A stretch of DNA of 64,000 nucleotides from Paracoccus salipaludis (lineage in GTDB: Bacteria > Pseudomonadota > Alphaproteobacteria > Rhodobacterales > Rhodobacteraceae): NCBI RefSeq assembly GCF_002287065.1, contig NZ_NSJZ01000002.1, forward strand, positions 62,001 through 126,000. Reading direction: 5' to 3'. Position numbers and translations under genes: made by a program. Position 1 is the first letter of the stretch. Each line of letters begins with the position of its first letter. Below the pieces are notes generated by a model. The model saw nothing but the letters and a program-made list of their open reading frames with translations. It was not told the origin of the DNA and ran no database searches. Positions 1-64,000 of the stretch are shown here, in pieces.

Positions 1-1
1 G

Positions 2-1243
2 CGGTCCGGCGAAATCGCGGGGCAGGGCGGGCGCTACACGGATGTCGTCAACATCGGCATCGGCGGCTCGGACCTTGGCCCCGTCATGGCCGCGCTGGCG
101 CTGGCACCCTATCAGGACGGGCCGAGGCTGCATTTCATTTCCAACGTGGACGGGGCGGACGCCGCCGACACGCTGAAGGGGCTGGACCCCGAAACGACGC
201 TGGTGATCGTGTCCTCCAAGACCTTCACCACCATCGAGACGATGACCAACGCCGAAACGGTCCGCCGCTGGATGGCGGAACGGGTGGATGATCCCGCGGG
301 CCAGTTCGCGGCCGTGTCGAGCGCGCTGGACAGGACCGCCGCCTTCGGCATCGACCCCGAGCGTGTCTTCGGCTTCGCCGATTGGGTGGGCGGGCGCTAT
401 TCGGTCTGGGGTCCGATCGGCCTGTCGCTGATGCTGGGCATCGGGCCGGACCGCTTCGACGAATTCCTGGCGGGCGGACGGGCGATGGACGACCATTTCC
501 GCGCGGCGCCCCCGGACCGCAACCTGCCGGTCATGCTGGCGCTGACCGGCGTCTGGCACCATCAGGTCTGCGGCTATCCGACCCGCGCGGTGCTGCCTTA
601 CGCCAACCGCCTCCTGCGGCTGCCCGCCTATCTGCAGCAGCTCGAGATGGAATCGAACGGCAAGGGCGTCACGATGGACGGGGCGGACCTGTCCCGCCCC
701 TCGGGTCCCGTGGTCTGGGGAGAGCCGGGCACCAACGGCCAGCACGCCTTCTACCAGCTGATCCACCAGGGCACCCAGGTCGTTCCCTGCGAGTTCATCG
801 TCGCCGCCCGCGGGCACGAGCCCGAGCTGGACCACCAGCAGAAGCTGCTGATCGCCAATTGCCTGGCGCAGAGCGGCGCGCTGCTGCGCGGCCGCTCGCT
901 CGAGGAAGCGCGGGCGCTGATGGCGGGCAAGGGGTTGGACGCCGCCGAGGCCGAGCGGCAGGCCCGCCACCGCGTCTTCCCGGGCAACCGTCCCTCGACC
1001 ACGCTGGTGACAAAGGCGCTGACGCCCTTCACCCTGGGCCAGATCGTCGCGCTGTATGAACACCGCGTCTTCGTCGAGGGCGTGATCCTTGGGATCAACA
1101 GCTTCGACCAGTGGGGGGTGGAACTGGGCAAGGAACTGGCGCTGAAGCTGGGCCCGCTGCTGGACGGCGGCGCGGCGGACGGGCAGGACGCCTCGACCCT
1201 TGGGCTGGTGGCGCATATCCGCGAGTTGCGCGGCGAAGGCTGA
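2..1243 (+). CDS. pgi: glucose-6-phosphate isomerase, 5' end cut by the window
   Basis: Interconverts glucose 6-phosphate and fructose 6-phosphate in the cytoplasm. The frame is open from base 2, so the gene begins outside the window; 413 codons are visible against a family length of about 530-550, so roughly 120-130 N-terminal residues are missing. Both family signatures are present: [13 protein letters not shown] (bases about 388-428) and a C-terminal stretch with [11 protein letters not shown] (about 1099-1131). The internal ESNGKGV motif is also intact. An internal ATG at 86 is not the true start, because the conserved [11 protein letters not shown] sugar-phosphate motif lies upstream of it. 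The next gene is convergent, and a palindromic repeat lies between them. Identification is secure. Confidence 0.97.
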
Positions 1244-1344
1244 GCCGACAGGCGCGGGCGGCGGGTGTGTCCGGCCCTCGCGCTGCTCCTCATGACACGC
1301 GGCCGGTTCTCCGCGTGCGGGCCTTGCGTGGAGAGGCGAGGTCG

Positions 1345-1434
1345 CATGGGTATTTCGGATCAGGAAGAAGCTGCGGGGAACTTCCGGCCTGAACCCCGGC
1401 CCGACCTTGGCTTCTCTCTGACCCAAATACCCAT
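1345..1434. repeat. imperfect palindromic intergenic repeat, copy 1
   Basis: The left arm at about 1345-1370 (core ATGGGTATTTCGG) is matched by an inverted right arm at about 1411-1433 (core ACCCAAATACCCAT). The arms are separated by about 40 bases. It lies between the 3' ends of convergent pgi and the hydrolase gene. Related copies are at 34588-34683 and 48321-48395, with half-type copies at 24453-24499 and 42940-42998. A role as a bidirectional terminator is inferred from position and shape. The rest of the 1244-1539 interval shows nothing recognisable. Confidence 0.75.
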
Positions 1435-1539
1435 TCGGCGGTGACGGAGGCACCACGGCAGGAGGTCACGCCCTTTGCCGAAGCTGTTCCCTGACGGCCG
1501 GCGCAGTGCGGGACCGCTTGCAGGAGAAGACCCTCGGGA

Positions 1540-2511
1540 TCAGGCCCGGAACAGTTCAAGGGCGGCGGCCAGGAACTGTTCGGCCACCGGGGCGGATTCG
1601 AACATCAGCTCGTGCCGCGCGCCCGGAAGGTCGAGCAGTCGCGCCCCGGGCCAGACGGCGGCGCGATTCTGCACGGCCGCGCGCGATATGACCGCCTCGG
1701 CCCCGCCCAGGCCGATCAGCGCGGGCAGGTCGGGCGAGGGCAGGGCGGCGAGGCGGCGGCACTCGGCCCGGGCGGCGGCGATCCAGGCATAGGTCGCGCC
1801 CCCCAGCGTGAGGTGGGGCCAGCTTCCCGCCTGTGCCACCAGCCGCGCCCACTGCAGGGGGTCGCCCGTCAGGGCGTTGCCCCGGAAGGGCGCGTCCAGC
1901 AGGTAGGTGCCGCCCCCGCCCGTGCCGATGGCGGTCAGTTCCGCCCGGCCGAGCCGGTGCGCGGTTCCCGTCAGTCCGGTGATGACCGCATCGGGGACGC
2001 GGGGATGGTGCAGCCCCCACATCGGGGCCGAAAAGGCCGCCGTCCGCACGGGCAGCCCGTTCAGCAGCGCTCCCAGGCCGATGCAGCCGCCCATGGAATG
2101 GGCGAGCAGGTGCCAGGGGCGGGGCAGCGCCAGCGCATCGGCGGCCAGCACTATTTCCACCACGTCGGTCTGGTAATCCGCGAAATCCCGGATGTGGCCC
2201 GCGCGGGGATCGGGCAGCAGGCGGTCGGACATCCCCTGTCCGCGCCAGTCGATGGCCAGCACGGCCAGGCCTTCGGCCGCCAGCCGGGCGGCGACAGGGG
2301 CGTATTTCTCAAGATACTCGGTGCGGCCGGGGAACAGCAGCACCGTGCCGGTGGCCTCGCCTTCCGGCTGCCAGAGGCCCAGCCGCAGGCGCAGTCCGTC
2401 CTCGGTCCGAAGGAAGAAGGCCTGTCCCGGCGAGTGTGCCTCGCCGGGCAGTCGGTTCAGAGGCGCGGGCTGGAAACCCGCAAGCCGGATCGCCGGGGCC
2501 CCTGCGTCCAT
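1540..2511 (-). CDS. alpha/beta hydrolase, lysophospholipase / monoglyceride lipase type
   Basis: A 323-residue single-domain alpha/beta hydrolase of the Hydrolase_4 kind. The nucleophile elbow AHSMGG puts the catalytic serine near residue 139. The motif DWRGQGMSD near 88-96 is typical of lysophospholipase L2 (PldB) and monoglyceride lipases. The probable catalytic histidine is near 300 in GARHELMFE. The acid position near 270 reads GGAEAVIS, so glutamate may replace the usual aspartate. There is no signal peptide, so it is probably cytoplasmic. It lies 6 bp after the SCP2 gene on the same strand, suggesting a shared transcript concerned with lipids. The substrate cannot be assigned from sequence. 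Confidence 0.85.
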   Translation of the reverse strand: MDAGAPAIRLAGFQPAPLNRLPGEAHSPGQAFFLRTEDGLRLRLGLWQPEGEATGTVLLFPGRTEYLEKYAPVAARLAAEGLAVLAIDWRGQGMSDRLLPDPRAGHIRDFADYQTDVVEIVLAADALALPRPWHLLAHSMGGCIGLGALLNGLPVRTAAFSAPMWGLHHPRVPDAVITGLTGTAHRLGRAELTAIGTGGGGTYLLDAPFRGNALTGDPLQWARLVAQAGSWPHLTLGGATYAWIAAARAECRRLAALPSPDLPALIGLGGAEAVISRAAVQNRAAVWPGARLLDLPGARHELMFESAPVAEQFLAAALELFRA

Positions 2512-2517
2512 GGGGCG

Positions 2518-2802
2518 TCAGGACAGCGCGGCGCCCAGCTTCATCGCGGCCGGCAGCGAGCCGTCGATCTTCAGCTTGCCCGTCATGTAGGCCATGGTCG
2601 GATTGGTGTCGCCGTTCAGGATGCCCTCGAACGTGTCGCGGTTGGCGGTCAGCGTGACATCGGCCGGCTCGTCGCCCGCGCGCACGCCCTGTTCGTCGAT
2701 CATGATGGCGCCTTCGCCTTCCACCACGAACTTGGCCGAACCGTCGAAGGACGAAATCCGGGCCCCCAGCGCCTTGACGGCCCCTTCAATGACTGCACTC
2801 AT
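2518..2802 (-). CDS. SCP2 sterol-binding domain protein
   Basis: A 94-residue protein consisting only of an SCP2-like lipid-carrier fold. The family pattern is visible: FVVEGEGAIMID, then ADVTLTANRDTFEGILNGDTNP, then MAYMTGKLKIDG. The start at 2802 is chosen because it has a good ribosome binding site (GGGAGAG) seven bases upstream and begins at the domain edge; a longer open frame to 2970 would overlap the divergent TPR gene. Family members bind hydrophobic ligands such as fatty acyl chains. It is followed at 6 bp by the alpha/beta hydrolase on the same strand, so a lipid-related pair is likely. The ligand is unknown. Confidence 0.88.
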   Translation of the reverse strand: MSAVIEGAVKALGARISSFDGSAKFVVEGEGAIMIDEQGVRAGDEPADVTLTANRDTFEGILNGDTNPTMAYMTGKLKIDGSLPAAMKLGAALS

Positions 2803-2852
2803 CAATCTCTCCCAATCTGGCGCCGCGGCGCGGGAATGCTTACATCGTTCAT

Positions 2853-3428
2853 ATGCGCGTGCCGTTGACCCAGTTCCACTCTGCCGCCACGGCATTTGGC
2901 GCGGCACTGCTGTCGATCCTGTTAACGGCAGCGCCATTGGCTGCACAAAGCCCGGAAGAAATGGATTCACTTTTCAGCGAATTGTCCTCGCAGCAGGGGG
3001 ACGGATGGATGCGGGCGCAGTCCGACATCGAGCGGATCTGGTCGCGCTCGGGTTCGGCGGCCCTGGACCTGCTGCTGATGCGGGGCGAGGCCGCGCTGGA
3101 CGCGGGCGACGTGCCGGCCGCCATCGGCCACCTGACCGCGCTGACCGAGAACGCGCCCGGCTTCGCCGCAGGCTGGGCCGCGCGGGCGGTCGCCTTCCAG
3201 CTGGCCGGGGAAACCGGCCCGGCCATGGCGGACCTCGCGCAGGCGCTGCGGCTGGAACCCCGGCACTGGCCCTCGGTCACGCTGCTGGCCACGATCCTCG
3301 AGGACATGGGCGACACCGAACGGGCGCTAGCCGCTTATCGCGAAAGCCTCGCGATCAACCCGCATCAGGAAGAGGCCGAGGATGGCGTCGCCCGCCTGAT
3401 GGCCGAAAGCCAAGGGCAGGACGCCTGA
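2853..3428 (+). CDS. secreted tetratricopeptide-repeat protein
   Basis: 191 residues. It begins with a signal peptide (hydrophobic stretch near residues 10-30, likely cleavage after PLAAQ), so the mature protein is periplasmic. The rest is built of alpha-helical TPR units, with consensus positions clear in AAIGHLTALTENAPGFAAGWAARAV and in DTERALAAYRESLAINPHQEEA. TPR proteins act as protein-protein scaffolds; no enzymatic motif is present. The gene is divergent from the SCP2 gene and ends 1 bp before the Suv3-like helicase, so the two are probably co-transcribed. No specific partner can be named. Confidence 0.85.
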   Translation: MRVPLTQFHSAATAFGAALLSILLTAAPLAAQSPEEMDSLFSELSSQQGDGWMRAQSDIERIWSRSGSAALDLLLMRGEAALDAGDVPAAIGHLTALTENAPGFAAGWAARAVAFQLAGETGPAMADLAQALRLEPRHWPSVTLLATILEDMGDTERALAAYRESLAINPHQEEAEDGVARLMAESQGQDA

Positions 3429-3429
3429 G

Positions 3430-6400
3430 GTGGCGGGTCGCGTCACGGCCGTGCTGGGGCCAACCAATACCGGCAAGACCCATTACGCGATCGAGCGGAT
3501 GCTCGCGCACCGGACCGGCGTCATCGGCCTGCCGCTGCGGCTGCTGGCGCGCGAGGTTTATGACCGGATCGTCAAGGCGCGCGGGCCGTCCGTCGTCGCG
3601 CTGATCACCGGCGAGGAGCGGATCGTCCCCGAGCGCGCCGCCTACTGGGTCGCCACCACCGAGGCCATGCCCGAGGTGCTGGCCGATTTCGTCGCCATTG
3701 ACGAGATCCAGCTTTGCGCCGACCCCGAGCGCGGCCATGTCTTCACCGACCGCCTGCTGAACATGCGCGGCCTGCACGAGACGCTGTTCCTGGGCAGCGC
3801 CACCATGCGGCCCGCTATCGCGGCGCTGGTCCCCGAAGCGCAGTTCATGCGGCGCGAGCGGTTCTCGACGCTGTCCTGGGCCGGGTCGAAGAAGCTCAGC
3901 CGGATGCCGGCGCGCTCGGCCATCGTGGGCTTCAGCGTCGATGACGTTTATGCCACGGCGGAGCTGATCCGCCGGCAGAAGGGCGGCTGCGCGGTGGTCA
4001 TGGGGGCGCTGTCGCCCCGCACCCGGAACGCGCAGGTGGCGATGTATCAGGCGGGCGAGGTCGATTACCTTGTCGCCACCGATGCCATCGGCATGGGCCT
4101 GAACCTCGACATCCGCCACGTCGCCTTCGAGTCGACCCACAAGTTCGACGGCCGCCGCCTGCGGCCCCTGTTCCCGCACGAGCTGGGCCAGATCGCGGGC
4201 CGCGCGGGCCGCCACACCGAGCCCGGCACCTTTGGCGTCACCGGCGAGGCCCAGCCCCTGGACGAGGGCCTGATCGACGCCATCGAGAACCACCGCTTCC
4301 AGCCGATCAGCCGCCTGATCTGGCGCAACTCGTCGCTGGAGTTCGGCACCGTCGAGCGCCTGATCCAGTCGCTGGAACAGCCCTCGGGCAACGAATGGCT
4401 GGGGCGCGGGCGCGAGGCGGACGACATGACGTCGCTCAAGACCCTTTCGGCGCTGCCCGAGATCCGCGACCGGGTGACGCATCCCAAGGACGTGCGGCTG
4501 CTTTGGGACGTTTGCCGCATCCCCGATTTCCGCGGCATTTCGCCGGCCGAGCACACCACCCTGCTGACCCGGATCTTCGGCTTCCTGCAGGACGGCGGCA
4601 TCCCCGGCGACTGGCTGGCGCGCTCGGTGGCGCGCATCGACAAGACGGCCGGCGACATCGACACCCTGTCCAAGCGGCTCGCCTATATCCGCACCTGGAC
4701 CTATGTGGCGCAGCGCAATGGCTGGGTGAGGGACGAAGCCCATTGGCGCGAGGAAACCCGCGCGGTAGAAGATCGGCTGTCTGACGCGCTTCATGCCGCG
4801 CTGACGCAGCGATTCGTGGACCGGCGCACCTCCGTGCTGCTGCGCCGGCTCAAGCAGAAGGAGAGCCTGGTGGCCGAGGTGAACGACAAGGGCGAGGTGA
4901 CGGTCGAGGGCGAATTCGCCGGCCGTCTTGAGGGTTTCCGGTTCCGCACCGACCCGAGCGCCCAGGGCGACGAGGCGAGGATGCTGACCCGCGCCGCCTA
5001 TGAGGCGCTGCGCCCCGAGTTCCACCTGCGCGCGGACCGCTTCTACAACGCGCCGGACACGGAACTGGACTTCACCGTGCAGGGCGGCCTCATGTGGGGC
5101 GGCTCGGCCGTGGGCAAGCTGGTCAAGGGCGCCGATCCGATGAAGCCCGGCATCGAGGTCTTCGTGGACGAGGAAGCGGGCAGCGACGTGGCCGAAAAGG
5201 TCCGCCGCCGCTTGCAGCATTTCATCGACCGCAAGATCGCCGCGGGCTTCGAGCCGCTGATGGCGATGCAGGCCGACGAATCGCTGACGGGCCTTGCCCG
5301 CGGCGTGGCCTTCCGGCTGGTCGAGGCGATGGGCGTGCTGCCGCGCGAAGGCATTGCGTCCGAGATCAAGGAACTGGACCAGGACGCGCGCGGCAGCCTG
5401 CGCAAGCACGGGGTCCGCTTCGGCCAGTTCACCATCTTCCTTCCCGCGCTGCTGAAGCCCGCGCCGACCCGGCTGCGGCTGCTGCTGTCGGCGCTGTGGG
5501 CCGGGGCGGACGAGTTCCCCGAATCACCGCCTCCGGGGCTGGTCACGATCCCGAACCTGCCCGACGTGCCGCGCGATTATTACACGCTGTCGGGCTATCA
5601 CCCGGCGGGCGAGCGCGCGATCCGCATCGACATGCTGGAGCGCCTGGCCGACATGCTGCGCGGCCAGGACAGCCGCGCGGGCTTCGAGGCGACGGCCGAC
5701 ATGCTGTCGATCACCGGCATGACGCTGGACCAGTTCGCGGACCTCATGGGGGGCCTGGGCTACCGCGCCGAGAAGGGTGAGCGGGCCAAGACCCGCGCCG
5801 CCGCCCCGGTCGCGGTTCCCGAGCCTGCCCCGGCTGCCGAGGGCGAGGCGGTCGCACCGATGACCGAGGAGGAAAGCGTCCTTGCCGCCGAGACCCGCGC
5901 CCGCTGGGAGGCCGAGCAGGCCGAGCGCCAGCGCGCCGAGGCCGAAGCGGCCGCCGCGTCGGGCGAGATCGACGAGGCGGCGTCCGAAGGGGCCGAGCCC
6001 GCTCCGGTCGAGATGGAAGGCTTCTACACCTTCACCTGGGCGCCGCGTCCGCGCGGGCCTCGCCGTCAGGGCGGTGACAACGAGGGGCGTGGCAACAACC
6101 GCAGGCCGCGCCGCTTCGACGGCGCGCAGGGCCAGGGCCAGGGCCCGGACCAGGGCCAGCGCCGCGAGGGCCAGCCCCGCGACAGCCAGCCCCGAGAGGG
6201 CCAGCCGCAGGACGCAGCCGCCCCCGAGGGTGCGCGCCGCGATGACCGGCCCCGCGGCGAGCGGCGCTTCGACGGCAAGCGCCGCGAGGACCAGGGCGAG
6301 GGGCAGGGGCGCCACGGCAAGGGCAAGCCGCAGGGCAAGGGCGACCGCGGCAAGTCCGAAGGGCGCCAGGGCGGCAAGGACCGGCCACCCCGCAACGAGG

Positions 6401-6498
6401 GCGGGCGCAGCTTCGAGGCGCGGCCTCCGCGCAACGACAAGCCGATCGACCCCGACAGCCCCTTTGCCGTGCTGGCGGCGCTGAAGAACAAGTCGTGA
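3430..6498 (+). CDS. Suv3-like superfamily 2 RNA helicase with a long disordered tail
   Basis: A 1022-residue helicase of the Suv3 family, the bacterial relatives of the mitochondrial RNA degradation helicase. Walker A is GPTNTGKTH (residues 10-18), motif II is DEIQ (91-94), motif III is GSATM (122-126), and motif VI is in HELGQIAGRAGRH. DEIQ in place of DEAD or DEAH is characteristic of this family. After the helicase core and C-terminal region, residues about 811-860 are Ala/Glu-rich and possibly helical. Residues 863-1022 are low-complexity Gly/Arg/Gln/Asp, such as GQGQGPDQGQRREGQ, and surely disordered and basic. The start is GTG at 3430, 1 bp after the TPR gene. A role in RNA turnover is inferred. 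Confidence 0.9.
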   Translation: MAGRVTAVLGPTNTGKTHYAIERMLAHRTGVIGLPLRLLAREVYDRIVKARGPSVVALITGEERIVPERAAYWVATTEAMPEVLADFVAIDEIQLCADPERGHVFTDRLLNMRGLHETLFLGSATMRPAIAALVPEAQFMRRERFSTLSWAGSKKLSRMPARSAIVGFSVDDVYATAELIRRQKGGCAVVMGALSPRTRNAQVAMYQAGEVDYLVATDAIGMGLNLDIRHVAFESTHKFDGRRLRPLFPHELGQIAGRAGRHTEPGTFGVTGEAQPLDEGLIDAIENHRFQPISRLIWRNSSLEFGTVERLIQSLEQPSGNEWLGRGREADDMTSLKTLSALPEIRDRVTHPKDVRLLWDVCRIPDFRGISPAEHTTLLTRIFGFLQDGGIPGDWLARSVARIDKTAGDIDTLSKRLAYIRTWTYVAQRNGWVRDEAHWREETRAVEDRLSDALHAALTQRFVDRRTSVLLRRLKQKESLVAEVNDKGEVTVEGEFAGRLEGFRFRTDPSAQGDEARMLTRAAYEALRPEFHLRADRFYNAPDTELDFTVQGGLMWGGSAVGKLVKGADPMKPGIEVFVDEEAGSDVAEKVRRRLQHFIDRKIAAGFEPLMAMQADESLTGLARGVAFRLVEAMGVLPREGIASEIKELDQDARGSLRKHGVRFGQFTIFLPALLKPAPTRLRLLLSALWAGADEFPESPPPGLVTIPNLPDVPRDYYTLSGYHPAGERAIRIDMLERLADMLRGQDSRAGFEATADMLSITGMTLDQFADLMGGLGYRAEKGERAKTRAAAPVAVPEPAPAAEGEAVAPMTEEESVLAAETRARWEAEQAERQRAEAEAAAASGEIDEAASEGAEPAPVEMEGFYTFTWAPRPRGPRRQGGDNEGRGNNRRPRRFDGAQGQGQGPDQGQRREGQPRDSQPREGQPQDAAAPEGARRDDRPRGERRFDGKRREDQGEGQGRHGKGKPQGKGDRGKSEGRQGGKDRPPRNEGGRSFEARPPRNDKPIDPDSPFAVLAALKNKS

Positions 6499-6523
6499 CG
6501 CGGGCCGGAGGCCAGCGGCGCTG

Positions 6524-6859
6524 ATGGCGCGCAGGGGCAGGGACCGGGCGCCCGAGGTCGAGGACGCGCCGGCGGACTCGATCCGGCTGGACCGCTGGCT
6601 CTGCCATGCGCGCGTCTTCAAGACCCGCACGATGGCGGCCGAGCGGATCGCGGCGGGGGGCGTGCGCATCAACGGCGCGCCCTGCCGCAAGCCGGGGCAC
6701 GAGGTGAAGGTGGGCGACGTGGTGACGGCCGCCGCCCCCGGGGGCGTGCGCAGCCTGCGCGTCCTGTCGCCCGGCGAGCGCCGCGGCCCCGCCAGCGAGG
6801 CGCGCGAGCTTTACGAGGATCTGGATGCGCCGCCCGTCCCGGATGCGCCGGACGCATGA
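6524..6859 (+). CDS. S4-domain RNA-binding protein, Hsp15-like
   Basis: 111 residues carrying an S4 domain at about residues 19-75: IRLDRWLCHARVFKTRT, then GGVRINGAPC, then VKVGDVVT. This layout matches HslR/Hsp15, which binds free 50S subunits with a stalled nascent chain. The C-terminal tail is short, acidic and proline-rich. It lies 25 bp after the Suv3-like helicase and upstream of fdxA on the same strand, and the neighbourhood of helicase, S4 protein, ferredoxin and CarD is common in this bacterial group. Family membership is clear; the exact Hsp15 function is inferred. Confidence 0.88.
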   Translation: MARRGRDRAPEVEDAPADSIRLDRWLCHARVFKTRTMAAERIAAGGVRINGAPCRKPGHEVKVGDVVTAAAPGGVRSLRVLSPGERRGPASEARELYEDLDAPPVPDAPDA

Positions 6860-6941
6860 CGGCCGCGCAGGCCGCAGCCCGGGTTGAACCCGCCCGGCGA
6901 AAGGCATAGGTGAGGCCCCGCACCTGCCCGCGAGGAATCCG

Positions 6942-7280
6942 ATGACCTATGTCGTGACCGACAACTGCATCATGTGCAAATACACCGATTGCGTCGAGGT
7001 CTGTCCGGTCGACTGCTTCTACGAGGGCGAGAACACGCTGGCGATCCACCCCGACGAGTGCATCGACTGCGGGGTCTGCGAACCCGAATGCCCCGCCGAC
7101 GCGATCCGCCCCGACACCGAGCCGGACATGGAGGCCTGGGTCGAGTTCAACCGGAAATATGCCGAGCAGTGGCCCGTCATCACCCGGAAGAAGGACCCGC
7201 TGCCGACTGCCACCGAAATGGATGGCGTTGCGGGCAAGCTTGAGAAATACTTCTCTCCGACTCCGGGCGAGGGCGACTGA
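6942..7280 (+). CDS. fdxA: 7Fe ferredoxin (one 3Fe-4S and one 4Fe-4S cluster)
   Basis: 112-residue ferredoxin of the Azotobacter FdI type, an electron carrier in the cytoplasm. The cysteine pattern matches it with a shift of one residue. C9, C17 and C50 would bind the 3Fe-4S cluster; C21, C40, C43 and C46 would bind the 4Fe-4S cluster; C25 would be the free cysteine and C12 an extra one. The family C-terminal extension is present ([16 protein letters not shown]). It sits between the S4-domain gene and carD. Low-potential electron transfer is the known role; the partner is not evident here. Confidence 0.95.
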
Positions 7281-7358
7281 GGTCGTCCTTCCTGCAGCGC
7301 GCGGGATGCCGGTTCGGCAGGCCCGGGCGGCCTGATTTGGCGTGCAAGCGCCCGAATA

Positions 7359-7374
7359 CCCCTTCAAGAAGGGG
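7359..7374. terminator. small perfect hairpin between fdxA and carD
   Basis: CCCCTT-CAAG-AAGGGG is a six-base-pair perfect stem with a four-base loop, about 80 bp after the fdxA stop and 170 bp before carD. It is not followed by a clear T run, so it is only a weak candidate terminator or RNA-processing site. The rest of the 7281-7544 gap probably carries the carD promoter, but I cannot place it with certainty. Confidence 0.35.
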
Positions 7375-7544
7375 GTGATTCGTGCTATATCATTGTCACA
7401 TTGGCCACGCTCTCGGGCGTGGGCCAGCTGTTCTGCGGCCCGAAACCTGACAGCCCGGACAGCCGACAAAGATCACACGCACCCCAGGAGGACAAGACCC
7501 TCGGGGGTATTTTGCGCCTCGCAAGACGCGACCTGGAAGGAAGC

Positions 7545-8057
7545 ATGATGTCGAAGACCAAGAAGAACGAGTTTCATCCCGACGATTTCGTGGTCTATCC
7601 GGCCCACGGCGTCGGCCGCATCGTGTCCATCGAAGAGCAGGAGGTCGCCGGCCTCCGTCTTGAGATGTTCGTGATCTCGTTCGACAAGGACAAGATGACC
7701 CTGCGCGTTCCGACCGCCCGCGCGACCGAGATCGGGATGCGCAGCCTCGCCTCGCCCGACATGGTGGACCGCGCGCTGGAAACGCTGAAGGGCAAGGCCC
7801 GCGTCAAGCGCGCCATGTGGTCGCGCCGGGCGCAGGAATACGAACAGAAGATCAACTCGGGCGACCTGCTGTCGATCGCCGAGGTCGTGCGCGACCTGCA
7901 CCGCAGCGACGACCAGCGCGAGCAGTCCTATTCCGAGCGCCAGCTGTACGAAGCCGCGCTGGATCGCCTGACCCGCGAGGTTGCGGCCGTCAGCGGCATG
8001 GACGAGGGGGGCGCGCAGAAGAAGGTCGAGGCCGTTCTGACCGCCCGCGCGGCGTAA
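7545..8057 (+). CDS. carD: CarD family transcriptional regulator
   Basis: 170-residue CarD/CdnL-type factor that binds RNA polymerase beta subunit and stabilises open complexes, notably at rRNA and housekeeping promoters in alphaproteobacteria. The N-terminal RNA-polymerase-interacting domain is evident in FHPDDFVVYPAHGVGRIVSIEEQEVAG. The C-terminal helical DNA-binding half includes MWSRRAQEYEQKINSGDLLSIAEVVRDLHR. The start at 7545 follows a GGAAGG-type ribosome binding site; ATG at 7548 is equally possible. An upstream in-frame extension to 7401 lacks family similarity. A hairpin terminator follows at 8079. Confidence 0.93.
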   Translation: MMSKTKKNEFHPDDFVVYPAHGVGRIVSIEEQEVAGLRLEMFVISFDKDKMTLRVPTARATEIGMRSLASPDMVDRALETLKGKARVKRAMWSRRAQEYEQKINSGDLLSIAEVVRDLHRSDDQREQSYSERQLYEAALDRLTREVAAVSGMDEGGAQKKVEAVLTARAA

Positions 8058-8078
8058 GCGCATTCGTCCGGCAATGCA

Positions 8079-8106
8079 GGGGCGGGTCCGTCGGGCCCGC
8101 CCTTTT
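8079..8106 (+). terminator. rho-independent terminator after carD
   Basis: The sequence from 8080 forms GGGCGGGTCC paired with GGGCCCGCCC (one G-U pair) around a three-base loop, followed by TTTT. It starts 22 bp after the carD stop and also touches the 3' end of the convergent small membrane protein gene. Confidence 0.8.
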
Positions 8107-8366
8107 CATGTCCGGCGCGGCTCGACCAGGGCGATGACCAGCGACATCACGGCAAACCAGGGGACTCCCGCCGCCAGCAGGAAAGGTGCGATCAGTCCAA
8201 GGCTGTGAACCGTCTGGCTGATGTCCCGTCCGGAAAGACGGCATCCTTGGACGCTGCCGCCGGCAAGGTCGCAGCCGGGCAGGAGCGAGACAGCAGCCAG
8301 CGCGATCAGCCAAGCGGCGAGCGCCGCCCCCAGCGGCAGGATGCGGATCAGGCGAAGAAGCCGCAC
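8106..8366 (-). CDS. small hydrophobic membrane protein, unknown function
   Basis: 86 residues with two clear hydrophobic segments. The first is near residues 10-30 (LPLGAALAAWLIALAAVSLLPG) and the second near 57-80 (LGLIAPFLLAAGVPWFAVMSLVIAL). The loop between them holds two cysteines (C32 and C42), which could form a periplasmic disulfide. The C-terminus is basic, ending EPRRT. I do not recognise a family. Codon use looks coding, and it fits the gap between carD and the sulfotransferase gene. It is a probable real inner-membrane gene, but without a conserved-family argument. Confidence 0.6.
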   Translation of the reverse strand: MRLLRLIRILPLGAALAAWLIALAAVSLLPGCDLAGGSVQGCRLSGRDISQTVHSLGLIAPFLLAAGVPWFAVMSLVIALVEPRRT

Positions 8367-8485
8367 CTACCCGGCCGCCTCTTGCCTTGCGGCTTTGCGC
8401 TCATCCTCCACCTGCGGCATCGACTCCGGCTCCCCGCCTGAAGTATGGCTCACCCGCGCGTCGCCTTCGACAGGAAGGGCTACCC

Positions 8486-9319
8486 TTGTCGCTGAAGGTC
8501 ATGATTTCGATCCATGTCCCCAAGACCGGCGGAACAAGCTTCCGTCGGATGCTGGAAGATCTGTTCGGCGACGGATTCCAGCCCGACTATGACTGGGAGC
8601 CGCGGCCCGCCCTGATGGACGGGACCGAACTGCAGGGCAGCGACGACGAGATCCGGGCGATGTTCGAGAACGGCATCCGCTGCGTCCACGGACATTTCAA
8701 CGCCCGCAAGTATCTGCGCCTGCGCGAGATCGAGGGGATCGAGCCGGTCTTCATCACCTGGCTGCGCGACCCCGCCGAACGTTGCATGTCCACCTATCAC
8801 TTCCTGCGCAAGCTGGATACGCCCGTCGACGAGCAGCCCGAATGGGAACGCAAGGCCAAGGAACTCTCCGAACGCGAGTTCTTTGAACAGACCCGCTATG
8901 GTGCCAACCGCCAGTTCGCTCAGTTGCGCGCGCTGGACCGGGACGAACTGGCCTTTATCGGCTGCACCGAGCGTTTCGAGGACAGCGCCCGCGTCTTCCG
9001 CCACCTGTTCTTTCCCAATGCCGCCCCCGTCGCGATCCAGCACGAGCTGAGAAATGAGGAGCGGACAGGGAGGTATCACATCCCCGCCCCCCTGCGCGCC
9101 CGCCTGGTCGAGCTGAACGTCTTCGACGAGCAGCTTTACCAGTACGGGCGGGGCTGGCTATCGGGCGCTTTGCGGACCATGCCCGGCGACCAACAGGTTT
9201 TCCCTACGCCAGCGCAGCCAGAATCCGCGCCCAGCTTCGCGCGCCTTTGGCAAAGCTTTGGACGTCGTATTTCTCGTTCGGAGAGTGAATCCGGTCGTCG
9301 TCCCGGCCAAAACCGATAA
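8486..9319 (+). CDS. sulfotransferase family protein
   Basis: About 277 residues. The PAPS 5'-phosphosulfate loop is near the N-terminus (HVPKTGGTSFRRM, residues 10-22), and the 3'-phosphate-binding element is TWLRDPAERCMSTYHFLR. These define a cytosolic or Golgi-type sulfotransferase fold that moves sulfate from PAPS to a sugar or other acceptor. I prefer the TTG start at 8486 because an AGGAAGGG site lies 6 bp upstream and the protein then begins just before the first beta strand. The last 116 bp run antisense through the 3' end of the dipeptidase gene, and the encoded tail after about residue 240 is Ser/Arg-rich and unlike a sulfotransferase. The acceptor is unknown. Confidence 0.82.
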   Translation: MSLKVMISIHVPKTGGTSFRRMLEDLFGDGFQPDYDWEPRPALMDGTELQGSDDEIRAMFENGIRCVHGHFNARKYLRLREIEGIEPVFITWLRDPAERCMSTYHFLRKLDTPVDEQPEWERKAKELSEREFFEQTRYGANRQFAQLRALDRDELAFIGCTERFEDSARVFRHLFFPNAAPVAIQHELRNEERTGRYHIPAPLRARLVELNVFDEQLYQYGRGWLSGALRTMPGDQQVFPTPAQPESAPSFARLWQSFGRRISRSESESGRRPGQNR

Positions 9320-10589
9320 GCATCGTGTCCATCCCCAGCAGGCGCTTGAAGTCGCCTGCCACGGGGATCGACCCGCCCGCGCCGATGAAGGCGGCCTCGC
9401 GGCCCCATTCTGCGGTCAGCGCCGCCTTGGCCGCCGCGAAGGCGGGGTCCGAGGTGTCCATGACGCTGGCCTGCGAATTGCCATGGGCGTGGAACTCGAC
9501 CGTGCAGTCGGCGGGGACATGGGCGCGGACGTGGGCGCGCAGGGCTTCGCGGATCGCGTCGGTGTCCTGGGTGCCGACAAGGCGGCAGCTGACCTTGGCG
9601 CGGGCTTCCGCCGGAAGCACGGTCTTGAAGCCCTCGCCCGCATAGCCCCCGGCGATGCCGTTGATCTCGAAGGTCGGACGGTTCCAGACCATCTCGAGCC
9701 CCGTGCGGCCCTTTTCGCCGATGGGCTCGTGCAGGCCGACCCGGGACAGGAACTCGGCCGGGTCGAAGCCCAGCGCCTGCCAGTCGGCACGCAGTTCGTC
9801 CGTCAGCTCGGGCGCGCCGTCGTAGAAGCCGGGCAGCGTCACCCGGCCCTCGGCGTCCTTGACGGTGGCCAGCGCGTTCACCAGCACCTGGATCGGGTTC
9901 GCGGCCAGGCCCCCGAAGCTGCCCGAATGCAGGTCGCGGTCGGCCGCGCGGACCACGATCTCCTCGCCCAGCAGCCCGCGCAGCTGGGTCGTGATCGCGG
10001 GGCGCCCGTCCGAATACATGTTGGTGTCGCAGATCAGCGCGAGGTCGGCCCGCAGCATCCCTGCATTCTCGCGCAGGAACGGCTGGAGGTTGGTCGAGCC
10101 CGATTCCTCCTCGCCCTCGAACAGCAGGATGAGGCCCGGGGGCAGGGCGCCGTGGACGGCCTTCCAGGCGCGGCAGGCCTCGACAAAGGTCATCAGCTGG
10201 CCCTTGTCGTCGGCGGCGCCCCGGCCGCGGATCACGGGGCCGTTCGGCGTGTCCTCGACAGCCGGGTCGAAGGGCGGGCGGTTCCACAGCTCCAGCGGAT
10301 CGACGGGCTGCACGTCGTAATGGCCGTAGAACAGCAGGCTGCGGCCCTCGCCCGCCGGCGTGCGCGCCACCACCATCGGATGGCCGGGCGTGTCCATCAC
10401 CGCCGCGTCGAATCCGAGGTCCGCCAGTTCGTCCCGAAGCCAGTTCGCGGCCGCGCGCACGTCCGCCGCGAAGGCGGGATCGGTCGAGATCGAGGGGATG
10501 CGCAGGAAGGTCCTGAGCCGTTCGACCGCCCCGGACAACCCCGCGTCCAGCCGCTCCAGCACCTCGTCCAGCCGGGAATCCGTGGCCAT
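9204..10589 (-). CDS. M20 family metallopeptidase (dipeptidase)
   Basis: 461-residue zinc aminoacylase/dipeptidase of the M20 family, hydrolysing dipeptides in the cytoplasm. The metal-site motifs occur in order: FYGHYDVQP, then GRGAADDKGQ, then EGEEESGS with the catalytic Glu pair, then DRDLHSGSFGG. The conserved ending IHSPNEKYD supplies the last zinc histidine. The dimerisation domain lies roughly between residues 190 and 300. The start at 10589 (MATDSRLDEVLERL) is chosen over 10616 from the AAAGGA site eight bases upstream. Its 3' end overlaps the convergent sulfotransferase gene by 116 bp, although its own C-terminus is the conserved one. Confidence 0.92.
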   Translation of the reverse strand: MATDSRLDEVLERLDAGLSGAVERLRTFLRIPSISTDPAFAADVRAAANWLRDELADLGFDAAVMDTPGHPMVVARTPAGEGRSLLFYGHYDVQPVDPLELWNRPPFDPAVEDTPNGPVIRGRGAADDKGQLMTFVEACRAWKAVHGALPPGLILLFEGEEESGSTNLQPFLRENAGMLRADLALICDTNMYSDGRPAITTQLRGLLGEEIVVRAADRDLHSGSFGGLAANPIQVLVNALATVKDAEGRVTLPGFYDGAPELTDELRADWQALGFDPAEFLSRVGLHEPIGEKGRTGLEMVWNRPTFEINGIAGGYAGEGFKTVLPAEARAKVSCRLVGTQDTDAIREALRAHVRAHVPADCTVEFHAHGNSQASVMDTSDPAFAAAKAALTAEWGREAAFIGAGGSIPVAGDFKRLLGMDTMLIGFGRDDDRIHSPNEKYDVQSFAKGARSWARILAALA

Positions 10590-10674
10590 GTCGCATCCTT
10601 TCCTGAGCATATTCATCGCGTTCCCCTAGGACTTTTCGCCTCACCCGGGGAATAGAGGGTGTTAATCGCCGCCA

Positions 10675-10688
10675 TTGATCCTTATCAA
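10675..10688. promoter_or_regulatory. FNR box upstream of hemA
   Basis: TTGATCCTTATCAA matches the FNR/FnrL consensus TTGAT-N4-ATCAA exactly. It ends 79 bp before the hemA start and lies between divergent hemA and the dipeptidase gene. FnrL control of hemA is known in Rhodobacter. Confidence 0.88.
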
Positions 10689-10767
10689 TGCATGGACCGC
10701 TCGGCCGGACGATGTTCCGGTCAGGCGTGTGCCGCAAGCCCAGCCAGTTACGCAAGGGATCAAGACG

Positions 10768-11997
10768 ATGAACTACGAAGCCGCACTCGATCAGGCACTG
10801 CAGCGTCTGCACGACGAGGGCCGCTATCGGACGTTCATCGACATCGAGCGGCGCAAGGGACATTTCCCGCAGGCGATCTGGAAGCGGCCCGACGGGGGCG
10901 AGCAGGAGATCACCGTCTGGTGCGGGAACGATTACCTGGGCATGGGCCAGCATCCCGTCGTGCTGAGCGCGATGCACGAGGCGCTGGACGCGACCGGCGC
11001 GGGCTCGGGCGGGACGCGCAACATTTCCGGCACCACGGTCTATCACAAGCGCCTGGAAGCCGAGCTGGCCGACCTGCACGGGAAAGAGGCCGCGCTGGTC
11101 TTTTCCTCGGCCTATATCGCCAATGACGCGACGCTTTCGACGCTGCGCAAGCTGTTCCCCGGCCTGATCATCTATTCGGACGAGCTGAACCACGCGTCCA
11201 TGATCGAGGGCATCAAGCGCTTCGACGGCGCCAAGCGCATCTTCCGCCACAACGACGTGGCCCACCTGCGCGAGCTTCTGGCCAAGGACGACCCGGCGGC
11301 TCCCAAGCTGATCGCCTTCGAATCGATCTATTCGATGGATGGCGACTTCGGTCCCATTGCCGAGATCTGCGACCTCGCGGACGAGTTCAACGCCCTGACC
11401 TACCTGGACGAAGTGCACGCGGTCGGCATGTACGGTCCCCGCGGCGGCGGCGTGGCCGAGCGTGACGGGCTGATGGGGCGCATCGACATCTTCAACGGGA
11501 CGCTGGGCAAGGCATTCGGCGTCTTCGGCGGCTATATCGCGGGCTCGGCCAAGATGTGCGACGCGATCCGGTCCTATGCGCCGGGGTTCATCTTCACGAC
11601 CTCGATCCCCCCGGCCGTCGCGGCGGGGGCGGCCGCCTCGATCGCCTATCTGAAGACCGCCGAGGGCCAGAAGCTGCGCGACGCCCAGCAGCTGCACGCC
11701 CGCATTCTCAAGATGCGCCTGCGCGGGCTTGGCATGCCCATCGACGACCGCGGCAGCCACATCGTGCCGGTTCATGTCGGCAACCCGGTCCACTGCAAGA
11801 TGCTGTCGGACATGCTGCTGTCGGACTTCGGCATCTACGTCCAGCCGATCAACTTCCCCACGGTTCCGCGCGGAACGGAACGGCTGCGCTTCACGCCCTC
11901 GCCGGTGCACGATCCCAAGCAGATCGACCATCTGGTGCGCGCGATGGATGCGCTCTGGTCACGCTGCGCGCTCAATCGTTCGCACGCGGTCGCCTGA
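10768..11997 (+). CDS. hemA: 5-aminolevulinate synthase
   Basis: Condenses glycine and succinyl-CoA to 5-aminolevulinate, the first step of the C4 haem pathway. The 409-residue length matches alphaproteobacterial HemA of about 400-407. The PLP lysine is K248 in [12 protein letters not shown]. The typical N-terminus [23 protein letters not shown] fixes the start at 10768, in place of an upstream in-frame extension. The conserved [18 protein letters not shown] and [11 protein letters not shown] blocks are intact. An exact FNR box lies 79 bp upstream, so expression should rise at low oxygen, in step with hemN further along. Single gene, divergent from the dipeptidase. Confidence 0.97.
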
Positions 11998-12108
11998 GGC
12001 CAACAAGCAGTGTCGCTGCTCTCGCCCCCGTGATAACCTGTCCTTAAACAAAGAGGGTCAGATTCGCGTTAGGCGTGAACCAGACCTTCCAGAATGAGGC
12101 AGGCAGAG

Positions 12109-13350
12109 ATGAGCGGGACGCGGGCGTCGTCGACGACGGGCGATTCCTTGACGGATGGGGCGGCTGCACCGGGTTTCGACGATTTCGAAATGCGGCTCGG
12201 CGACATGATGCGCGGTGAGCGTGCGACAATCGGCAAGTCGCTGCTGGACGTCCAGCGCGAGTTGCGGATCCGCGCCTCGTATATCGCCGCCATCGAGAAC
12301 TGCGATATCTCGGCCTTCGACGCGCCCAGTTTCGTCGCGGGCTATGTGCGGTCCTATGCCCGCTACCTCGGGATGGACCAGGACTGGGTGTTCCGCCGCT
12401 TCTGCGAGGAATCGGGCTTCCAGCCGGCCCATGGGGTCGCACCCGGCTTGCCCGGCGCCAAGGCGCCGCGCCAGCCCGGCGACCCGGCCGAGGCGCTGGC
12501 CAATCCGCGCGCGCTTTATCTTCCGCAACCCGAAAGCTTCTGGTCCTCGCTGGAACCCCGCGCCGTCGGCTCGGTGCTGGTGATGGCGGCCGTGGTCCTT
12601 GGCCTCGGCTATGGCGGCTGGTCGGTGCTGAAGGAAGTGCAGAAGGTCAACCTGACGCCCTCGGACCAGGCGCCCGCAGTGGTGGCGACCCTGGACCCGG
12701 TGCAGGACGCGGCGCCCGCGGGGCTGCAGGACATGGCCTCGGTCGATCTGCCGCAGCCCGAGGCGCTGGACCGCATCTATCGCCCCCGCGCGCTTGAGGT
12801 GCCGGTCCTGACCCCGCGCGACACCCCCATCGCCGCGATCGACCCGGGCCTGCCGGAACAGCAGCCCGCCGCCCAGACGCAGGTCGCTGCGGCCGATGTC
12901 GCGCAGCAGCCCGGCACGGCCGCCACCCCGCAGCCGGGCGCCGCCGAGGCGCAGGTGGCTGCGCAGACGGTCCGCACGCTGGGTCCCGATGCGCCGCAGC
13001 TCGAGATCCTGGCGGCCCGGCCCGCCTGGGTGCGCATCAGCTCGGCCGACGGGACGGTGATCCTGGAAAAGACGCTGGACGCGGGCGAGCGCTTCACGCT
13101 GCCGGCGACCGAACAGCCGCCGAAGCTGCGGACGGGGAACTCGGGCGCCGTCTATTTCGCGGTGAACGGGCAAACCTATGGTCCGGCGGCGCCGGGGGCC
13201 AAGGTCATCAAGGACGTGGTGCTGTCGCCCGACGCGCTGGCGCAGAACTACGCGGTCGCCGATGTCACGGCCGACCCCGAGCTGGCCAGCATGTTCGCCG
13301 TCGCCTCGGCCGCGCCCCTGCCGGGCGAGGGAGGGCAGGCGACCCCCTGA
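12109..13350 (+). CDS. RodZ-like helix-turn-helix membrane protein
   Basis: About 413 residues. A cytoplasmic N-terminal HTH_25-type domain covers about residues 25-105 (FEMRLGDMMRGERATIGKS; ASYIAAIENCDISAFDAPSFVAGYVRSYARYLGM). One transmembrane segment follows near 150-170 (SVLVMAAVVLGLGYGGW). Then comes a long Pro/Ala/Gln-rich linker, and a C-terminal DUF4115 beta domain from about 295 (ILAARPAWVRISSADGTVILEKTL). This is the RodZ architecture; RodZ links MreB to the wall elongation machinery. The start at 12109 is preferred over 12094 because GAGG lies at usable spacing. It is followed by ispG, which often sits beside RodZ genes in bacteria. Confidence 0.85.
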   Translation: MSGTRASSTTGDSLTDGAAAPGFDDFEMRLGDMMRGERATIGKSLLDVQRELRIRASYIAAIENCDISAFDAPSFVAGYVRSYARYLGMDQDWVFRRFCEESGFQPAHGVAPGLPGAKAPRQPGDPAEALANPRALYLPQPESFWSSLEPRAVGSVLVMAAVVLGLGYGGWSVLKEVQKVNLTPSDQAPAVVATLDPVQDAAPAGLQDMASVDLPQPEALDRIYRPRALEVPVLTPRDTPIAAIDPGLPEQQPAAQTQVAAADVAQQPGTAATPQPGAAEAQVAAQTVRTLGPDAPQLEILAARPAWVRISSADGTVILEKTLDAGERFTLPATEQPPKLRTGNSGAVYFAVNGQTYGPAAPGAKVIKDVVLSPDALAQNYAVADVTADPELASMFAVASAAPLPGEGGQATP

Positions 13351-13419
13351 CGGCTTCGTGCGGTTGCCCGCGCGGCGGCAAGCGCCTATGTCTGCGGGCG
13401 TCAGCCGAAAGGTCCCGCG

Positions 13420-14541
13420 ATGACGCACAACCCCATCCGTCCCTGGCGCAACATCGAACGCCGCCGGTCGCGCCAGATCATGGTCGGCCGCGTGCCGGTG
13501 GGGGGCGACGCGCCGATCAGCGTGCAGACCATGACGAACACCGATTCGTCGGACGTGCGCGCAACGCTTGCGCAGGTGATCGCGGCGGCCGACGCGGGCG
13601 CGGACATCGTGCGCGTCTCGACCCCCGACGAGGCGGCGACCCGTGCGCTGCGCGAGATCACCCGCGAAAGCCCCGTGCCGATCGTGGCCGACATCCATTT
13701 CCACTACCGCCGCGCGATCGAGGCCGCGCAGGCGGGCGCCGCCTGCCTGCGGATCAACCCCGGCAACATCGGCGACTCCGCCCGCGTGCGCGAGGTCGTG
13801 CAGGCCGCGAAGGATTACGGTTGTTCCATCCGCATCGGCGTGAATGCCGGTTCGCTGGAACGCCACCTGCTTGAGAAATACGGCGAGCCCTGTCCGGCGG
13901 CGATGGTCGAATCCGGGCTCGACCACATCAAGCTGCTGCAGGACAACGACTTCCACGAGTTCAAGATCAGCGTGAAGGCCTCGGACGTGTTCCTGGCCGC
14001 CGCCGCCTATCAGGAACTCGCCGAGGCGACGGACGCGCCCATCCACCTGGGCATCACCGAGGCCGGGGGCCTGCGCGGCGGCACGGTCAAGTCCGCCATC
14101 GGCATGGGCAACCTTCTGTGGATGGGCATCGGCGACACGATCCGCGTGTCGCTGTCGGCCGACCCGGTCGAGGAGGTCAAGGTCGGCTACGAGATCCTCA
14201 AGTCGCTGGGGCTGCGGACGCGGGGCGTCCAGATCATCAGCTGCCCGTCCTGCGCGCGGCAGGGCTTCGACGTCATCAAGACGGTCGAGGCGCTGGAAAA
14301 GCGGCTTGAGCACATCAGGACGCCCATGAGCCTGTCGATCATCGGCTGCGTGGTGAACGGACCGGGCGAGGCGCTGATGACGGACCTCGGCTTCACGGGC
14401 GGCGGCGCGGGCAGCGGCATGGTCTACATGGCCGGCCGGCAAAGCCATAAGATGTCCAACGAGCAGATGATCGACCATATCGTCGAACTGGTCGAGCGGC
14501 GGGCCGAGGAGCTGGCCCGCGAGCCGCAGGCGGCAGAATAG
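13420..14541 (+). CDS. ispG: 4-hydroxy-3-methylbut-2-en-1-yl diphosphate synthase
   Basis: Iron-sulfur enzyme of the MEP isoprenoid pathway that converts methylerythritol cyclodiphosphate into HMBPP. 373 residues. The TIM-barrel half begins with [22 protein letters not shown]. The 4Fe-4S cluster ligands are C275 and C278 in SCPSC and C310 in [10 protein letters not shown], and the conserved Glu of GPGEA is present. It starts 69 bp after the RodZ-like gene, on the same strand. Two GC-rich hairpins follow in the 14542-14769 gap. Confidence 0.97.
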
Positions 14542-14557
14542 GCTTTCTCCGGAGGGT

Positions 14558-14577
14558 TGGGGACCTTTCGGTCCCCG
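14558..14577 (+). terminator. hairpin after ispG
   Basis: GGGGACC-TTTC-GGTCCCC is a perfect seven-base-pair stem 17 bp after the ispG stop. It lacks a strong T run. A second stem (CCCCCG / CGGGGG, about 14637-14656) follows, with GCTTGCTTT after it. Together they probably end the ispG transcript. Confidence 0.55.
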
Positions 14578-14725
14578 GCGTCTCGTCGAGTCGCCTTACC
14601 CCCTGAAGAAACATCGTACTCTTTGACAAGGTGTGCCCCCGCCTGCATGGACGGGGGCTTGCTTTCGCCGGCGCGGCCTTCGGCGCTTCCGCCTGTGCCG
14701 CGACACCGCTTCTAGGGTCCGAGAG

Positions 14726-14740
14726 TTAACATTCCGTTAA
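14726..14740. promoter_or_regulatory. CtrA-type motif TTAA-N7-TTAA
   Basis: TTAACATTCCGTTAA fits the full CtrA consensus TTAA-N7-TTAA exactly. It lies between two convergent gene ends, 29 bp beyond the dsbA-like stop, so no visible gene is placed to be controlled by it. It may be chance or may serve an unannotated small RNA. Confidence 0.35.
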
Positions 14741-14769
14741 TGGCATCGTCTGACGTCACGTCCGGACGC

Positions 14770-15519
14770 TCAGCCCTGAGCCGCCCGGATCTGCTCGACC
14801 GCAGAGGCCAGCCCCGTCGAGGGGATGCCGCGCAGAAGCTCGGGCCCGATCACGAAGGTGGGCGTGCCCATGATCTGCATCTTCTCGGCCAGCTGGCGGT
14901 TCTTGCGGATCTCGGCGGACACCTCCTCGGTGTTCATCCGCTGCACGATGGCCTGGGCGTCCAGTCCCAGTTCCTGCGAGATCGCGTTCAGCGACTCGAT
15001 CGTGACCGCGCCTCGCATGGCGTAAAGCCTGTCATGCACCGACTTGTAGCTGTCGCCGCCAGCAAGCTGCTTGACCGCGATGGCGTAGCGCGAGGCGAGG
15101 TCGCTTTCCTGCCCGAGGATGGGGAACTCCTTGAGGATCAGCTTGATGTTGCCGTCCTTGGCCACGACCTCGTCCACCTCGGGGGCGACGCGGCGGCAGT
15201 AGCCGCAGCGGTAGTCGATGAACTCGACAATGGTCAGGTCGCCCTCGGGGTTGCCGCCGATCCAGGAATGGCCGTCCTCGAAGATCTCGGCGCTGTTGGC
15301 GGCGACCAGAAGCTTGTCGTTCTCGGCCTCGTTGGCCAGGCGCTTGGCCTCCATCGCGTTCAGCGACTCGACCAGCACCTCGGGGTTCTGCATGATGTAG
15401 TCGCGCACCGCCTCGCCGAAGGCCGCGCGCTCGGCTTCGGTCATGCTGGCGGGGTCGAAGGCCGCGGCGGGGGTGGCAAGGGCCGCCGTCATCAGCGCGG
15501 CCGTCATCAGGGCTTTCAT
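14770..15519 (-). CDS. DsbA-family periplasmic thiol oxidoreductase
   Basis: 249 residues with a signal peptide (MKALMTAALMTAALATPAAA, cleavage after residue 20 or so). A helical N-terminal extension is followed by a thioredoxin fold from about residue 90 with the active site CGYC (C105-C108) and a cis-proline loop in GTPTFVIG. This matches the Com1/BdbD/ScsC-like branch of the DsbA family, which makes or shuffles disulfides in exported proteins. The gene is convergent with ispG and divergent from the aminotransferase. Whether it acts as an oxidase or isomerase cannot be told from sequence. Confidence 0.9.
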   Translation of the reverse strand: MKALMTAALMTAALATPAAAFDPASMTEAERAAFGEAVRDYIMQNPEVLVESLNAMEAKRLANEAENDKLLVAANSAEIFEDGHSWIGGNPEGDLTIVEFIDYRCGYCRRVAPEVDEVVAKDGNIKLILKEFPILGQESDLASRYAIAVKQLAGGDSYKSVHDRLYAMRGAVTIESLNAISQELGLDAQAIVQRMNTEEVSAEIRKNRQLAEKMQIMGTPTFVIGPELLRGIPSTGLASAVEQIRAAQG

Positions 15520-15656
15520 CGTTGGTCCTTTCCCCGGGTTCGCGCGGACATTGCGCCAGTCCCGGGCGCGCTGTCCATCCCTGCACGGATCACCGCCGCT
15601 TGACCAGCAGGGGGGGCGGGGGTGAAAAGGGCGGCCGAACGAAAAGGGGCAGGCGG

Positions 15657-16799
15657 ATGCGGCAGTCGCGGCGGGGTCAGGTCGACCCCTTCATCGTCAT
15701 GGACGTCATGGAAGCCGCGCGCCGGGCCGAGGCCTCGGGCCGCCACATCATCCACATGGAGGTGGGCCAGCCCTCGACGCCTGCGCCCGCTGCCGCGCTG
15801 AAGGCGCTGGGGCAGGAACTGGCCGAGCCCCTGGGCTATACCGTCGCGCTGGGCCTGCCCGCGCTGCGCGAGGGGATCGCGGGCCTTTACCGCCGCTGGT
15901 ACGGCGTGGACCTGGACCCCGCGCGGGTGGTGGTGACGCCCGGGTCCTCGGGGGCGTTCCTTCTTGCCTTTGCCGCGCTGTTCGACGCGGGCGACAGGGT
16001 GGCGGTCGGCGAGCCGGGCTATCCCAGCTATCGCCAGATCCTGCGCGCCATGTCGGTCGAGCCGGTGGGAATGCAGACCCGCGCCGAAAACCGCTATCAG
16101 CCCGTCCCCGCGGACATCCCCGAGGGCGTTCAGGGCGTCATGATCGCCTCGCCCGGCAATCCCTCGGGCACCATGCTGGACCGGCAGGCGCTTGCGGCGC
16201 TGGTCGAGCGCACGCAGGAAATCGGGGCCGCGCTGATCTCGGACGAGATCTACCACGGCCTCGACTACGGCCAGCGTGCGGTCAGCGCGCTGGAGCTGAC
16301 GGACGATGTCGTCGTCATCAACAGCTTCTCGAAATACTTCAGCATGACCGGCTGGCGCGTGGGCTGGCTGGTGGTGCCGCCCGACATGGTCCGCACGATG
16401 GACCGGCTGGCTGCCAACATGTTCATCTGCGCGCCCCATGCCAGCCAGGTCGCCGCGCTGGCCGCCCTGACCCCCGAGTCCGAGGCCGAGGCGCAGGCGA
16501 ACCTTGCCGTCTATGCCGAGAACCGCCGGATGATGCTCGAGCGGCTGCCCGCGATGGGCTTCGACCGGATCGCGCCGCCGGACGGAGCCTTCTATGTCTA
16601 TGCCGACGTCTCGGCCCTGACCCATGACAGCGCGGCGCTGGCGGCGGACATCCTGGACCGCGCGGGCGTGGCGGTCACGCCAGGGGTGGATTTCGATCCC
16701 GTGCGGGGGGCGGGGACGCTGCGGTTTTCCTATGCGCGGTCCAGCGGGGACATCGCCGAGGGGCTGGACCGGCTGGCCCGCTACATGGCCGGGCGCTGA
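15657..16799 (+). CDS. pyridoxal-phosphate aminotransferase, class I/II
   Basis: About 380 residues of fold-type I aminotransferase. The PLP lysine is K226 in NSFSKYFSMTGWRVGW. The substrate and cofactor motifs HMEVGQPS, VTPGSSGAFL, SPGNPSGT and SDEIYHGLDYG are all present, and the C-terminal arginine is probably in LRFSYARSSGDI. The start at 15657 follows a GGGGCAGGCGG tract; upstream in-frame codons overlap the dsbA-like promoter and lack similarity. Aspartate/alanine-type substrates are most likely but not assignable. It ends 2 bp before amiC. Confidence 0.88.
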   Translation: MRQSRRGQVDPFIVMDVMEAARRAEASGRHIIHMEVGQPSTPAPAAALKALGQELAEPLGYTVALGLPALREGIAGLYRRWYGVDLDPARVVVTPGSSGAFLLAFAALFDAGDRVAVGEPGYPSYRQILRAMSVEPVGMQTRAENRYQPVPADIPEGVQGVMIASPGNPSGTMLDRQALAALVERTQEIGAALISDEIYHGLDYGQRAVSALELTDDVVVINSFSKYFSMTGWRVGWLVVPPDMVRTMDRLAANMFICAPHASQVAALAALTPESEAEAQANLAVYAENRRMMLERLPAMGFDRIAPPDGAFYVYADVSALTHDSAALAADILDRAGVAVTPGVDFDPVRGAGTLRFSYARSSGDIAEGLDRLARYMAGR

Positions 16800-16801
16800 G
16801 G

Positions 16802-18007
16802 ATGCGGCGCGCGCTGCGGGCGCTGGCTCTGGCGCTGCTGCTGGCCGTGCCGGTCCAAGCACGGGCTGAGGCGCTGGCCGAGGTCGATCCCGCCCGCACG
16901 ACGCTTGGCTTCCTGGGGCGCGACCGGGGCAGGCCGCGCCCCCTGGCGCTGACGATCGGGCTGGACCGCCCGGTGCCCCACAGCATCGCCATCATCGACG
17001 GCCCGCCCCGGCTGGTGGTGGACCTGCGCGACACCCGCCCGCCCGACATCGCCGCCGGCGATCCTCTGTCCCTGCGATGGGGTGCAGCGCCCCAGGGCGG
17101 CGCGCGGGCGATTCTGACGCTGCCGGGGCCGATGGAGCTGATGACTGCCCGGATGGGGACCGCGACGGATCCCGCCCTGACCCTGCAACTGGTGCCCGTC
17201 GCACCCGAAAGCTTCAGTCCCCGCACCGACACGCTGACCGTGCTGCGCGGCGTGCCGCAGCCTGCGCCATCCGTGGGCGGGGCCAGCGGTCCGGGCGACG
17301 ACCGGCTGCGCGTGGTGCTGGACCCCGGCCATGGCGGCTTCGATCCGGGCGCGCAGGCGGGCGGCATCACCGAGGCGGCCGTCATGCTGGGCTTTGCGCG
17401 CGAATTCGCCGCCGCCCTGCGCGCGCAGGGAATCGAGGTCGTGCTGACGCGCGAGGACGACCGCTTCATCCCGCTGGAACGGCGCACCACCATCGCACGC
17501 GCGAAGGGGGCCGACCTCTTCGTCTCGCTGCACGCCGACGCCCTGCCCGAGGGCGAGGCGGCGGGGGCCACCATCTACACCTGGGACGGGCGGTCGAACG
17601 ACCGCGCGGCGCGGCAGCTGGCCCTGCGGCATGACCGCAGCGACATGCTGGCGGGCCTCGACCTGTCGGACACCGACGAGGACGTGAGCCGCGCGCTGAT
17701 GGACCTTGCCCGCATCGACACCCAGCCCCGCAGCCAGGACGCGGCGCGCCATCTGGTCGCCAAGCTGAACGAGGCGGGCGTCGTGATGCACCGCACGCCC
17801 GTGCGCGGCGCGGCCTTCTCGGTGCTGAAATCGCCCGATATTCCGTCCCTGCTGATCGAACTGGGCTTTCTGACCCATGCCGACGACCGCGCCAACCTGT
17901 TCGATCCCGACTGGCGCGAGCGGGTGGCGCAGGCGCTGACGCGCGGCATCCTCGCCTGGGCGGCGGACCAGCATGGGCAGGGGACCGCCCAGAACGCCGG
18001 TCCCTGA
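16802..18007 (+). CDS. amiC: N-acetylmuramoyl-L-alanine amidase, AmiC type
   Basis: 401-residue periplasmic zinc amidase that cuts the lactyl-amide bond between MurNAc and the stem peptide during septum splitting. A signal peptide covers residues 1-23. An AMIN domain (septal targeting) spans about 30-140, and an Amidase_3 domain starts at LDPGHGGFDPGAQ (about 173). The zinc and catalytic residues are visible: H in DPGHGG, E in GITEAAV, H in SLHADALPEG and E in LLIELGFLTHADD. It starts 2 bp after the aminotransferase and is followed by the PBP1A gene, a sensible wall-synthesis pairing. Confidence 0.93.
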   Translation: MRRALRALALALLLAVPVQARAEALAEVDPARTTLGFLGRDRGRPRPLALTIGLDRPVPHSIAIIDGPPRLVVDLRDTRPPDIAAGDPLSLRWGAAPQGGARAILTLPGPMELMTARMGTATDPALTLQLVPVAPESFSPRTDTLTVLRGVPQPAPSVGGASGPGDDRLRVVLDPGHGGFDPGAQAGGITEAAVMLGFAREFAAALRAQGIEVVLTREDDRFIPLERRTTIARAKGADLFVSLHADALPEGEAAGATIYTWDGRSNDRAARQLALRHDRSDMLAGLDLSDTDEDVSRALMDLARIDTQPRSQDAARHLVAKLNEAGVVMHRTPVRGAAFSVLKSPDIPSLLIELGFLTHADDRANLFDPDWRERVAQALTRGILAWAADQHGQGTAQNAGP

Positions 18008-18082
18008 CGCAAGCTTTCTTTGACCCGCAGGGGGTGTGGCGCTATAGGAACACCTCGCTCAATGTCGCGGTAGGCTCCATCA

Positions 18083-20581
18083 GTGATCCGTTTCGTCCTG
18101 AACTTCCTCGGCGGGGTCTTTTCCTGGTTCGTGACCGCCGGGGTGTTCCTGGCGCTCGTCGTCGGGGGCATCTTCTGGATCTATTCGCGCGACCTGCCGA
18201 GCCACGAGGCGCTGGCGAGCTATGCCCCCAAGACCATCAGCCGCATCTATTCCGGAGAAGGGCGGCTGATCGACGAGTTCGCGGAAGAGCGCCGCATCTT
18301 CGTGCCGATCGAAGAAATCCCGGACCTGGTGAAGCACGCCTTCGTGTCGGCCGAGGACAAGAACTTCTACCAGCACCGGGGCTATGACCCGCGCGGCATG
18401 GCGGGGGCGGCGGTGCAGGCGATCCAGACGCGCGGGGAAAGCGTGCGCGGCGCCTCGACCATCACCCAGCAGGTGATGAAGAACTTCCTGCTCGATTCCT
18501 CGCGCAGCGTCGAACGCAAGGTGAAGGAGCTGATCCTCGCCACGCGGCTGGAAAACACGCTGTCCAAGGACCAGATCCTCGAACTCTACCTCAACGAGAT
18601 ATTCCTGGGCCAGAACAGCGCGGGCGTGGCCGCCGCCGCCCAGACCTATTTCAACAAGTCGCTGAGCGAGCTTGCCCCCCACGAGGCCGCGACGCTTGCC
18701 GCGATGCCGCAGGCGCCCTCGCGGTCGGTCGTGCGCGACAAGGACCGCATCACGGAACGGCGCAACTATGTCCTGCGCGAGATGTGGCAGAACGGCTACC
18801 TGACCGAGGCCGTTTATCGCGCCGAATCCGCCCTGCCGCTGAAGTCGGTGCAGAACGGCGATTATCCCGCCTTCCGCAACAGCCTGCCGCCGCGCGGCTA
18901 TTTCACGGACGAGATCCGCCGCCAGCTGTCCCAGCAGTTCGGCGAGGACGAGTTCTTCACCGGCGGCCTGCAGATCCGCGCGACCATGGACCCGGCAATG
19001 CAGGAGATCGCGGCCAAGTCGCTGCAGGACGCGCTGGAACGCTATGACCGTGGCCTCGGCGTCTGGCGCGGCACCGGCCAGACGATCCCCGCCGACCAGC
19101 TCGGGTCCGAGGACCGGTGGCGCGCGGCGCTGGCCAAGGCCAAGGTGCCCCGCGACATCGAGGGCTGGCACCCGGCCGTCGTGCTGGAACTGACGAAAGC
19201 CGACGCCGTCATCGGCATCGAGGGCGTTGCCTCCGAGGCCGAGCCCCACGTCATCCCCGCCAAGGACGTGCAATGGGCGCGCAAGCTGATGCCGGGGCGC
19301 GAGCGCGCGCCGCAGGCGAAGGTGGCGTCCGACCTGCTGTCGGTGGGCGACGTGGTGATGGTGCGGCGGATGACGGACGACAGCACCGGCGCCTTCATCC
19401 GCTGGACGCTGCGCCAGATCCCGACGATCCAGGGCGGCTTCATGGCGATGGACGTCAACACCGGCCGCGTCGTGGCCATGCAGGGCGGCTTCAGCTACCA
19501 GTCCTCGGTCTTCAACCGGGCCACGCAGGCGATGCGGCAGCCCGGCTCGGCCTTCAAGCCCTTCGTTTATGCGGCCGCGCTGGACCGGGGCTTCACCCCC
19601 GCCACCATCGTCGCCGACGAGCCGATCACCGTGAACACGCCGCAGGGGTTGTGGACGCCCAAGAACTCGGGCGGCGGCTTCTATGGCCCGACGCCCCTGC
19701 GCACGGGGATCGAGCAGTCCAGGAACCTGATGACCATCCGCATCGCCCAGGACATCGGAATGGACACGGTGGCGAAATACGCCGAGCGCTTCGGCGTCTA
19801 CGACCACCTTTCGCCCTTCCTCGCCAACAGCCTGGGGGCGCAGGAAACCACGTTGTTCAAGATGGTCGCGGCCTATGCCATGTTCGCCAACGGCGGCGAG
19901 CGGGTCGAACCCACGCTGGTGGACCGCGTTCAGGACCGGCGCGGCCGCACCGTTTACCGCCACGACCGGCGCGCCTGCACGAACTGCGTGCAGGGCGCGC
20001 TACCCCCCGGCCAGGCGCCGGTGATCGAATCCGACCGCGAGCGGGTGATGGACGCCATCACCGCCTATCAGCTGACCTCGATGCTGGAAGGGGTGGTCCA
20101 GCGCGGCTCGGGCAAGGGCGTCAAGCTGCCGGTGCCGGTCGCGGGCAAGACGGGGACCACCAACGACGCCAAGGACGTGTGGTTCATCGGCTTCACCTCG
20201 AACATCGTGGCGGGCTGCTATCTCGGCTTCGACGAGCCGCGCAGCCTGGGCTCGAACGCCTATGGCGGGACGCTCTGCGTGCCGGTGTTCAACTCGTTCA
20301 TGCGGCAGGCGGTGAAGAAATACGGCGGGACCGCCTTCAAGGTGCCTCCGGGCGGCTATTTCGCCGACGTGTCCTACGGCAAGTTCACCGTCTCGGAATA
20401 CTTCCGCGAGGGGTCCGTCGTGGTCAGCCGCGTCGTGGACGGCGGCTTCGACCGCGGGTCCAAGAAAAGCAGCGACGTGACCGAGACGACCGAAAAGGCC
20501 GTGACCACCTCGACCGGCAAGCGCAAGGTCATCCCCAAGAAGGCCGACTTCAACAGCATGAGCGCGGGCGGGCTTTACTGA
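18083..20581 (+). CDS. mrcA: penicillin-binding protein 1A, bifunctional
   Basis: 832 residues, GTG start. One N-terminal membrane anchor (about residues 10-33) is followed by a GT51 glycosyltransferase domain with the catalytic Glu in [12 protein letters not shown] and the GASTITQQ block. An OB-like insertion precedes a transpeptidase domain. Its active serine is S489 in [10 protein letters not shown], the SxN motif is SRN, and the KTG motif is AGKTGTTND. It polymerises and cross-links peptidoglycan on the outer face of the inner membrane. It follows amiC by 75 bp, with a separate promoter possible in that gap. The C-terminus is short and Lys/Ser-rich. Confidence 0.96.
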
Positions 20582-20666
20582 CCCGCCCTGCTTGTGCCGA
20601 CCGGCCCCGCGCGGTATCAGCCTCCTCCTATCCGTTCCGCCGTCCGTTTCTTTGCAGGGATCGCCC

Positions 20667-21794
20667 ATGCGCGCCGAAACCCAAGCCTCCGTCGAAGCCA
20701 TCCGCAAGTCGCTGAACCTGCTTGCGCAGCGGATGGACTGGGACACCGCGCCCCATCGCCTGGAAGAGATGAACGCGATGATCGAGGACGGCGACCTGTG
20801 GTCCGACCCCGCCCGCGCGCAGAAGCTGATGCGCGACCGGCAGGTGCTGTCGGACAAGGTCGAAACCTTCCGCCGCATCGACCGCGACCTCAAGGACAGC
20901 GTCGAGCTGATCGAGCTGGGCGAGGCCGAGGGCGACGCCGAGATCGTGGCCGACGCGGAGTCCACGCTGAAGACCCTGGCCGAGCTGGCCGCCCAGAAGG
21001 AGCTCGAGGCGCTGCTGGACGGCGAGGCCGACGGCAACGACACCTTCCTCGAAATCAACGCGGGCGCGGGCGGCACGGAAAGCTGCGACTGGGCGTCCAT
21101 GCTGGCGCGGATGTACACGCGCTGGGCCGAGAAGAAGGGCTACAAGGTCGAGCTTCAGTCCGAGACGCCGGGCGACGAGGCGGGCATCCGCTCGGCCGCC
21201 TACAAGATCTCCGGCCCGAACGCCTATGGCTGGCTCAAGTCGGAATCGGGCGTGCACCGGCTGGTCCGCATCAGCCCCTACGATTCGGCGGCGCGGCGGC
21301 ACACCTCGTTCTCGTCCGTCTGGGTTTATCCGGTGGTGGACGACAACATCGAGATCGTGATCCCCGACAACGAGATCCGCATCGACACCTACCGTTCGTC
21401 GGGCGCGGGCGGGCAGCACGTGAACACCACCGACTCGGCGGTGCGGATCACCCACCTCCCGACGAACATCGTCGTGACCAGCTCGATGAAGTCGCAGCAC
21501 CAGAACCGCGAGGCGGCGATGAACGCGCTACGCGCGCGGCTGTACCAGCTGGAACTGGACAAGCGGAACGCGGCGATCAACGCGGCCCATGACGCCAAGG
21601 GCGACGCGGGCTGGGGCAACCAGATCCGCAGCTACGTCCTTCAGCCCTACCAGATGGTGAAGGACCTGCGGACGGGCTACGAGACCTCGGACACGCAGGG
21701 GGTCCTGGACGGCGACCTCGACGGCCTCATGGCCGCGACCCTGGCGATGGACGTGGCGGGCAAAAGCCGCGCCGAAGCCAACGCCGAGGACTGA
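20667..21794 (+). CDS. prfB: peptide chain release factor 2
   Basis: 375-residue RF2 that ends translation at UGA and UAA. The GGQ peptidyl-hydrolysis motif is at 248-250 ([16 protein letters not shown]). The codon-recognition tripeptide is SPY (203-205) rather than the SPF of E. coli. The frame is continuous from ATG 20667 through the point where enterobacterial prfB needs its programmed +1 frameshift, so that autoregulation is absent. The start has a CAGGGA site upstream. Flanked by mrcA and a small membrane protein gene on the same strand. Confidence 0.96.
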
Positions 21795-21824
21795 GGCGCG
21801 CTTTCCTCGGCAGGAGGTTGCCCA

Positions 21825-22295
21825 ATGCGGTGGTGGCAGGCAGCCGCTCTGGTCCTTTTTCCTTCGGCCTGTGCAGTGACAGCGGACATCCTGACAGGGC
21901 CGCTGTGCAGCCGTGCCCATGACGAGGCGGGACGGGTGATTGCCGACCTGATGTCGGATGACCCGGCCGTATTCGCCCGCACGATCGCGGCGCTGGCTCA
22001 CGGTGGCGCGCTGTCCGCGAACCATGTGCTCGACTGGCTGTTCCGGGCCGTCGTTGTCCTTGGGGTGGCGGTCTGCGTCTGGCGCCTGCCGCCTGCGGGC
22101 GAGTTGCGCAGCGCCCGGTCGGTGCTGGCCTGCGTGGTCTGTGGATATGTGATCGCCCGGTTCCTGGTCGGCTTTCGCTGGCTGGATTGGTCCGAGATGG
22201 GTCTTTGCCTGCTGGCCGGAGCATCGGTCGGACTGCTGGGATTTCTCGCGCGTCGCCACGTCCCCGGCCAAGGCCTGCGTTCCAGGGAGTCCTGA
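21825..22295 (+). CDS. small integral membrane protein, unknown function
   Basis: 156 residues with a strong ribosome binding site (AGGAGG, eight bases before the ATG). Hydrophobic segments lie near residues 5-22 (or a signal anchor), 68-86 (WLFRAVVVLGVAVCVW), 98-114 (VLACVVCGYVIARFLVG) and 122-143 (MGLCLLAGASVGLLGFLA). A polar, possibly periplasmic stretch around residues 25-60 holds one cysteine. No family recognised. The excellent translation signal and tidy fit behind prfB support a real gene. Confidence 0.65.
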   Translation: MRWWQAAALVLFPSACAVTADILTGPLCSRAHDEAGRVIADLMSDDPAVFARTIAALAHGGALSANHVLDWLFRAVVVLGVAVCVWRLPPAGELRSARSVLACVVCGYVIARFLVGFRWLDWSEMGLCLLAGASVGLLGFLARRHVPGQGLRSRES

Positions 22296-22383
22296 CATAT
22301 CCTGAGAGCGGATGCAGCGGCGACAGACTCGGTCCATCGCCGTCTTCATGCTATGCTGCACTGCAGCGTGAATGGAGCGCCCG

Positions 22384-23433
22384 ATGTCCAAACAGATCAA
22401 CCTGGCCCTGCAAGGCGGCGGCGCGCATGGCGCATTCGCCTGGGGCGTGCTGGACCGCCTGCTGGAAGGCGACGAGCTTGAGATCGCCGGGATCAGCGGC
22501 ACCTCGGCGGGGGCGCTGAACGGGGCGGCCGTGGCGGCGGGCATGGCCGCGGCTGCGGGCGCCGAGGGGCGCCGCGCGGCGCGCGAGAACCTCGACCACG
22601 TCTGGGCCGAGGTCAGCCGTGTCAACGACCACAGGCTGCTGCGCTGGATGACCTGCCTGGACCATGTGCCCTCGCCCTTCCAGCGCTTGGCCGAGTTCTT
22701 TTCGCCCGTGGCCTGGATGGAGAGCTGGTCGCGGATCTTCAGCCCTTATGATTCGGGGCCGTTCTATTCCAACCCGCTGGGCCGGATCATGGCCGGGATG
22801 CCTCATCCCCTTGGCCCCTGCGACAGCCGGCGCCCGGCGCTGTTCGTCACCGCGACCAACGTCCGCACGGGCCGGGTGCGCGTCTTTTCCGGCGCCGAGG
22901 TGACGCCCGAGGCCGTGATGGCCTCGGCCTGCCTGCCCACGCTGTTCCGCGCGGTCGAGATCGACGACCCCAAGACCGGACGGGCCGAGGCCTATTGGGA
23001 CGGCGGCTATTCCGGCAATCCGGCGCTGTTCCCGCTGTTCGGCAACGAACTGCCGCGCGACATCGTCATCGTCACCATCAACCCGACCGAGCGCGACATC
23101 ATTCCCCGCACGCCCGTCGAAATCCAGGACCGGATCAACGAGATCAGCTTCAACTCCTCGCTGCAGCGCGAGCTGCGCGCGATCCAGTTCGTCAAGCGCC
23201 TGTCGGCCGAAGGCCGCCTGACCGGCCGCGGCATGAAGGAACCGCTGCTTCACCTGCTTTCGGACGACGCGCTGATGACCTCGCTGGGGGCCCGCAGCAA
23301 GCTGCTGCCCGGACCGGGGCTGGTCGGGCGGATGAAGGCCGCCGGGCGCATCGCGGCCGAAAGGTTCCTGGTCACGAGTGCCGCCAACATCGGCGAGCGC
23401 GACTCCGTCGACCTGCCGCGGCTTTACGGGTGA
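22384..23433 (+). CDS. patatin-like phospholipase
   Basis: 349 residues. A Ser-Asp dyad hydrolase of the patatin family is shown by the oxyanion loop QGGGAHGAFAWG (10-21), the nucleophile in GTSAGALNG (S41) and the DGG aspartate at D206 (YWDGGYSGNPAL). These enzymes release fatty acids from phospholipids; bacterial members act in the cytoplasm or as effectors. There is no signal peptide. The start at 22384 (MSKQINLALQGGG) puts the fold at the N-terminus, as usual; an upstream in-frame ATG at 22372 is less likely. Convergent with psuG. Confidence 0.9.
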   Translation: MSKQINLALQGGGAHGAFAWGVLDRLLEGDELEIAGISGTSAGALNGAAVAAGMAAAAGAEGRRAARENLDHVWAEVSRVNDHRLLRWMTCLDHVPSPFQRLAEFFSPVAWMESWSRIFSPYDSGPFYSNPLGRIMAGMPHPLGPCDSRRPALFVTATNVRTGRVRVFSGAEVTPEAVMASACLPTLFRAVEIDDPKTGRAEAYWDGGYSGNPALFPLFGNELPRDIVIVTINPTERDIIPRTPVEIQDRINEISFNSSLQRELRAIQFVKRLSAEGRLTGRGMKEPLLHLLSDDALMTSLGARSKLLPGPGLVGRMKAAGRIAAERFLVTSAANIGERDSVDLPRLYG

Positions 23434-23517
23434 GCCGCAGCGCGGGCGTTCCGGGTGGCGCGGGGTTATTCCCCCCGTGCCGCCGGAGGATGTTTCCAGC
23501 GCCAGAGAGCGAAAGGA

Positions 23518-24426
23518 TCAGGCTCCTGCCGCCGCGATCCTGGCAGCCAGGCGGGCATTCGCCAGCACCAGCGCGATGTTGGCCGCCAGCGACCGGCCTT
23601 CGGTCAGTTCGAAGATGCGGTCCAGAAGGAAGGGCGTGACGGCCTTGGCGGCGATGCCCTGCGCCGTGGCCTCGGCCAGCGCCTGCTCGACCACGGGCAT
23701 GATCTCGGCGCGGGGGATCTCGGCATCAAGCGGGATCGGGTTCACGACAAGCTGGCCGCCGGGCAGGCCAAGCGCGCGGCGCATCCGGGCGGCCTCGGCG
23801 ATCCGGGCGGGATCGTCCAGACGCAGCGGCGCGGGCAGCCCCGAATCGCGGCTCCAGAAAGCGGGGATGACATCCTGACCGACCGCGATCACCGGCACGC
23901 CCAGGGTTTCGAGATATTCGAAGGTCCGGGGCAGGTCGAGGATCGCCTTGGCCCCCGCCGAGACCACCGTCACCGGCGTCGCCGCCAGTTCGTAAAGGTC
24001 GGCCGAGATGTCCATGGTGTCCTCGACGCCGCGATGCACGCCGCCGATGCCGCCGGTGGCGAAGACGCGGATGCCCGCCAGCGCGGCGCAGATCATCGTG
24101 GCCGCGACCGTGGTCGCCCCGGTGCGGCGCGTGGTCAGGCAGACGGCGAGGTCCGCACGGCTGACCTTCATCACGTCCTGCGCCTGGGCGAGCGCTTCCA
24201 GCGTCGCGTCGTCCAGGCCGATGTGGATGCGGCCGTCCATCAGGGCGATGGTGGCGGGCACCGCGCCCGCCTCGCGGATCGCCGCCTCCACGTCGCGCGC
24301 CATTTCCAGGTTCTTCGGGAAGGGCATCCCGTGGGTGATGATGGTCGATTCCAGTGCGACGACGGGGCGGCCCGCGTCCAGCGCCTCGCGGACCTCGGGG
24401 GTGAAGCTCAGCGGCAGGTCGGTCAT
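23518..24426 (-). CDS. psuG: pseudouridine-5'-phosphate glycosidase
   Basis: 302 residues. Splits the C-C glycosidic bond of pseudouridine 5'-phosphate into uracil and ribose 5-phosphate. The signature VVALESTIITHGMPFPKN is at residues 22-39 (probable catalytic Glu26). The conserved blocks RRTGATTVAAT, FATGGIGGVHRG and SAGAKAILDLP are present. The start at 24426 follows AAGGAGCC at good spacing. It is third in the operon tyrS-psuK-psuG, with a repeat element in the 73-bp gap after psuK. Together PsuK and PsuG recycle pseudouridine from RNA breakdown. Confidence 0.95.
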   Translation of the reverse strand: MTDLPLSFTPEVREALDAGRPVVALESTIITHGMPFPKNLEMARDVEAAIREAGAVPATIALMDGRIHIGLDDATLEALAQAQDVMKVSRADLAVCLTTRRTGATTVAATMICAALAGIRVFATGGIGGVHRGVEDTMDISADLYELAATPVTVVSAGAKAILDLPRTFEYLETLGVPVIAVGQDVIPAFWSRDSGLPAPLRLDDPARIAEAARMRRALGLPGGQLVVNPIPLDAEIPRAEIMPVVEQALAEATAQGIAAKAVTPFLLDRIFELTEGRSLAANIALVLANARLAARIAAAGA

Positions 24427-24452
24427 CGGCGGCTCCTTGGAAGGGGAAGAAA

Positions 24453-24499
24453 GCCGGGGCGCTGCCCCGGACCCCGGGATATTTGGACGAAGAAGAAAC
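24453..24499 (-). repeat. half-type copy of the intergenic repeat, in the psuK-psuG gap
   Basis: A GC hairpin (GCCGGGGCGCTGCCCCGG, from about 24453) is followed by CCCCGGGATATTTGGACGAA and AGAAGAA. The same order of hairpin plus GGGATNTTTGGACGAAGAAG-like tail occurs in inverse orientation at 42940-42998, which marks a dispersed family. Confidence 0.7.
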
Positions 24500-25396
24500 T
24501 CACGGGCCTTCGCCCGAGACATGGGCGGCGGCGGCGAGGATCGCCGCTTCCAGCGCGGCGGCCCGGTCCTTTCCCCCGCGTTCGGCCACCATGTGGGCGG
24601 CCATGAAGCAGTCGCCCGCGCCCGTCACGCGGGCGATGGTGACGGGGGGCGGGGCCTGTGTCAGCACCTCGGTCCCGCGTCCGGCGCAGGCGGCGGGGCG
24701 GGGGCCGTCCGTCACCAGCACGCGGGCCGCGCCCCGGGCGACCACGGCCTGCGCGGCCTCGGCGGCATCGGTGCAGGAATGGCCCGCCAGCGTCTCGGCC
24801 TCGGCGCGGTTGAGATACAGCGTGACATGGTCCAGCCCCAGCAGGGGGGCGAGGCGCTCGGCCTTGCCGGGGCTGGCCGGAACCACGCGCAGGTCGGCCT
24901 GGCGCAGGGCCGGGTCGGCGGCGATGGCTTCCAGCTGCGCCACGGTCAGGTTGCCGTCGATCACCACCGTGCCGCGCCAGGGCGCTTCGGCCGAGCCGAA
25001 GGTGCCGTCGCGCAGGGGTGCCAGCACCCGGTGGCCCGCGGCTTCCAGCGAATGGGCGTCGGCCACGGCGGCGATCAGGCCGTGGGTATCCTCGATCGCC
25101 ATGTAGATGTCGGTCGGCCATTCCGGCAGCCGCTGCATCCAGTCGGTGGCGACCCCCAGGGCGCGCACGGCGGCCAGCAGCGCGTCACCCTCGGGGTCGG
25201 CGCCGACCGCGCCCAGCACGGCAACGGACTGTTCTCGCGCGGCCAGGGCAACGGCCACGTTCAGCGCGACGCCGCCGGGCACGTGGCGGATGCGGCCCGG
25301 CACGTCGGCGCCCGGCGCCATCGGCGCGGGACTGCGGCCGATCACGTCCCACAGCACCGCGCCGACGCAGAGGATGTCCGGGCGCGCGGATGTCAT
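24500..25396 (-). CDS. psuK: pseudouridine kinase (PfkB family)
   Basis: 298-residue ribokinase-fold sugar kinase. The PfkB signature and catalytic aspartate are in [12 protein letters not shown] (D262), and the N-terminal substrate motif is [12 protein letters not shown] (41-52). Adjacency to psuG assigns it to phosphorylation of pseudouridine, the step before PsuG. Its start overlaps the tyrS stop by 4 bp (ATGA), showing translational coupling in one operon. By sequence alone another PfkB substrate could not be excluded; context makes PsuK the best call. Confidence 0.9.
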
Positions 25397-26640
25397 CCGA
25401 CGATCCGCAGCATCCGGTGCTTTTTCTTGCCGAGGCTGACCTTCATGCCCTCGCCGATTTCCTCGGCGGTCAGCATCCGCTGAGGGTCGGCCACGGCGTC
25501 GTTGTTCAGCCGCAGGCCCCCTTCGGCGATCAGGCGCTTGGCTTCCTTGCCGCTGGCGGTCAGCCCCGTCTGCGCAAGCATCTGGACGACCGACAGCCCG
25601 CCCTCGAAGGCGGAAGCCGGCATGGCGACCAGTTCCAGGTCCGCGCCGGTGCCGCCCTGCTCGAAGACCTGCCGGGCGGTCGCCTCGGCGGACGCGGCGG
25701 CCTCGGCCCCGTGCAGAAGCGTCGTGACCTCGTTGGCCAGCAGGATCTTGGCGTCGTTGATCGCCTGGCCCTGAAGCGCGCCCAGGCGGTCACATTCCGC
25801 GACCGGAAGCTCGGTGTAGAGCTTGAGGAAGCGGCCCACGTCGGCGTCGGTGGTGTTGCGCCAGAACTGCCAGAATTCGTAGGGCGACAGCATCGCGCCG
25901 TTCAGCCAGACAGCACCCCCGGCCGACTTGCCCATCTTGCGCCCGTCCGAGGTCGTCAGCAGCGGCGAGGTCAGGCCCCAGATCTCGGCGTCCAGCACAC
26001 GGCGGGTCAGGTCGATCCCGTTGACGATGTTGCCCCACTGGTCCGACCCGCCCATCTGCAGCCGGCAGCCATAGCGGCGGTAGAGTTCGAGGAAGTCGTA
26101 GGCCTGCAGGATCATGTAGTTGAATTCGAGGAAGGACAGGCTCTGTTCCCGGTCCAGCCGCGATTTCACGGATTCGAAGGACAGCATCCGGTTGACCGAG
26201 AAATGCCGCCCGATGTCGCGCAGGAAATCGAGGTAGTTCAGCCCGTCCAGCCATTCGGCGTTGTTCAGCATCATCGCCGCACCGTCGCCATAGCGCAGGT
26301 AGCGGGCGAAGACCTGCGCCATCCCGTCGATGTTCGACTGGATCTGCTCGGGGCCGAGCAGCGGACGCTCCTCGCTGCGGAAGCTGGGGTCGCCCACCTT
26401 GGTCGTGCCGCCGCCCATCAGCGTGATCGGGCGGTTGCCGGTCTTCTGGAACCAGCGCAGCATCATGATGTTCAGCAGGTGGCCGACGTGCAGGCTCGCC
26501 GCCGTCGCGTCATAGCCGATATATGCCGTGACCGGTCCCTCGATCAGGGCGTCATCCAGCGCCTGCAGGTCGGTGCAGTCGGCCAGATAGCCGCGTTCAA
26601 CCATCACGGTCAGGAACTCGGACTTCGGGCGGTAGGTCAT
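25393..26640 (-). CDS. tyrS: tyrosyl-tRNA synthetase
   Basis: 415-residue class I aminoacyl-tRNA synthetase that charges tRNA-Tyr. The HIGH motif is HVGH (51-54). The KMSKS loop appears as KMGKS (in [11 protein letters not shown]). The tyrosine pocket motifs are [15 protein letters not shown] and [15 protein letters not shown]-terminal S4-like domain begins near residue 350 ([22 protein letters not shown]). The start at 26640 follows AAGGAAG. It is first in the operon with psuK and psuG, and divergent from anmK. Confidence 0.97.
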
Positions 26641-26704
26641 CGGCTTCTTCCTTCTACTCGGCCCGCCTATACAGCGCGTGAAACACAAGGGAAAGAAAAG
26701 GCGG

Positions 26705-27796
26705 ATGCTGGTCCTCGGGATGATGTCGGGCACCTCGCTGGACGGGGTGGACGCGGCGGTGCTGGACACCGACGGGCAGGAGATCTTCGCCTTCGGGCGG
26801 ACGGGCTATCGTGCTTACACGACCGGAGAGGCCGAGGTCCTGCACGCGTCGCTGGGCCGCTGGCCGGGAGAGGCGGGCGTGGCCGAGGCGGCGGCGCTGT
26901 CGGTCCGGACCCATGCGGAACTGGCGGCGGATTTCCCCGAGGCCGAGGTGATCGGCTATCACGGCCAGACGCTGGCGCATGATCCAGGCGCGGGCCGCAC
27001 ACATCAGGCGGGGCAGGGCTGGCGGCTTGCCCGCGCCACGGGCCACCGCGTGGTCTGGGACTTCCGGTCCGAGGACGTGCGGCAGGGCGGAGAGGGTGCG
27101 CCGCTTGCCCCCTTCTTCCACCATGCGCTGGCGCGCTGGGCCGTGGGGCAGGCGCGGCTGGAGGCGGCGCCCGTGGTGTTCCTGAACCTTGGCGGCGTCG
27201 GCAACCTGACCTGGTGCGACCCGCGCGAGCCCGATCCGCTTGCGGCCTGCGTGGCCTTCGATACCGGCCCGGCCAACGCGCCGCTGAACGACCTGATGCG
27301 GGCGCGGCGCGGGGTTCCGCGCGACGAGGGCGGCAGGCTTGCCGCCCGGGGCACGCCCCGCGAACCGGTGATCGCAGAGTTCCTGCGCCATCCCTATTTC
27401 GCCCGCCCCGCGCCGAAGTCGCTGGACCGCGACGCCTTCGCGGCGCTGGGTCCGGCGGTCGCGCAGATGGACGATGCCGACGCCGCCGCGACCCTGGCCC
27501 ATGCGGCGGCGGCGGCGGTGGCGGCGGGGCTGGGGCTGCTGCCCTCGCGCCCGGCGGTCGTGCTGGCCTGCGGGGGCGGGCGCCACAACGCCGCGATGAT
27601 GGCGGCGCTGGCGCTGCGCTGCGGCCTGCCCGTGCGCCCGGTCGAGGATGCCGGACTGGACGGGGACATGATCGAGGCGCAGGCTTTCGCCTGGCTCGGC
27701 GCAAGGGTTCTGCGGGGCCTGCCGACCTCGGGACCGCGGACGACGGGGGTTCCTGCTGCCGTCTGCGGCGGGCGGATCAGCCCGGCCTTCCGCTGA
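26705..27796 (+). CDS. anmK: anhydro-N-acetylmuramic acid kinase
   Basis: Phosphorylates and opens 1,6-anhydro-MurNAc from wall recycling, giving MurNAc 6-phosphate. About 363 residues, ASKHA fold. The motifs are [16 protein letters not shown] at the N-terminus, [10 protein letters not shown] in the middle and [14 protein letters not shown] for substrate binding. The start at 26705 ([11 protein letters not shown]) has AAGG nearby; GTG at 26678 would add nine basic residues and is possible. Divergent from tyrS. The pairing of anmK with tyrS and a PfkB kinase resembles the E. coli anmK-tyrS-pdxY neighbourhood. Confidence 0.94.
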
Positions 27797-27904
27797 CAAC
27801 TGCTTGATCGAACGGGAACGCGAGCCGCGCGAGGGCGTTGGGGGCGCAGATCGGGGACGGAAGAACGCTCCCGGCTGATCTTGATGAAAAGAAGGACGTC
27901 AACG

Positions 27905-28723
27905 ATGAAAGCTCTGCTTCTCGCCGCCACTTCGTCTCTGGCCCTGACCGGCTTCGCCATGGCGCAGACCGCGGTCACCACGGACACCCCGGCTGAAAAC
28001 GCCGTCGAGAACGCTGCAACCGCGACCGGCAACGCCGCGCAGGCCGTGGGCGACCAGGCCGAGGATATGGCGGACCAGGCCGAGAACGCGGCAGACCAGA
28101 CCGGCAACGCGGTTGATGAGTCGGTGACGATGGGCACTTCGGATGCCGCCGAGGACGGGCAGGACCGCGCCGAGGATGCTGCCGACGCGGCCGAGGACAG
28201 CGCCGATGCGGCCGTGACGGCGGGCAGCGGCACCGCGGCGACCACCACGACCGCGACGGGTTCGGACGCGGCCATGGGCGCGACCGGCGCGGGCGCCGAC
28301 CCGGTGACGGCGACCACCACCACGACCGAATCGACGACGGTGACCGCCACAAATGATGCGGGCGCCCCGGCGATGTCGGCCGATCACCCCGGCATGCTGG
28401 GCTCGTGGATCATGAACCGGCGCATCTGGACGACCAACCAGCCCTCGTCCACCGAATGGGCGGACACGACCCTGACCGAGCGTCCGGCCGAGTGGACCGA
28501 CATCGCCAAGGTGGATGACATCGTCGTGGACGTGGATGGCAACATCATGGGCTATGTGGCCGACATCGGCGGCTTCCTGGGCCTGGGCGCCAAGCAGGTG
28601 CTGCTGAACAAGGACGCGCTGCATTTCGTGCAGATCGGGGACGACGCCTTCTTCGCGACGAACTTCACCCGCGAGGAGCTCGAGGCGCTGCCGGACTTCG
28701 ACTCGACCACCGTCATGCGCTGA
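27905..28723 (+). CDS. secreted PRC-barrel protein with an Ala/Asp-rich helical repeat region
   Basis: 272 residues. A signal peptide (residues 1-20, cleavage near AMAQ) is followed by about 90 residues of repeated amphipathic-helix-like units, such as NAAQAVGDQAEDMADQAENAADQTGNAVD, rich in Ala, Asp, Glu and lacking bulky residues. A Thr-rich linker follows. The C-terminal PRC-barrel domain starts near residue 170 (MLGSWIMNRRIWTTNQ; VDDIVVDVDGNIMGYVADIGGFLGLGAKQVLL). The start at 27905 follows AAGAAGGA. Next door is a second PRC-barrel protein with the same closing phrase GGFLGIGERQV, so the pair are probably paralogues. Function unknown; envelope location is likely. Confidence 0.85.
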   Translation: MKALLLAATSSLALTGFAMAQTAVTTDTPAENAVENAATATGNAAQAVGDQAEDMADQAENAADQTGNAVDESVTMGTSDAAEDGQDRAEDAADAAEDSADAAVTAGSGTAATTTTATGSDAAMGATGAGADPVTATTTTTESTTVTATNDAGAPAMSADHPGMLGSWIMNRRIWTTNQPSSTEWADTTLTERPAEWTDIAKVDDIVVDVDGNIMGYVADIGGFLGLGAKQVLLNKDALHFVQIGDDAFFATNFTREELEALPDFDSTTVMR

Positions 28724-28746
28724 CGCGCGGGCTGCGGCCGCGACGG

Positions 28747-28776
28747 AAAGGGGCGCCCTTCGGGGTGCCCCTTTTT
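28747..28776 (+). terminator. rho-independent terminator after the first PRC-barrel gene
   Basis: GGGGCGCCC-TTCG-GGGTGCCCC is followed by TTTTT, with AAA before the stem. It lies 26 bp after the stop. Confidence 0.9.
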
Positions 28777-28872
28777 CGTTCCGGCGGGAACCGGCGCGCG
28801 GACGCGGGGTTGTGACGGCGATGCCTGAGACACCGGCGGGCACTTACAAAAAGAATAAGGAAAGGAACCTCG

Positions 28873-30126
28873 ATGCTGATCAAGCAGCTCTTTGGAACGG
28901 CCGCTGTGCTGTCCTTTGTCGCGGCTGGCGCGATGGCGCAGACCGCACCCGAAACCACGCCCGCAGACCCCGCGGCCCAGGCTGCTGATTCGGCCGCAGA
29001 CGCCGCCGGTGCCGCCGCGGTGGCGGCCGAAGTCGCGTCCGATGATGCCGCCACCGATGCGGCCGCGACCACCGACGCCGCGACCGGGACTGCCGCGACC
29101 GGAACCGCAGCCACCGGCACCGTTGCCGTGCCGGGCGGCCAGGTCGTGGTCGAGCAGGCCGAGCCCGTCGTGAACGTCGAGGTTCCGAACCCCGAGGTGC
29201 AGGTGATCCAGGCCGCGCCGCAGGTTCAGGTCGAACAGCCCGAGCCGACCGTGACCGTCACCCAGGCGCCGCCGCAGGTGAACGTGGAACAGTGCGCCCC
29301 GCGCATCACCGTCACCCAGGCCGAGCCCACCGTGACCGTGAACATCCCGCAGCCGATTGTCTCGGTCGCGCTGGCCGATCCCGAGGTCCGCGTGGGCGAA
29401 ACCCAGCCGGTCGTGACCGTGGAAACCCCCGAGCCGGTGGTCTCCTTCATCCAGCCCGAGCCGCGCGTCGTCGTCGAGGGCGCCGAGGCCCAGGTCAACG
29501 TGACCGAGGCCGAGGCTCAGGTCGAGGTGACGCGGGCCGAGGCCGCGCAGGTCGAGATCCGCCAGAACGAGGCCACCGTCAACGTCGAGCAGACGGGCGA
29601 GGCCCAGGTGAACGTCGCCGAGGCGCCCGAGCCGCAGGTCGAGGTGCAGCAGGCCGGCCAGGCGAATGTCGAAGTCCAGCAGGGCGAGGCCACCGTGAAC
29701 GTGACTGGCGCCGACGCGGCCGCCGCTGCGGGCGCGACGACGGTCGCCCCGGTGATGGCCACCGACATCGCGCTGCGCGAAGGCTATACCCTGGTCGATC
29801 CGGTCGAGGTGACGAACCAGGGCATCGACGGGCTGCAGGTCTTCGCGGCGAACGGCGAGGACTACACCGAGATCGGCGAGATCGACGCCTTCGACGCCGC
29901 GAGCAACACCGCGATCGTGGCGGTCGGCGGCTTCCTGGGGATCGGCGAGCGTCAGGTCGCCTATCCGCTGGACCAGATCTCGTTCCAGCGCACCGCGGCC
30001 GGCGATCTTGAAGCCTATGTCGGCACGCCCGCCGACCAGATCCAGAACCTGCCCGCCTATTCCGGCACCGCCTCGGGCGCGGGCGCTGGCACGGATGCAG
30101 GCGCGGCGACCGGCAGCAGCAACTGA
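28873..30126 (+). CDS. secreted PRC-barrel protein with about 20 tandem nonapeptide repeats
   Basis: 417 residues. Signal peptide (1-22, AMAQ), then an Ala/Asp/Thr-rich spacer to about residue 85. Residues 93-276 are a run of about 20 units of nine, sometimes ten, residues with the plan V-x-x-x-x-P/A-x-V-x, such as VEQPEPTVT, VTQAPPQVN and VNIPQPIVS. Alternating hydrophobic beta positions suggest a beta-solenoid or extended beta stalk. The region is strongly acidic and holds a single cysteine (C141). A PRC-barrel follows (ATDIALREGYTLVDP to LDQISFQR, about 295-370) and a Gly/Ala tail. It follows its paralogue by 150 bp but has a terminator between. Role unknown. Confidence 0.88.
   Translation: MLIKQLFGTAAVLSFVAAGAMAQTAPETTPADPAAQAADSAADAAGAAAVAAEVASDDAATDAAATTDAATGTAATGTAATGTVAVPGGQVVVEQAEPVVNVEVPNPEVQVIQAAPQVQVEQPEPTVTVTQAPPQVNVEQCAPRITVTQAEPTVTVNIPQPIVSVALADPEVRVGETQPVVTVETPEPVVSFIQPEPRVVVEGAEAQVNVTEAEAQVEVTRAEAAQVEIRQNEATVNVEQTGEAQVNVAEAPEPQVEVQQAGQANVEVQQGEATVNVTGADAAAAAGATTVAPVMATDIALREGYTLVDPVEVTNQGIDGLQVFAANGEDYTEIGEIDAFDAASNTAIVAVGGFLGIGERQVAYPLDQISFQRTAAGDLEAYVGTPADQIQNLPAYSGTASGAGAGTDAGAATGSSN
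29149..29700 (+). repeat. in-frame tandem repeat, about 27-bp unit
   Basis: Encodes the 9-10 residue beta repeats of the second PRC-barrel protein. Units 1-14 are nine residues (27 bp). Several later ones (15 and 17-19) are ten residues. The DNA units are diverged, so the array is old rather than a recent slippage product. Periodicity is read from the Val/Pro pattern of the translation. Confidence 0.8.
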
Positions 30127-30167
30127 GCCGGGCAGGGCGGCCCATCCACCCCGCCCACTCGGCTCGG

Positions 30168-30200
30168 AAGAACCCCGCCTCGTGCGGGGTTCTTTCTTTT
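30168..30200 (+). terminator. rho-independent terminator after the repeat-bearing PRC gene
   Basis: An eleven-base perfect stem (AAGAACCCCGC / GCGGGGTTCTT) with a five-base loop, followed by TCTTTTT. It lies 41 bp after the stop. Confidence 0.92.
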
Positions 30201-30232
30201 TCGCCTTTCCCCCTTCAGCTGCTTATTCGCGC

Positions 30233-30261
30233 TTGACCTCCTGCGCGGGGCTGCGTAAACC
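30233..30261 (+). promoter_or_regulatory. probable promoter of the tRNA-Asp pair
   Basis: TTGACC at 30233-30238 and TAAACC at 30256-30261 are spaced by 17 bp. The -10 lies 33 bp before the first tRNA. The strong -35 match fits housekeeping sigma; the -10 match is weaker. Confidence 0.5.
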
Positions 30262-30294
30262 CCGCGCACCCTAGGGTGATCCGGGGGTGGTTGG

Positions 30295-30371
30295 GCGGTT
30301 GTAGCTCAGTTGGTTAGAGTACCGGCCTGTCACGCCGGGGGTCGCGGGTTCGAGCCCCGTCAACCGCGCCA
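30295..30371 (+). tRNA. tRNA-Asp (anticodon GTC), copy 1
   Basis: A 77-nt cloverleaf including an encoded CCA. The acceptor stem GCGGTTG pairs with CAACCGC. The D arm has AGCTCAGTTGGTTAGAGT, the anticodon loop is CCTGTCACG, and the T arm has GGGTTCGAGCCC. Identical to the copy that follows. Confidence 0.97.
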
Positions 30372-30401
30372 CCACCCCCGAGGATCGCCACCGGGCAATG
30401 C

Positions 30402-30478
30402 GCGGTTGTAGCTCAGTTGGTTAGAGTACCGGCCTGTCACGCCGGGGGTCGCGGGTTCGAGCCCCGTCAACCGCGCCA
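30402..30478 (+). tRNA. tRNA-Asp (anticodon GTC), copy 2
   Basis: Identical over all 77 nt to the first copy, including the encoded CCA, and separated from it by 30 bp. The two are surely one transcript. The perfect identity shows recent duplication or gene conversion. Confidence 0.97.
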
Positions 30479-30591
30479 CTTTCCCCCTTCTTCCAGATAG
30501 CTGCGCGAGCCGCCGCCATGCGGCTGCGCCTTGGTCTTTTCAATCCCTGTCACATCCCTATGCTGGCGTGGCCCCAAGGCAGGAGACGACG

Positions 30592-31056
30592 ATGGCACGC
30601 GGAATCGATTACGGCGGGATGATGCACCGCGCGATGCAGGGCCTGATCGCCGATGTCCTGCATGGCGTGGCCCAGGACGGCCTGCCCGGAGAGCATCACT
30701 TCTTCATCACCTTCGACACCCGCGACGAGGGTGTCGAGATGGCCGACTGGCTGCGCGAGCGTTACCCCGAGGAGATGACTATCGTCATCCAGCACTGGTT
30801 CGACAACCTGAAGGTGACGCACGAGGGTTTCTGGATCACGCTGAACTTCGGCAACTCGCCCGAGCCGCTGTACATCCCCTTCGATTCGGTGCGCACCTTC
30901 GTGGACCCCTCGGTCGAGTTCGGCCTGCGCTTCGAAACGCAGGACAGCGAGGACGAGGCCGAGGAGGCGCCCGAGGTCCCGGAGGCCGCCCCCGCCGAGG
31001 CTCCCCTGCCCAGCGGCGGGGCCGAGGTCGTCAGCCTGGACAAGTGGCGCAAGTAG
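30592..31056 (+). CDS. sspB: SspB-family ClpXP adaptor
   Basis: 154 residues. SspB binds ssrA-tagged and other substrates and tethers them to ClpX. The alphaproteobacterial form is recognised by IDYGGMMHRAMQGLIADVL at the N-terminus, the beta domain HHFFITFDTRDEGVEM and LYIPFDSVRTFVDPSVEFGL, and an acidic flexible linker (residues about 120-145). The C-terminal VVSLDKWRK should be the ClpX-binding tail. The start at 30592 has AGGAG six to eleven bases upstream. Stands alone after the tRNAs and is convergent with betI. Confidence 0.92.
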   Translation: MARGIDYGGMMHRAMQGLIADVLHGVAQDGLPGEHHFFITFDTRDEGVEMADWLRERYPEEMTIVIQHWFDNLKVTHEGFWITLNFGNSPEPLYIPFDSVRTFVDPSVEFGLRFETQDSEDEAEEAPEVPEAAPAEAPLPSGGAEVVSLDKWRK

Positions 31057-31066
31057 GGACGGGGCC

Positions 31067-31636
31067 TCAGCCCAGGGCGTCTTCCAGCCAGCGCCGCACC
31101 ATGCGGTGCGCCTTGGCCGGTTCCGGGCCGCTCTGGTCCAGGACGGCGCGCAGGTAGACCCCGTCGATCAGCGCCCCCAGCGTTTCCGCCAGCCGCGGGG
31201 CCTGGTCGCCCGCGCGGGGCCGCAGCGCATGGATCAGGTTCGACCGCAGCCTGCGGTGATAGATGGACAGAAGCCGCCCCGCTTCGGGTTCGGTCAGCGC
31301 CAGCGCATAGAAGTTCAGCCAGGCGGCGACGGTATCCTTGTCGAAATGCGTGCCGTCGAGGCTGGCCGCGATGATCGCCTCGGCCCGCTGCCCGGGGGCG
31401 GCCCCGGCCAGCGCGGTGCGAACCCCCGCGCCATAAACGGACAGGATGTGCCGCATGGCGGCCACCAGCATCTGCGACTTGGACCCGAAGTAGTGATGCG
31501 CCAGCGCAGGCGACATTCCTGCCTCGCGCGCGATCCCGGCCACGGTGACATCCTGGGTGCCCGACCGTCCGACCGCCGCGATTGCGGCATCGACCAGCGC
31601 AGCCTTTCGGCTGGCCTCGGCCCCTGTTTTGGGCAT
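31067..31636 (-). CDS. betI: TetR-family repressor BetI
   Basis: 189 residues. The N-terminal TetR HTH is clear (RKAALVDAAIAAVGRSGTQDVTVAGIAREAGMSPALAHHYFGSKSQML), with the BetI-type ALAHHYFGSK recognition region. The ligand half LNFYALALTEPEAGRL matches BetI. BetI represses choline uptake and betaine synthesis genes until choline binds. Divergent from choXWV across a 98-bp gap that holds a perfect palindrome, the likely operator for both directions. The start at 31636 is at the domain edge; an ATG 39 bp upstream is possible. Confidence 0.9.
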   Translation of the reverse strand: MPKTGAEASRKAALVDAAIAAVGRSGTQDVTVAGIAREAGMSPALAHHYFGSKSQMLVAAMRHILSVYGAGVRTALAGAAPGQRAEAIIAASLDGTHFDKDTVAAWLNFYALALTEPEAGRLLSIYHRRLRSNLIHALRPRAGDQAPRLAETLGALIDGVYLRAVLDQSGPEPAKAHRMVRRWLEDALG

Positions 31637-31684
31637 AACTGACCCCTCGGCAGAATCACCCAAGTGCCGCACCAATAACGCCGG

Positions 31685-31704
31685 TTGATTGACTCGTCAA
31701 TCAA
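31685..31704. promoter_or_regulatory. BetI operator
   Basis: TTGATTGACTCGTCAATCAA is a perfect palindrome of 8-bp arms and a 4-bp centre. It resembles the E. coli BetI site (TTGATTGGACGTTCAAT). It sits 30 bp before choX and 48 bp before betI. Confidence 0.85.
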
Positions 31705-31734
31705 CGAAAGCCGGCCCAAAGCAAGGAGAAGCCC

Positions 31735-32673
31735 ATGACCATCCGCAGGACGCTTCTGGCGGTTGCCGCCACGCTGCCCGCCTTTGCCGCCAGCGCGGCC
31801 GAGCCGGACGGCTGTCGCACGGTCCGCTTTTCCGACGTAGGCTGGACCGACATCTCGGCAACCACCGGCCTTGCGACCACCGTGCTGGACGCGCTGGGCT
31901 ACGAGACCGAGATCAAGGTGCTGTCGCTGCCCGTGACCTATTCGGCCCTGTCCACCGACGACGTGGACGTGTTCCTGGGCTACTGGCACCCCTCGATGGC
32001 CGCCGACCTGCGTCCCTATGCCGAGGCCGGGACCGTGGACACCGTCCGCACCAACCTGACCGGTGCAAAATACACCCTCGCCACCAACAAGGCGGGCGTC
32101 GAGGCGGGGATCACCGACTTCGCCTCGATCGCCGCGCAAAGCGAGGCGCTGGACGGCAAGATCTACGGGATCGAGCCGGGCAACGACGGCAACCGCCTGC
32201 TGCTGGACATGATCGCGCAGGACAAGTTCGGCCTCGGCACCTTCGAGATCGTCGAATCGAGCGAGCAGGGGATGCTGGCGCAGGTGGCGCGCGCCGACGC
32301 CGAGGGCGAGCCCATCGTCTTCCTGGGGTGGGAGCCCCATCCCATGAACGCCCGCTTCCAGATGACCTACCTGCCGGGCGGCGACGAGATCTTCGGCCCG
32401 AACCTGGGCGGCGCCGAGGTGCGCACCAACACGCGCGCGGGCTATGTCGCGGAATGCCCGAACGTGGGGCGCTTCCTGCAGAACCTCGCCTTCACGCTGG
32501 ACATGGAAAACCAGATCATGTCCGCCATCCTGGACGAGGGAAAGGAACCCGGCCCCGCCGCGAAGGATTGGCTGGTGGCGAACCCCGAGGCCGCGACCCC
32601 GTGGCTGGAGGGTGTCACCACCTTTGACGGCGGCGACGCGCAGGCGGCATTGAACGAGGCGCTGGACGACTGA
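31735..32673 (+). CDS. choX: choline ABC transporter, substrate-binding protein
   Basis: 312 residues with a signal peptide (1-21, cleavage after ASAA). OpuAC/ChoX-type binding protein: CRTVRFSDVGWTDISATTGLATTVLDALGYET, VFLGYWHPSM and FLGWEPHPMN carry the aromatic and acidic residues that box quaternary ammonium groups. It captures choline in the periplasm. RBS AAGGAGAA. It is the first gene of choXWV, 1 bp before choW, and controlled from the BetI-type operator upstream. Confidence 0.93.
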   Translation: MTIRRTLLAVAATLPAFAASAAEPDGCRTVRFSDVGWTDISATTGLATTVLDALGYETEIKVLSLPVTYSALSTDDVDVFLGYWHPSMAADLRPYAEAGTVDTVRTNLTGAKYTLATNKAGVEAGITDFASIAAQSEALDGKIYGIEPGNDGNRLLLDMIAQDKFGLGTFEIVESSEQGMLAQVARADAEGEPIVFLGWEPHPMNARFQMTYLPGGDEIFGPNLGGAEVRTNTRAGYVAECPNVGRFLQNLAFTLDMENQIMSAILDEGKEPGPAAKDWLVANPEAATPWLEGVTTFDGGDAQAALNEALDD

Positions 32674-32674
32674 G

Positions 32675-33532
32675 ATGGACTGGCTGACCGACCTGCTGAC
32701 CGACACCAAGCTGCCGGTCGGCCAGACCGCGCGCCGCGCCTTCGACTGGCTCAAGCTGCATGGCGCGCCGCTGTTCGACGCCGTGGCCGCGGTGCTCGAC
32801 CGCCTGATCGCGGCGATCGAGACGGTGCTGGAACTGCCCCATCCGCTGGTCTTCACGGCGCTGGCCGTGGCGCTGGCTTGGGTGCTGCGGCGCAGCTGGC
32901 GCACCTGCCTGTGGGTCGCGGTCGGTTTCCTGTTCATCCTGAACCAGGGCTACTGGGACGAGACGATGCAGTCGCTGACGCTGGTGCTGGCGGCGGGCGT
33001 CGTCTGCATGGCGGTGGGCGTGCCCATCGGCATCGCCCTGGCGCACCGGCCGCGGCTGTACCGCTATGTCCAGCCGCTGCTGGACCTGATGCAGACGCTG
33101 CCGACCTTCGTCTACCTGATCCCGGCCATTGTCTTCTTCGGCATCGGCACGGTGCCCGGCCTGATCGCCACCGTGATCTTCGTGTTGCCCGCGCCGATCC
33201 GGCTGACGCGGCTGGGGATCGCCTCGACCCCCAAGGCGCTGGTCGAGGCCGCCCGCGCCTTTGGCGCCACCCCGCGCCAGCTTCTGTGGAAAGTGGAACT
33301 GCCCAGCGCGCTGCCGCAGATCATGGCGGGGCTGAACCAGACGATCATGCTGTCGCTGTCGATGGTGGTGATCGCGGCGCTGGTCGGCGCGGCGGGCCTT
33401 GGCGTGCCGGTCGTGCGCGCGCTGAACAGCGTGAACACGGCGCTGGGCTTCGAATCGGGCTTCGTGATCGTGGTCGTCGCCATCATCCTCGACCGGATGC
33501 TCGCCGCTCCCCGGCGGGAGAAGGAGAAATGA
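32675..33532 (+). CDS. choW: choline ABC transporter, permease
   Basis: 285-residue integral membrane protein of the ProW/OpuAB type. Membrane segments occur from about residue 48 onwards (VFTALAVALAWVLRRSW; LTLVLAAGVVCMAVGVPIGIAL; TFVYLIPAIVFFGIGTVPGLIATVIFVLP). The permease EAA loop is in LVEAARAFGATPRQLLWKVELPSALPQIMAGLNQ, which contacts the ATPase. It sits 1 bp after choX and its stop overlaps the choV start by 4 bp. Confidence 0.93.
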   Translation: MDWLTDLLTDTKLPVGQTARRAFDWLKLHGAPLFDAVAAVLDRLIAAIETVLELPHPLVFTALAVALAWVLRRSWRTCLWVAVGFLFILNQGYWDETMQSLTLVLAAGVVCMAVGVPIGIALAHRPRLYRYVQPLLDLMQTLPTFVYLIPAIVFFGIGTVPGLIATVIFVLPAPIRLTRLGIASTPKALVEAARAFGATPRQLLWKVELPSALPQIMAGLNQTIMLSLSMVVIAALVGAAGLGVPVVRALNSVNTALGFESGFVIVVVAIILDRMLAAPRREKEK

Positions 33533-34557
33533 GCCAAGCCTCCCGCATGGCGGTCGAGTTCGACCGCGTGTCCATCGTCTTTGGCGACAAGCCGCAACGC
33601 GCCCTGCCGCTCGCCGATCAGGGACTGGACCGCGGCGCCATCCGCGAGGCCACGGGTCAGGTGCTGGGCGTCCACGACTGTTCGCTGGGCGTGGCCGAGG
33701 GCGAGATCCTGGTGCTGATGGGCCTGTCGGGATCGGGCAAGTCCACCCTGCTGCGGGCGGTGAACGGGCTTGCGCCCGTGGTGCGGGGCGATGTGCGCAT
33801 CCGCATGGGGCAGGACATGACCAGCGTCACCCGCGCGGACAAGGACACCCTGCAGACGATCCGGCTGTGCCATGTCTCGATGGTCTTCCAGCAGTTCGGC
33901 CTGCTGCCCTGGCGCACCGTGCGCGAGAACGTGGGCCTGGGGCTGGAACTGGCGGGCAAGTCCCGCGCCCAGCGCCGCGCGCGGGTGGACGAGGAGCTGG
34001 AAACCGTGGGCCTGTCCGAATGGGCCGACCGCCGCGTCGGCGACCTGTCCGGGGGGATGCAGCAGCGCGTGGGCCTTGCCCGCGCCTTCGCCACCCACGC
34101 GCCGATCCTGCTGATGGACGAACCCTTTTCGGCGCTCGACCCGCTGATCCGCACCCGGTTGCAGGACGACCTGCTGAAGATGCAGGCCCGCGCCCCGCGC
34201 ACGATCATCTTCGTCAGCCACGACCTCGACGAAGCCTTCAAGCTGGGCGATCGCATCTCGCTGATGGAGGGCGGGCGCATCGTCCAGACCGGCACCGCGC
34301 GCGACATCGTCCGCCACCCGGCCAGCCCCTATGTCGCCGAGTTCGTGGCCCACATGGACCCGCTGGCGGTCCTGACCGCCGCCGACCTGTCCGAGCCGGG
34401 CGAAGCCCAGGGCAGGCCGCTGTCGCCCGACCTGTCCGTGCGCGAGGTGATGGCCGCGCTGGCGGGGGCCGAAGCGCTGCCGCTTGCGGGCGGGGGCAGG
34501 GTGACGCGGGCGGGCGTGCTGCACCGGCTGGCGAACCCGCGCAACGGATCGGGCTGA
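33529..34557 (+). CDS. choV: choline ABC transporter, ATP-binding protein
   Basis: 342 residues. Walker A is GLSGSGKSTLL, the Q-loop is in VFQQFGLLPW, the ABC signature is LSGGMQQRVGLARAF, Walker B is ILLMDEPFSALDP, and the switch His is in FVSHDLDEAF. The N-terminal extension ALPLADQGLDRGAIREATGQVLGVHDCSL is typical of ChoV/ProV. It overlaps choW by ATGA. The frame is open for 650 bp further upstream inside choW, but the start at 33529 has AAGGAG and aligns with the family. No bet catabolic gene follows. Confidence 0.94.
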   Translation: MSQASRMAVEFDRVSIVFGDKPQRALPLADQGLDRGAIREATGQVLGVHDCSLGVAEGEILVLMGLSGSGKSTLLRAVNGLAPVVRGDVRIRMGQDMTSVTRADKDTLQTIRLCHVSMVFQQFGLLPWRTVRENVGLGLELAGKSRAQRRARVDEELETVGLSEWADRRVGDLSGGMQQRVGLARAFATHAPILLMDEPFSALDPLIRTRLQDDLLKMQARAPRTIIFVSHDLDEAFKLGDRISLMEGGRIVQTGTARDIVRHPASPYVAEFVAHMDPLAVLTAADLSEPGEAQGRPLSPDLSVREVMAALAGAEALPLAGGGRVTRAGVLHRLANPRNGSG

Positions 34558-34587
34558 AGGTCGCGCCGCCGCGCGGGTTGCGCCGTC

Positions 34588-34683
34588 GCATGGGTATTTG
34601 GGTCAGGAAGAAGACCCTTGGCGTCGACACCGACCCGCGCAGAACTGCCCGAGGCAGTTTCTTCCTGACCCAAATACCCATGC
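34588..34683. repeat. palindromic intergenic repeat, copy 2 with 25-bp perfect arms
   Basis: Bases 34588-34612 and 34659-34683 are perfect inverted copies over 25 bp (core TGGGTATTTGGGTCAGGAAG) with a 46-bp centre. It lies between the convergent ends of choV and the lysE-like gene. The best-preserved member of the family seen at 1345-1434 and 48321-48395. Confidence 0.9.
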
Positions 34684-34722
34684 GGCCGTGACGCAAGAAT
34701 CGCGCAGATCACGGAAAGCGCT

Positions 34723-35343
34723 TCAGGCACCAAGGATCAGGGTTGCCGCGATCGTCCACATGACCAGCGCCACGCCTGCGTCCAGGATGCGCCAGGCAAC
34801 GGGGCGCACGAACAGCGGCCCGAGCAGCCGCGCCCCGTAGCCAAGCGAGAAGAAGAACAGGAACGACCCGCTCATTGCGCCAAGGGCGAAGGCCAGGCGG
34901 TCGGGCTGCGCCGAGGACACCGAACCCAGCAGCACAACCGTGTCCAGCCACACATGCGGGTTCAGCCAGGTCAGCGCGGCGATGGTGGCCAGCGTCGCGG
35001 CCAGCGTCGGCGCCGCCGCGCCCTCGGCGCGCAGCGCCTCGCCCCCGCGCCAGGCGGCCCGGGCCGAGCGGAAGCCGTAATACAGCAGGAAGGCCGCACC
35101 TCCCCAGCGCATCGCCGACAGGAACCAGGGCGCGTTGCGCGCGATGGCGCCCGCGCCTGCGACGCCCGCCGCGATCAGCGCGGCATCCGAGGCCGCGCAG
35201 AACAGGCAGACGGCAAGGACATGCTGCCGCAGCAGTCCCTGCTTCAGCACAAAGGCGTTCTGCGCGCCGATGGCCACGATCAGCGACAGCCCGATGCCCA
35301 AGCCCGACAGGAAGGAGGCGGCCGAGGCGCCCTGAAACATCAT
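34723..35343 (-). CDS. LysE/ArgO-family amino-acid exporter
   Basis: 206-residue membrane protein with five to six hydrophobic segments. The LysE signature near the N-terminus is SLIVAIGAQNAFVLKQGLLRQH, with a later helix around residues 115-135 (ATIAALTWLNPHVWLDTVVLLGS), both diagnostic of ArgO/LysE. It would export a basic amino acid such as arginine or lysine. The start at 35343 is the first of two adjacent ATGs after a GCAGGGG tract. It lies downstream of yebC on the same strand but behind that gene's terminator. Confidence 0.9.
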   Translation of the reverse strand: MMFQGASAASFLSGLGIGLSLIVAIGAQNAFVLKQGLLRQHVLAVCLFCAASDAALIAAGVAGAGAIARNAPWFLSAMRWGGAAFLLYYGFRSARAAWRGGEALRAEGAAAPTLAATLATIAALTWLNPHVWLDTVVLLGSVSSAQPDRLAFALGAMSGSFLFFFSLGYGARLLGPLFVRPVAWRILDAGVALVMWTIAATLILGA

Positions 35344-35359
35344 CCTGCACCCCTGCATG

Positions 35360-35386
35360 AAAAAGCGGCGCCCGAAGGCGCCGCCC
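35360..35386 (-). terminator. rho-independent terminator of yebC
   Basis: Read on the minus strand: GCGGCGCC-TTCG-GGCGCCGC followed by TTTTT. An eight-base perfect stem, 18 bp after the yebC stop. It separates yebC from the lysE-like gene. Confidence 0.93.
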
Positions 35387-35403
35387 GGTACGGTTCGGGC
35401 GTC

Positions 35404-36150
35404 TCAGCCAAGCTGCGCTGCCACGTCCTCGGTCAGGTCGAAGTTCGCCGTCACGTTCTGGACGTCGTCGTCCTCTTCCAGCGTGTCGATCAGCTTCATC
35501 AGCTTCTGCGCATGGTCGAGGTCGGATACCTCGGCGGGGGCCTGCGGCTTCCAGATCAGCTTGGCGGTCTGGGATTCGCCCAGGGCAGCCTCGAGCGCGG
35601 CCGAGACCTCGGCCAGGTCGGTGTCCGCCGTGTAGATCCAGTGGCCCTCGTCGTCGCTTTCGACGTCCGAAGCGCCCGCTTCCAGCGCGGCCATCATGAC
35701 CGTGTCGGCGTCACCGGCCGAGGCGGGGTACATGATCTCGCCCACGCGGTCGAACATGAAGCTGACCGAGCCGGTCTGCCCCAGGTCGCCGCCATGTTTG
35801 GTGAAATAGGACCGCACGTTCGACGCGGTGCGGTTGCGGTTGTCCGTCATCGCCTCGACGATGATGGCGACGCCGTTCGGGCCATAGCCCTCGTAGCGGA
35901 TTTCCTCGTAGTTCTCGGCGTCGCCGCCCTGCGACTTCTTGATGGCGCGGTCGATCACGTCCTTGGGGACGGAGCTCGACTTGGCTTCCTTCACGGCAAG
36001 CCGGAGGCGCGGGTTCTTGTCGGGGTCGGGGTCGCCCATCTTGGCGGCGACGGTGATCTCCTTGGCCAGCTTGGAAAACAGCTTGGACCGCAGCTTGTCC
36101 TGCTTGCCCTTGCGGTGCTGGATGTTGGCCCATTTGGAATGGCCTGCCAT
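35404..36150 (-). CDS. yebC: YebC/PmpR family regulator
   Basis: 248-residue protein of the YebC family, with the hallmark N-terminus [18 protein letters not shown] and the blocks [27 protein letters not shown] and [25 protein letters not shown]. Family members act as DNA-binding regulators or, as recent work on relatives shows, ease ribosome stalling on proline tracts. The acidic C-terminal third ([15 protein letters not shown]) is usual. Monocistronic, with a clear terminator. Confidence 0.96.
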
Positions 36151-36289
36151 GGGGTGCGCCCTTCGTGCGGGACGCCGTGAAGGCGTCTGGATGCGGATAT
36201 GTCAGAGCGAGCCGCCCACGGCCTCGCGCGCAAGCTGCGGCAGGCAGGCGCCTCGTGCGCCGCCGTTCTAGCGGGGGGCGCCCGCCCGA

Positions 36290-37156
36290 TCAAGGCGCAG
36301 CTATGGGACCGTGAGGCGCAAGGGCGACAGGATCGCGCAGCGAGTGGCGCAGCGGCTTGTGGCGGCGGCCTTCGGGGCGGCAGTCGATCACCGCCAGGAT
36401 GCAGGCGGCATCAGGCTGCGCGGGCTTCCAGCCCATGCTGCGGAAAACATGCGTCCGGGCGCGGTCGCCGAAAGGGGCGAAAAGCTCTCGGGTGATGATG
36501 TTGACATGGCCGGGGATGGGATCGCGTTCCTCGAAGGGGGCGTAGATGAAGCAGAAGCCCCGGCAGACTTCCGTCAGCCGCGCCACGAAACGCTCCACCT
36601 GCGGCACATGCTCGATGCAATGCGAGCAGAAGACGATGTCATGCTGCTCGTCCATCTCATAAAGGTCGCGGCAGGCGAAGTTCACCCGCGGATAGTTCAG
36701 CCGGATCCACGGCTCCCGCAGGGGGACATGATCGATCGCGTGGACGGTCATCCGCGAGAACACGATGTCCGTCGAATGAAGCTGCGCCATGAACTGGGCG
36801 GCAGCCCCTCCGCCGCAGCCGACATCCAGAAATGTCAGGGTGTCCTGCCGGCGGTAGTGCTTCAGCAGGACGTCATGGAGATAGGGCAGGACATCCGTGG
36901 CGAAGACCATTGTCTGGGCGCCCCAGCCGAACTCGAAGGTCTCGGCCGAGCCGAAGATGTCCCGGTCGCCGTAGGACAGGTCCTTGAGGGCCGCCTGCAG
37001 TTCGTGGACGGCGCGAAGCTCGGCCGGATCAAGCGGCTCGGCCGGATCGCGCGCCGCGACGGCGGCAATTGCGGCCTTGATGCTGCGGGCAAGGGCGCTT
37101 TCGCCCGCACGCGGGCCGCCTGCCGCGGTGTCCGTCAGCAAGGGGGAACGGGTCAT
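36290..37156 (-). CDS. class I SAM-dependent methyltransferase
   Basis: 288 residues. The SAM-binding motif I is TFLDVGCGGGAAAQF (about 107-121), motif II is in VHAIDHVPLREPW, and the later block DIVFCSHCIEHVPQVERFVARL is typical of small-molecule Methyltransf_11/23 enzymes. The N-terminal 80 residues are helical with no known domain. It is last in a three-gene minus-strand operon and its start overlaps the RHH gene stop by 4 bp. Substrate unknown. Confidence 0.85.
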   Translation of the reverse strand: MTRSPLLTDTAAGGPRAGESALARSIKAAIAAVAARDPAEPLDPAELRAVHELQAALKDLSYGDRDIFGSAETFEFGWGAQTMVFATDVLPYLHDVLLKHYRRQDTLTFLDVGCGGGAAAQFMAQLHSTDIVFSRMTVHAIDHVPLREPWIRLNYPRVNFACRDLYEMDEQHDIVFCSHCIEHVPQVERFVARLTEVCRGFCFIYAPFEERDPIPGHVNIITRELFAPFGDRARTHVFRSMGWKPAQPDAACILAVIDCRPEGRRHKPLRHSLRDPVALAPHGPIAAP

Positions 37157-37422
37157 GGGTCGTCTCGGGTGGGTGCTGGCGCGCCGGCATGATGTTGCGC
37201 CTCGGCCAGCAGGAACAGGCGGATCGCGGTGGCAAGGCCGACCTCGGCGGGGCGGGCGTGATCAATTGCGGCGATCAGCTGGGCGCGGGTCATGCCCCGC
37301 GTGGCGGCGGCCTGCTGCGCGGCGCGCCAGAAGGCTTCCTCAAGGCTGACGCTGGTCGCGTGCCCGTCAATGGACAGCGACCGCTTGGCCGGAGGCGTCA
37401 GCGGAGGCAGGTCAAGCGTCAT
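37153..37422 (-). CDS. ribbon-helix-helix domain protein (RHH_4)
   Basis: 89 residues. The RHH_4 pattern is clear: KRSLSIDGHATSVSLEEAFWRAAQQAAATRGMTRAQLIAAIDHAR. Its beta strand (SLSIDGHATSVSL) would pair in a dimer and enter the DNA groove, so it is probably a transcription factor or arm of a regulatory pair. Starts inside the 3' end of the DUF4169 gene (11-bp overlap) and ends in the methyltransferase start (4-bp overlap). This gene pair is widespread in Rhodobacterales. Target unknown. Confidence 0.85.
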   Translation of the reverse strand: MTLDLPPLTPPAKRSLSIDGHATSVSLEEAFWRAAQQAAATRGMTRAQLIAAIDHARPAEVGLATAIRLFLLAEAQHHAGAPAPTRDDP

Positions 37423-37591
37423 CGCGGCGGTGCTGGTCCAGCGTGCGCGCGGCACGGGCGGCATCCGCCTCCTCGGCGGCCTTCTGCGCCTTGGTCCGGC
37501 CGTGCTTCGCCGCGTTCTCGTCCCCCACGCGGCGCTTTTCGGCGCGTGCCTTGTCCTTGCGGAAGCGGTTGAGGTTGGTGATCTGCGCCAT
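37412..37591 (-). CDS. DUF4169 family protein
   Basis: 59 residues, highly charged and helical: ITNLNRFRKDKARAEKRRVGDENAAKHGRTKAQK. This is the DUF4169 pattern. The function is not known. It heads the operon with the RHH protein and the methyltransferase; the coupling suggests that the small protein and the RHH protein act together. The start at 37591 is the only ATG in the short frame that fits the family. Confidence 0.85.
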   Translation of the reverse strand: MAQITNLNRFRKDKARAEKRRVGDENAAKHGRTKAQKAAEEADAARAARTLDQHRRDDA

Positions 37592-37670
37592 GGCACGATC
37601 ATAGCCCCTCCGTCGTCCGGGGAAAACGGAGGAGATGCAGGGGAAAGGTCCGGCAGCGGCTCGACAATCC

Positions 37671-37688
37671 GTTATGTTATAACGTAAC
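37671..37688. promoter_or_regulatory. Zur box upstream of zinT
   Basis: GTTATGTTATAACGTAAC is an 18-bp palindrome with one mismatch and fits the alphaproteobacterial Zur consensus (GTTATGTTATAACATAAC). It lies 47 bp before zinT and 79 bp before the divergent DUF4169 start. Confidence 0.9.
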
Positions 37689-37735
37689 AGATTGCCGGGG
37701 CGTTTTTCGCCCGTCACGTGCAAAGGACCATCCTG

Positions 37736-38467
37736 ATGAGAACCATCCTTCCGCCGCGTCTTGCCGCGCTTGCCCTCGGCGCCTTCGCGGTCATCGCCAG
37801 CCAGGCGACCGCAAATCCGCCCCTGGCCGCAGGCCACGGCCATGCGCATGGACATGCACATGAGGCGGACCACGGCCATGCCCCGGAACATGCGCATGAC
37901 CACGCGCAGGAGAATATGCGGAACCATGGCCCGGATGCGGTCCGCAAAGGCCATTTCGATGACGGTCAGGTGCAGCCGCGCCGTCTGGGTGACTGGGAAG
38001 GCGATTGGCAGTCGGTTTATCCCCATCTGATCGACGGCACGCTGGACCCGGTGATGGCGCACAAGGCCGAACACGGCGACAGGTCCGCCGCCGCCTTTCG
38101 CGAAGAGTACGAGGCCGGATACCGCACCGACGTGGATCGCATCCGGATCGACGGCGATCTTGTCACCTTCCACCGGGGCGCGGGCGTGGTTTCAGGGCGC
38201 TATGCCCCCGACGGCCACGAGATCCTGACCTATGAGAAGGGCAACCGTGGCGTCCGCTACGTTTTCAGGAAGACCGCCGGCGACGCGGCGGCCCCCGGTT
38301 TCATCCAGTTCAGCGACCACCGTATCGCGCCCGAGAAATCCGGGCATTTCCATCTCTACTGGGGCGATGACCGCGCGGCCCTGCTGAACGAGGTCACGCA
38401 CTGGCCGACCTATTATCCCGCGGCGCTGACAGGGGCAGAGATTGCGCGCGAAATGATGGCGCACTGA
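37736..38467 (+). CDS. zinT: periplasmic zinc-binding protein ZinT
   Basis: 243 residues. A signal peptide (about 1-26) is followed by a His-rich segment (HGHAHGHAHEADHGHAPEHAHDHA), then the ZinT lipocalin-like domain: LGDWEGDWQSVYPHLIDGTLDPVMAHKAEH, YRTDVDRIRIDGD and FIQFSDHRIAPEKSGHFHLYWGDD, with the metal-site histidines. It binds zinc in the periplasm and hands it to the ZnuABC system under shortage. The Zur box upstream fits. The ATG at 37736 has AAAGGA upstream; GTG at 37718 is less likely. No znu genes are in the window. Confidence 0.95.
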   Translation: MRTILPPRLAALALGAFAVIASQATANPPLAAGHGHAHGHAHEADHGHAPEHAHDHAQENMRNHGPDAVRKGHFDDGQVQPRRLGDWEGDWQSVYPHLIDGTLDPVMAHKAEHGDRSAAAFREEYEAGYRTDVDRIRIDGDLVTFHRGAGVVSGRYAPDGHEILTYEKGNRGVRYVFRKTAGDAAAPGFIQFSDHRIAPEKSGHFHLYWGDDRAALLNEVTHWPTYYPAALTGAEIAREMMAH

Positions 38468-38482
38468 CGGGACAGATGCAAA

Positions 38483-38512
38483 GGGGCGCGCGGATGGCAG
38501 TCCGCGCGCCCC
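38483..38512. terminator. bidirectional hairpin between zinT and fumC
   Basis: A twelve-base perfect stem (GGGGCGCGCGGA / TCCGCGCGCCCC) with a six-base loop. It is followed by TTTGC on the minus strand, so it mainly serves fumC, and it stands between convergent genes. Confidence 0.8.
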
Positions 38513-38534
38513 CCTTGGTCCCTGGTGGACAGTC

Positions 38535-39929
<1,395 letters not shown>

Positions 39930-40119
39930 GGCAATCCTCTGCGACCTGGGCCAGTGTTGGCGGCGTTCTAGGGCGATCCCCCCGGCTTCGCAATCGGTAT
40001 GCCGTGGCATACCAGCCTGTCGCTGGACGCGGCGGCCCGCAGACCCCATCTGCAGCTGGGCCGGTTTGCGCGGGCACGCGGGGCGTGGCAGAACGGCCCA
40101 TGCGGAAAAGGGGACAGCG

Positions 40120-42927
40120 ATGAACGACGAAGGCTTCGGCAAGGGCAGCCACCTGCATCTGATCGACGGGTCGGCCTTCATCTTCCGCGCCTATCACGCG
40201 CTGCCGCCGCTCACGCGCAAGTCCGACGGGCTGCCGGTCGGCGCGGTCGCGGGCTTCTGCAACATGATCTGGAAATACATCAACGACGCGCGGGGGCCGG
40301 ATGCGCCCACCCATGCGGCGGTGATCTTCGACCATTCCTCGAAAACCTTCCGCAACGAGATCTACGGCGACTACAAGGCGAACCGTCCCGAGCCGCCCGA
40401 GGAGCTGCGCCCCCAGTTCCCCCTGACGCGAGAGGCCACGCGCGCCTTCAACCTCGCCTGCATCGAGATCCGCGACTACGAGGCCGATGACATCATCGCC
40501 ACGCTGGCCTGCCAGGCGCGGGAACTGGGCGGGACCGTCACGATCATCAGCTCCGACAAGGACCTGATGCAGCTTGTGGGGGACGGCGTGGACATGCTGG
40601 ACCCGATCAAGGGCAAGTCCATCACCCGCGACGAGGTCTTCGAGAAGTTCGGCGTCTACCCTGACCGCGTGGCCGACGTGCAGGCGCTGGCGGGCGACGC
40701 GGTGGACAACGTGCCGGGCGCGCCGGGCATCGGCATCAAGACCGCCGCGCAGCTGATCAACGAATACGGCGACCTGGAATCGCTGCTGGCGCGCGCCGAG
40801 GAGATCAAGCAGCCCAAGCGCCGCCAGACCCTGATCGACCATGCCGAGCAGATCCGCATCTCCAAGCGGCTGGTGCAGCTCGACTGCAAGACTCCCATCG
40901 ACTTCGCCATGGCGACGCTGGAGGTGAAGGACCCCGACCCGGCGGTGCTGATGGACTTCCTCAACCAGATGGAGTTCCGCACGCTGACGAACCGCGTGGC
41001 CGAGCGTTTCAAGGCCGCCCCGCCCGAGCCGGTCGCACCCGCGAAGACGGAAACCTCCGCCCCCGCCGCGCCGCAGTTCCCGCCGCTCAACTGCGAGAAC
41101 TACGTCACCATCCGCGACATGGACACGCTGCGCCAGTGGCTCGACGCGATCCGCGACAAGGGCGTGGTCGCGGTGGACACCGAGACGACCAGCCTCGACG
41201 AGATGCAGGCGGACCTGGTCGGCGTCTCGCTGTGCCCCGAGGTCGGCATGGCCGCCTATATCCCGCTGGGCCATGTCGAGGGCACGGCGGACCTGTTCGG
41301 CGGCGGCGCCAGGACGGAAGGCCAGATCTCGATGGAGGAGGCGCTGGCGGCGCTGAAGCCGGTGCTGGAAGACCCCGCCATCCTCAAGATCGGGCACAAT
41401 GCCAAGTACGACTGGAAGATCCTCGCCCGTTACGGCATCCGCATGGCGCCCCTCGATGACACCATGCTGCTCAGCTATGCGCTGAACGCGGCCTTGCACA
41501 ACCACGGCATGGACGAGCTGGCGCAGACCTACATCGGCCACCGCTGCCAGCCCATCAAGGAACTGATCGGGGCGGGCAAGAACCAGATCACCTTCGCCCA
41601 GGTGCCCATCGACCGCGCCACCCGCTATGCCGCCGAGGATGCCGAGGTCACCTGGCGCCTGTGGCAGCACTTCAAGCCGCAGCTTCCGGCCGCGCAGGTC
41701 ACGACCGTCTACGAAACGCTGGAACGCCCCATGATCGAGGTGCTGGCGGGGATGGAGATGGCGGGCGTCCAGATCGATTCGGACCACCTGCGCGCCATGT
41801 CCGGCGCCTTCGCCCAGAAGATGGCGCAGCTCGAGGACGAGGCCCATGCGCTCGCGGGCTGCAAGTTCAACCTCGGCTCGACCAAGCAGCTGGGGGACAT
41901 CCTGTTCAACCAGATGGGGCTGGCGGGGACCAAGGCGGGCAAGTCGGGGGCGCTGTCCACCAGCGCCGACGTGCTGGAAGATTTCGCGGCCGAGGGCCAT
42001 GAACTGCCCGCCCGCATCCTCGACTGGCGCGGGATCTCCAAGCTGAAATCGACCTATACCGACGCGCTGCCGACCTATGTGAACCCGGAAACGGGACGCG
42101 TCCACACCAGCTATTCCATCGCCGGGGCGGCGACGGGGCGGCTCGCGTCCACCGATCCGAACCTGCAGAACATCCCCGTGCGGACCGAGGAAGGCCGCCG
42201 CATCCGCGAAGCCTTCATCGCGCCGGAAGGCCGCAAGCTCGTCAGCCTCGACTACAGCCAGATCGAGCTACGCATCCTGGCCCACATGGCCGACATCCCG
42301 GCGCTGAAGCAGGCGTTCTCGGAGGGCATCGACATCCACGCCATGACGGCCAGCCAGATGTTCGGCGTGCCGGTGGAAGGGATGGACCCGATGATCCGCC
42401 GCCGGGCCAAGGCCATCAACTTCGGCGTGATCTACGGCATCTCGTCCTTCGGCCTGTCGCGCAACCTGCGCATCCCGCGCGCCGAGGCGCAGGAGTTCAT
42501 CGACACCTACTTCAAGCGCTTCCCCGAGATCCGCGCCTACATGGACCGCACCACGCGCGAGGCGAAGACCCAAGGCTTCGTCCGCACCCTCTTCGGGCGG
42601 CGCATCCACACGCCGGGCATCTCCTCCTCGGGGCCTGCCGCCGGGGGCGCTCGGCGCGCGGCGATCAACGCGCCGATCCAAGGGACGGCCGCCGACATCA
42701 TCCGCCGCGCCATGATCCGGATGCCCAAGGCCATCGAGGGGCTGCCCGCGAAGATGCTGCTGCAGGTCCACGACGAACTCGTCTTCGAAGCCGAGGACTC
42801 CGCCGTGGAATCCCTGATCTCCATCGCCCGCGAGATCATGGAAAACGCCCACATCCCCGCCGTCCACCTGTCCGTGCCGCTGGTCGTGGATGCAGGCGCG
42901 GGCCGCACCTGGGCCGAGGCGCATTGA
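40120..42927 (+). CDS. polA: DNA polymerase I
   Basis: 935 residues with all three PolA domains. The 5'-3' flap nuclease is at about 1-290 ([46 protein letters not shown]). The 3'-5' proofreading domain, from about 335, keeps its metal residues D353 and E355 in VDTETTSLD, so proofreading should be active. The polymerase domain has motif [15 protein letters not shown] (D711), motif [22 protein letters not shown] and motif [12 protein letters not shown] (D885). It fills gaps in repair and removes RNA primers. A half-type repeat follows the stop. Confidence 0.97.
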
Positions 42928-42939
42928 TGCCGCGCATGG

Positions 42940-42998
42940 GCCGGTTCTTCTTCGTTTGAGCATCCTGGGGGCCGGGGCAGCGCCCCGGCCCTGACCTT
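42940..42998 (+). repeat. half-type copy of the intergenic repeat, after polA
   Basis: Read on the minus strand: a GC hairpin (CCGGGGCGCTGCCCCGG) followed by CCCCCAGGATGCTCAAACGA and AGAAGAACC. It aligns with the copy at 24453-24499 in inverse orientation. The GC hairpin may end polA transcription. Confidence 0.65.
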
Positions 42999-43012
42999 GA
43001 AGGTAAGCGCAC

Positions 43013-43948
43013 ATGCCGCATGATCATTCCCACGGGCATCACGCAGGCCACGCCCATTCGCACGGCGAGGGCTTGGGCGACCGCGCCCTGCTGTGGGCGG
43101 TTGTCATCAACCTCGGGCTGACGGCGGCGCAGGTCATCGGCGGGCTGGCGGCCGATTCCACGGCACTGGTGGCGGACGGGGTGCACAACCTCTCGGATGC
43201 GCTGGCGCTGGTGCTGGCCTTCGGCGCGAGAAAGCTCGCCGCGCGGGCCGCCAGCCCCGCGATGAGCTTCGGCTGGGGGCGGGCCGAGATCGTGGCGGCC
43301 TTCGTCAACTACCTCGCGCTGATCGCCGTGTCCGTCTGGCTGGTGATCGAGGCGCTGGGCCGGCTGGCCGACCCGCCGCAGGTCGCGGGCGGGCTGGTGA
43401 TGGCGCTGGCGGGGCTGGCGCTGGTGATCGATCTCGGCACGGCCTGGCTGACGGCGCGGCTGGCGAAGGAAAGCGTCAACATCCGCGCGGCCTACCTGCA
43501 CAACCTGGCCGACGCGGGCGTGTCGGTGGCGGTGCTGGCAGGGGGCGCGCTGATCCTCGCCTTCGGCTGGCGCATCGCCGACCCGATCCTGACGATCCTG
43601 ATCTCGGCGGTGATCCTGTGGCACATCAAGGGCGACATCGGCCCCATCCTGCGGATGCTGATGCTGGGCGCACCGGCCCATGTGGACGATGCCGGATTGC
43701 GGAGTGCCGTCAGCGCCGTGCCCGGCGTCGAGGACCTGCACCACCTGCACCTGTGGCAGATCGACGAGCGGCGGCTGTCAGCCGAGATGCATCTTGTCGT
43801 GGCCGAGGGCGCCGATCCCCACGCGACCCGGCTGGCGGTCAAGTCCGTCCTGCGCGACCACGGAATCACCCATTCGACCATCGAGACGGAAAGCCCCCTG
43901 TCGGGCTGCGCGGACGAACTGGCGGGCCACGCGCACGCCCATCATTGA
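43013..43948 (+). CDS. cation diffusion facilitator, probable zinc exporter
   Basis: 311 residues with six membrane segments. The His-rich N-terminus (HDHSHGHHAGHAHSHG) and the TM2 metal motif ALVADGVHNLSDALA, together with TM5 AAYLHNLADAGVS, match the CzcD/ZitB branch of the CDF family: the H-D pairs form the transport site. The cytoplasmic C-terminal domain with AHVDDAGLRSAVSAVPGVEDLHHLHLWQID is present. It moves Zn2+ or Co2+ out of the cytoplasm in exchange for protons. Single gene after polA. Confidence 0.93.
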   Translation: MPHDHSHGHHAGHAHSHGEGLGDRALLWAVVINLGLTAAQVIGGLAADSTALVADGVHNLSDALALVLAFGARKLAARAASPAMSFGWGRAEIVAAFVNYLALIAVSVWLVIEALGRLADPPQVAGGLVMALAGLALVIDLGTAWLTARLAKESVNIRAAYLHNLADAGVSVAVLAGGALILAFGWRIADPILTILISAVILWHIKGDIGPILRMLMLGAPAHVDDAGLRSAVSAVPGVEDLHHLHLWQIDERRLSAEMHLVVAEGADPHATRLAVKSVLRDHGITHSTIETESPLSGCADELAGHAHAHH

Positions 43949-44043
43949 GGTGCCGCGGGACGGCAGCGTTGCAGTCGGACGCTGCCCCATCGTCGCATGC
44001 GACGGTCCCGGGATGTTTTCACGAGGAAGGGGGCAGGGGTGCT

Positions 44044-44286
44044 TCAGTGATCGCCATGCGCGTGGTCGCGGTCGATGATGAAGCGCTTGTCGCAATAGCC
44101 GCATTCGACCCAGCCGGTGTCGGGCGAGATCGCCAGCCACACCCGGGGATGGCCGAAGCCCCGCGCTTCGTCGCCCGAGCAGGCGACCTTCCAGGTCGTC
44201 ACCACGGCGGTTTCCGGGGCGGGCAGAGCCTCGGCGGCCGGGTCCTGGTTGGTGGACAGGGGGGTCTCGGTCACGGGATGGCGCAT
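44044..44286 (-). CDS. zinc-finger domain protein (NDUFS6-like CHCC type)
   Basis: 80 residues. The C-terminal half has the zf-CHCC plan: C-S-G-D-E with H in GFGHPRVWL, then [15 protein letters not shown], supplying the CHCC zinc ligands. This resembles the mitochondrial complex I accessory subunit NDUFS6, and alphaproteobacterial homologues occur with complex I. The start at 44286 is chosen from the family length; the frame extends to 44361. The ending RDHAHGDH is His-rich. Convergent with the CDF gene. A role in complex I is inferred only from similarity. Confidence 0.82.
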
Positions 44287-44384
44287 CGGGGCTCTCTTGT
44301 GCTGGCGGGGGAAGGCCGGTTTAACAGGGGGCCATTCTAGCCAGCCCCCGCCCCATCGCAAGCCGGGCGGCCGAAAGGTGCGCC

Positions 44385-45329
44385 ATGCCCAGGTCCTTCA
44401 CCCCGCCCGACGCCGCGATCCGCCTGAGCGGTTTGCGCAAGACCTATGCCGCCTCGGGCGAGGCGCCCGCCAAGGAGGCGCTGAAGGGCGTGGACCTTGT
44501 GGTGCCGCGCGGGTCGATCTTCGGCCTGCTGGGGCCGAACGGGGCGGGCAAGTCGACGCTGATCAACATCCTGGCCGGATTGGTCAACAAGACGGCGGGC
44601 CGCGTCGAGATCTGGGGCTTCGACCAGGACGTGAACCCGCGCCAGTCCCGCGCCGCCATCGGCGTCATGCCGCAGGAACTGGTGATCGACCCGTTCCTGA
44701 CCCCGCGCGCGAGCCTCGAGGTGCAGGCGGGGCTTTACGCCGTGCCCAGAGCCGACCGCTGGACGGACGAGATCCTCGCGCTTGTCGGCCTGTCGGACCA
44801 GGCCAACAGCTATTCGCGCCACCTGTCGGGCGGCATGAAGCGGCGGCTGCTGCTGGCCAAGGCGCTGGTCCACCGCCCGCGCATCCTGGTGCTGGACGAA
44901 CCGACCGCGGGCGTGGACATCGCCCTGCGGGACATGCTGTGGACCAACGTCCGCAAGCTGAACGCGCAGGGGATGACGGTGATCCTGACCACCCATTACC
45001 TGCAGGAGGCCGAGGAGATGTGCGACGAGATCGCCATCATCAACCATGGCGCCAAGATCGTGCAGGAACCGACCGGGCAGCTGCTGGCGCGTGCGGGGTC
45101 CAAGACGCTGCTGGTGGACCCCGGCCCCTGGGACGGGGCGCTGCCGCCCCTGCCGCCGGGCGTCGGGGCCGAGCGGCGCGAGGGCCGCATCGCCCTGACC
45201 TGGCCCATGGGCGGGATCGAGGCCCATCAGGTCATCGACGCGCTGCGGCAGGGGGGCGTGCCGATGATCGACGTGGCGACCGAGGAACCCGATCTCGAGG
45301 ACGTGTTCCTGACGCTGACGCGGACCTGA
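44385..45329 (+). CDS. ABC transporter ATP-binding protein, ABC-2 type
   Basis: 314 residues. Walker A is [13 protein letters not shown], the signature is [15 protein letters not shown], Walker B is [13 protein letters not shown], and the switch His is in [12 protein letters not shown]. The class (CcmA/YadG-like, DrrA subfamily) normally works with an ABC-2 permease next door, but the following gene is a HIT protein on the other strand and no permease is in the window. The C-terminal 80 residues form the usual DrrA extension ([14 protein letters not shown]). Substrate unknown. Confidence 0.9.
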
Positions 45330-45340
45330 CGCAGGGGGCC

Positions 45341-45715
45341 TCAGCCCGCCTGAAGCATCCGCCCCAGCGGACGGCCGCCCAGCAGGTGCATGTGGAAATG
45401 CGGGACCTCCTGCACGCCGTGGGCGCCGGCGTTGGTGATGGCGCGGAAGCCCTGGCTGCCATCCGCCAGCGACAGCCCCTCGGACTGCGCGACCTGCGCC
45501 ACCAGCCGGTGGAAGCCCACGATCTCGTCGTCCGAGGCATTGGCCGCGAAGTCGTCATAGCTGACATAGGCGCCCTTCGGGATCACCAGCACGTGGACCG
45601 GCGCCTGCGGGCGGATATCGCGGAAGGCCAGCGCATGCGCGTTCTCGGCCACGGTGTCGTTGGGGATCTCGCCGCGCAGGATGCGGGCGAAGATGTTGCT
45701 GGTGTCATAGCTCAT
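45341..45715 (-). CDS. HIT family nucleotide hydrolase (HinT-like)
   Basis: 124 residues. The histidine triad is HFHMHL (H106, H108, H110). The rest of the fold fits: FARILRGEIP at the N-terminus and RAITNAGAHGVQEVPHFHMHLLGGRPLG at the C-terminus, with HVLVIPKGAY in the middle. These enzymes hydrolyse adenosine phosphoramidates. The start at 45715 (MSYDTSN) fits the family. Downstream of the glycosyltransferase by 10 bp on the same strand, so possibly co-transcribed. Confidence 0.92.
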   Translation of the reverse strand: MSYDTSNIFARILRGEIPNDTVAENAHALAFRDIRPQAPVHVLVIPKGAYVSYDDFAANASDDEIVGFHRLVAQVAQSEGLSLADGSQGFRAITNAGAHGVQEVPHFHMHLLGGRPLGRMLQAG

Positions 45716-45725
45716 GGCGGGCTCC

Positions 45726-47303
45726 TCAGTCTTCGAACAGATTCGGGGTTCGGGACAGTTCTGCCGCAACTTCGGGGGTGACGCCCAGCAGGCGTTGCAG
45801 GGCCTCGGCATTCGCCTGCTCGCCCTTGTTCCTCGAGATCGTCTCGAAATCCTGGATCTCGAGGTCGTGGATCCGCTCGGCCTCGTGTTCGAGGTCGCTG
45901 CGCACGGCGGGGATGAGGCGGTTCAGGTATTCGGGCGCGCTGTGCTGGCCGGCAAGGCCGACGCGCCCGATATGGCCGCGCACGTAGTCGTCGTCGAACT
46001 CGGTGTCGATCAGCAGAAGGCGCGTGTCGGCCTTGTCGTCCAGGAAGTCCTGGATCAGCCCCAGCGCCGAGGTGTCCAGGCAGAGGGCGATGCAGGGCGT
46101 GTCGAACAGCACGAACAGCATCTTGACCAGCGCGCGCCTGTGACGCTCGCGCTTGGCCAGCGTCGTCTCGATCCCGCCCATGTCGGGCAGCTCGGCGTCG
46201 AGTTCGTTGAACAGGTAGTTCATCGCCGGGATGTCCGTGTGCCAGCGGATCGCGGCGGTCAGGCGCTTGGCCACGTGCCACTTCTTCGCCACGATCAGGA
46301 TCAGTGTCCGGTCCCGGCCCAGCGAGCCCTCGGCTTCCCAGAAGCGCTGGCCGAAGCGGCGGCCGATCCGGCCCCGCTGGATCAGGAAGCGGTAAAGCCC
46401 CGCCGCCTCGTTCGAGATGGCGAACTGCGCGTCATCAGCCTTCCACAGCGCGCCCAGCCGCTCGCGCAGCCCGATCGCCTCGCCGCTGATCTTGCGGGCG
46501 AAAAGATAGTCCTGCCCCAGCAGCAGGTCGTAATGGTCGTTGTAGAAGGTCACCGGCATCCCGTAGTCGGTGAACATCAGGAAGGTCAGCGTCCGGGCGC
46601 GGATCTCCTTGCGCGGCACGACATGGGGGACGATGGTCTGGAAGAAGGTCTCGTCCGGGATCCAGGTGGTCTGGAAGAAGCGCACAACATCGGGCCGTTC
46701 GTCGCAGAAGGCCAGCACCTTCTCCATCGTCTGCCGCCGCAGGCACCACCACTGCGAGCCGATCATGACCTGGATGTCCGAAGGCACCTGCCGGGTCAGG
46801 CCCAGCCGCTTCTGCAGCTCGTAGCTGCCGTAGAACAGCTTCTTCTGGGTGCGTTCGTTGAACCAGTGGCGATAGATCAGCCGCTCTTCCTTGAAGCCGG
46901 TCTTGATCCAGTCGCTTTCGAAGAAATCGAAGTTCTCGATGTAGTCGAGGTCGTGGGCGTCCAGGAACTCGTGCGTGTAGACCGCCGACTTGATCGGCAT
47001 GCAGTCGCCCGAAAGCATGTAGAAATGGGTGGCCGAGGGAAAGGCCCGGACCGCCGCCCGCACGGCCTCGAGCGTGGCGGCCACCAGCGACCACTCGCCC
47101 CAGCCGCATTTCAGCCGCCGCGCGGCGAAGGTCACCCCAGGGTTGTCCGCCAAGGCCTGGCGCAGCATGTCGAAATCGGCCGGATTCGCGCGCGCATCGA
47201 AATGGATCGACACGAAGTCGCCCGAGCCCGTCAGCCGCTGGGCCTGGGCGATGATGCCCTTGGGATCCTTGTGGCACAGCAGGATGAAGGCGATGCGGGC
47301 CAT
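45726..47303 (-). CDS. GT14-like (core-2/I-branching) glycosyltransferase with C-terminal extra domain
   Basis: 525 residues. The first ~250 match the core-2/I-branching beta-1,6-GlcNAc-transferase and xylosyltransferase family: IAFILLCHKDP, VSIHFDARAN, WGEWSLVAATLEA, FYMLSGDCMPIKS and GSQWWCLRRQTMEKVL. The C-terminal ~230 residues, including YDLLLGQDYLFARKISGEAIGLRERLG, look like the DUF5928 region found in Rhodobacterales. There is no signal peptide or membrane segment, so it acts in the cytoplasm on an unknown glycan. Divergent from a sulfotransferase, suggesting a sulfated or decorated surface sugar. Confidence 0.82.
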   Translation of the reverse strand: MARIAFILLCHKDPKGIIAQAQRLTGSGDFVSIHFDARANPADFDMLRQALADNPGVTFAARRLKCGWGEWSLVAATLEAVRAAVRAFPSATHFYMLSGDCMPIKSAVYTHEFLDAHDLDYIENFDFFESDWIKTGFKEERLIYRHWFNERTQKKLFYGSYELQKRLGLTRQVPSDIQVMIGSQWWCLRRQTMEKVLAFCDERPDVVRFFQTTWIPDETFFQTIVPHVVPRKEIRARTLTFLMFTDYGMPVTFYNDHYDLLLGQDYLFARKISGEAIGLRERLGALWKADDAQFAISNEAAGLYRFLIQRGRIGRRFGQRFWEAEGSLGRDRTLILIVAKKWHVAKRLTAAIRWHTDIPAMNYLFNELDAELPDMGGIETTLAKRERHRRALVKMLFVLFDTPCIALCLDTSALGLIQDFLDDKADTRLLLIDTEFDDDYVRGHIGRVGLAGQHSAPEYLNRLIPAVRSDLEHEAERIHDLEIQDFETISRNKGEQANAEALQRLLGVTPEVAAELSRTPNLFED

Positions 47304-47446
47304 GTTCCGGGTTCACTTCGTCCAAGGCGACAACCGGCGTAACGCATGCCTGATCGTGACAATTCAACCGTCGCGAGTTGCCTTGGGTGCATAACGATTT
47401 TATGGGCAGGAACAAGCCGCCGCACAACCGAAAGAGGACGCCCATC

Positions 47447-48265
47447 ATGGCCTTTCCCGGCACCTGGATGACCGAAAGCGAAAGCATGGCCTATCGGGTG
47501 GTGCCGAAATGCGCCTGCTCGACCATCGGGCAGATCATGTTCTTTTCCGACCACGCCCGCTACTTCGACGGCGACATCCACGATTCGACCTCTGGCCTGC
47601 ACAAGTGGAACCAGAACGCCAGCCAGCCGGCGATCGAGCAGGCGGTGAAGGCGCGCAAGCCGGTCAGCTTCACCTGCGTGCGCAACCCCTACGCGCGCAT
47701 CCTGTCGTCCTTCTTCGACAAGATCGCGGGCATCCAGCGCAACGGCAAGCGCTACCGCGGCAACCTGATCCCCCAGATCATGCAGCGCTACGGCGTCGAG
47801 GTGGGCAGTCCCGAGGACAACTTCGACTTCGACCAGGTAACCAGCTTCCGCCGGTTCCTGCTGTTCGCGCGCGACACCATCCGCTGGCGCCGCCCGATGG
47901 AGCCGGACATCCACTGGTCGGCCATGTCGGGCCATATCGCGACCTTCATCGTGAACGGCGGCCGCTATGACCAGATCTTCTTCACCGAGAAGTTCAACGA
48001 GGGGATGCAGAAGGTCCTGGACGCGGCCGAGACCCCGGTGAAGCTGGACGTCAACGAGGTGCCGCGCTTCAACGAGTCCGAAGGGCACGGGCCGAAGCGG
48101 CTGCACAAGGTCAGCGACTATTTCGACGACCTGTCGCAGCACCTGGTCTGGGAAATCTACAAGAAGGATTTCCAGCTGTTCCGCTATGACTTCGACAACC
48201 CCGACAACAAGCTGCCCAAGGGCGAGGTCGATCTGGACGAGGTCCACGCCAAGCTGGGACGCTGA
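47447..48265 (+). CDS. sulfotransferase family 2 protein
   Basis: About 272 residues. The 5'-phosphosulfate loop is YRVVPKCACSTIGQIMFF (16-33) and the 3'-phosphate element is FTCVRNPYARILSSFFDK, both typical of the Sulfotransfer_2 family (chondroitin/HNK-1-like). The C-terminal block DLSQHLVWEIYKKDFQLFRYDFD is conserved in this family. The start at 47447 follows AAAGAGGA; an in-frame ATG at 47402 lacks a binding site. It stands divergent from the glycosyltransferase, with a 143-bp gap. A sugar acceptor is likely. Confidence 0.85.
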   Translation: MAFPGTWMTESESMAYRVVPKCACSTIGQIMFFSDHARYFDGDIHDSTSGLHKWNQNASQPAIEQAVKARKPVSFTCVRNPYARILSSFFDKIAGIQRNGKRYRGNLIPQIMQRYGVEVGSPEDNFDFDQVTSFRRFLLFARDTIRWRRPMEPDIHWSAMSGHIATFIVNGGRYDQIFFTEKFNEGMQKVLDAAETPVKLDVNEVPRFNESEGHGPKRLHKVSDYFDDLSQHLVWEIYKKDFQLFRYDFDNPDNKLPKGEVDLDEVHAKLGR

Positions 48266-48320
48266 TTCTTCGCCGGCGCGGCAGGGGGGCCGTCTGCCCC
48301 CCATCGCCTGACGGCGATTC

Positions 48321-48395
48321 CCCCCGAGGGTATTTCGGTCAGGAAGAAGACCCCTGCGCGGGCAGGGCTTCTTTCTGATGCAAATACCCCGGGGG
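48321..48395. repeat. imperfect palindromic intergenic repeat, copy 3
   Basis: The left arm is CCCCCGAGGGTATTTCGG followed by TCAGGAAGAAG; the right arm at about 48369-48395 is its imperfect inverse. It lies between the convergent ends of the sulfotransferase and hemN. A GC hairpin with GGGGGCTGGCCCCC follows, as in the half-type copies. Confidence 0.75.
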
Positions 48396-48425
48396 TCCGG
48401 GGGCTGGCCCCCGGTCCGGCAGATG

Positions 48426-49781
48426 TCAGATGGCGGGACTGTGGCCCTTGGCTTCCATCTCGTAGCCGTCGAACATCCGCGCGATCATGCGCGTCAGCGG
48501 GCGGCCGCGCTCGGGGATCGACAGGCCGGCTTCGTTCACCGTCACCATCTCGCCGAACTGCGCCTTGACCGGGGCGAAGAGCTCGGCCAGCGCGGCGGGG
48601 GCGAAGCCGTGGTCGCGGATGAATTCATCGGCCGAGATGCGGAAGTCGCACATCAGCGCCTCGATCATGCGGGCGCGCCAGATGTCCTCGGGCGTGAAGA
48701 CATGGCCCTTCGTGGTCGAGAAGCGGCCCTCGCGGATCGCCTTGACATGGGCGCCGGTCGCGGGGGCGTTCTGCGCATAGCCCTGCGGGAAGCGCGAGAT
48801 GGACGACGCGCCCATGCCCACCAGCACCTGCGCCTGGTCGTCCGTGTAGCCCTGGAAGTTCCGGCGCAGCAGCCCGGCCTTCTGCGCCACGGCCAGCCCG
48901 TCGCCGGGACGGGCGAAGTGGTCGATGCCGATCTCGTCATAGCCGTCGGCGACCAGCAGGTCGCGGGCAACCTCGAACAGGCGCAGCCGGGCGGGGGCGT
49001 CGGGAAGGGCCTCGTCGGGGATCATCACCTGCCGCTTGGCCATCCACGGCACATGGGCATAGCCGTAAAGCGCGATTCGGTCGGGCGACAGCGCCATCAG
49101 CTTCTGGATCGAATCCGCGATCCTGTAAGGCGTCTGGTGCGGCAGGCCGTAAAGGATGTCGGTGTTGAGGCTGGCGATGCCGCGGTCGCGGATCATGCGG
49201 ACGGCCTCGGCCGTCACCTCGAAGCTCTGGTCGCGGCCGATGGTCTTCTGGATCTCGGGGTCGAAGTCCTGCACCCCGATCGAGGCGCGGGTCAGCCCCG
49301 ACTCCGCCAGCGCGTCCATGCGCGCCTCGTCGATCTCGTTGGGATCGATCTCGACCGAGAACTCGGCCCCCTCCGCAAGCGGGAAGGCGTCGAAGACCGC
49401 GCGGGCGATGCGCCGCATCATGTCGGGCGGCATCAGCGTGGGCGTACCGCCGCCCCAGTGCAGGCGCGACAGCCTGACGCCGGGGGCGAGGTTCGCCTTC
49501 AGCAGCTCCAGCTCCTCAAGCAGCACGTCGGCATAGGCGCGCACGGGGGCGTCGGACTGCGTGCCCTGCGTGCGGCAGGCGCAGAACCAGCAGAGCCTGC
49601 GGCAGAAGGGCACATGCATGTAAAGCGAGATCGACCCGCCCGCCGGGATCGCATGGACCCAGTCGGTGAAATCGGCCGGTCCCACGGACGGCTTGAAGTG
49701 CGGGGCGGTGGGGTAGGACGTATAGCGCGGCACCCGCGCGTCAAACAGCCCCAGCCGGGTCAGTTGCGATTCCTGTTCCAT
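48426..49781 (-). CDS. hemN: oxygen-independent coproporphyrinogen III oxidase
   Basis: 451-residue radical SAM enzyme that decarboxylates coproporphyrinogen III without oxygen. The cluster motif CX3CX2CXC is C60, C64, C67 and C69 in HVPFCRRLCWFCACRTQG. The conserved GGGTPT, IGVQDFD and NTDILYGLPHQT blocks are present. The start at 49781 (MEQESQLTRL) aligns with the family; a 12-residue upstream extension is possible. Divergent from fnrL with an FNR box 36 bp upstream, giving low-oxygen induction. Confidence 0.96.
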   Translation of the reverse strand: MEQESQLTRLGLFDARVPRYTSYPTAPHFKPSVGPADFTDWVHAIPAGGSISLYMHVPFCRRLCWFCACRTQGTQSDAPVRAYADVLLEELELLKANLAPGVRLSRLHWGGGTPTLMPPDMMRRIARAVFDAFPLAEGAEFSVEIDPNEIDEARMDALAESGLTRASIGVQDFDPEIQKTIGRDQSFEVTAEAVRMIRDRGIASLNTDILYGLPHQTPYRIADSIQKLMALSPDRIALYGYAHVPWMAKRQVMIPDEALPDAPARLRLFEVARDLLVADGYDEIGIDHFARPGDGLAVAQKAGLLRRNFQGYTDDQAQVLVGMGASSISRFPQGYAQNAPATGAHVKAIREGRFSTTKGHVFTPEDIWRARMIEALMCDFRISADEFIRDHGFAPAALAELFAPVKAQFGEMVTVNEAGLSIPERGRPLTRMIARMFDGYEMEAKGHSPAI

Positions 49782-49816
49782 GCGCCTAGGTATCTCACCC
49801 AAAGCGGGAAAGAACA

Positions 49817-49830
49817 TTGACGCAGGTCAA
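49817..49830. promoter_or_regulatory. FNR box between hemN and fnrL, overlapping the fnrL start
   Basis: TTGACGCAGGTCAA is a perfect palindrome in its arms (TTGAC / GTCAA) and fits the FNR family (TTGAT/C-N4-A/GTCAA). It is 36 bp before hemN and includes the TTG proposed as the fnrL start codon. Confidence 0.82.
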
Positions 49831-50581
49831 ACTGAAAGCGCAGGACTCCTGCCAGGGCCTGCATGTTCCGTGCGGGGACTGCCCGATCCGCTATCGGGCC
49901 GTCTGCGCCAGTTGCGAGGCGCCGGAACTGGACCGGCTGGACGCCACCAAATACTATCGCCGCTACGAGGCGGGGCAGGTCGTGGCCCTTGCCGGCGAGC
50001 GGGTGGATTTCGTGGCCTCGGTCGTCCAGGGCGTGGCGGGCCTTTCGCAGACGATGGAGGACGGGCGCACCCAGATGGTCGGGCTGCTGCTGCCTTCGGA
50101 CTTCCTGGGGCGGCCCGGGCGCGCGACCTCGGCCTATACCGTCACCGCGCTGTCGGACCTGACGCTGTGCTGCTTCCGCCGCATGCCCTTTGAGGAGCTG
50201 CTGCGGTCCACCCCCCGGATTGCCACGCGGCTTCTGGACATGACACTGGACGACCTGGACGCGGCGCGGGAATGGCTGCTGCTGCTGGGCCGCAAGTCCG
50301 CGCGCGAAAAGATCGCGTCCTTTATCGCCTTTCTGGCGCGCCGCGAGGCGGGGCTGCACCAGACCCGGCCCGAGGGCCGCGTGCGCATCGACCTGCCGCT
50401 GACGCGCGAGACGATGGCCGACTACCTCGGCCTGACGCTGGAAACCGTGAGCCGCCAGATCTCGGCCCTGAAGCGCGACGGCGTCATCACGCTGGAAGGC
50501 AACCGCCGCGTGACGGTGCCTGATTTCCACCGGCTGGTGCTGGAAAGCGGCGACGATTCAGACGGCGGGCTGCCGGCCTGA
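49817..50581 (+). CDS. fnrL: oxygen-sensing Crp/Fnr regulator FnrL
   Basis: 254 residues. An oxygen-sensitive 4Fe-4S sensor is predicted: C19, C22 and C30 in VPCGDCPIRYRAVC, with a fourth ligand among C118/C119 in LTLCCF. It keeps a cNMP-like beta roll (FVASVVQGVAG) and a C-terminal HTH. The recognition helix in LTLETVSRQISALKRDG has E-x-x-S-R, the FNR specificity signature. The only usable start codon in the frame is TTG at 49817 (in-frame stop at 49787), with GGGAAAG before it. It should activate hemN, hemA, ccoNOQP and ccoGHIS from the boxes seen here. Confidence 0.93.
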   Translation: MTQVKLKAQDSCQGLHVPCGDCPIRYRAVCASCEAPELDRLDATKYYRRYEAGQVVALAGERVDFVASVVQGVAGLSQTMEDGRTQMVGLLLPSDFLGRPGRATSAYTVTALSDLTLCCFRRMPFEELLRSTPRIATRLLDMTLDDLDAAREWLLLLGRKSAREKIASFIAFLARREAGLHQTRPEGRVRIDLPLTRETMADYLGLTLETVSRQISALKRDGVITLEGNRRVTVPDFHRLVLESGDDSDGGLPA

Positions 50582-50620
50582 ACCCGCACCGGCGCCACGC
50601 GCCGGCGCAGGCTGCGGGCG

Positions 50621-51460
50621 TCAGCGGGCCATCAGCACCGGCAGGTTGGCGCGTTCCAGCATGTGGCGCGTGGCGCCGCCCATGATCGCCTCGCGCAGCC
50701 GCGACTTGCTGTAGGCGCCCATCACCAGCATGTCCGCCCCGGTTTCGGCGGCGCGGCGGGTCAGGACCTCCGTCACCGTGGGCAGGGTCTTGGCGAGAAC
50801 CGCGATCTCGGCCTTGACGCCGTGCCGCGTCAGCATCTGGCACAGCTTTCCGCCGGGGTCCGAACCCTCGGGCGAATAGGGCGAGGGGTCCACGACCGCG
50901 ATCTCGACCGCCTCGGCCGCCTTCAGGACGGGCAGGGCGCGGCGGATGGCGTGCAGCGCCTCGTCCGACTGGTTCCAGGCGACCAGGATGCGCTTGCCCA
51001 GGCCCTCGACGGCGACATTCCCCTGCGGCAGGACCAGCACCGGGGCGCCGCCTTCGAACAGCGAGGCTTCCAGCACCGCCTCGGCGTCGGGCGCGGCCTT
51101 GGACCCGTAGGGCTTCATCAGCACGACCAAGTCGGCAAAGCGCGCGCGCATGGCGATCAGCGTGGATACGCCCCCCATCTGCGCGACCGCGCTTTCGACC
51201 GACCAGCGGATGTCCTCGGGGGCAAGCTCGGCGCGCACCTCGGTTTCCAGCGCCTCGGCAGCCGCCATCGCGCGGTCGATCGCCTCCTGAAAGACATAGG
51301 CCGAGGCGCCCGCGTAATAGTAGCCGGTCTGGGTGTGGTCCACGCCCACCGCGAAGACCTCGAGATGGGCGTCCTCGCGCCGGGCCAGCGCCACCGCCGC
51401 CTCAAGCTGCGCGGTCTGTCCGGCCTGGGTGATGACGGTGAGGATGGTCTTGTAGCCCAT
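50621..51460 (-). CDS. universal stress protein, tandem UspA domains
   Basis: 279 residues, two Usp halves. The first runs about 1-150 (YKTILTVITQAGQTAQLEAAVALA). The second starts at about residue 155 (KRILVAWNQSDEALHAIRRALPVL) and ends with ADMLVMGAYSKSRLREAIMGGATRHMLERANLPVLM, which carries the ATP-binding G-x2-G-x9-G(S/T)-like loop. Divergent from ccoN with an FNR box between them, and sits between fnrL and cco as in Paracoccus and Rhodobacter. Probably low-oxygen or stationary-phase induced. Precise role unknown. Confidence 0.92.
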   Translation of the reverse strand: MGYKTILTVITQAGQTAQLEAAVALARREDAHLEVFAVGVDHTQTGYYYAGASAYVFQEAIDRAMAAAEALETEVRAELAPEDIRWSVESAVAQMGGVSTLIAMRARFADLVVLMKPYGSKAAPDAEAVLEASLFEGGAPVLVLPQGNVAVEGLGKRILVAWNQSDEALHAIRRALPVLKAAEAVEIAVVDPSPYSPEGSDPGGKLCQMLTRHGVKAEIAVLAKTLPTVTEVLTRRAAETGADMLVMGAYSKSRLREAIMGGATRHMLERANLPVLMAR

Positions 51461-51532
51461 TGGCTTGGCTCCTGCTGTGACGGCCCGTTGGGATCGCGGT
51501 GTGACAGTATGATGCAGGGGTGCCCCGTTTTG

Positions 51533-51546
51533 TTGACCCAGATCAA
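51533..51546. promoter_or_regulatory. FNR box between usp and ccoN
   Basis: TTGACCCAGATCAA fits the FNR consensus with one base of asymmetry. It ends 106 bp before ccoN and begins 73 bp from usp, so it may serve both directions. Confidence 0.87.
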
Positions 51547-51652
51547 GGTTTGCACCAGATTTGGCCCATAAAGATCACGACCAAGACGGTCCGCCGGATC
51601 GCCCGACAGGCGATTCGGCTTTGCCGCTTCGAGACAAAGGACACCGAACACG

Positions 51653-53269
51653 ATGTGGGATAGCTTCAAGCTGATCGTGCTTGGCGTGATCGCGGTCTTT
51701 GCCGCGATCGCCGCCAACTATGCGCGCGATCTGGCATATCAGGTCAATGCCCTGACAATCATGCTGGCTGCCGGGCTGGCATTCCTGTTTGTGCTGCGCC
51801 GGATGGACAACCCGGACCTCAAGCTGGCCCTGGCCGGCGTGCAGTCCGAATACCTGGACGGCCCGGTCCGCGCCGGGGTGATCGCCACCGCCTTCTGGGG
51901 CGTCGTGGGCTTTCTGGTCGGCGTGGTCATCGCGGCGCAGCTCGCCTGGCCGTCGCTGAACTTCTCGGATGCGCTGGAAGGCTTCGCCAACTTCGGCAAG
52001 CTGCGCCCGCTGCACACCTCGGCCGTGATCTTCGCCTTCGGCGGCAACGCCCTAATCGCGACCTCGTTCTACGTGGTCCAGCGGTCCTGCGCGACGCGGC
52101 TGTGGGGCGGCAACGCCGGCTGGTTCGTCTTCTGGGGCTACAACCTGTTCATCGTCCTGGCGGCGACGGGCTATATCCTCGGCGCGACCCATTCCAAGGA
52201 ATACGCGGAACCCGAGTGGTACGTGGACCTGTGGCTGACGATCGTCTGGGTCGTCTACCTGCTGATCTACCTTGGCACGATCATGAAGCGCCGCGAGCCG
52301 CACATCTACGTGGCCAACTGGTTCTACCTGTCCTTCATCGTGACCATCGCGATGCTGCACATCGTCAACAACCTGGCGATGCCGGTCAGCCTGTTCGGGT
52401 CCAAGTCGGTGCCGCTGTTCGCGGGCGTGCAGGACGCGATGACCCAGTGGTGGTACGGACACAACGCCGTGGGCTTCTTCCTGACCGCGGGCTTCCTGGG
52501 CATGATGTACTACTTCATCCCCAAGCAGGCCGAGCGCCCGGTCTACAGCTACAAGCTGTCGATCATCCACTTCTGGGCCCTGATCTTCATGTACATCTGG
52601 GCGGGCCCCCACCACCTGCACTATACCGCGCTGCCCGAATGGGCCTCGACGCTGGGCATGGTCTTCTCGATCATGCTGTGGATGCCCTCGTGGGGCGGCA
52701 TGATCAACGGCCTGATGACGCTGTCGGGGGCCTGGGACAAGCTGCGCACCGACCCCATCCTGCGGATGATGGTCGTGGCCGTCGGCTTCTACGGCATGGC
52801 GACCTTCGAAGGGCCGATGATGTCGATCAAGGCCGTGAACTCGCTGTCGCACTATACCGACTGGACCATCGGCCATGTCCATTCCGGCGCGCTGGGCTGG
52901 AACGGCATGATCACCTTCGGCGCGCTCTACTACCTGACGCCGCGCCTCTGGGGCCGCGAGCGGCTGTATTCGACCGCGGCCGTCAGCTGGCACTTCTGGC
53001 TCGCGACCATCGGCCTCGTGCTCTACGCCTCGTCCATGTGGGTGTCGGGCATCATGGAAGGCCTGATGTGGCGCGAGGTGGACAGCCAGGGCTTCCTGGT
53101 CAACGCCTTCGCCGACACCGTCATCGCCAAGTATCCGATGCTGGTCGTGCGGACCTTGGGCGGCGTCTTCTACCTGGCGGGCGGGATCATCATGGCCTGG
53201 AACCTTTGGGCCACCGTCGCCCGGCAGCCGCGCATCGCGCCCGCCCGCGTTGCCGTTCCGGCCGAATAA
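51653..53269 (+). CDS. ccoN: cbb3-type cytochrome c oxidase subunit I
   Basis: 538-residue catalytic subunit of the high-affinity cbb3 terminal oxidase in the inner membrane. About 12-14 transmembrane helices. Haem and CuB histidine sites are visible: [44 protein letters not shown] and [14 protein letters not shown]. The haem-copper oxidase reduces oxygen to water and pumps protons. It opens the ccoNOQP operon, 16 bp before ccoO. RBS AAAGGA. Expression is governed by the FNR box at 51533. Confidence 0.97.
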
Positions 53270-53284
53270 GGAAGGGGATCTTTC

Positions 53285-54010
53285 ATGGCCATTCTCGACC
53301 ACCACAAGATCCTCGAGAAGAACGCGACACTGCTTCTGGTGTTCTCGTTCCTCGTGGTGACCATCGGCGGCATCGTCCAGATCGCCCCCCTGTTCTACCT
53401 TGAGAACACCATCGAGAAGGTGGAGGGGATGCGCCCCTACACCCCGCTCGAGCTGACCGGCCGCGACATCTACGTCCGCGAGGGCTGCTATGTCTGCCAC
53501 AGCCAGATGATCCGCCCCATGCGGGACGAGGTCGAACGCTACGGCCACTACAGCCTTGCCGCGGAATCGATGTACGACCACCCCTTCCAGTGGGGCTCCA
53601 AGCGCACCGGGCCGGACCTGGCCCGGGTGGGCGGGCGCTATTCGGACGAATGGCACATCGACCACCTGAACGACCCGCGCTCGGTCGTGCCGGAATCGAT
53701 CATGCCGGCCTATTCCTTCCTGCGCCACCGCCAGATCGATCCCACCTACATCTCGGACCGCCTGACGGCCGACAGCCGCGTGGGCGTGCCCTACACCGAG
53801 GACATGATCACCGAAGCGCGGGCCGACTTCCTGGCGCAGGCGGACCCGGACCTGGATGCCTCGGGGCTGCAGGAACGCTATCCCGGCGCGCAGGCGCGCA
53901 ACTTCGACCGCCAGGCGGGCGTGACCGAGATGGATGCCCTGATCGCCTATCTGCAGGTCATGGGGACGATGGTCGATTTCTCGACCTTCCAGCCGGACGA
54001 GCATCGCTGA
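53285..54010 (+). CDS. ccoO: cbb3-type cytochrome c oxidase subunit II (monohaem cytochrome c)
   Basis: 241 residues. N-terminal membrane anchor (about 14-35, [22 protein letters not shown]), then a periplasmic cytochrome c domain with one haem site CYVCH (C68, C71, H72). A distal Met ligand is probably in SIMPAYSFL. Passes electrons from CcoP to the CcoN haems. The ribosome site is AAGGAAGGGGAT before the ATG. It precedes ccoQ by 13 bp. Confidence 0.97.
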
Positions 54011-54023
54011 GGGCGCCCGGGGA

Positions 54024-54233
54024 ATGGACCGATATTCCTTCCTGCGCCAGCTCGCCGACAGCTGGGTGCTGCTGGCGCTGTTCCTGGTGTTCATCGGCGT
54101 GGTCCTGTTCGTGTGGCGGCCCGGCTCGCGCCGGCTGCACCGCGACGCCGCCGAAAGCATCTTCCGCAACGAGACGAGACCCGCACCCGAGGCCGCTGAC
54201 GGGGCCAAGGCGGACCGCAAGGAGGTCGAGTGA
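54024..54233 (+). CDS. ccoQ: cbb3-type oxidase small subunit CcoQ
   Basis: 69 residues with one membrane helix (about 12-30, [20 protein letters not shown]), then a charged cytoplasmic tail. CcoQ stabilises the CcoNO-CcoP complex. Its tail ADRKEVE ends at a TGATG junction that overlaps the ccoP start by one base. Confidence 0.94.
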
Positions 54234-55345
54234 TGGCCGATCCGAAAGACGAGAACCCCCCGCCGACCCCGCGCGAGCGTGAGGTGGCCGAGAACATCGG
54301 CGCCGACCTGAACGACCCGCACGAGTCCCCCGCCAACCCGGAAAACCGCATCTCGGTCGACCGGCGCGCGGCGGACCGCGAAAATGCCGAGCAGATCCTG
54401 GCGAACATGCCCGAGGTGCTGACCGGCGTGAAGCCGCGGGCCGAGCGCGAGCCGCGCCACAAGGTCACGCGCCGCGTCGGCAAGAAGGTCGTCGAGGTCA
54501 AGTCCACCGGTCATGCCTGGGACGGGATCGAGGAATACGACAACCCCCTGCCGCGCTGGTGGCTGTGGACCTTCTACGCCACCATCATCTGGGCGCTGGG
54601 CTATGTCATCGCCTATCCCGCGATCCCGCTGATCCGCGACAACACCTCGGGCCTGCTGGGCACCACCCAGCGCGAGGAGGTCGCCCAGGAGATCCGGCAG
54701 TTCGACGAGGCCAACGCCCCGATCGAGACGCAGCTGGTGGCCGCGAACCTGACCGACATCCCGGCCAATCCCGATCTGCTGAACTATGCCAACAACGCGG
54801 GCAGCTCGATCTTCCGCACCTACTGCGCGCAGTGCCACGGGGCGGGCGCGGCCGGGAACCCCGGCTATCCCAACCTGCTGGACAACGACTGGCTGTGGGG
54901 CGGCACGATCGAGGACATCCACCTGACCCTGCAGCACGGCATCCGCAGCCCCGAGGACGCCGACACGCGCTATTCGGAAATGCCCAAGTTCGGCGTGGAC
55001 GGCATCCTTGACGACACGCAGATCCAGCAGGTCACGCAGCACGTGCTGGCGCTGGGGAACCTGCCCCATGACGAGGCGCAGGCCGCCGAAGGCGCCGCGG
55101 TCTTCCAGGACAACTGCTCGGCCTGCCACATGGAGGACGGGACCGGCGACCGTTCCCAGGGCGCGCCGAACCTGACGGACGCCGTCTGGCTTTACAACAA
55201 GGACGGCCAGCCGGACGAGGCGACGATCCACCGGATCATCCATGACGGGCCCTTCGGCGTCATGCCCGCCTGGTCCGACCGCCTCAGCGAGGCCGAGATC
55301 CGCGCCGTGGCCACCTATGTCCACGGCCTGGGCGGCGGCGAGTAA
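54233..55345 (+). CDS. ccoP: cbb3-type cytochrome c oxidase subunit III (dihaem cytochrome c)
   Basis: 370 residues. The long N-terminal cytoplasmic extension (about 105 residues, acidic then basic) precedes a single membrane helix ([20 protein letters not shown]). Two cytochrome c domains follow, with haem sites CAQCH (198-202) and CSACH (295-299). It receives electrons from the bc1 complex or cytochrome c. The extra N-terminal length is longer than the roughly 290-300 residues of many CcoP proteins. ATG at 54233 has GGAGG upstream. Confidence 0.95.
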
Positions 55346-55387
55346 TCGCCGCCCCTGACGGACGCTCCTGCCGCAAGGCAGGGGCTG

Positions 55388-55426
55388 CCGGCCCCCCGAT
55401 CCATTCGCGCGTTTCAGGGGGGCCGG
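55388..55426 (+). terminator. hairpin between ccoP and ccoG
   Basis: CCGGCCCCCC at 55388-55397 pairs with GGGGGGCCGG at 55417-55426 around a 19-base loop. No T run follows, so it may be a weak terminator or a stabilising 3' end of the ccoNOQP message. Confidence 0.55.
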
Positions 55427-55531
55427 TCCTCAAGCACAACCATCCCGGCCGCGACGCGGTTGCCGCCGGGGGTGCGACAAACGGTCCCTGAAATCAGCCG
55501 GGTTCCATCCTATATTCCGGGCTCGCGGCGC

Positions 55532-55545
55532 TTGATGCAGGTCAA
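55532..55545. promoter_or_regulatory. FNR box upstream of ccoG
   Basis: TTGATGCAGGTCAA fits the FNR consensus (TTGAT-N4-GTCAA). It ends 52 bp before the ccoG start, giving the assembly operon its own low-oxygen promoter. Confidence 0.85.
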
Positions 55546-55597
55546 CCGCCGGTTCGGCAGGGCGGCGCGCCCGGTCCCTGCCCATCAGGAGTCGAGC

Positions 55598-57058
55598 ATG
55601 TCCACGATCGAGCAGGAACCTCCCCGCCTTTACGCCGCACGCGAGCCGATCTTCCCGCGCCGGGTCCGGGGCCAGTTCCGCAACCTCAAATGGGTGCTCA
55701 TGGCGGTCACGCTGGGCATCTACTACATCACCCCCTGGATCAGATGGGACCGCGGGCCGGGGATGCCCGACCAGGCCGTCCTGGTCGATCTGGCGAACCG
55801 CCGCTTCTTCTTCTTTTGGATCGAGATCTGGCCGCACGAGTTCTACTTCGTCGCGGGCCTCCTGATCATGGCGGGCTTGGGGCTCTTTCTCTTCACCTCG
55901 GTCCTGGGTCGGGTCTGGTGCGGCTATTTCTGCCCGCAGACCGTCTGGACCGACCTGTTCATGATGGTCGAGCGCCGGATCGAGGGCGACCGCAACGCCC
56001 GCATCCGCCTGTATGAACAGCCCTGGGACGCCCGCAAGGTGCGCCTGCGCGCGACCAAGTGGGCGGCCTGGCTGCTGATCGGCCTGCTGACGGGCGGCGC
56101 CTGGGTCTTCTATTTCGCCGACGCGCCGACGCTGCTGCGCAACCTGGTCACGCTGAACGCCCATCCCGTCGCCTACACCACCATCGGCATCATGACCGCG
56201 ACCACCTTCTTCTTCGGCGGCTTCGCGCGCGAGCAGATCTGCATCTACGCCTGCCCCTGGCCCCGCATCCAGGGCGCCATGATGGACGAGAACACCCTGA
56301 CCGTCGCCTATCGCGAATGGCGGGGCGAGCCGCGCGGCAAGATCGCCAAGGGCCAGCCCACCAAGTCCGACAGCCCGGCCGCGCTCAAGGGCGACTGCAT
56401 CGACTGCCTGGCCTGCGTGAACGTCTGCCCCATGGGCATCGACATCCGCGAAGGCCAGCAGCTGGAATGCATCACCTGCGCGCTGTGCATCGACGCCTGC
56501 GACGACGTGATGGCGAAGATCGGCAAGCCGCGCGGTCTGATCGACTACATGGCGCTCAAGGACGAAAGCGCCGAAAAGACCGGCCAGGAAGGCGAGTCGC
56601 TCTGGAAGCACGTCCTGCGTCCCCGGCCGCTGCTGTATTTCACCTTGTGGGGGGCCATCGGCGTCGGTCTGATCGTGGCGCTGTTCCTGCGCTCGCCCTA
56701 TGACCTGAACGTCTCGCCGGTGCGGAACCCGCTGTATGTGACCATGGCGGACGGCTCGATCCGCAACACCTACGAACTGCGGCTGCGCAACATGCAGGGC
56801 CAGGAAAAGACCTTCGCCGTGGGCGCGGACGGCCACGAGGGACAGGCGCTTCCCGGTGCCGAGATCACGCTGGAAGGCGGACGCTCGACGGTGACGGTCC
56901 CGGCCGACGAAACCTTCGAGCAGCGCGTCTACATCACGGCCGACCCGGATTCGGCCTTGGCAGACGGTGCGCAGACGCCGCTGACCATGTGGATCGAGGA
57001 CCTGGACTCGGGCCGCCGCGCCGCGGTCGAGACGGTCTTCCAGGGAACGGAGCGCTGA
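55598..57058 (+). CDS. ccoG: cbb3 oxidase assembly protein CcoG (RdxB), polyferredoxin
   Basis: 486 residues. Four to five membrane segments (LMAVTLGIYYITPWI, FVAGLLIMAGLGLFLFTSVLG and others). Iron-sulfur motifs follow: CGYFCPQTVW, CIYACPWPRIQGAM, and then two 4Fe-4S groups in CIDCLACVNVCPMG and CITCALCIDAC. Family work shows reduction of Cu(II) to Cu(I) for cbb3 assembly. The start at 55598 has AGGAG seven bases upstream; the frame is open for 46 codons further, without a family match. Starts ccoGHIS. Confidence 0.95.
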   Translation: MSTIEQEPPRLYAAREPIFPRRVRGQFRNLKWVLMAVTLGIYYITPWIRWDRGPGMPDQAVLVDLANRRFFFFWIEIWPHEFYFVAGLLIMAGLGLFLFTSVLGRVWCGYFCPQTVWTDLFMMVERRIEGDRNARIRLYEQPWDARKVRLRATKWAAWLLIGLLTGGAWVFYFADAPTLLRNLVTLNAHPVAYTTIGIMTATTFFFGGFAREQICIYACPWPRIQGAMMDENTLTVAYREWRGEPRGKIAKGQPTKSDSPAALKGDCIDCLACVNVCPMGIDIREGQQLECITCALCIDACDDVMAKIGKPRGLIDYMALKDESAEKTGQEGESLWKHVLRPRPLLYFTLWGAIGVGLIVALFLRSPYDLNVSPVRNPLYVTMADGSIRNTYELRLRNMQGQEKTFAVGADGHEGQALPGAEITLEGGRSTVTVPADETFEQRVYITADPDSALADGAQTPLTMWIEDLDSGRRAAVETVFQGTER

Positions 57059-57060
57059 GA

Positions 57061-57525
57061 ATGGCACGGGAACTGACGGGCCGGCACGTGCTGGCCATCA
57101 CGCTGGCGGCCTTCGGGGTCATCATCGCGGTCAACATGGTGATGGCCGTCAAGGCCGTCAGCACCTTCCCGGGGCTGGAAACGCCCAACAGCTATGTCGC
57201 CTCGCAGCGTTTCGACCGTGATCGGGCGGCGCAGGCCGCGCTCGGCTGGACCGTGACGCCCGAATACAACGGACGAGAGCTGACGCTGCTGGTCCGGGAC
57301 GCGCAGGGCAACCCCGCCCGCGTCAGGTCGCTGACGGCCACCGTCGGCCGCCCGACCCATGTGCGCGAGGACCAGACGCCGCGCTTCATCTACGAGAACG
57401 GCATCTTCCGGGCGGCGTTGACGCTGGCGCCCGGCATCTGGAACATCAACGTGACGGCCGAGGCCTGGGACGGGACGGTCTTCCGGCAGCGCATCGACCA
57501 TTACGCCGGCAACCGGGTGAAGTGA
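57061..57525 (+). CDS. ccoH: cbb3 oxidase assembly protein CcoH (FixH)
   Basis: 154 residues with one N-terminal membrane helix (about 11-32, VLAITLAAFGVIIAVNMVMAV) and a periplasmic FixH domain: FDRDRAAQAALGWTVTPEYNGRELTLLV and RFIYENGIFRAALTLAPGIWNINVTAE. Needed for a stable cbb3 complex. Begins 2 bp after ccoG. The stop overlaps the ccoI start by one base (TGATG). Confidence 0.94.
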   Translation: MARELTGRHVLAITLAAFGVIIAVNMVMAVKAVSTFPGLETPNSYVASQRFDRDRAAQAALGWTVTPEYNGRELTLLVRDAQGNPARVRSLTATVGRPTHVREDQTPRFIYENGIFRAALTLAPGIWNINVTAEAWDGTVFRQRIDHYAGNRVK

Positions 57526-59702
57526 TGACGGACGTTTCCACCGACTTCGAAAGCCGCCTCGGCGCCTGCCCCGCCTGCGACGTGGCCCCCCTGGCGGGGC
57601 GGCTCGCGCGCTCGGGGCCGGTGCGGGGCGACGTGATCCTGTCGCTGCCGACGGCTCATTGCGCGGCCTGCATCACCGACGTGGAACGCGCGCTGTCGGC
57701 CGTTCCGGGCGTGCGCGCCGCGCGGGTGAACCTGTCCCTGCGCCGCGTCGTCGTCGATGCCGAGGGCGTCACGGCCGACGACCTGATCCCCGTGCTCGAC
57801 CGCATCGGCTACGAGGCGCATGAACTCGACCCCGGCGCGCTGACGGCCACCGCGGCCGACCGGCAGGGGCGCGACCTGCTGATGCGGATCGGGGTCGCGG
57901 GCTTTGCCTCCATGAACATCATGATCCTGTCGGTCGCGGTCTGGTCGGGCGCGGATGCCGCGACCCGCGACCTGTTCCACATGATCTCGGGCGCCATCGC
58001 CCTGCCGACCGTGGCCTTTGCCGGCCAGCCCTTCTTCGCCAGCGCCTGGCGGGCGCTGCGCGCCGGACGGCTCGGCATGGACGTGCCGATCTCGCTGGCG
58101 CTGATCCTCGCCAGCGCCATTTCCGTCTTCGAGACCTGGAACAGCGGCCCTCACGCCTATTTCGACGGCGTGGTGATGCTGTGCTTCTTCCTTCTAGTCG
58201 GGCGCTATCTCGACTATCGCACCCGCGCCGTGGCCCGGTCCGCCGCCGAGGAGCTGACCGCGCTCGAGGTGCCGCGCGCCATCCTGTTGCGCGACGTCGC
58301 CGAGGAAACCGTGCCCGTGGCCGACCTGCGCCCCGGCGACCTGATCCTGGTGCGTCCCGGTGGCCGCGTTCCGGCGGACGGCGTGGTGACGGCGGGCGCG
58401 TCCGAGATCGACCGCTCGCTGCTGACGGGCGAGTCCGTGCCCGTCGCCGCGCGTCCCGGCGCCGCGCTGTCGGCGGGCGAGGTGAACCTGACCGGTCCGC
58501 TGACGCTGCAGGTGACGGCGGCCGGGCGCGACAGTTCGCTGTCGCGCCTGACCGCGCTGGTCGCGGCGGCGGAATCGGCGCGCGGGCGCTATACCTCGAT
58601 CGCCGACCGGGCGAGCCGCAGCTATGCGCCCGCCGTCCACCTGCTGGCGCTGGCGAGCTTCCTGGGCTGGCTGTGGCTGACCCGCGACGTGCGGGTCGCG
58701 GTGAACGTGGCGGCGGCGGTGCTGATCATCACCTGCCCCTGCGCGCTGGGGCTGGCGGTGCCGGCTGTCATCACGGCGGCCTCCGGTCGGCTGTTCCGCG
58801 AAGGGCTGCTGATCAAGGACGGCACCGCGCTGGAACGGCTGGCCGAGGTCGATACCGTGGTCTTCGACAAGACGGGCACCCTGACCATGGGCACGCCGCA
58901 GGTCGCCGGGGCCGACCTTGACGCCGAGGGCCGCGCCGTGGCGCTGGCGCTGGCGGGCGGCTCCGCCCATCCCCTGTCCCGCGCTATCGTGGCCGGTATC
59001 GAGGGGCAGGCGGCAGAGGTCGAGGACCTGCGCGAGGTTCCGGGCTATGGCGTCGAGGCGCGCTGGCAGGGCAATCCCGTGCGGCTCGGCCGCGCCGACT
59101 GGGTTGGGGCAGATGACGAGGCGCCGGGCGCCGCGACCTGGCTGCGGATCGGCAGCCGGGTGCATCGCATCGACTTCACCGACAGCCTGCGTCCGGGCGC
59201 CGACAAGGCGGTGGCGCGCCTGCGCCATGCGGGCCTGCGCGTGATGATCCTGTCGGGCGACGGCGCGGGCGCCGTGCGCGACATCGCCGCGCGGCTGGGG
59301 GTCGAGGAATGGCGGGCCGGCGTCACGCCCCAGGAAAAGGCCGCCACCGTGGCCGAACTGTCCGCGCAGGGCCGCCATGTCCTGATGGTGGGCGACGGTC
59401 TGAACGACACGGCGGCGCTGGCCTCGGCTCATGCCTCGATCTCGCCCGCAAGCGCACTGGATGCGGCGCGGGTCGCGTCCGACATGGTGCTGGTCGGTCG
59501 GGACCTCGGCCCTGTCGCCGATGCTGTGGGCGTGGCCCGCGCCTCGATCCGGCGCATCCGGGAGAATTTCGCGCTCTCGATCCTTTACAACGTCGTCGCG
59601 GTGCCCTTCGCACTGGCGGGGCTGGCCACGCCGCTGATCGCCGCGCTGGCCATGTCGCTGAGTTCCGTCAGCGTGACCCTGAACGCACTGAGGCTGCGCT
59701 GA
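57525..59702 (+). CDS. ccoI: copper-transporting P1B-type ATPase CcoI (FixI)
   Basis: 725 residues. An N-terminal HMA domain carries the copper site AHCAACITDVERAL (about 43-55), preceded by an extra CPAC pair. Eight membrane helices are expected; TM6 holds the CPC motif in ITCPCALGLAVP. The phosphorylation motif is DKTGTLTMG, and the nucleotide domain ends with GDGLNDTAAL. It exports copper to the periplasm for insertion into the cbb3 CuB centre. The ATG at 57525 is coupled to ccoH. Confidence 0.96.
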   Translation: MTDVSTDFESRLGACPACDVAPLAGRLARSGPVRGDVILSLPTAHCAACITDVERALSAVPGVRAARVNLSLRRVVVDAEGVTADDLIPVLDRIGYEAHELDPGALTATAADRQGRDLLMRIGVAGFASMNIMILSVAVWSGADAATRDLFHMISGAIALPTVAFAGQPFFASAWRALRAGRLGMDVPISLALILASAISVFETWNSGPHAYFDGVVMLCFFLLVGRYLDYRTRAVARSAAEELTALEVPRAILLRDVAEETVPVADLRPGDLILVRPGGRVPADGVVTAGASEIDRSLLTGESVPVAARPGAALSAGEVNLTGPLTLQVTAAGRDSSLSRLTALVAAAESARGRYTSIADRASRSYAPAVHLLALASFLGWLWLTRDVRVAVNVAAAVLIITCPCALGLAVPAVITAASGRLFREGLLIKDGTALERLAEVDTVVFDKTGTLTMGTPQVAGADLDAEGRAVALALAGGSAHPLSRAIVAGIEGQAAEVEDLREVPGYGVEARWQGNPVRLGRADWVGADDEAPGAATWLRIGSRVHRIDFTDSLRPGADKAVARLRHAGLRVMILSGDGAGAVRDIAARLGVEEWRAGVTPQEKAATVAELSAQGRHVLMVGDGLNDTAALASAHASISPASALDAARVASDMVLVGRDLGPVADAVGVARASIRRIRENFALSILYNVVAVPFALAGLATPLIAALAMSLSSVSVTLNALRLR

Positions 59703-59860
59703 TGGAGGTGCTGGTTTACCTCATTCCCGTGTCGCTGGGGCTGGGTGGCCTCGGACTCGGGGCCTTTGTCTGGGCGCTGCGCAACCGGCAGTACGAGGAC
59801 CCCAAGGGCGACGCGCAGCGCATCCTCAGCGACGAATGGGACGACCGTCCCAAGCCGTGA
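59702..59860 (+). CDS. ccoS: cbb3 oxidase maturation protein CcoS
   Basis: 52 residues: a single membrane helix (about 5-25, VYLIPVSLGLGGLGLGAFVWALR) followed by the typical tail NRQYEDPKGDAQRILSDEWD. CcoS is needed for haem and copper cofactor insertion. The start overlaps the ccoI stop by one base. It ends the ccoGHIS operon. Confidence 0.94.
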   Translation: MEVLVYLIPVSLGLGGLGLGAFVWALRNRQYEDPKGDAQRILSDEWDDRPKP

Positions 59861-60270
59861 TGCGGGACTGCGGGGCCCTTGAAGGTCTTGTGAGCCGGTC
59901 GGTCGCTCGGGCTTAATCGGGCAGCACACCGGCGTCGGCCTCCCGGCCGCTGCCGTGATGAAGCCCCCGCGAGGGACCACTTCCAAGCGTCGGCGCCGGT
60001 GCATGAGCCTGGTTCAGGATGGATCGGCCCGCCGTGCGGCCTCGACCCTCGGGCCTGCTTTTCGGTGACAGTTCAAGGACCGCACCCGGCCTCGGGGCAG
60101 GGGAGGGGCAGAGCCGCCGGCCAGCTCCGTGGCCTCCCGCTGCCGCTCGTGTCAGGCCCCTGCAGCTCACCGGCCGCTTGCCCGGTCACAGGCTGCGCGC
60201 CGCTCTGACCGCGCTGCCTGCGGCCTTCCTTCCAGGGCAGTCGCCGCCCCTCGCTGCCTTGGCACCGCAA
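59861..60270. other. 410-bp interval without a recognised gene
   Basis: Between ccoS and the terminator of the carboxypeptidase gene. The DNA is very GC-rich with several short inverted repeats. No open frame shows a convincing start and codon bias, and no known structural RNA is recognised. It may hold a degraded gene, a long ccoS 3' leader or a small RNA. Confidence 0.5.
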
Positions 60271-60272
60271 AT

Positions 60273-60300
60273 AAAAAAGCCCGGCGTGAGCCGGGCTTTC
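60273..60300 (-). terminator. rho-independent terminator of the carboxypeptidase gene
   Basis: On the minus strand, GAAAGCCCGGC-TCAC-GCCGGGCTTTTTT: a ten-base perfect stem with a T run, 23 bp after the stop. Confidence 0.95.
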
Positions 60301-60322
60301 GCATCCTGCGGGTTCGGACCGC

Positions 60323-61945
60323 TCAGTTCCCCAGCACCGTGCAGCGCTGCGAACGGGCGGCAAGCTTGTCGCAGGCAAGCTGCGCCGCGTCGCTGGTCAG
60401 GCCCGAGAAATTCGCCTCCCACCCCTTGGGGGTGTTGCCGACCCGGCGGGTGGCGTTGTTCAGCACGGCGCTTTCCTGCAGGGCGATGCGCAGCAGAAGC
60501 TGCTCGGCCTCGGCCTTGGTCTCGAAGCGGCCCAGCGTGATGCCGTGGTTGCCGCGGCCCTTGGTCGAAGGGCGCGAGACGATCTGCATCGCCTCGGGCT
60601 CGGACCGGTCGCCTTCTTCCTCCATCGCCGCCAGGATCACGGCGTCGGACTTGCGGACGGGCTTTGACGAGGCGACCAGCTTCGTGCTGGCCTGCGGCGC
60701 TTCTGCGGCCTTGGGCGCGGCCTCCTTCGGCTCGGCCGCCGCAAAGGTGGACCCCAGCGTGCGCGGCGCCTTGGCCTGGGCGGCAGGGCCGGGGCGCGGG
60801 GCGGGCGGAGGGGCCGCATCGGTGCTGGCAAGCTTCACCGCGGCCTCGATCGCGGCAGGCTCGGCCGAGGCCAGCTTGACGGATGCCGCGGCGCCTGCCG
60901 GCCGCCGCACGGGCCGGGCCGAGCCGACGCTGGCCTGCGCCACGACGGGAGCGGCCTCGACGCGGGCAGGCGCCTCGGCCTGCCGGGGCGCTGCCGCGAC
61001 CGGGACGGTCGATCCCTTCACCGGCCGGGCCGCAGCCACGGGCGCGGGGGCGGGCGCCTCGGCGCGGGCCACCTGCACGCTGCGCTTGCGTTCCACGATA
61101 TAGGCGGGCGCCTCGGGGCGGATCTCCTTCACCCGCGTCGGCGCCTTGCCGAAGCCGGTATCCAGAAGCTGCGCCATGATCGCATTGCGCTGCGCGGTCG
61201 ACTGCCCGCCCATCACGGTCGCGATGATCCGCTTGGACCCGCGCTGCGCCGAGGCGGTCAGGTTGAAGCCCGCGGCCCGCGTGTAGCCGGTCTTGATCCC
61301 GTCCGCGCCCTGGTAGCTGTCCAGGAAGCGCTTGTTGGTGCTGGACACGGTGGCGATGCCCGCATCCGCCGAGCGGCGCGAGAAGATCGAATAATACTGC
61401 GGGAAATCATAGAACAGCCGCCGGCCCAGGGTCGAAAGGTCGCGGGCGCTGGAATAATGCCCTTCCTGCGTCAGCCCGTTGGCGTTGCGGAAGGTGCTGT
61501 TCCTCATGCCGAGCGCGCGGGCCATGGCGGTCATCTGCTGGCCGAACTTCGCCTCGGACCCGGCAAGCCCCTCGCCGATGGCGGTGGCGGCGTCGTTGGC
61601 CGATTTCACCGCCGCCGCGCGGATGAGATAGCGCAGCTCGATCTTCTGGCCTGCCCGCAGCCCGAGGCGCGAAGGCGGCTGGCCCGCCGCGTGCGGTGTG
61701 ACCGTGAACTTGGAGTCCAGCCGGACCTGACCCCGCTCGATCGCCGTGAAGGCCATGTAAAGCGTCATCATCTTGGTCAGCGATGCCGGATGCAGCCGCG
61801 CATCGGCGTTCTGCGAATAGATTTCCTTGCCCGTCCGCCCGTCCATGACAAAGGCCGCGAAGGGGGCGGCGGACGCGGTCAGCGGCACAAGGGCGCCGAC
61901 CAAGGCAATCCACCCCGCGATCAGGGTTCGATGAAGAATTTGCAC
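60323..61945 (-). CDS. D-alanyl-D-alanine carboxypeptidase with SPOR domain
   Basis: About 540 residues. A signal peptide (1-27) is followed by a PBP5/DacC-like S11 domain: SLTK (S55, K58), SAN (115-117) and KTG (218-220). A long Ala/Pro/Lys-rich linker of about 150 residues follows, then a C-terminal SPOR domain (about 455-540, HGITLGRFETKAEAEQLLLRIA) that binds denuded glycan at the septum. It trims terminal D-Ala from stem peptides. The GTG start at 61945 is preferred because it gives the signal peptide; the frame extends upstream across the clpS promoter. Confidence 0.9.
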   Translation of the reverse strand: MQILHRTLIAGWIALVGALVPLTASAAPFAAFVMDGRTGKEIYSQNADARLHPASLTKMMTLYMAFTAIERGQVRLDSKFTVTPHAAGQPPSRLGLRAGQKIELRYLIRAAAVKSANDAATAIGEGLAGSEAKFGQQMTAMARALGMRNSTFRNANGLTQEGHYSSARDLSTLGRRLFYDFPQYYSIFSRRSADAGIATVSSTNKRFLDSYQGADGIKTGYTRAAGFNLTASAQRGSKRIIATVMGGQSTAQRNAIMAQLLDTGFGKAPTRVKEIRPEAPAYIVERKRSVQVARAEAPAPAPVAAARPVKGSTVPVAAAPRQAEAPARVEAAPVVAQASVGSARPVRRPAGAAASVKLASAEPAAIEAAVKLASTDAAPPPAPRPGPAAQAKAPRTLGSTFAAAEPKEAAPKAAEAPQASTKLVASSKPVRKSDAVILAAMEEEGDRSEPEAMQIVSRPSTKGRGNHGITLGRFETKAEAEQLLLRIALQESAVLNNATRRVGNTPKGWEANFSGLTSDAAQLACDKLAARSQRCTVLGN

Positions 61946-62174
61946 TGTCCCGGTCTCTCTGCCTGCGGGCGCGTTCTTGATTGCACGCCCTTCCTTAACA
62001 AACCCAGAATAGCACGCCACACGCGCTGCGGGAACCGCGTATTTGCCATGCTGCGACCTTTCGGGCGCGGAAGGTTCGTCAGCCTTTTCCTCGGGCCGCG
62101 CCGTCCCTATATTCCCCGGCAACCCGCCCGTTCAGGACTTGCCGCTCGTGACGCTGACGACCGATTTCCCGCGC

Positions 62175-62495
62175 ATGACCGATCCGCCTTCGAAGGGCAG
62201 GGAGGATGTCGATCTTGCCACCCGGACCAAGCCCAAGACGCAGCGCCCCCCGCTTTACAAGGTGCTGTTGCTGAACGACGATTTCACGCCGATGGAGTTC
62301 GTGGTCCATATCCTCGAACGCCTGTTCGGCATGACCCACGCACAGGCGATCGAGATCATGCTGACCGTCCATCGCAAGGGCGTGGCCGTCGTCGGGGTCT
62401 TTTCCCACGAGATCGCCGAAACAAAGGTCGCGCAGGTGATGGAGCTTGCGCGCCGCCAGCAGCATCCGCTGCAATGCACGATGGAAAAGGAATAA
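62175..62495 (+). CDS. clpS: ClpAP adaptor ClpS
   Basis: 106 residues. The ClpS core is unmistakable: [62 protein letters not shown], with the N-end-rule pocket residues (N and D of [11 protein letters not shown], and the H of TVHRKG). It delivers N-degron substrates to ClpAP. Two starts are possible: ATG at 62175 with no clear binding site, or GTG at 62148 with CAGGA upstream; the former fits the family length. It is divergent from the carboxypeptidase. Confidence 0.93.
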
Positions 62496-63476
62496 GTGGC
62501 GGGTTCTCGGCTTGAACTGATCGACCCGATCGCGGGCGCGGTGCTGCTGGTCGGGGCAGGGCCGGGGGACCTCGCGGGGTTCGATCCGGCTCGCACCACG
62601 GTTGTGCAGGGATTCCGTCCCGCCCATGATTCGGCGGCGGCGCAGGGGTTCCGCGTGCGGACGGCGGTCGAGGACCGGGCGGACGCCGCCGTGGTCTTCC
62701 TGCCCCGCGCGCGGGCCGAGGCGCGGGCGCGGGTCGCCGCCGCCGCCGCCGCGCTGGAGGAAGGCGCGGCCTTGTGGATCGACGGACAGAAGACGGACGG
62801 CGTCGATGCCATGCTGCGCGAGTTGCGGACGCTGGCCCCGGTCGATCAGGTGCAGTCCCGCGCGCATGGAAAGATCTTCCGCGTGACCGTTCCGGCCGGC
62901 GACTGGCTGCCCCCCGACTGGACGGGGGCCGAACGGACGGTGGACGGCGGCTTCGTCACCGCGCCGGGCGTCTTTTCCGCCGACGGGCCCGACCCGGCCT
63001 CGGTGGCGCTGGCGGCCTGCCTGCCGGACCGCCTGCCCACGCGCATGGTCGACCTGGGCGCGGGCTGGGGGTGGCTTTCGGCGCAGGTGCTCCGCCACCC
63101 CGGCGTCGAGGTCCTGCATCTGGTCGAGGCCGATCACGCTGCGCTGGACTGCGCGCGCCGCAACGTGACGGACCCCCGGGCGCGATTTCACTGGGCCGAC
63201 GCCACCACCTTCCGCCTGCCCGAGCCTGTGAACGGCGTCGTCATGAACCCGCCCTTCCACGAGGGCCGGGCCGCCGACCCCCATCTTGGCGCGCGCTTCA
63301 TCCGCGCGGCGGCGGGGCTTCTGACCGGGGCCGGGCGGCTCTGGATGGTCGCCAACCGGCACCTGCCCTACGAGGCCGCGCTGTCGGAACTGTTCGCCGA
63401 CGTGCAGGAGATCGGCGGCGACAACCGCTTCAAGGTCATCACCGCAACCGGGGCGGGGCGTCCGAAGCGGCGCTAG
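62496..63476 (+). CDS. RsmC/RlmG-like rRNA guanine N2-methyltransferase
   Basis: 326 residues. It has the two-domain MTS layout: a degenerate N-terminal domain (1-165) and an active C-terminal one, with SAM motif VDLGAGWGWLSAQVL (about 182-196) and catalytic NPPFHEG (about 251-257). It modifies guanine in 16S or 23S rRNA. GTG start immediately after clpS. The family is clear, but whether it is RsmC (16S G1207) or another member cannot be told here. It shares its last 4 bp with the convergent lipoprotein gene. Confidence 0.88.
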   Translation: MAGSRLELIDPIAGAVLLVGAGPGDLAGFDPARTTVVQGFRPAHDSAAAQGFRVRTAVEDRADAAVVFLPRARAEARARVAAAAAALEEGAALWIDGQKTDGVDAMLRELRTLAPVDQVQSRAHGKIFRVTVPAGDWLPPDWTGAERTVDGGFVTAPGVFSADGPDPASVALAACLPDRLPTRMVDLGAGWGWLSAQVLRHPGVEVLHLVEADHAALDCARRNVTDPRARFHWADATTFRLPEPVNGVVMNPPFHEGRAADPHLGARFIRAAAGLLTGAGRLWMVANRHLPYEAALSELFADVQEIGGDNRFKVITATGAGRPKRR

Positions 63477-63883
63477 CCTTCCTGCGGATAGGCCGCGCGG
63501 CAGGCCTGCACGGCGCGTTCCGCATCCGGGCGCAGCGCCGCCAGGCGGCTGCGCAGGTTGTCGGCCTTGCGCTGTTCGATCACCGGATCGATCGGCACCC
63601 GGAAGACCTCGGTGTCGGCCACGTCGCGCCAGCAGCTGCGATGGACCAGCACGTCCTCGCCGTCGAGGTCGCGCACAAGGGTCGGACAGAAGTCGAAGTC
63701 GGTCCGCGTGACCACCCGCTCGTCCCAGGCATAGCCGCGCGCAAGGTTCCCCTCGACCTGCGCCAGCAGACGCGCGACGGTGCGATATTCGTCGGTGTTG
63801 CGGCTGATGCACTGTTCCTGCGGGGTCCCGCAGGCCGCCAGCGCCAGGCAGGCCAGCGCGGTCAGGGTCAGGTTGCGGCTCAT
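63473..63883 (-). CDS. predicted lipoprotein, unknown function
   Basis: 136 residues. The lipobox LAAC is at residues 15-18 after a hydrophobic leader, so it is a membrane-anchored lipoprotein. Cysteines C18, C25, C66, C84 and C128 are notable; the last four may form disulfides. The body is charged and helical at the C-terminus (IEQRKADNLRSRLAALRPDAERAVQACRAAY). No family recognised. Confidence 0.75.
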   Translation of the reverse strand: MSRNLTLTALACLALAACGTPQEQCISRNTDEYRTVARLLAQVEGNLARGYAWDERVVTRTDFDFCPTLVRDLDGEDVLVHRSCWRDVADTEVFRVPIDPVIEQRKADNLRSRLAALRPDAERAVQACRAAYPQEG

Positions 63884-63962
63884 CGGCGGCGCCTCTAATC
63901 AGATTGAAGGAATCCTAGCGCGCGCCATTCTGTGCCGCAATTCACGAAAGGGGGGCCGGTCC

Positions 63963-64000
63963 ATGGACATGACCGACGAACGCCGCGCGGCGGCCGAATG
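63963..64000 (+). CDS. start of a gene cut by the window end
   Basis: ATG at 63963 (or 63969) follows a GAAAGGGGGG tract with suitable spacing. It reads MDMTDERRAAAE to the edge. Too short to identify. Confidence 0.4.
   Translation, partial: MDMTDERRAAAE

Follow-up and report, generated by a model that had tools for sequence, protein, structure and literature searches.

An exported PRC-barrel protein of Paracoccus salipaludis with a nine-residue repeat of conserved length and an EcfG-type promoter-like site upstream

The gene described here lies in the window, the whole 64 kb stretch of Paracoccus salipaludis DNA that was analysed, and encodes an exported protein that combines a PRC-barrel with a repeat that is old, locked in length and probably beta-structured, a description that is strongly supported (Table 1). 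The upstream DNA of the gene and its relatives strongly suggests membership in the EcfG regulon. The best explanation of the whole would be a periplasmic strut or spacer of the general stress response, a reading for which we consider belief and doubt to be evenly balanced.

Table 1. Features of the repeat-protein gene and its upstream region, in positions of the window
Feature	Position	Strand	Basis or remark
EcfG-type promoter-like site GGAAC-N16-CGTT	27815..27839	+	precedes the neighbouring PRC gene
Upstream neighbour, exported acidic Ala-rich low-complexity PRC-barrel protein without the repeat	27881..28723	+	PRC 21.0 bits
Terminator-like hairpin followed in the table by the repeat gene's own site; has a T run and separates the two PRC genes	28737..28785	+	-38.4 kcal/mol, z -4.2
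EcfG-type promoter-like site GGAAC-N16-GGTT	28787..28811	+	86 bp 5' of the start codon
Repeat-protein gene	28873..30126	+	exact ORF, 417 aa
Sec signal peptide, residues 1-22	28873..28938	+	read by eye; cleavage between AMA and Q23
Acidic Ala/Thr/Asp low-complexity linker, residues 23-87	28939..29133	+	sequence composition
Conserved half unit GGQVVVEQ, residues 88-95	29134..29157	+	alignment of relatives
Repeat domain, 20 units, residues 96-279	29158..29709	+	periodicity and alignment
C141, first residue of unit 6	29293..29295	+	alignment of 50 members
PRC-barrel domain, residues about 309-403	29797..30081	+	structure comparison and relatives

The ORF opens with an ATG codon located 3' of a purine-rich stretch, and the signal peptide, although read by eye, agrees with the secretion claimed in the preliminary description; most of the listed starts of relatives share a similar n-h-AxA pattern. 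Behind the half unit, the array consists of 16 nonapeptides and four decapeptides. All 20 units can be written out, and the V/I autocorrelation at lag 9 reaches 31, where 2000 shuffles gave 12.8 ± 2.7 (z 6.8); lags 18 and 27 show additional peaks. The nine-residue repeat with a few ten-residue units, about 20 in all, that had been proposed from the letters is thus confirmed, while the span of residues 93-276 assigned to it describes this array with its register shifted. The unit consensus, [PA]-E-P-x-V-x-V-x-Q, holds in the first 12-13 units. Across 13 aligned units from 50 proteins, position 1 is P/A, position 2 is E/Q/A, position 3 is P (94%), position 5 is V/I (100%), position 7 is V (82%) and position 9 is Q (45%); positions 4, 6 and 8 are among the most variable, and the acidic residues shift position. 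The repeat is acidic, as had been noted, with 28 E, 1 D, 5 R, no K and a net charge of -24. Likewise, C141 is indeed the only cysteine of the protein. Its column holds Cys in 23 of the 50 aligned members and Gln in 22, and the members with Cys comprise 22 of the 23 that belong to Paracoccus and one alphaproteobacterial MAG. Judging from the sequence, the Paracoccus form may use this cysteine for a disulphide link to a partner or to itself, which is speculation.

The 50 aligned relatives were taken from the window, Paracoccus genomes, family genomes and named GTDB contigs, and were chosen as alignable. They come mainly from Paracoccus and other Rhodobacteraceae, together with Rhizobium albus and two MAGs, and they are not independent, with two genomes contributing three paralogues each. 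Loci duplicating one already used were left out, as were L049, L050, L055-L061, L066, L114 and L123-L127; L049 and L050 had belonged to an earlier alignment of 21 sequences. The repeat domain measures 191-193 residues in 48 of the 50 members (191 in 26, 192 in 17 and 193 in five), with one member each at 195 and 197, and 126 columns (3-128) are free of gaps in 49 of them, while identity to the repeat of this protein drops to 36%. By comparison, the linker that precedes the repeat has between about 9 and 211 aa (with cleavage sites set by simple pattern matching), and the C-terminal part has 108 to 160 residues. A domain of fixed length beside a linker so variable indicates an old, length-locked domain in the aligned group, and an unstable tandem array is ruled out for this group given that length and register are kept. 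The length is fixed within the aligned group only: in several relatives outside it, the arrays are interrupted, shorter or longer. Ks exceeded Ka in the repeat in all seven close pairs (Ks 0.28 and Ka 0.015 in the nearest), and the closest named relative, that of Paracoccus chinensis, is 94% identical across the repeat and the PRC-barrel. Individual units are only moderately distinct by position. Orthologous units share 51% identity between proteins less than 60% identical overall, versus 38% between units within one protein, and the counterpart of a unit was its best or joint-best match in 9286 of 18486 trials. An 18-residue super-period, with two units per solenoid rung, is not supported, since the similarity of the variable positions at lag 2 (0.19) shows no excess over lags 1 (0.21) and 3 (0.24).

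Two AlphaFold2 runs were made on a fragment beginning at residue 88, one with and one without the PRC-barrel. Both models place the same eight strands, at fragment residues of about 21-25, 30-34, 39-44, 48-52, 57-61, 66-70, 75-79 and 84-88, so that over eight units each unit is a five-residue strand followed by a four-residue proline turn. This favours the beta structure that had been considered probable, and pure disorder, named beforehand as evidence against it, does not describe units 2-9. The confidence scores are low, with mean pLDDT of 58.8 and 50.6 and pTM of 0.37 and 0.26; over fragment residues 21-90, block pLDDT was 59-81 without the PRC-barrel and 53-69 with it. In units 13-20, pLDDT fell below 50, and disorder is thus possible in the second half of the array. 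As regards the suggested solenoid, the strands are spaced by nine residues, but the topology is unreadable from the models, and no usable fold match was obtained: fold searches with the repeat model gave E values of 0.56 or higher against solved structures and 0.32 or higher against viral models, the best comparison reached Z 2.7 with an rmsd near 9, and the repeat profile had a single chance-level match (E 0.6) among the sequences of solved structures. Fold-match lists of this quality speak neither for nor against a known fold. Matches to DUF4097, FecR, CAP_C, S1_2, DUF2807, DUF3060 and DUF2125 (in 6, 5, 4, 2, 1, 1 and 1 of the 50 members, respectively) were too weak to retain; some of these families are beta-helical. 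The repeat resembles the RTX beta-roll in its nine-residue unit of short strand and turn. It differs in having proline turns and an N-terminal signal peptide, where RTX proteins use type I secretion; the GGxGxDxUx motif is absent from all 20 units, and profile searches gave no RTX family match for this protein.

The main alternative to a strut is that the region is a mostly disordered, extended and proline-punctuated spacer with no fold of its own that only holds the PRC-barrel off its anchor, comparable to the Pro-rich periplasmic segment of TonB. The 20 prolines in 192 residues, the adjoining low-complexity linkers, the low overall pLDDT and pTM and the pLDDT below 50 in units 13-20 would all fit such a spacer. 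It accounts less well for a length constant to one or two residues and a V-x-V register kept down to the lowest identities in the alignment, for the identical strands in both models and for units that are partly individual, and we regard it as a reading of rather low probability, though the foremost among the alternatives.

The preliminary description had recognised no named family in the repeat, a view that now holds only in part. Every one of the 50 aligned members has a match to the DUF6470 profile (PF20074) with E <= 0.01, while this protein remains below the cut-off of 28.9 bits, with 19.6 bits at full length and 21.2 bits from residue 88, the match spanning only profile positions 15-51. 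A described family is therefore involved, yet one itself of unknown function, and because the register is shared with part of DUF6470, the repeat is not wholly undescribed. Thirteen other relatives were scanned singly, including two of the three proteins of L124, and the cut-off was passed by seven (L060, L122, two L124 proteins, L126, L130 and L135), in each case with the best stretch inside positions 1-64 of the 178 in the profile. L059, L108, L123, L131, L134 and L138 remained below it, with no listed match for L059, L123 and L134; L138 gave the sole long match (positions 4-171). Profile positions of about 3-51 carry the nine-residue register of the repeat. When the L130 repeat was permuted within unit positions (one permutation), it still scored 40.0 bits, against 44.9 bits for the whole natural protein, while one full shuffle left no PF20074 match. 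The match thus needs the register alone, and this test is indifferent between common descent and convergence on a strand-turn pattern. Among 14 control genomes, PF20074 was found in Bacillus subtilis alone, where the gene is presumably yviE (YviE) of the flagellar operon. To our knowledge, DUF6470 has not been described as exported or stress-controlled. What it has in common with this protein is part of the register, whereas the full 178-position domain is absent here. In the available part of one source, yviE adjoins flgL (PMC4054197).

The C-terminal domain can be identified as a PRC-barrel, as previously claimed, on the basis of the predicted fold and of relatives. The Pfam scan found no PF05239 match in the protein itself at E <= 1, but PF05239 matched 42 of the 50 aligned members (E <= 0.01), and model residues 222-316 matched 3htr (Foldseek E 2.5e-3, probability 1.00; Z 8.3 over 86 aligned residues, rmsd 3.5). 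These C-terminal residues, about 95 in number, also resemble photosynthetic reaction centre H chains, with Z 5.8-7.2. The PRC-barrels of 3htr and of the reaction centre H subunit are cytoplasmic, whereas here the domain comes after a signal peptide and the repeat.

In repeat proteins from two genomes, which additionally carry the PRC form, an OmpA-family domain replaces the C-terminal PRC-barrel (PF00691, 45.0 and 49.9 bits against a cut-off of 27.2). These proteins, encoded at L060 (the same gene as L139; 1045-2661) and L135 (1372-3009), have about 540 aa and EcfG-type sites upstream. OmpA-family domains of this type bind peptidoglycan, so the sister proteins point to the periplasm. For the docking of the PRC-barrel to a ring or stalk, which had been suggested, nothing was found, and the replacement by an OmpA-family domain indicates peptidoglycan instead. 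EF-hands occur N-terminal to the repeat in L124 6243-7274 (Acuticoccus) and L130, above curated cut-offs, and in L124 3472-4722, below them, while L126 and L134 have the repeat with no recognised partner domain. In Acuticoccus kalidii, L124 (3472-7274) holds three consecutive repeat-PRC genes.

The EF-hands above the cut-offs, together with a net charge of -14 to -39 in nine sampled members of the 50, would suit an acidic buffer in the periplasm, one to which Ca2+, other cations or proteins bind under stress and in which the strands merely display glutamates. Against it stand the shifting acidic residues, the high variability of positions 4, 6 and 8 and a charge that differs almost three-fold among members, which makes this reading improbable. 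Still less likely is a surface or matrix protein past the outer membrane, an adhesin or a subunit of a functional-amyloid-like fibre, for which the short V-x-V strands and the Q that recurs at position 9 recall curli-type ladders, given the proline in each of units 1-12, the periplasmic sister proteins with OmpA domains and the lack of any secretion gene recognised by eye among conserved neighbours.

The case for control by the general stress response comes from the upstream DNA. With the strict pattern GGAAC-N16/17-[CG]GTT, the CGTT form occurs three times in the 64 kb window where 1.5 are expected, which alone is unsurprising, so the comparison among relatives is what counts. Within 350 bp, an initial scan found sites at 20 of 58 repeat ORFs (mononucleotide shuffles, mean 0.8, maximum 5). 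ORFs were then removed if no signal-peptide start was recognised or if their upstream DNA was short or identical to another; the 52 regions left come from related species and are not independent. Strict sites lay within 150 bp in 19 of these, against a mean of 0.35 and a maximum of 3 in 300 dinucleotide shuffles, and when 180 bp were scored by number of matches, 34 of the 52 reached 8-9 of 9, as did 5.9% of mononucleotide shuffles; the remaining 18 scored 7 or less, nine of them from the roseobacter group. Control ORFs from the same loci had a strict site in 22 of 439 cases, of which 14 were other PRC-barrel genes (by locus and position). In the roseobacter-group loci L108, L110-L114 and L118-L120, a clear EcfG site is missing from the gene, which may be regulated differently; several of these loci lie near YihY-, DUF421- or AI-2E-transporter-like genes (read by eye). 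The EcfG-type promoter does not appear in the preliminary description.

The genome of P. salipaludis encodes NepR, the anti-sigma factor of EcfG (above the cut-off), beside ORFs in which PhyR and an ECF sigma factor were recognised by eye. NepR was found in 52 of the 53 genomes reached via 53 repeat loci, the exception being a Halomonas MAG whose array is short and divergent. In the family sample, where 13 genomes were counted as repeat-bearing by matched range, NepR was present in 13/13 of these versus 52/136 others (p 1e-5), and in 52/56 genomes matching the whole-protein profile versus 13/93 others, both comparisons being uncorrected for kinship. Related cases have been published: in the available parts of the sources, SMb20522 of S. 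meliloti (PMC6180224) and #1478 of S. melonis (PMC6599016) are PRC-barrel genes among RpoE2/EcfG targets with an EcfG-type promoter, and two PRC-barrel genes of Mesorhizobium loti stand high in a table of heat-shock-raised genes (PMC3989490). The likeness of SMb20522 and #1478 lies in the PRC-barrel name and the EcfG-type promoter, and Sinorhizobium plasmid matches span the PRC part alone.

Under the strut or spacer reading, PhyR would take NepR away, leaving the EcfG sigma factor free to transcribe the gene from its own promoter, a step for which the sites make a strong case. Export by Sec would follow, again with strong backing from the sequence, and since no lipobox was seen, the product would be soluble or held non-covalently in the periplasm. 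There, the repeat would form regular short beta strands and proline turns in an elongated body of group-fixed length, which the models support in part. The C-terminal module (the PRC-barrel here, the OmpA-family domain in the sisters) would anchor one end, and the repeat, as a strut or spacer, would stiffen or space the envelope under stress. We infer this mechanical role from the fixed length, the repeated strands and the exchange of end modules. More tentatively, the nine-residue Pro/Val beta repeat could be an undescribed elongated fold that is common to part of the Firmicute DUF6470 and serves, in Alphaproteobacteria, as a stress-made, length-calibrated periplasmic girder with exchangeable ends (PRC-barrel, OmpA-type and EF-hand), an extension that we consider possible but doubtful. 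The analysis provides a domain plan for a class of genes that recurs and probably belongs to the general stress response, and the testable idea that a repeat of locked length reinforces the envelope; if the fold is new, the DUF6470 label gains a structural meaning in two phyla.

The gene is patchily distributed within its genus. The repeat is present in at least 21 of 61 genomes, and the remainder match in the PRC part alone or not at all. The whole-protein profile matches 56 of 149 family genomes, mostly via the PRC part, and the repeat profile at 1e-8 found three of 289 genomes in a class-wide sample, that of P. salipaludis included. Carriers include Profundibacterium, Tranquillimonas, Oceaniovalibus, Roseobacter, Sulfitobacter, Marivita and Salipiger, and also Rhizobium albus, Lutibaculum, Acuticoccus, Chelativorans and Skermanella. 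In Paracoccus liaowanqingii, the repeat lies on three plasmids, one of which, mobilizable and 13.5 kb long, carries the relative L132 5986-6972 and genes for a MobV relaxase, a BLUF protein and a thermonuclease. A phage origin was rejected, with no match among 50,697 phage records; PHROGs gave a single weak match (E 0.009) to a family of unknown function. Among open-licence PubMed Central papers, we found no description of this repeat by title or abstract, no mention of DUF6470 and no paper naming 'PRC-barrel' and 'Paracoccus' together.

The upstream PRC-barrel gene has a homologue in the same place in 11 of 20 neighbourhoods, and its Pfam PRC score falls slightly below the cut-off of 21.2 bits. 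An operon with this neighbour is unlikely to be the sole route of expression, given that a strong hairpin and a second promoter-like site intervene. Directly downstream of the repeat-protein gene, at 30295-30478, are two tandem tRNA-Asp(gtc) genes, the only tRNAs that ARAGORN detected in the window.
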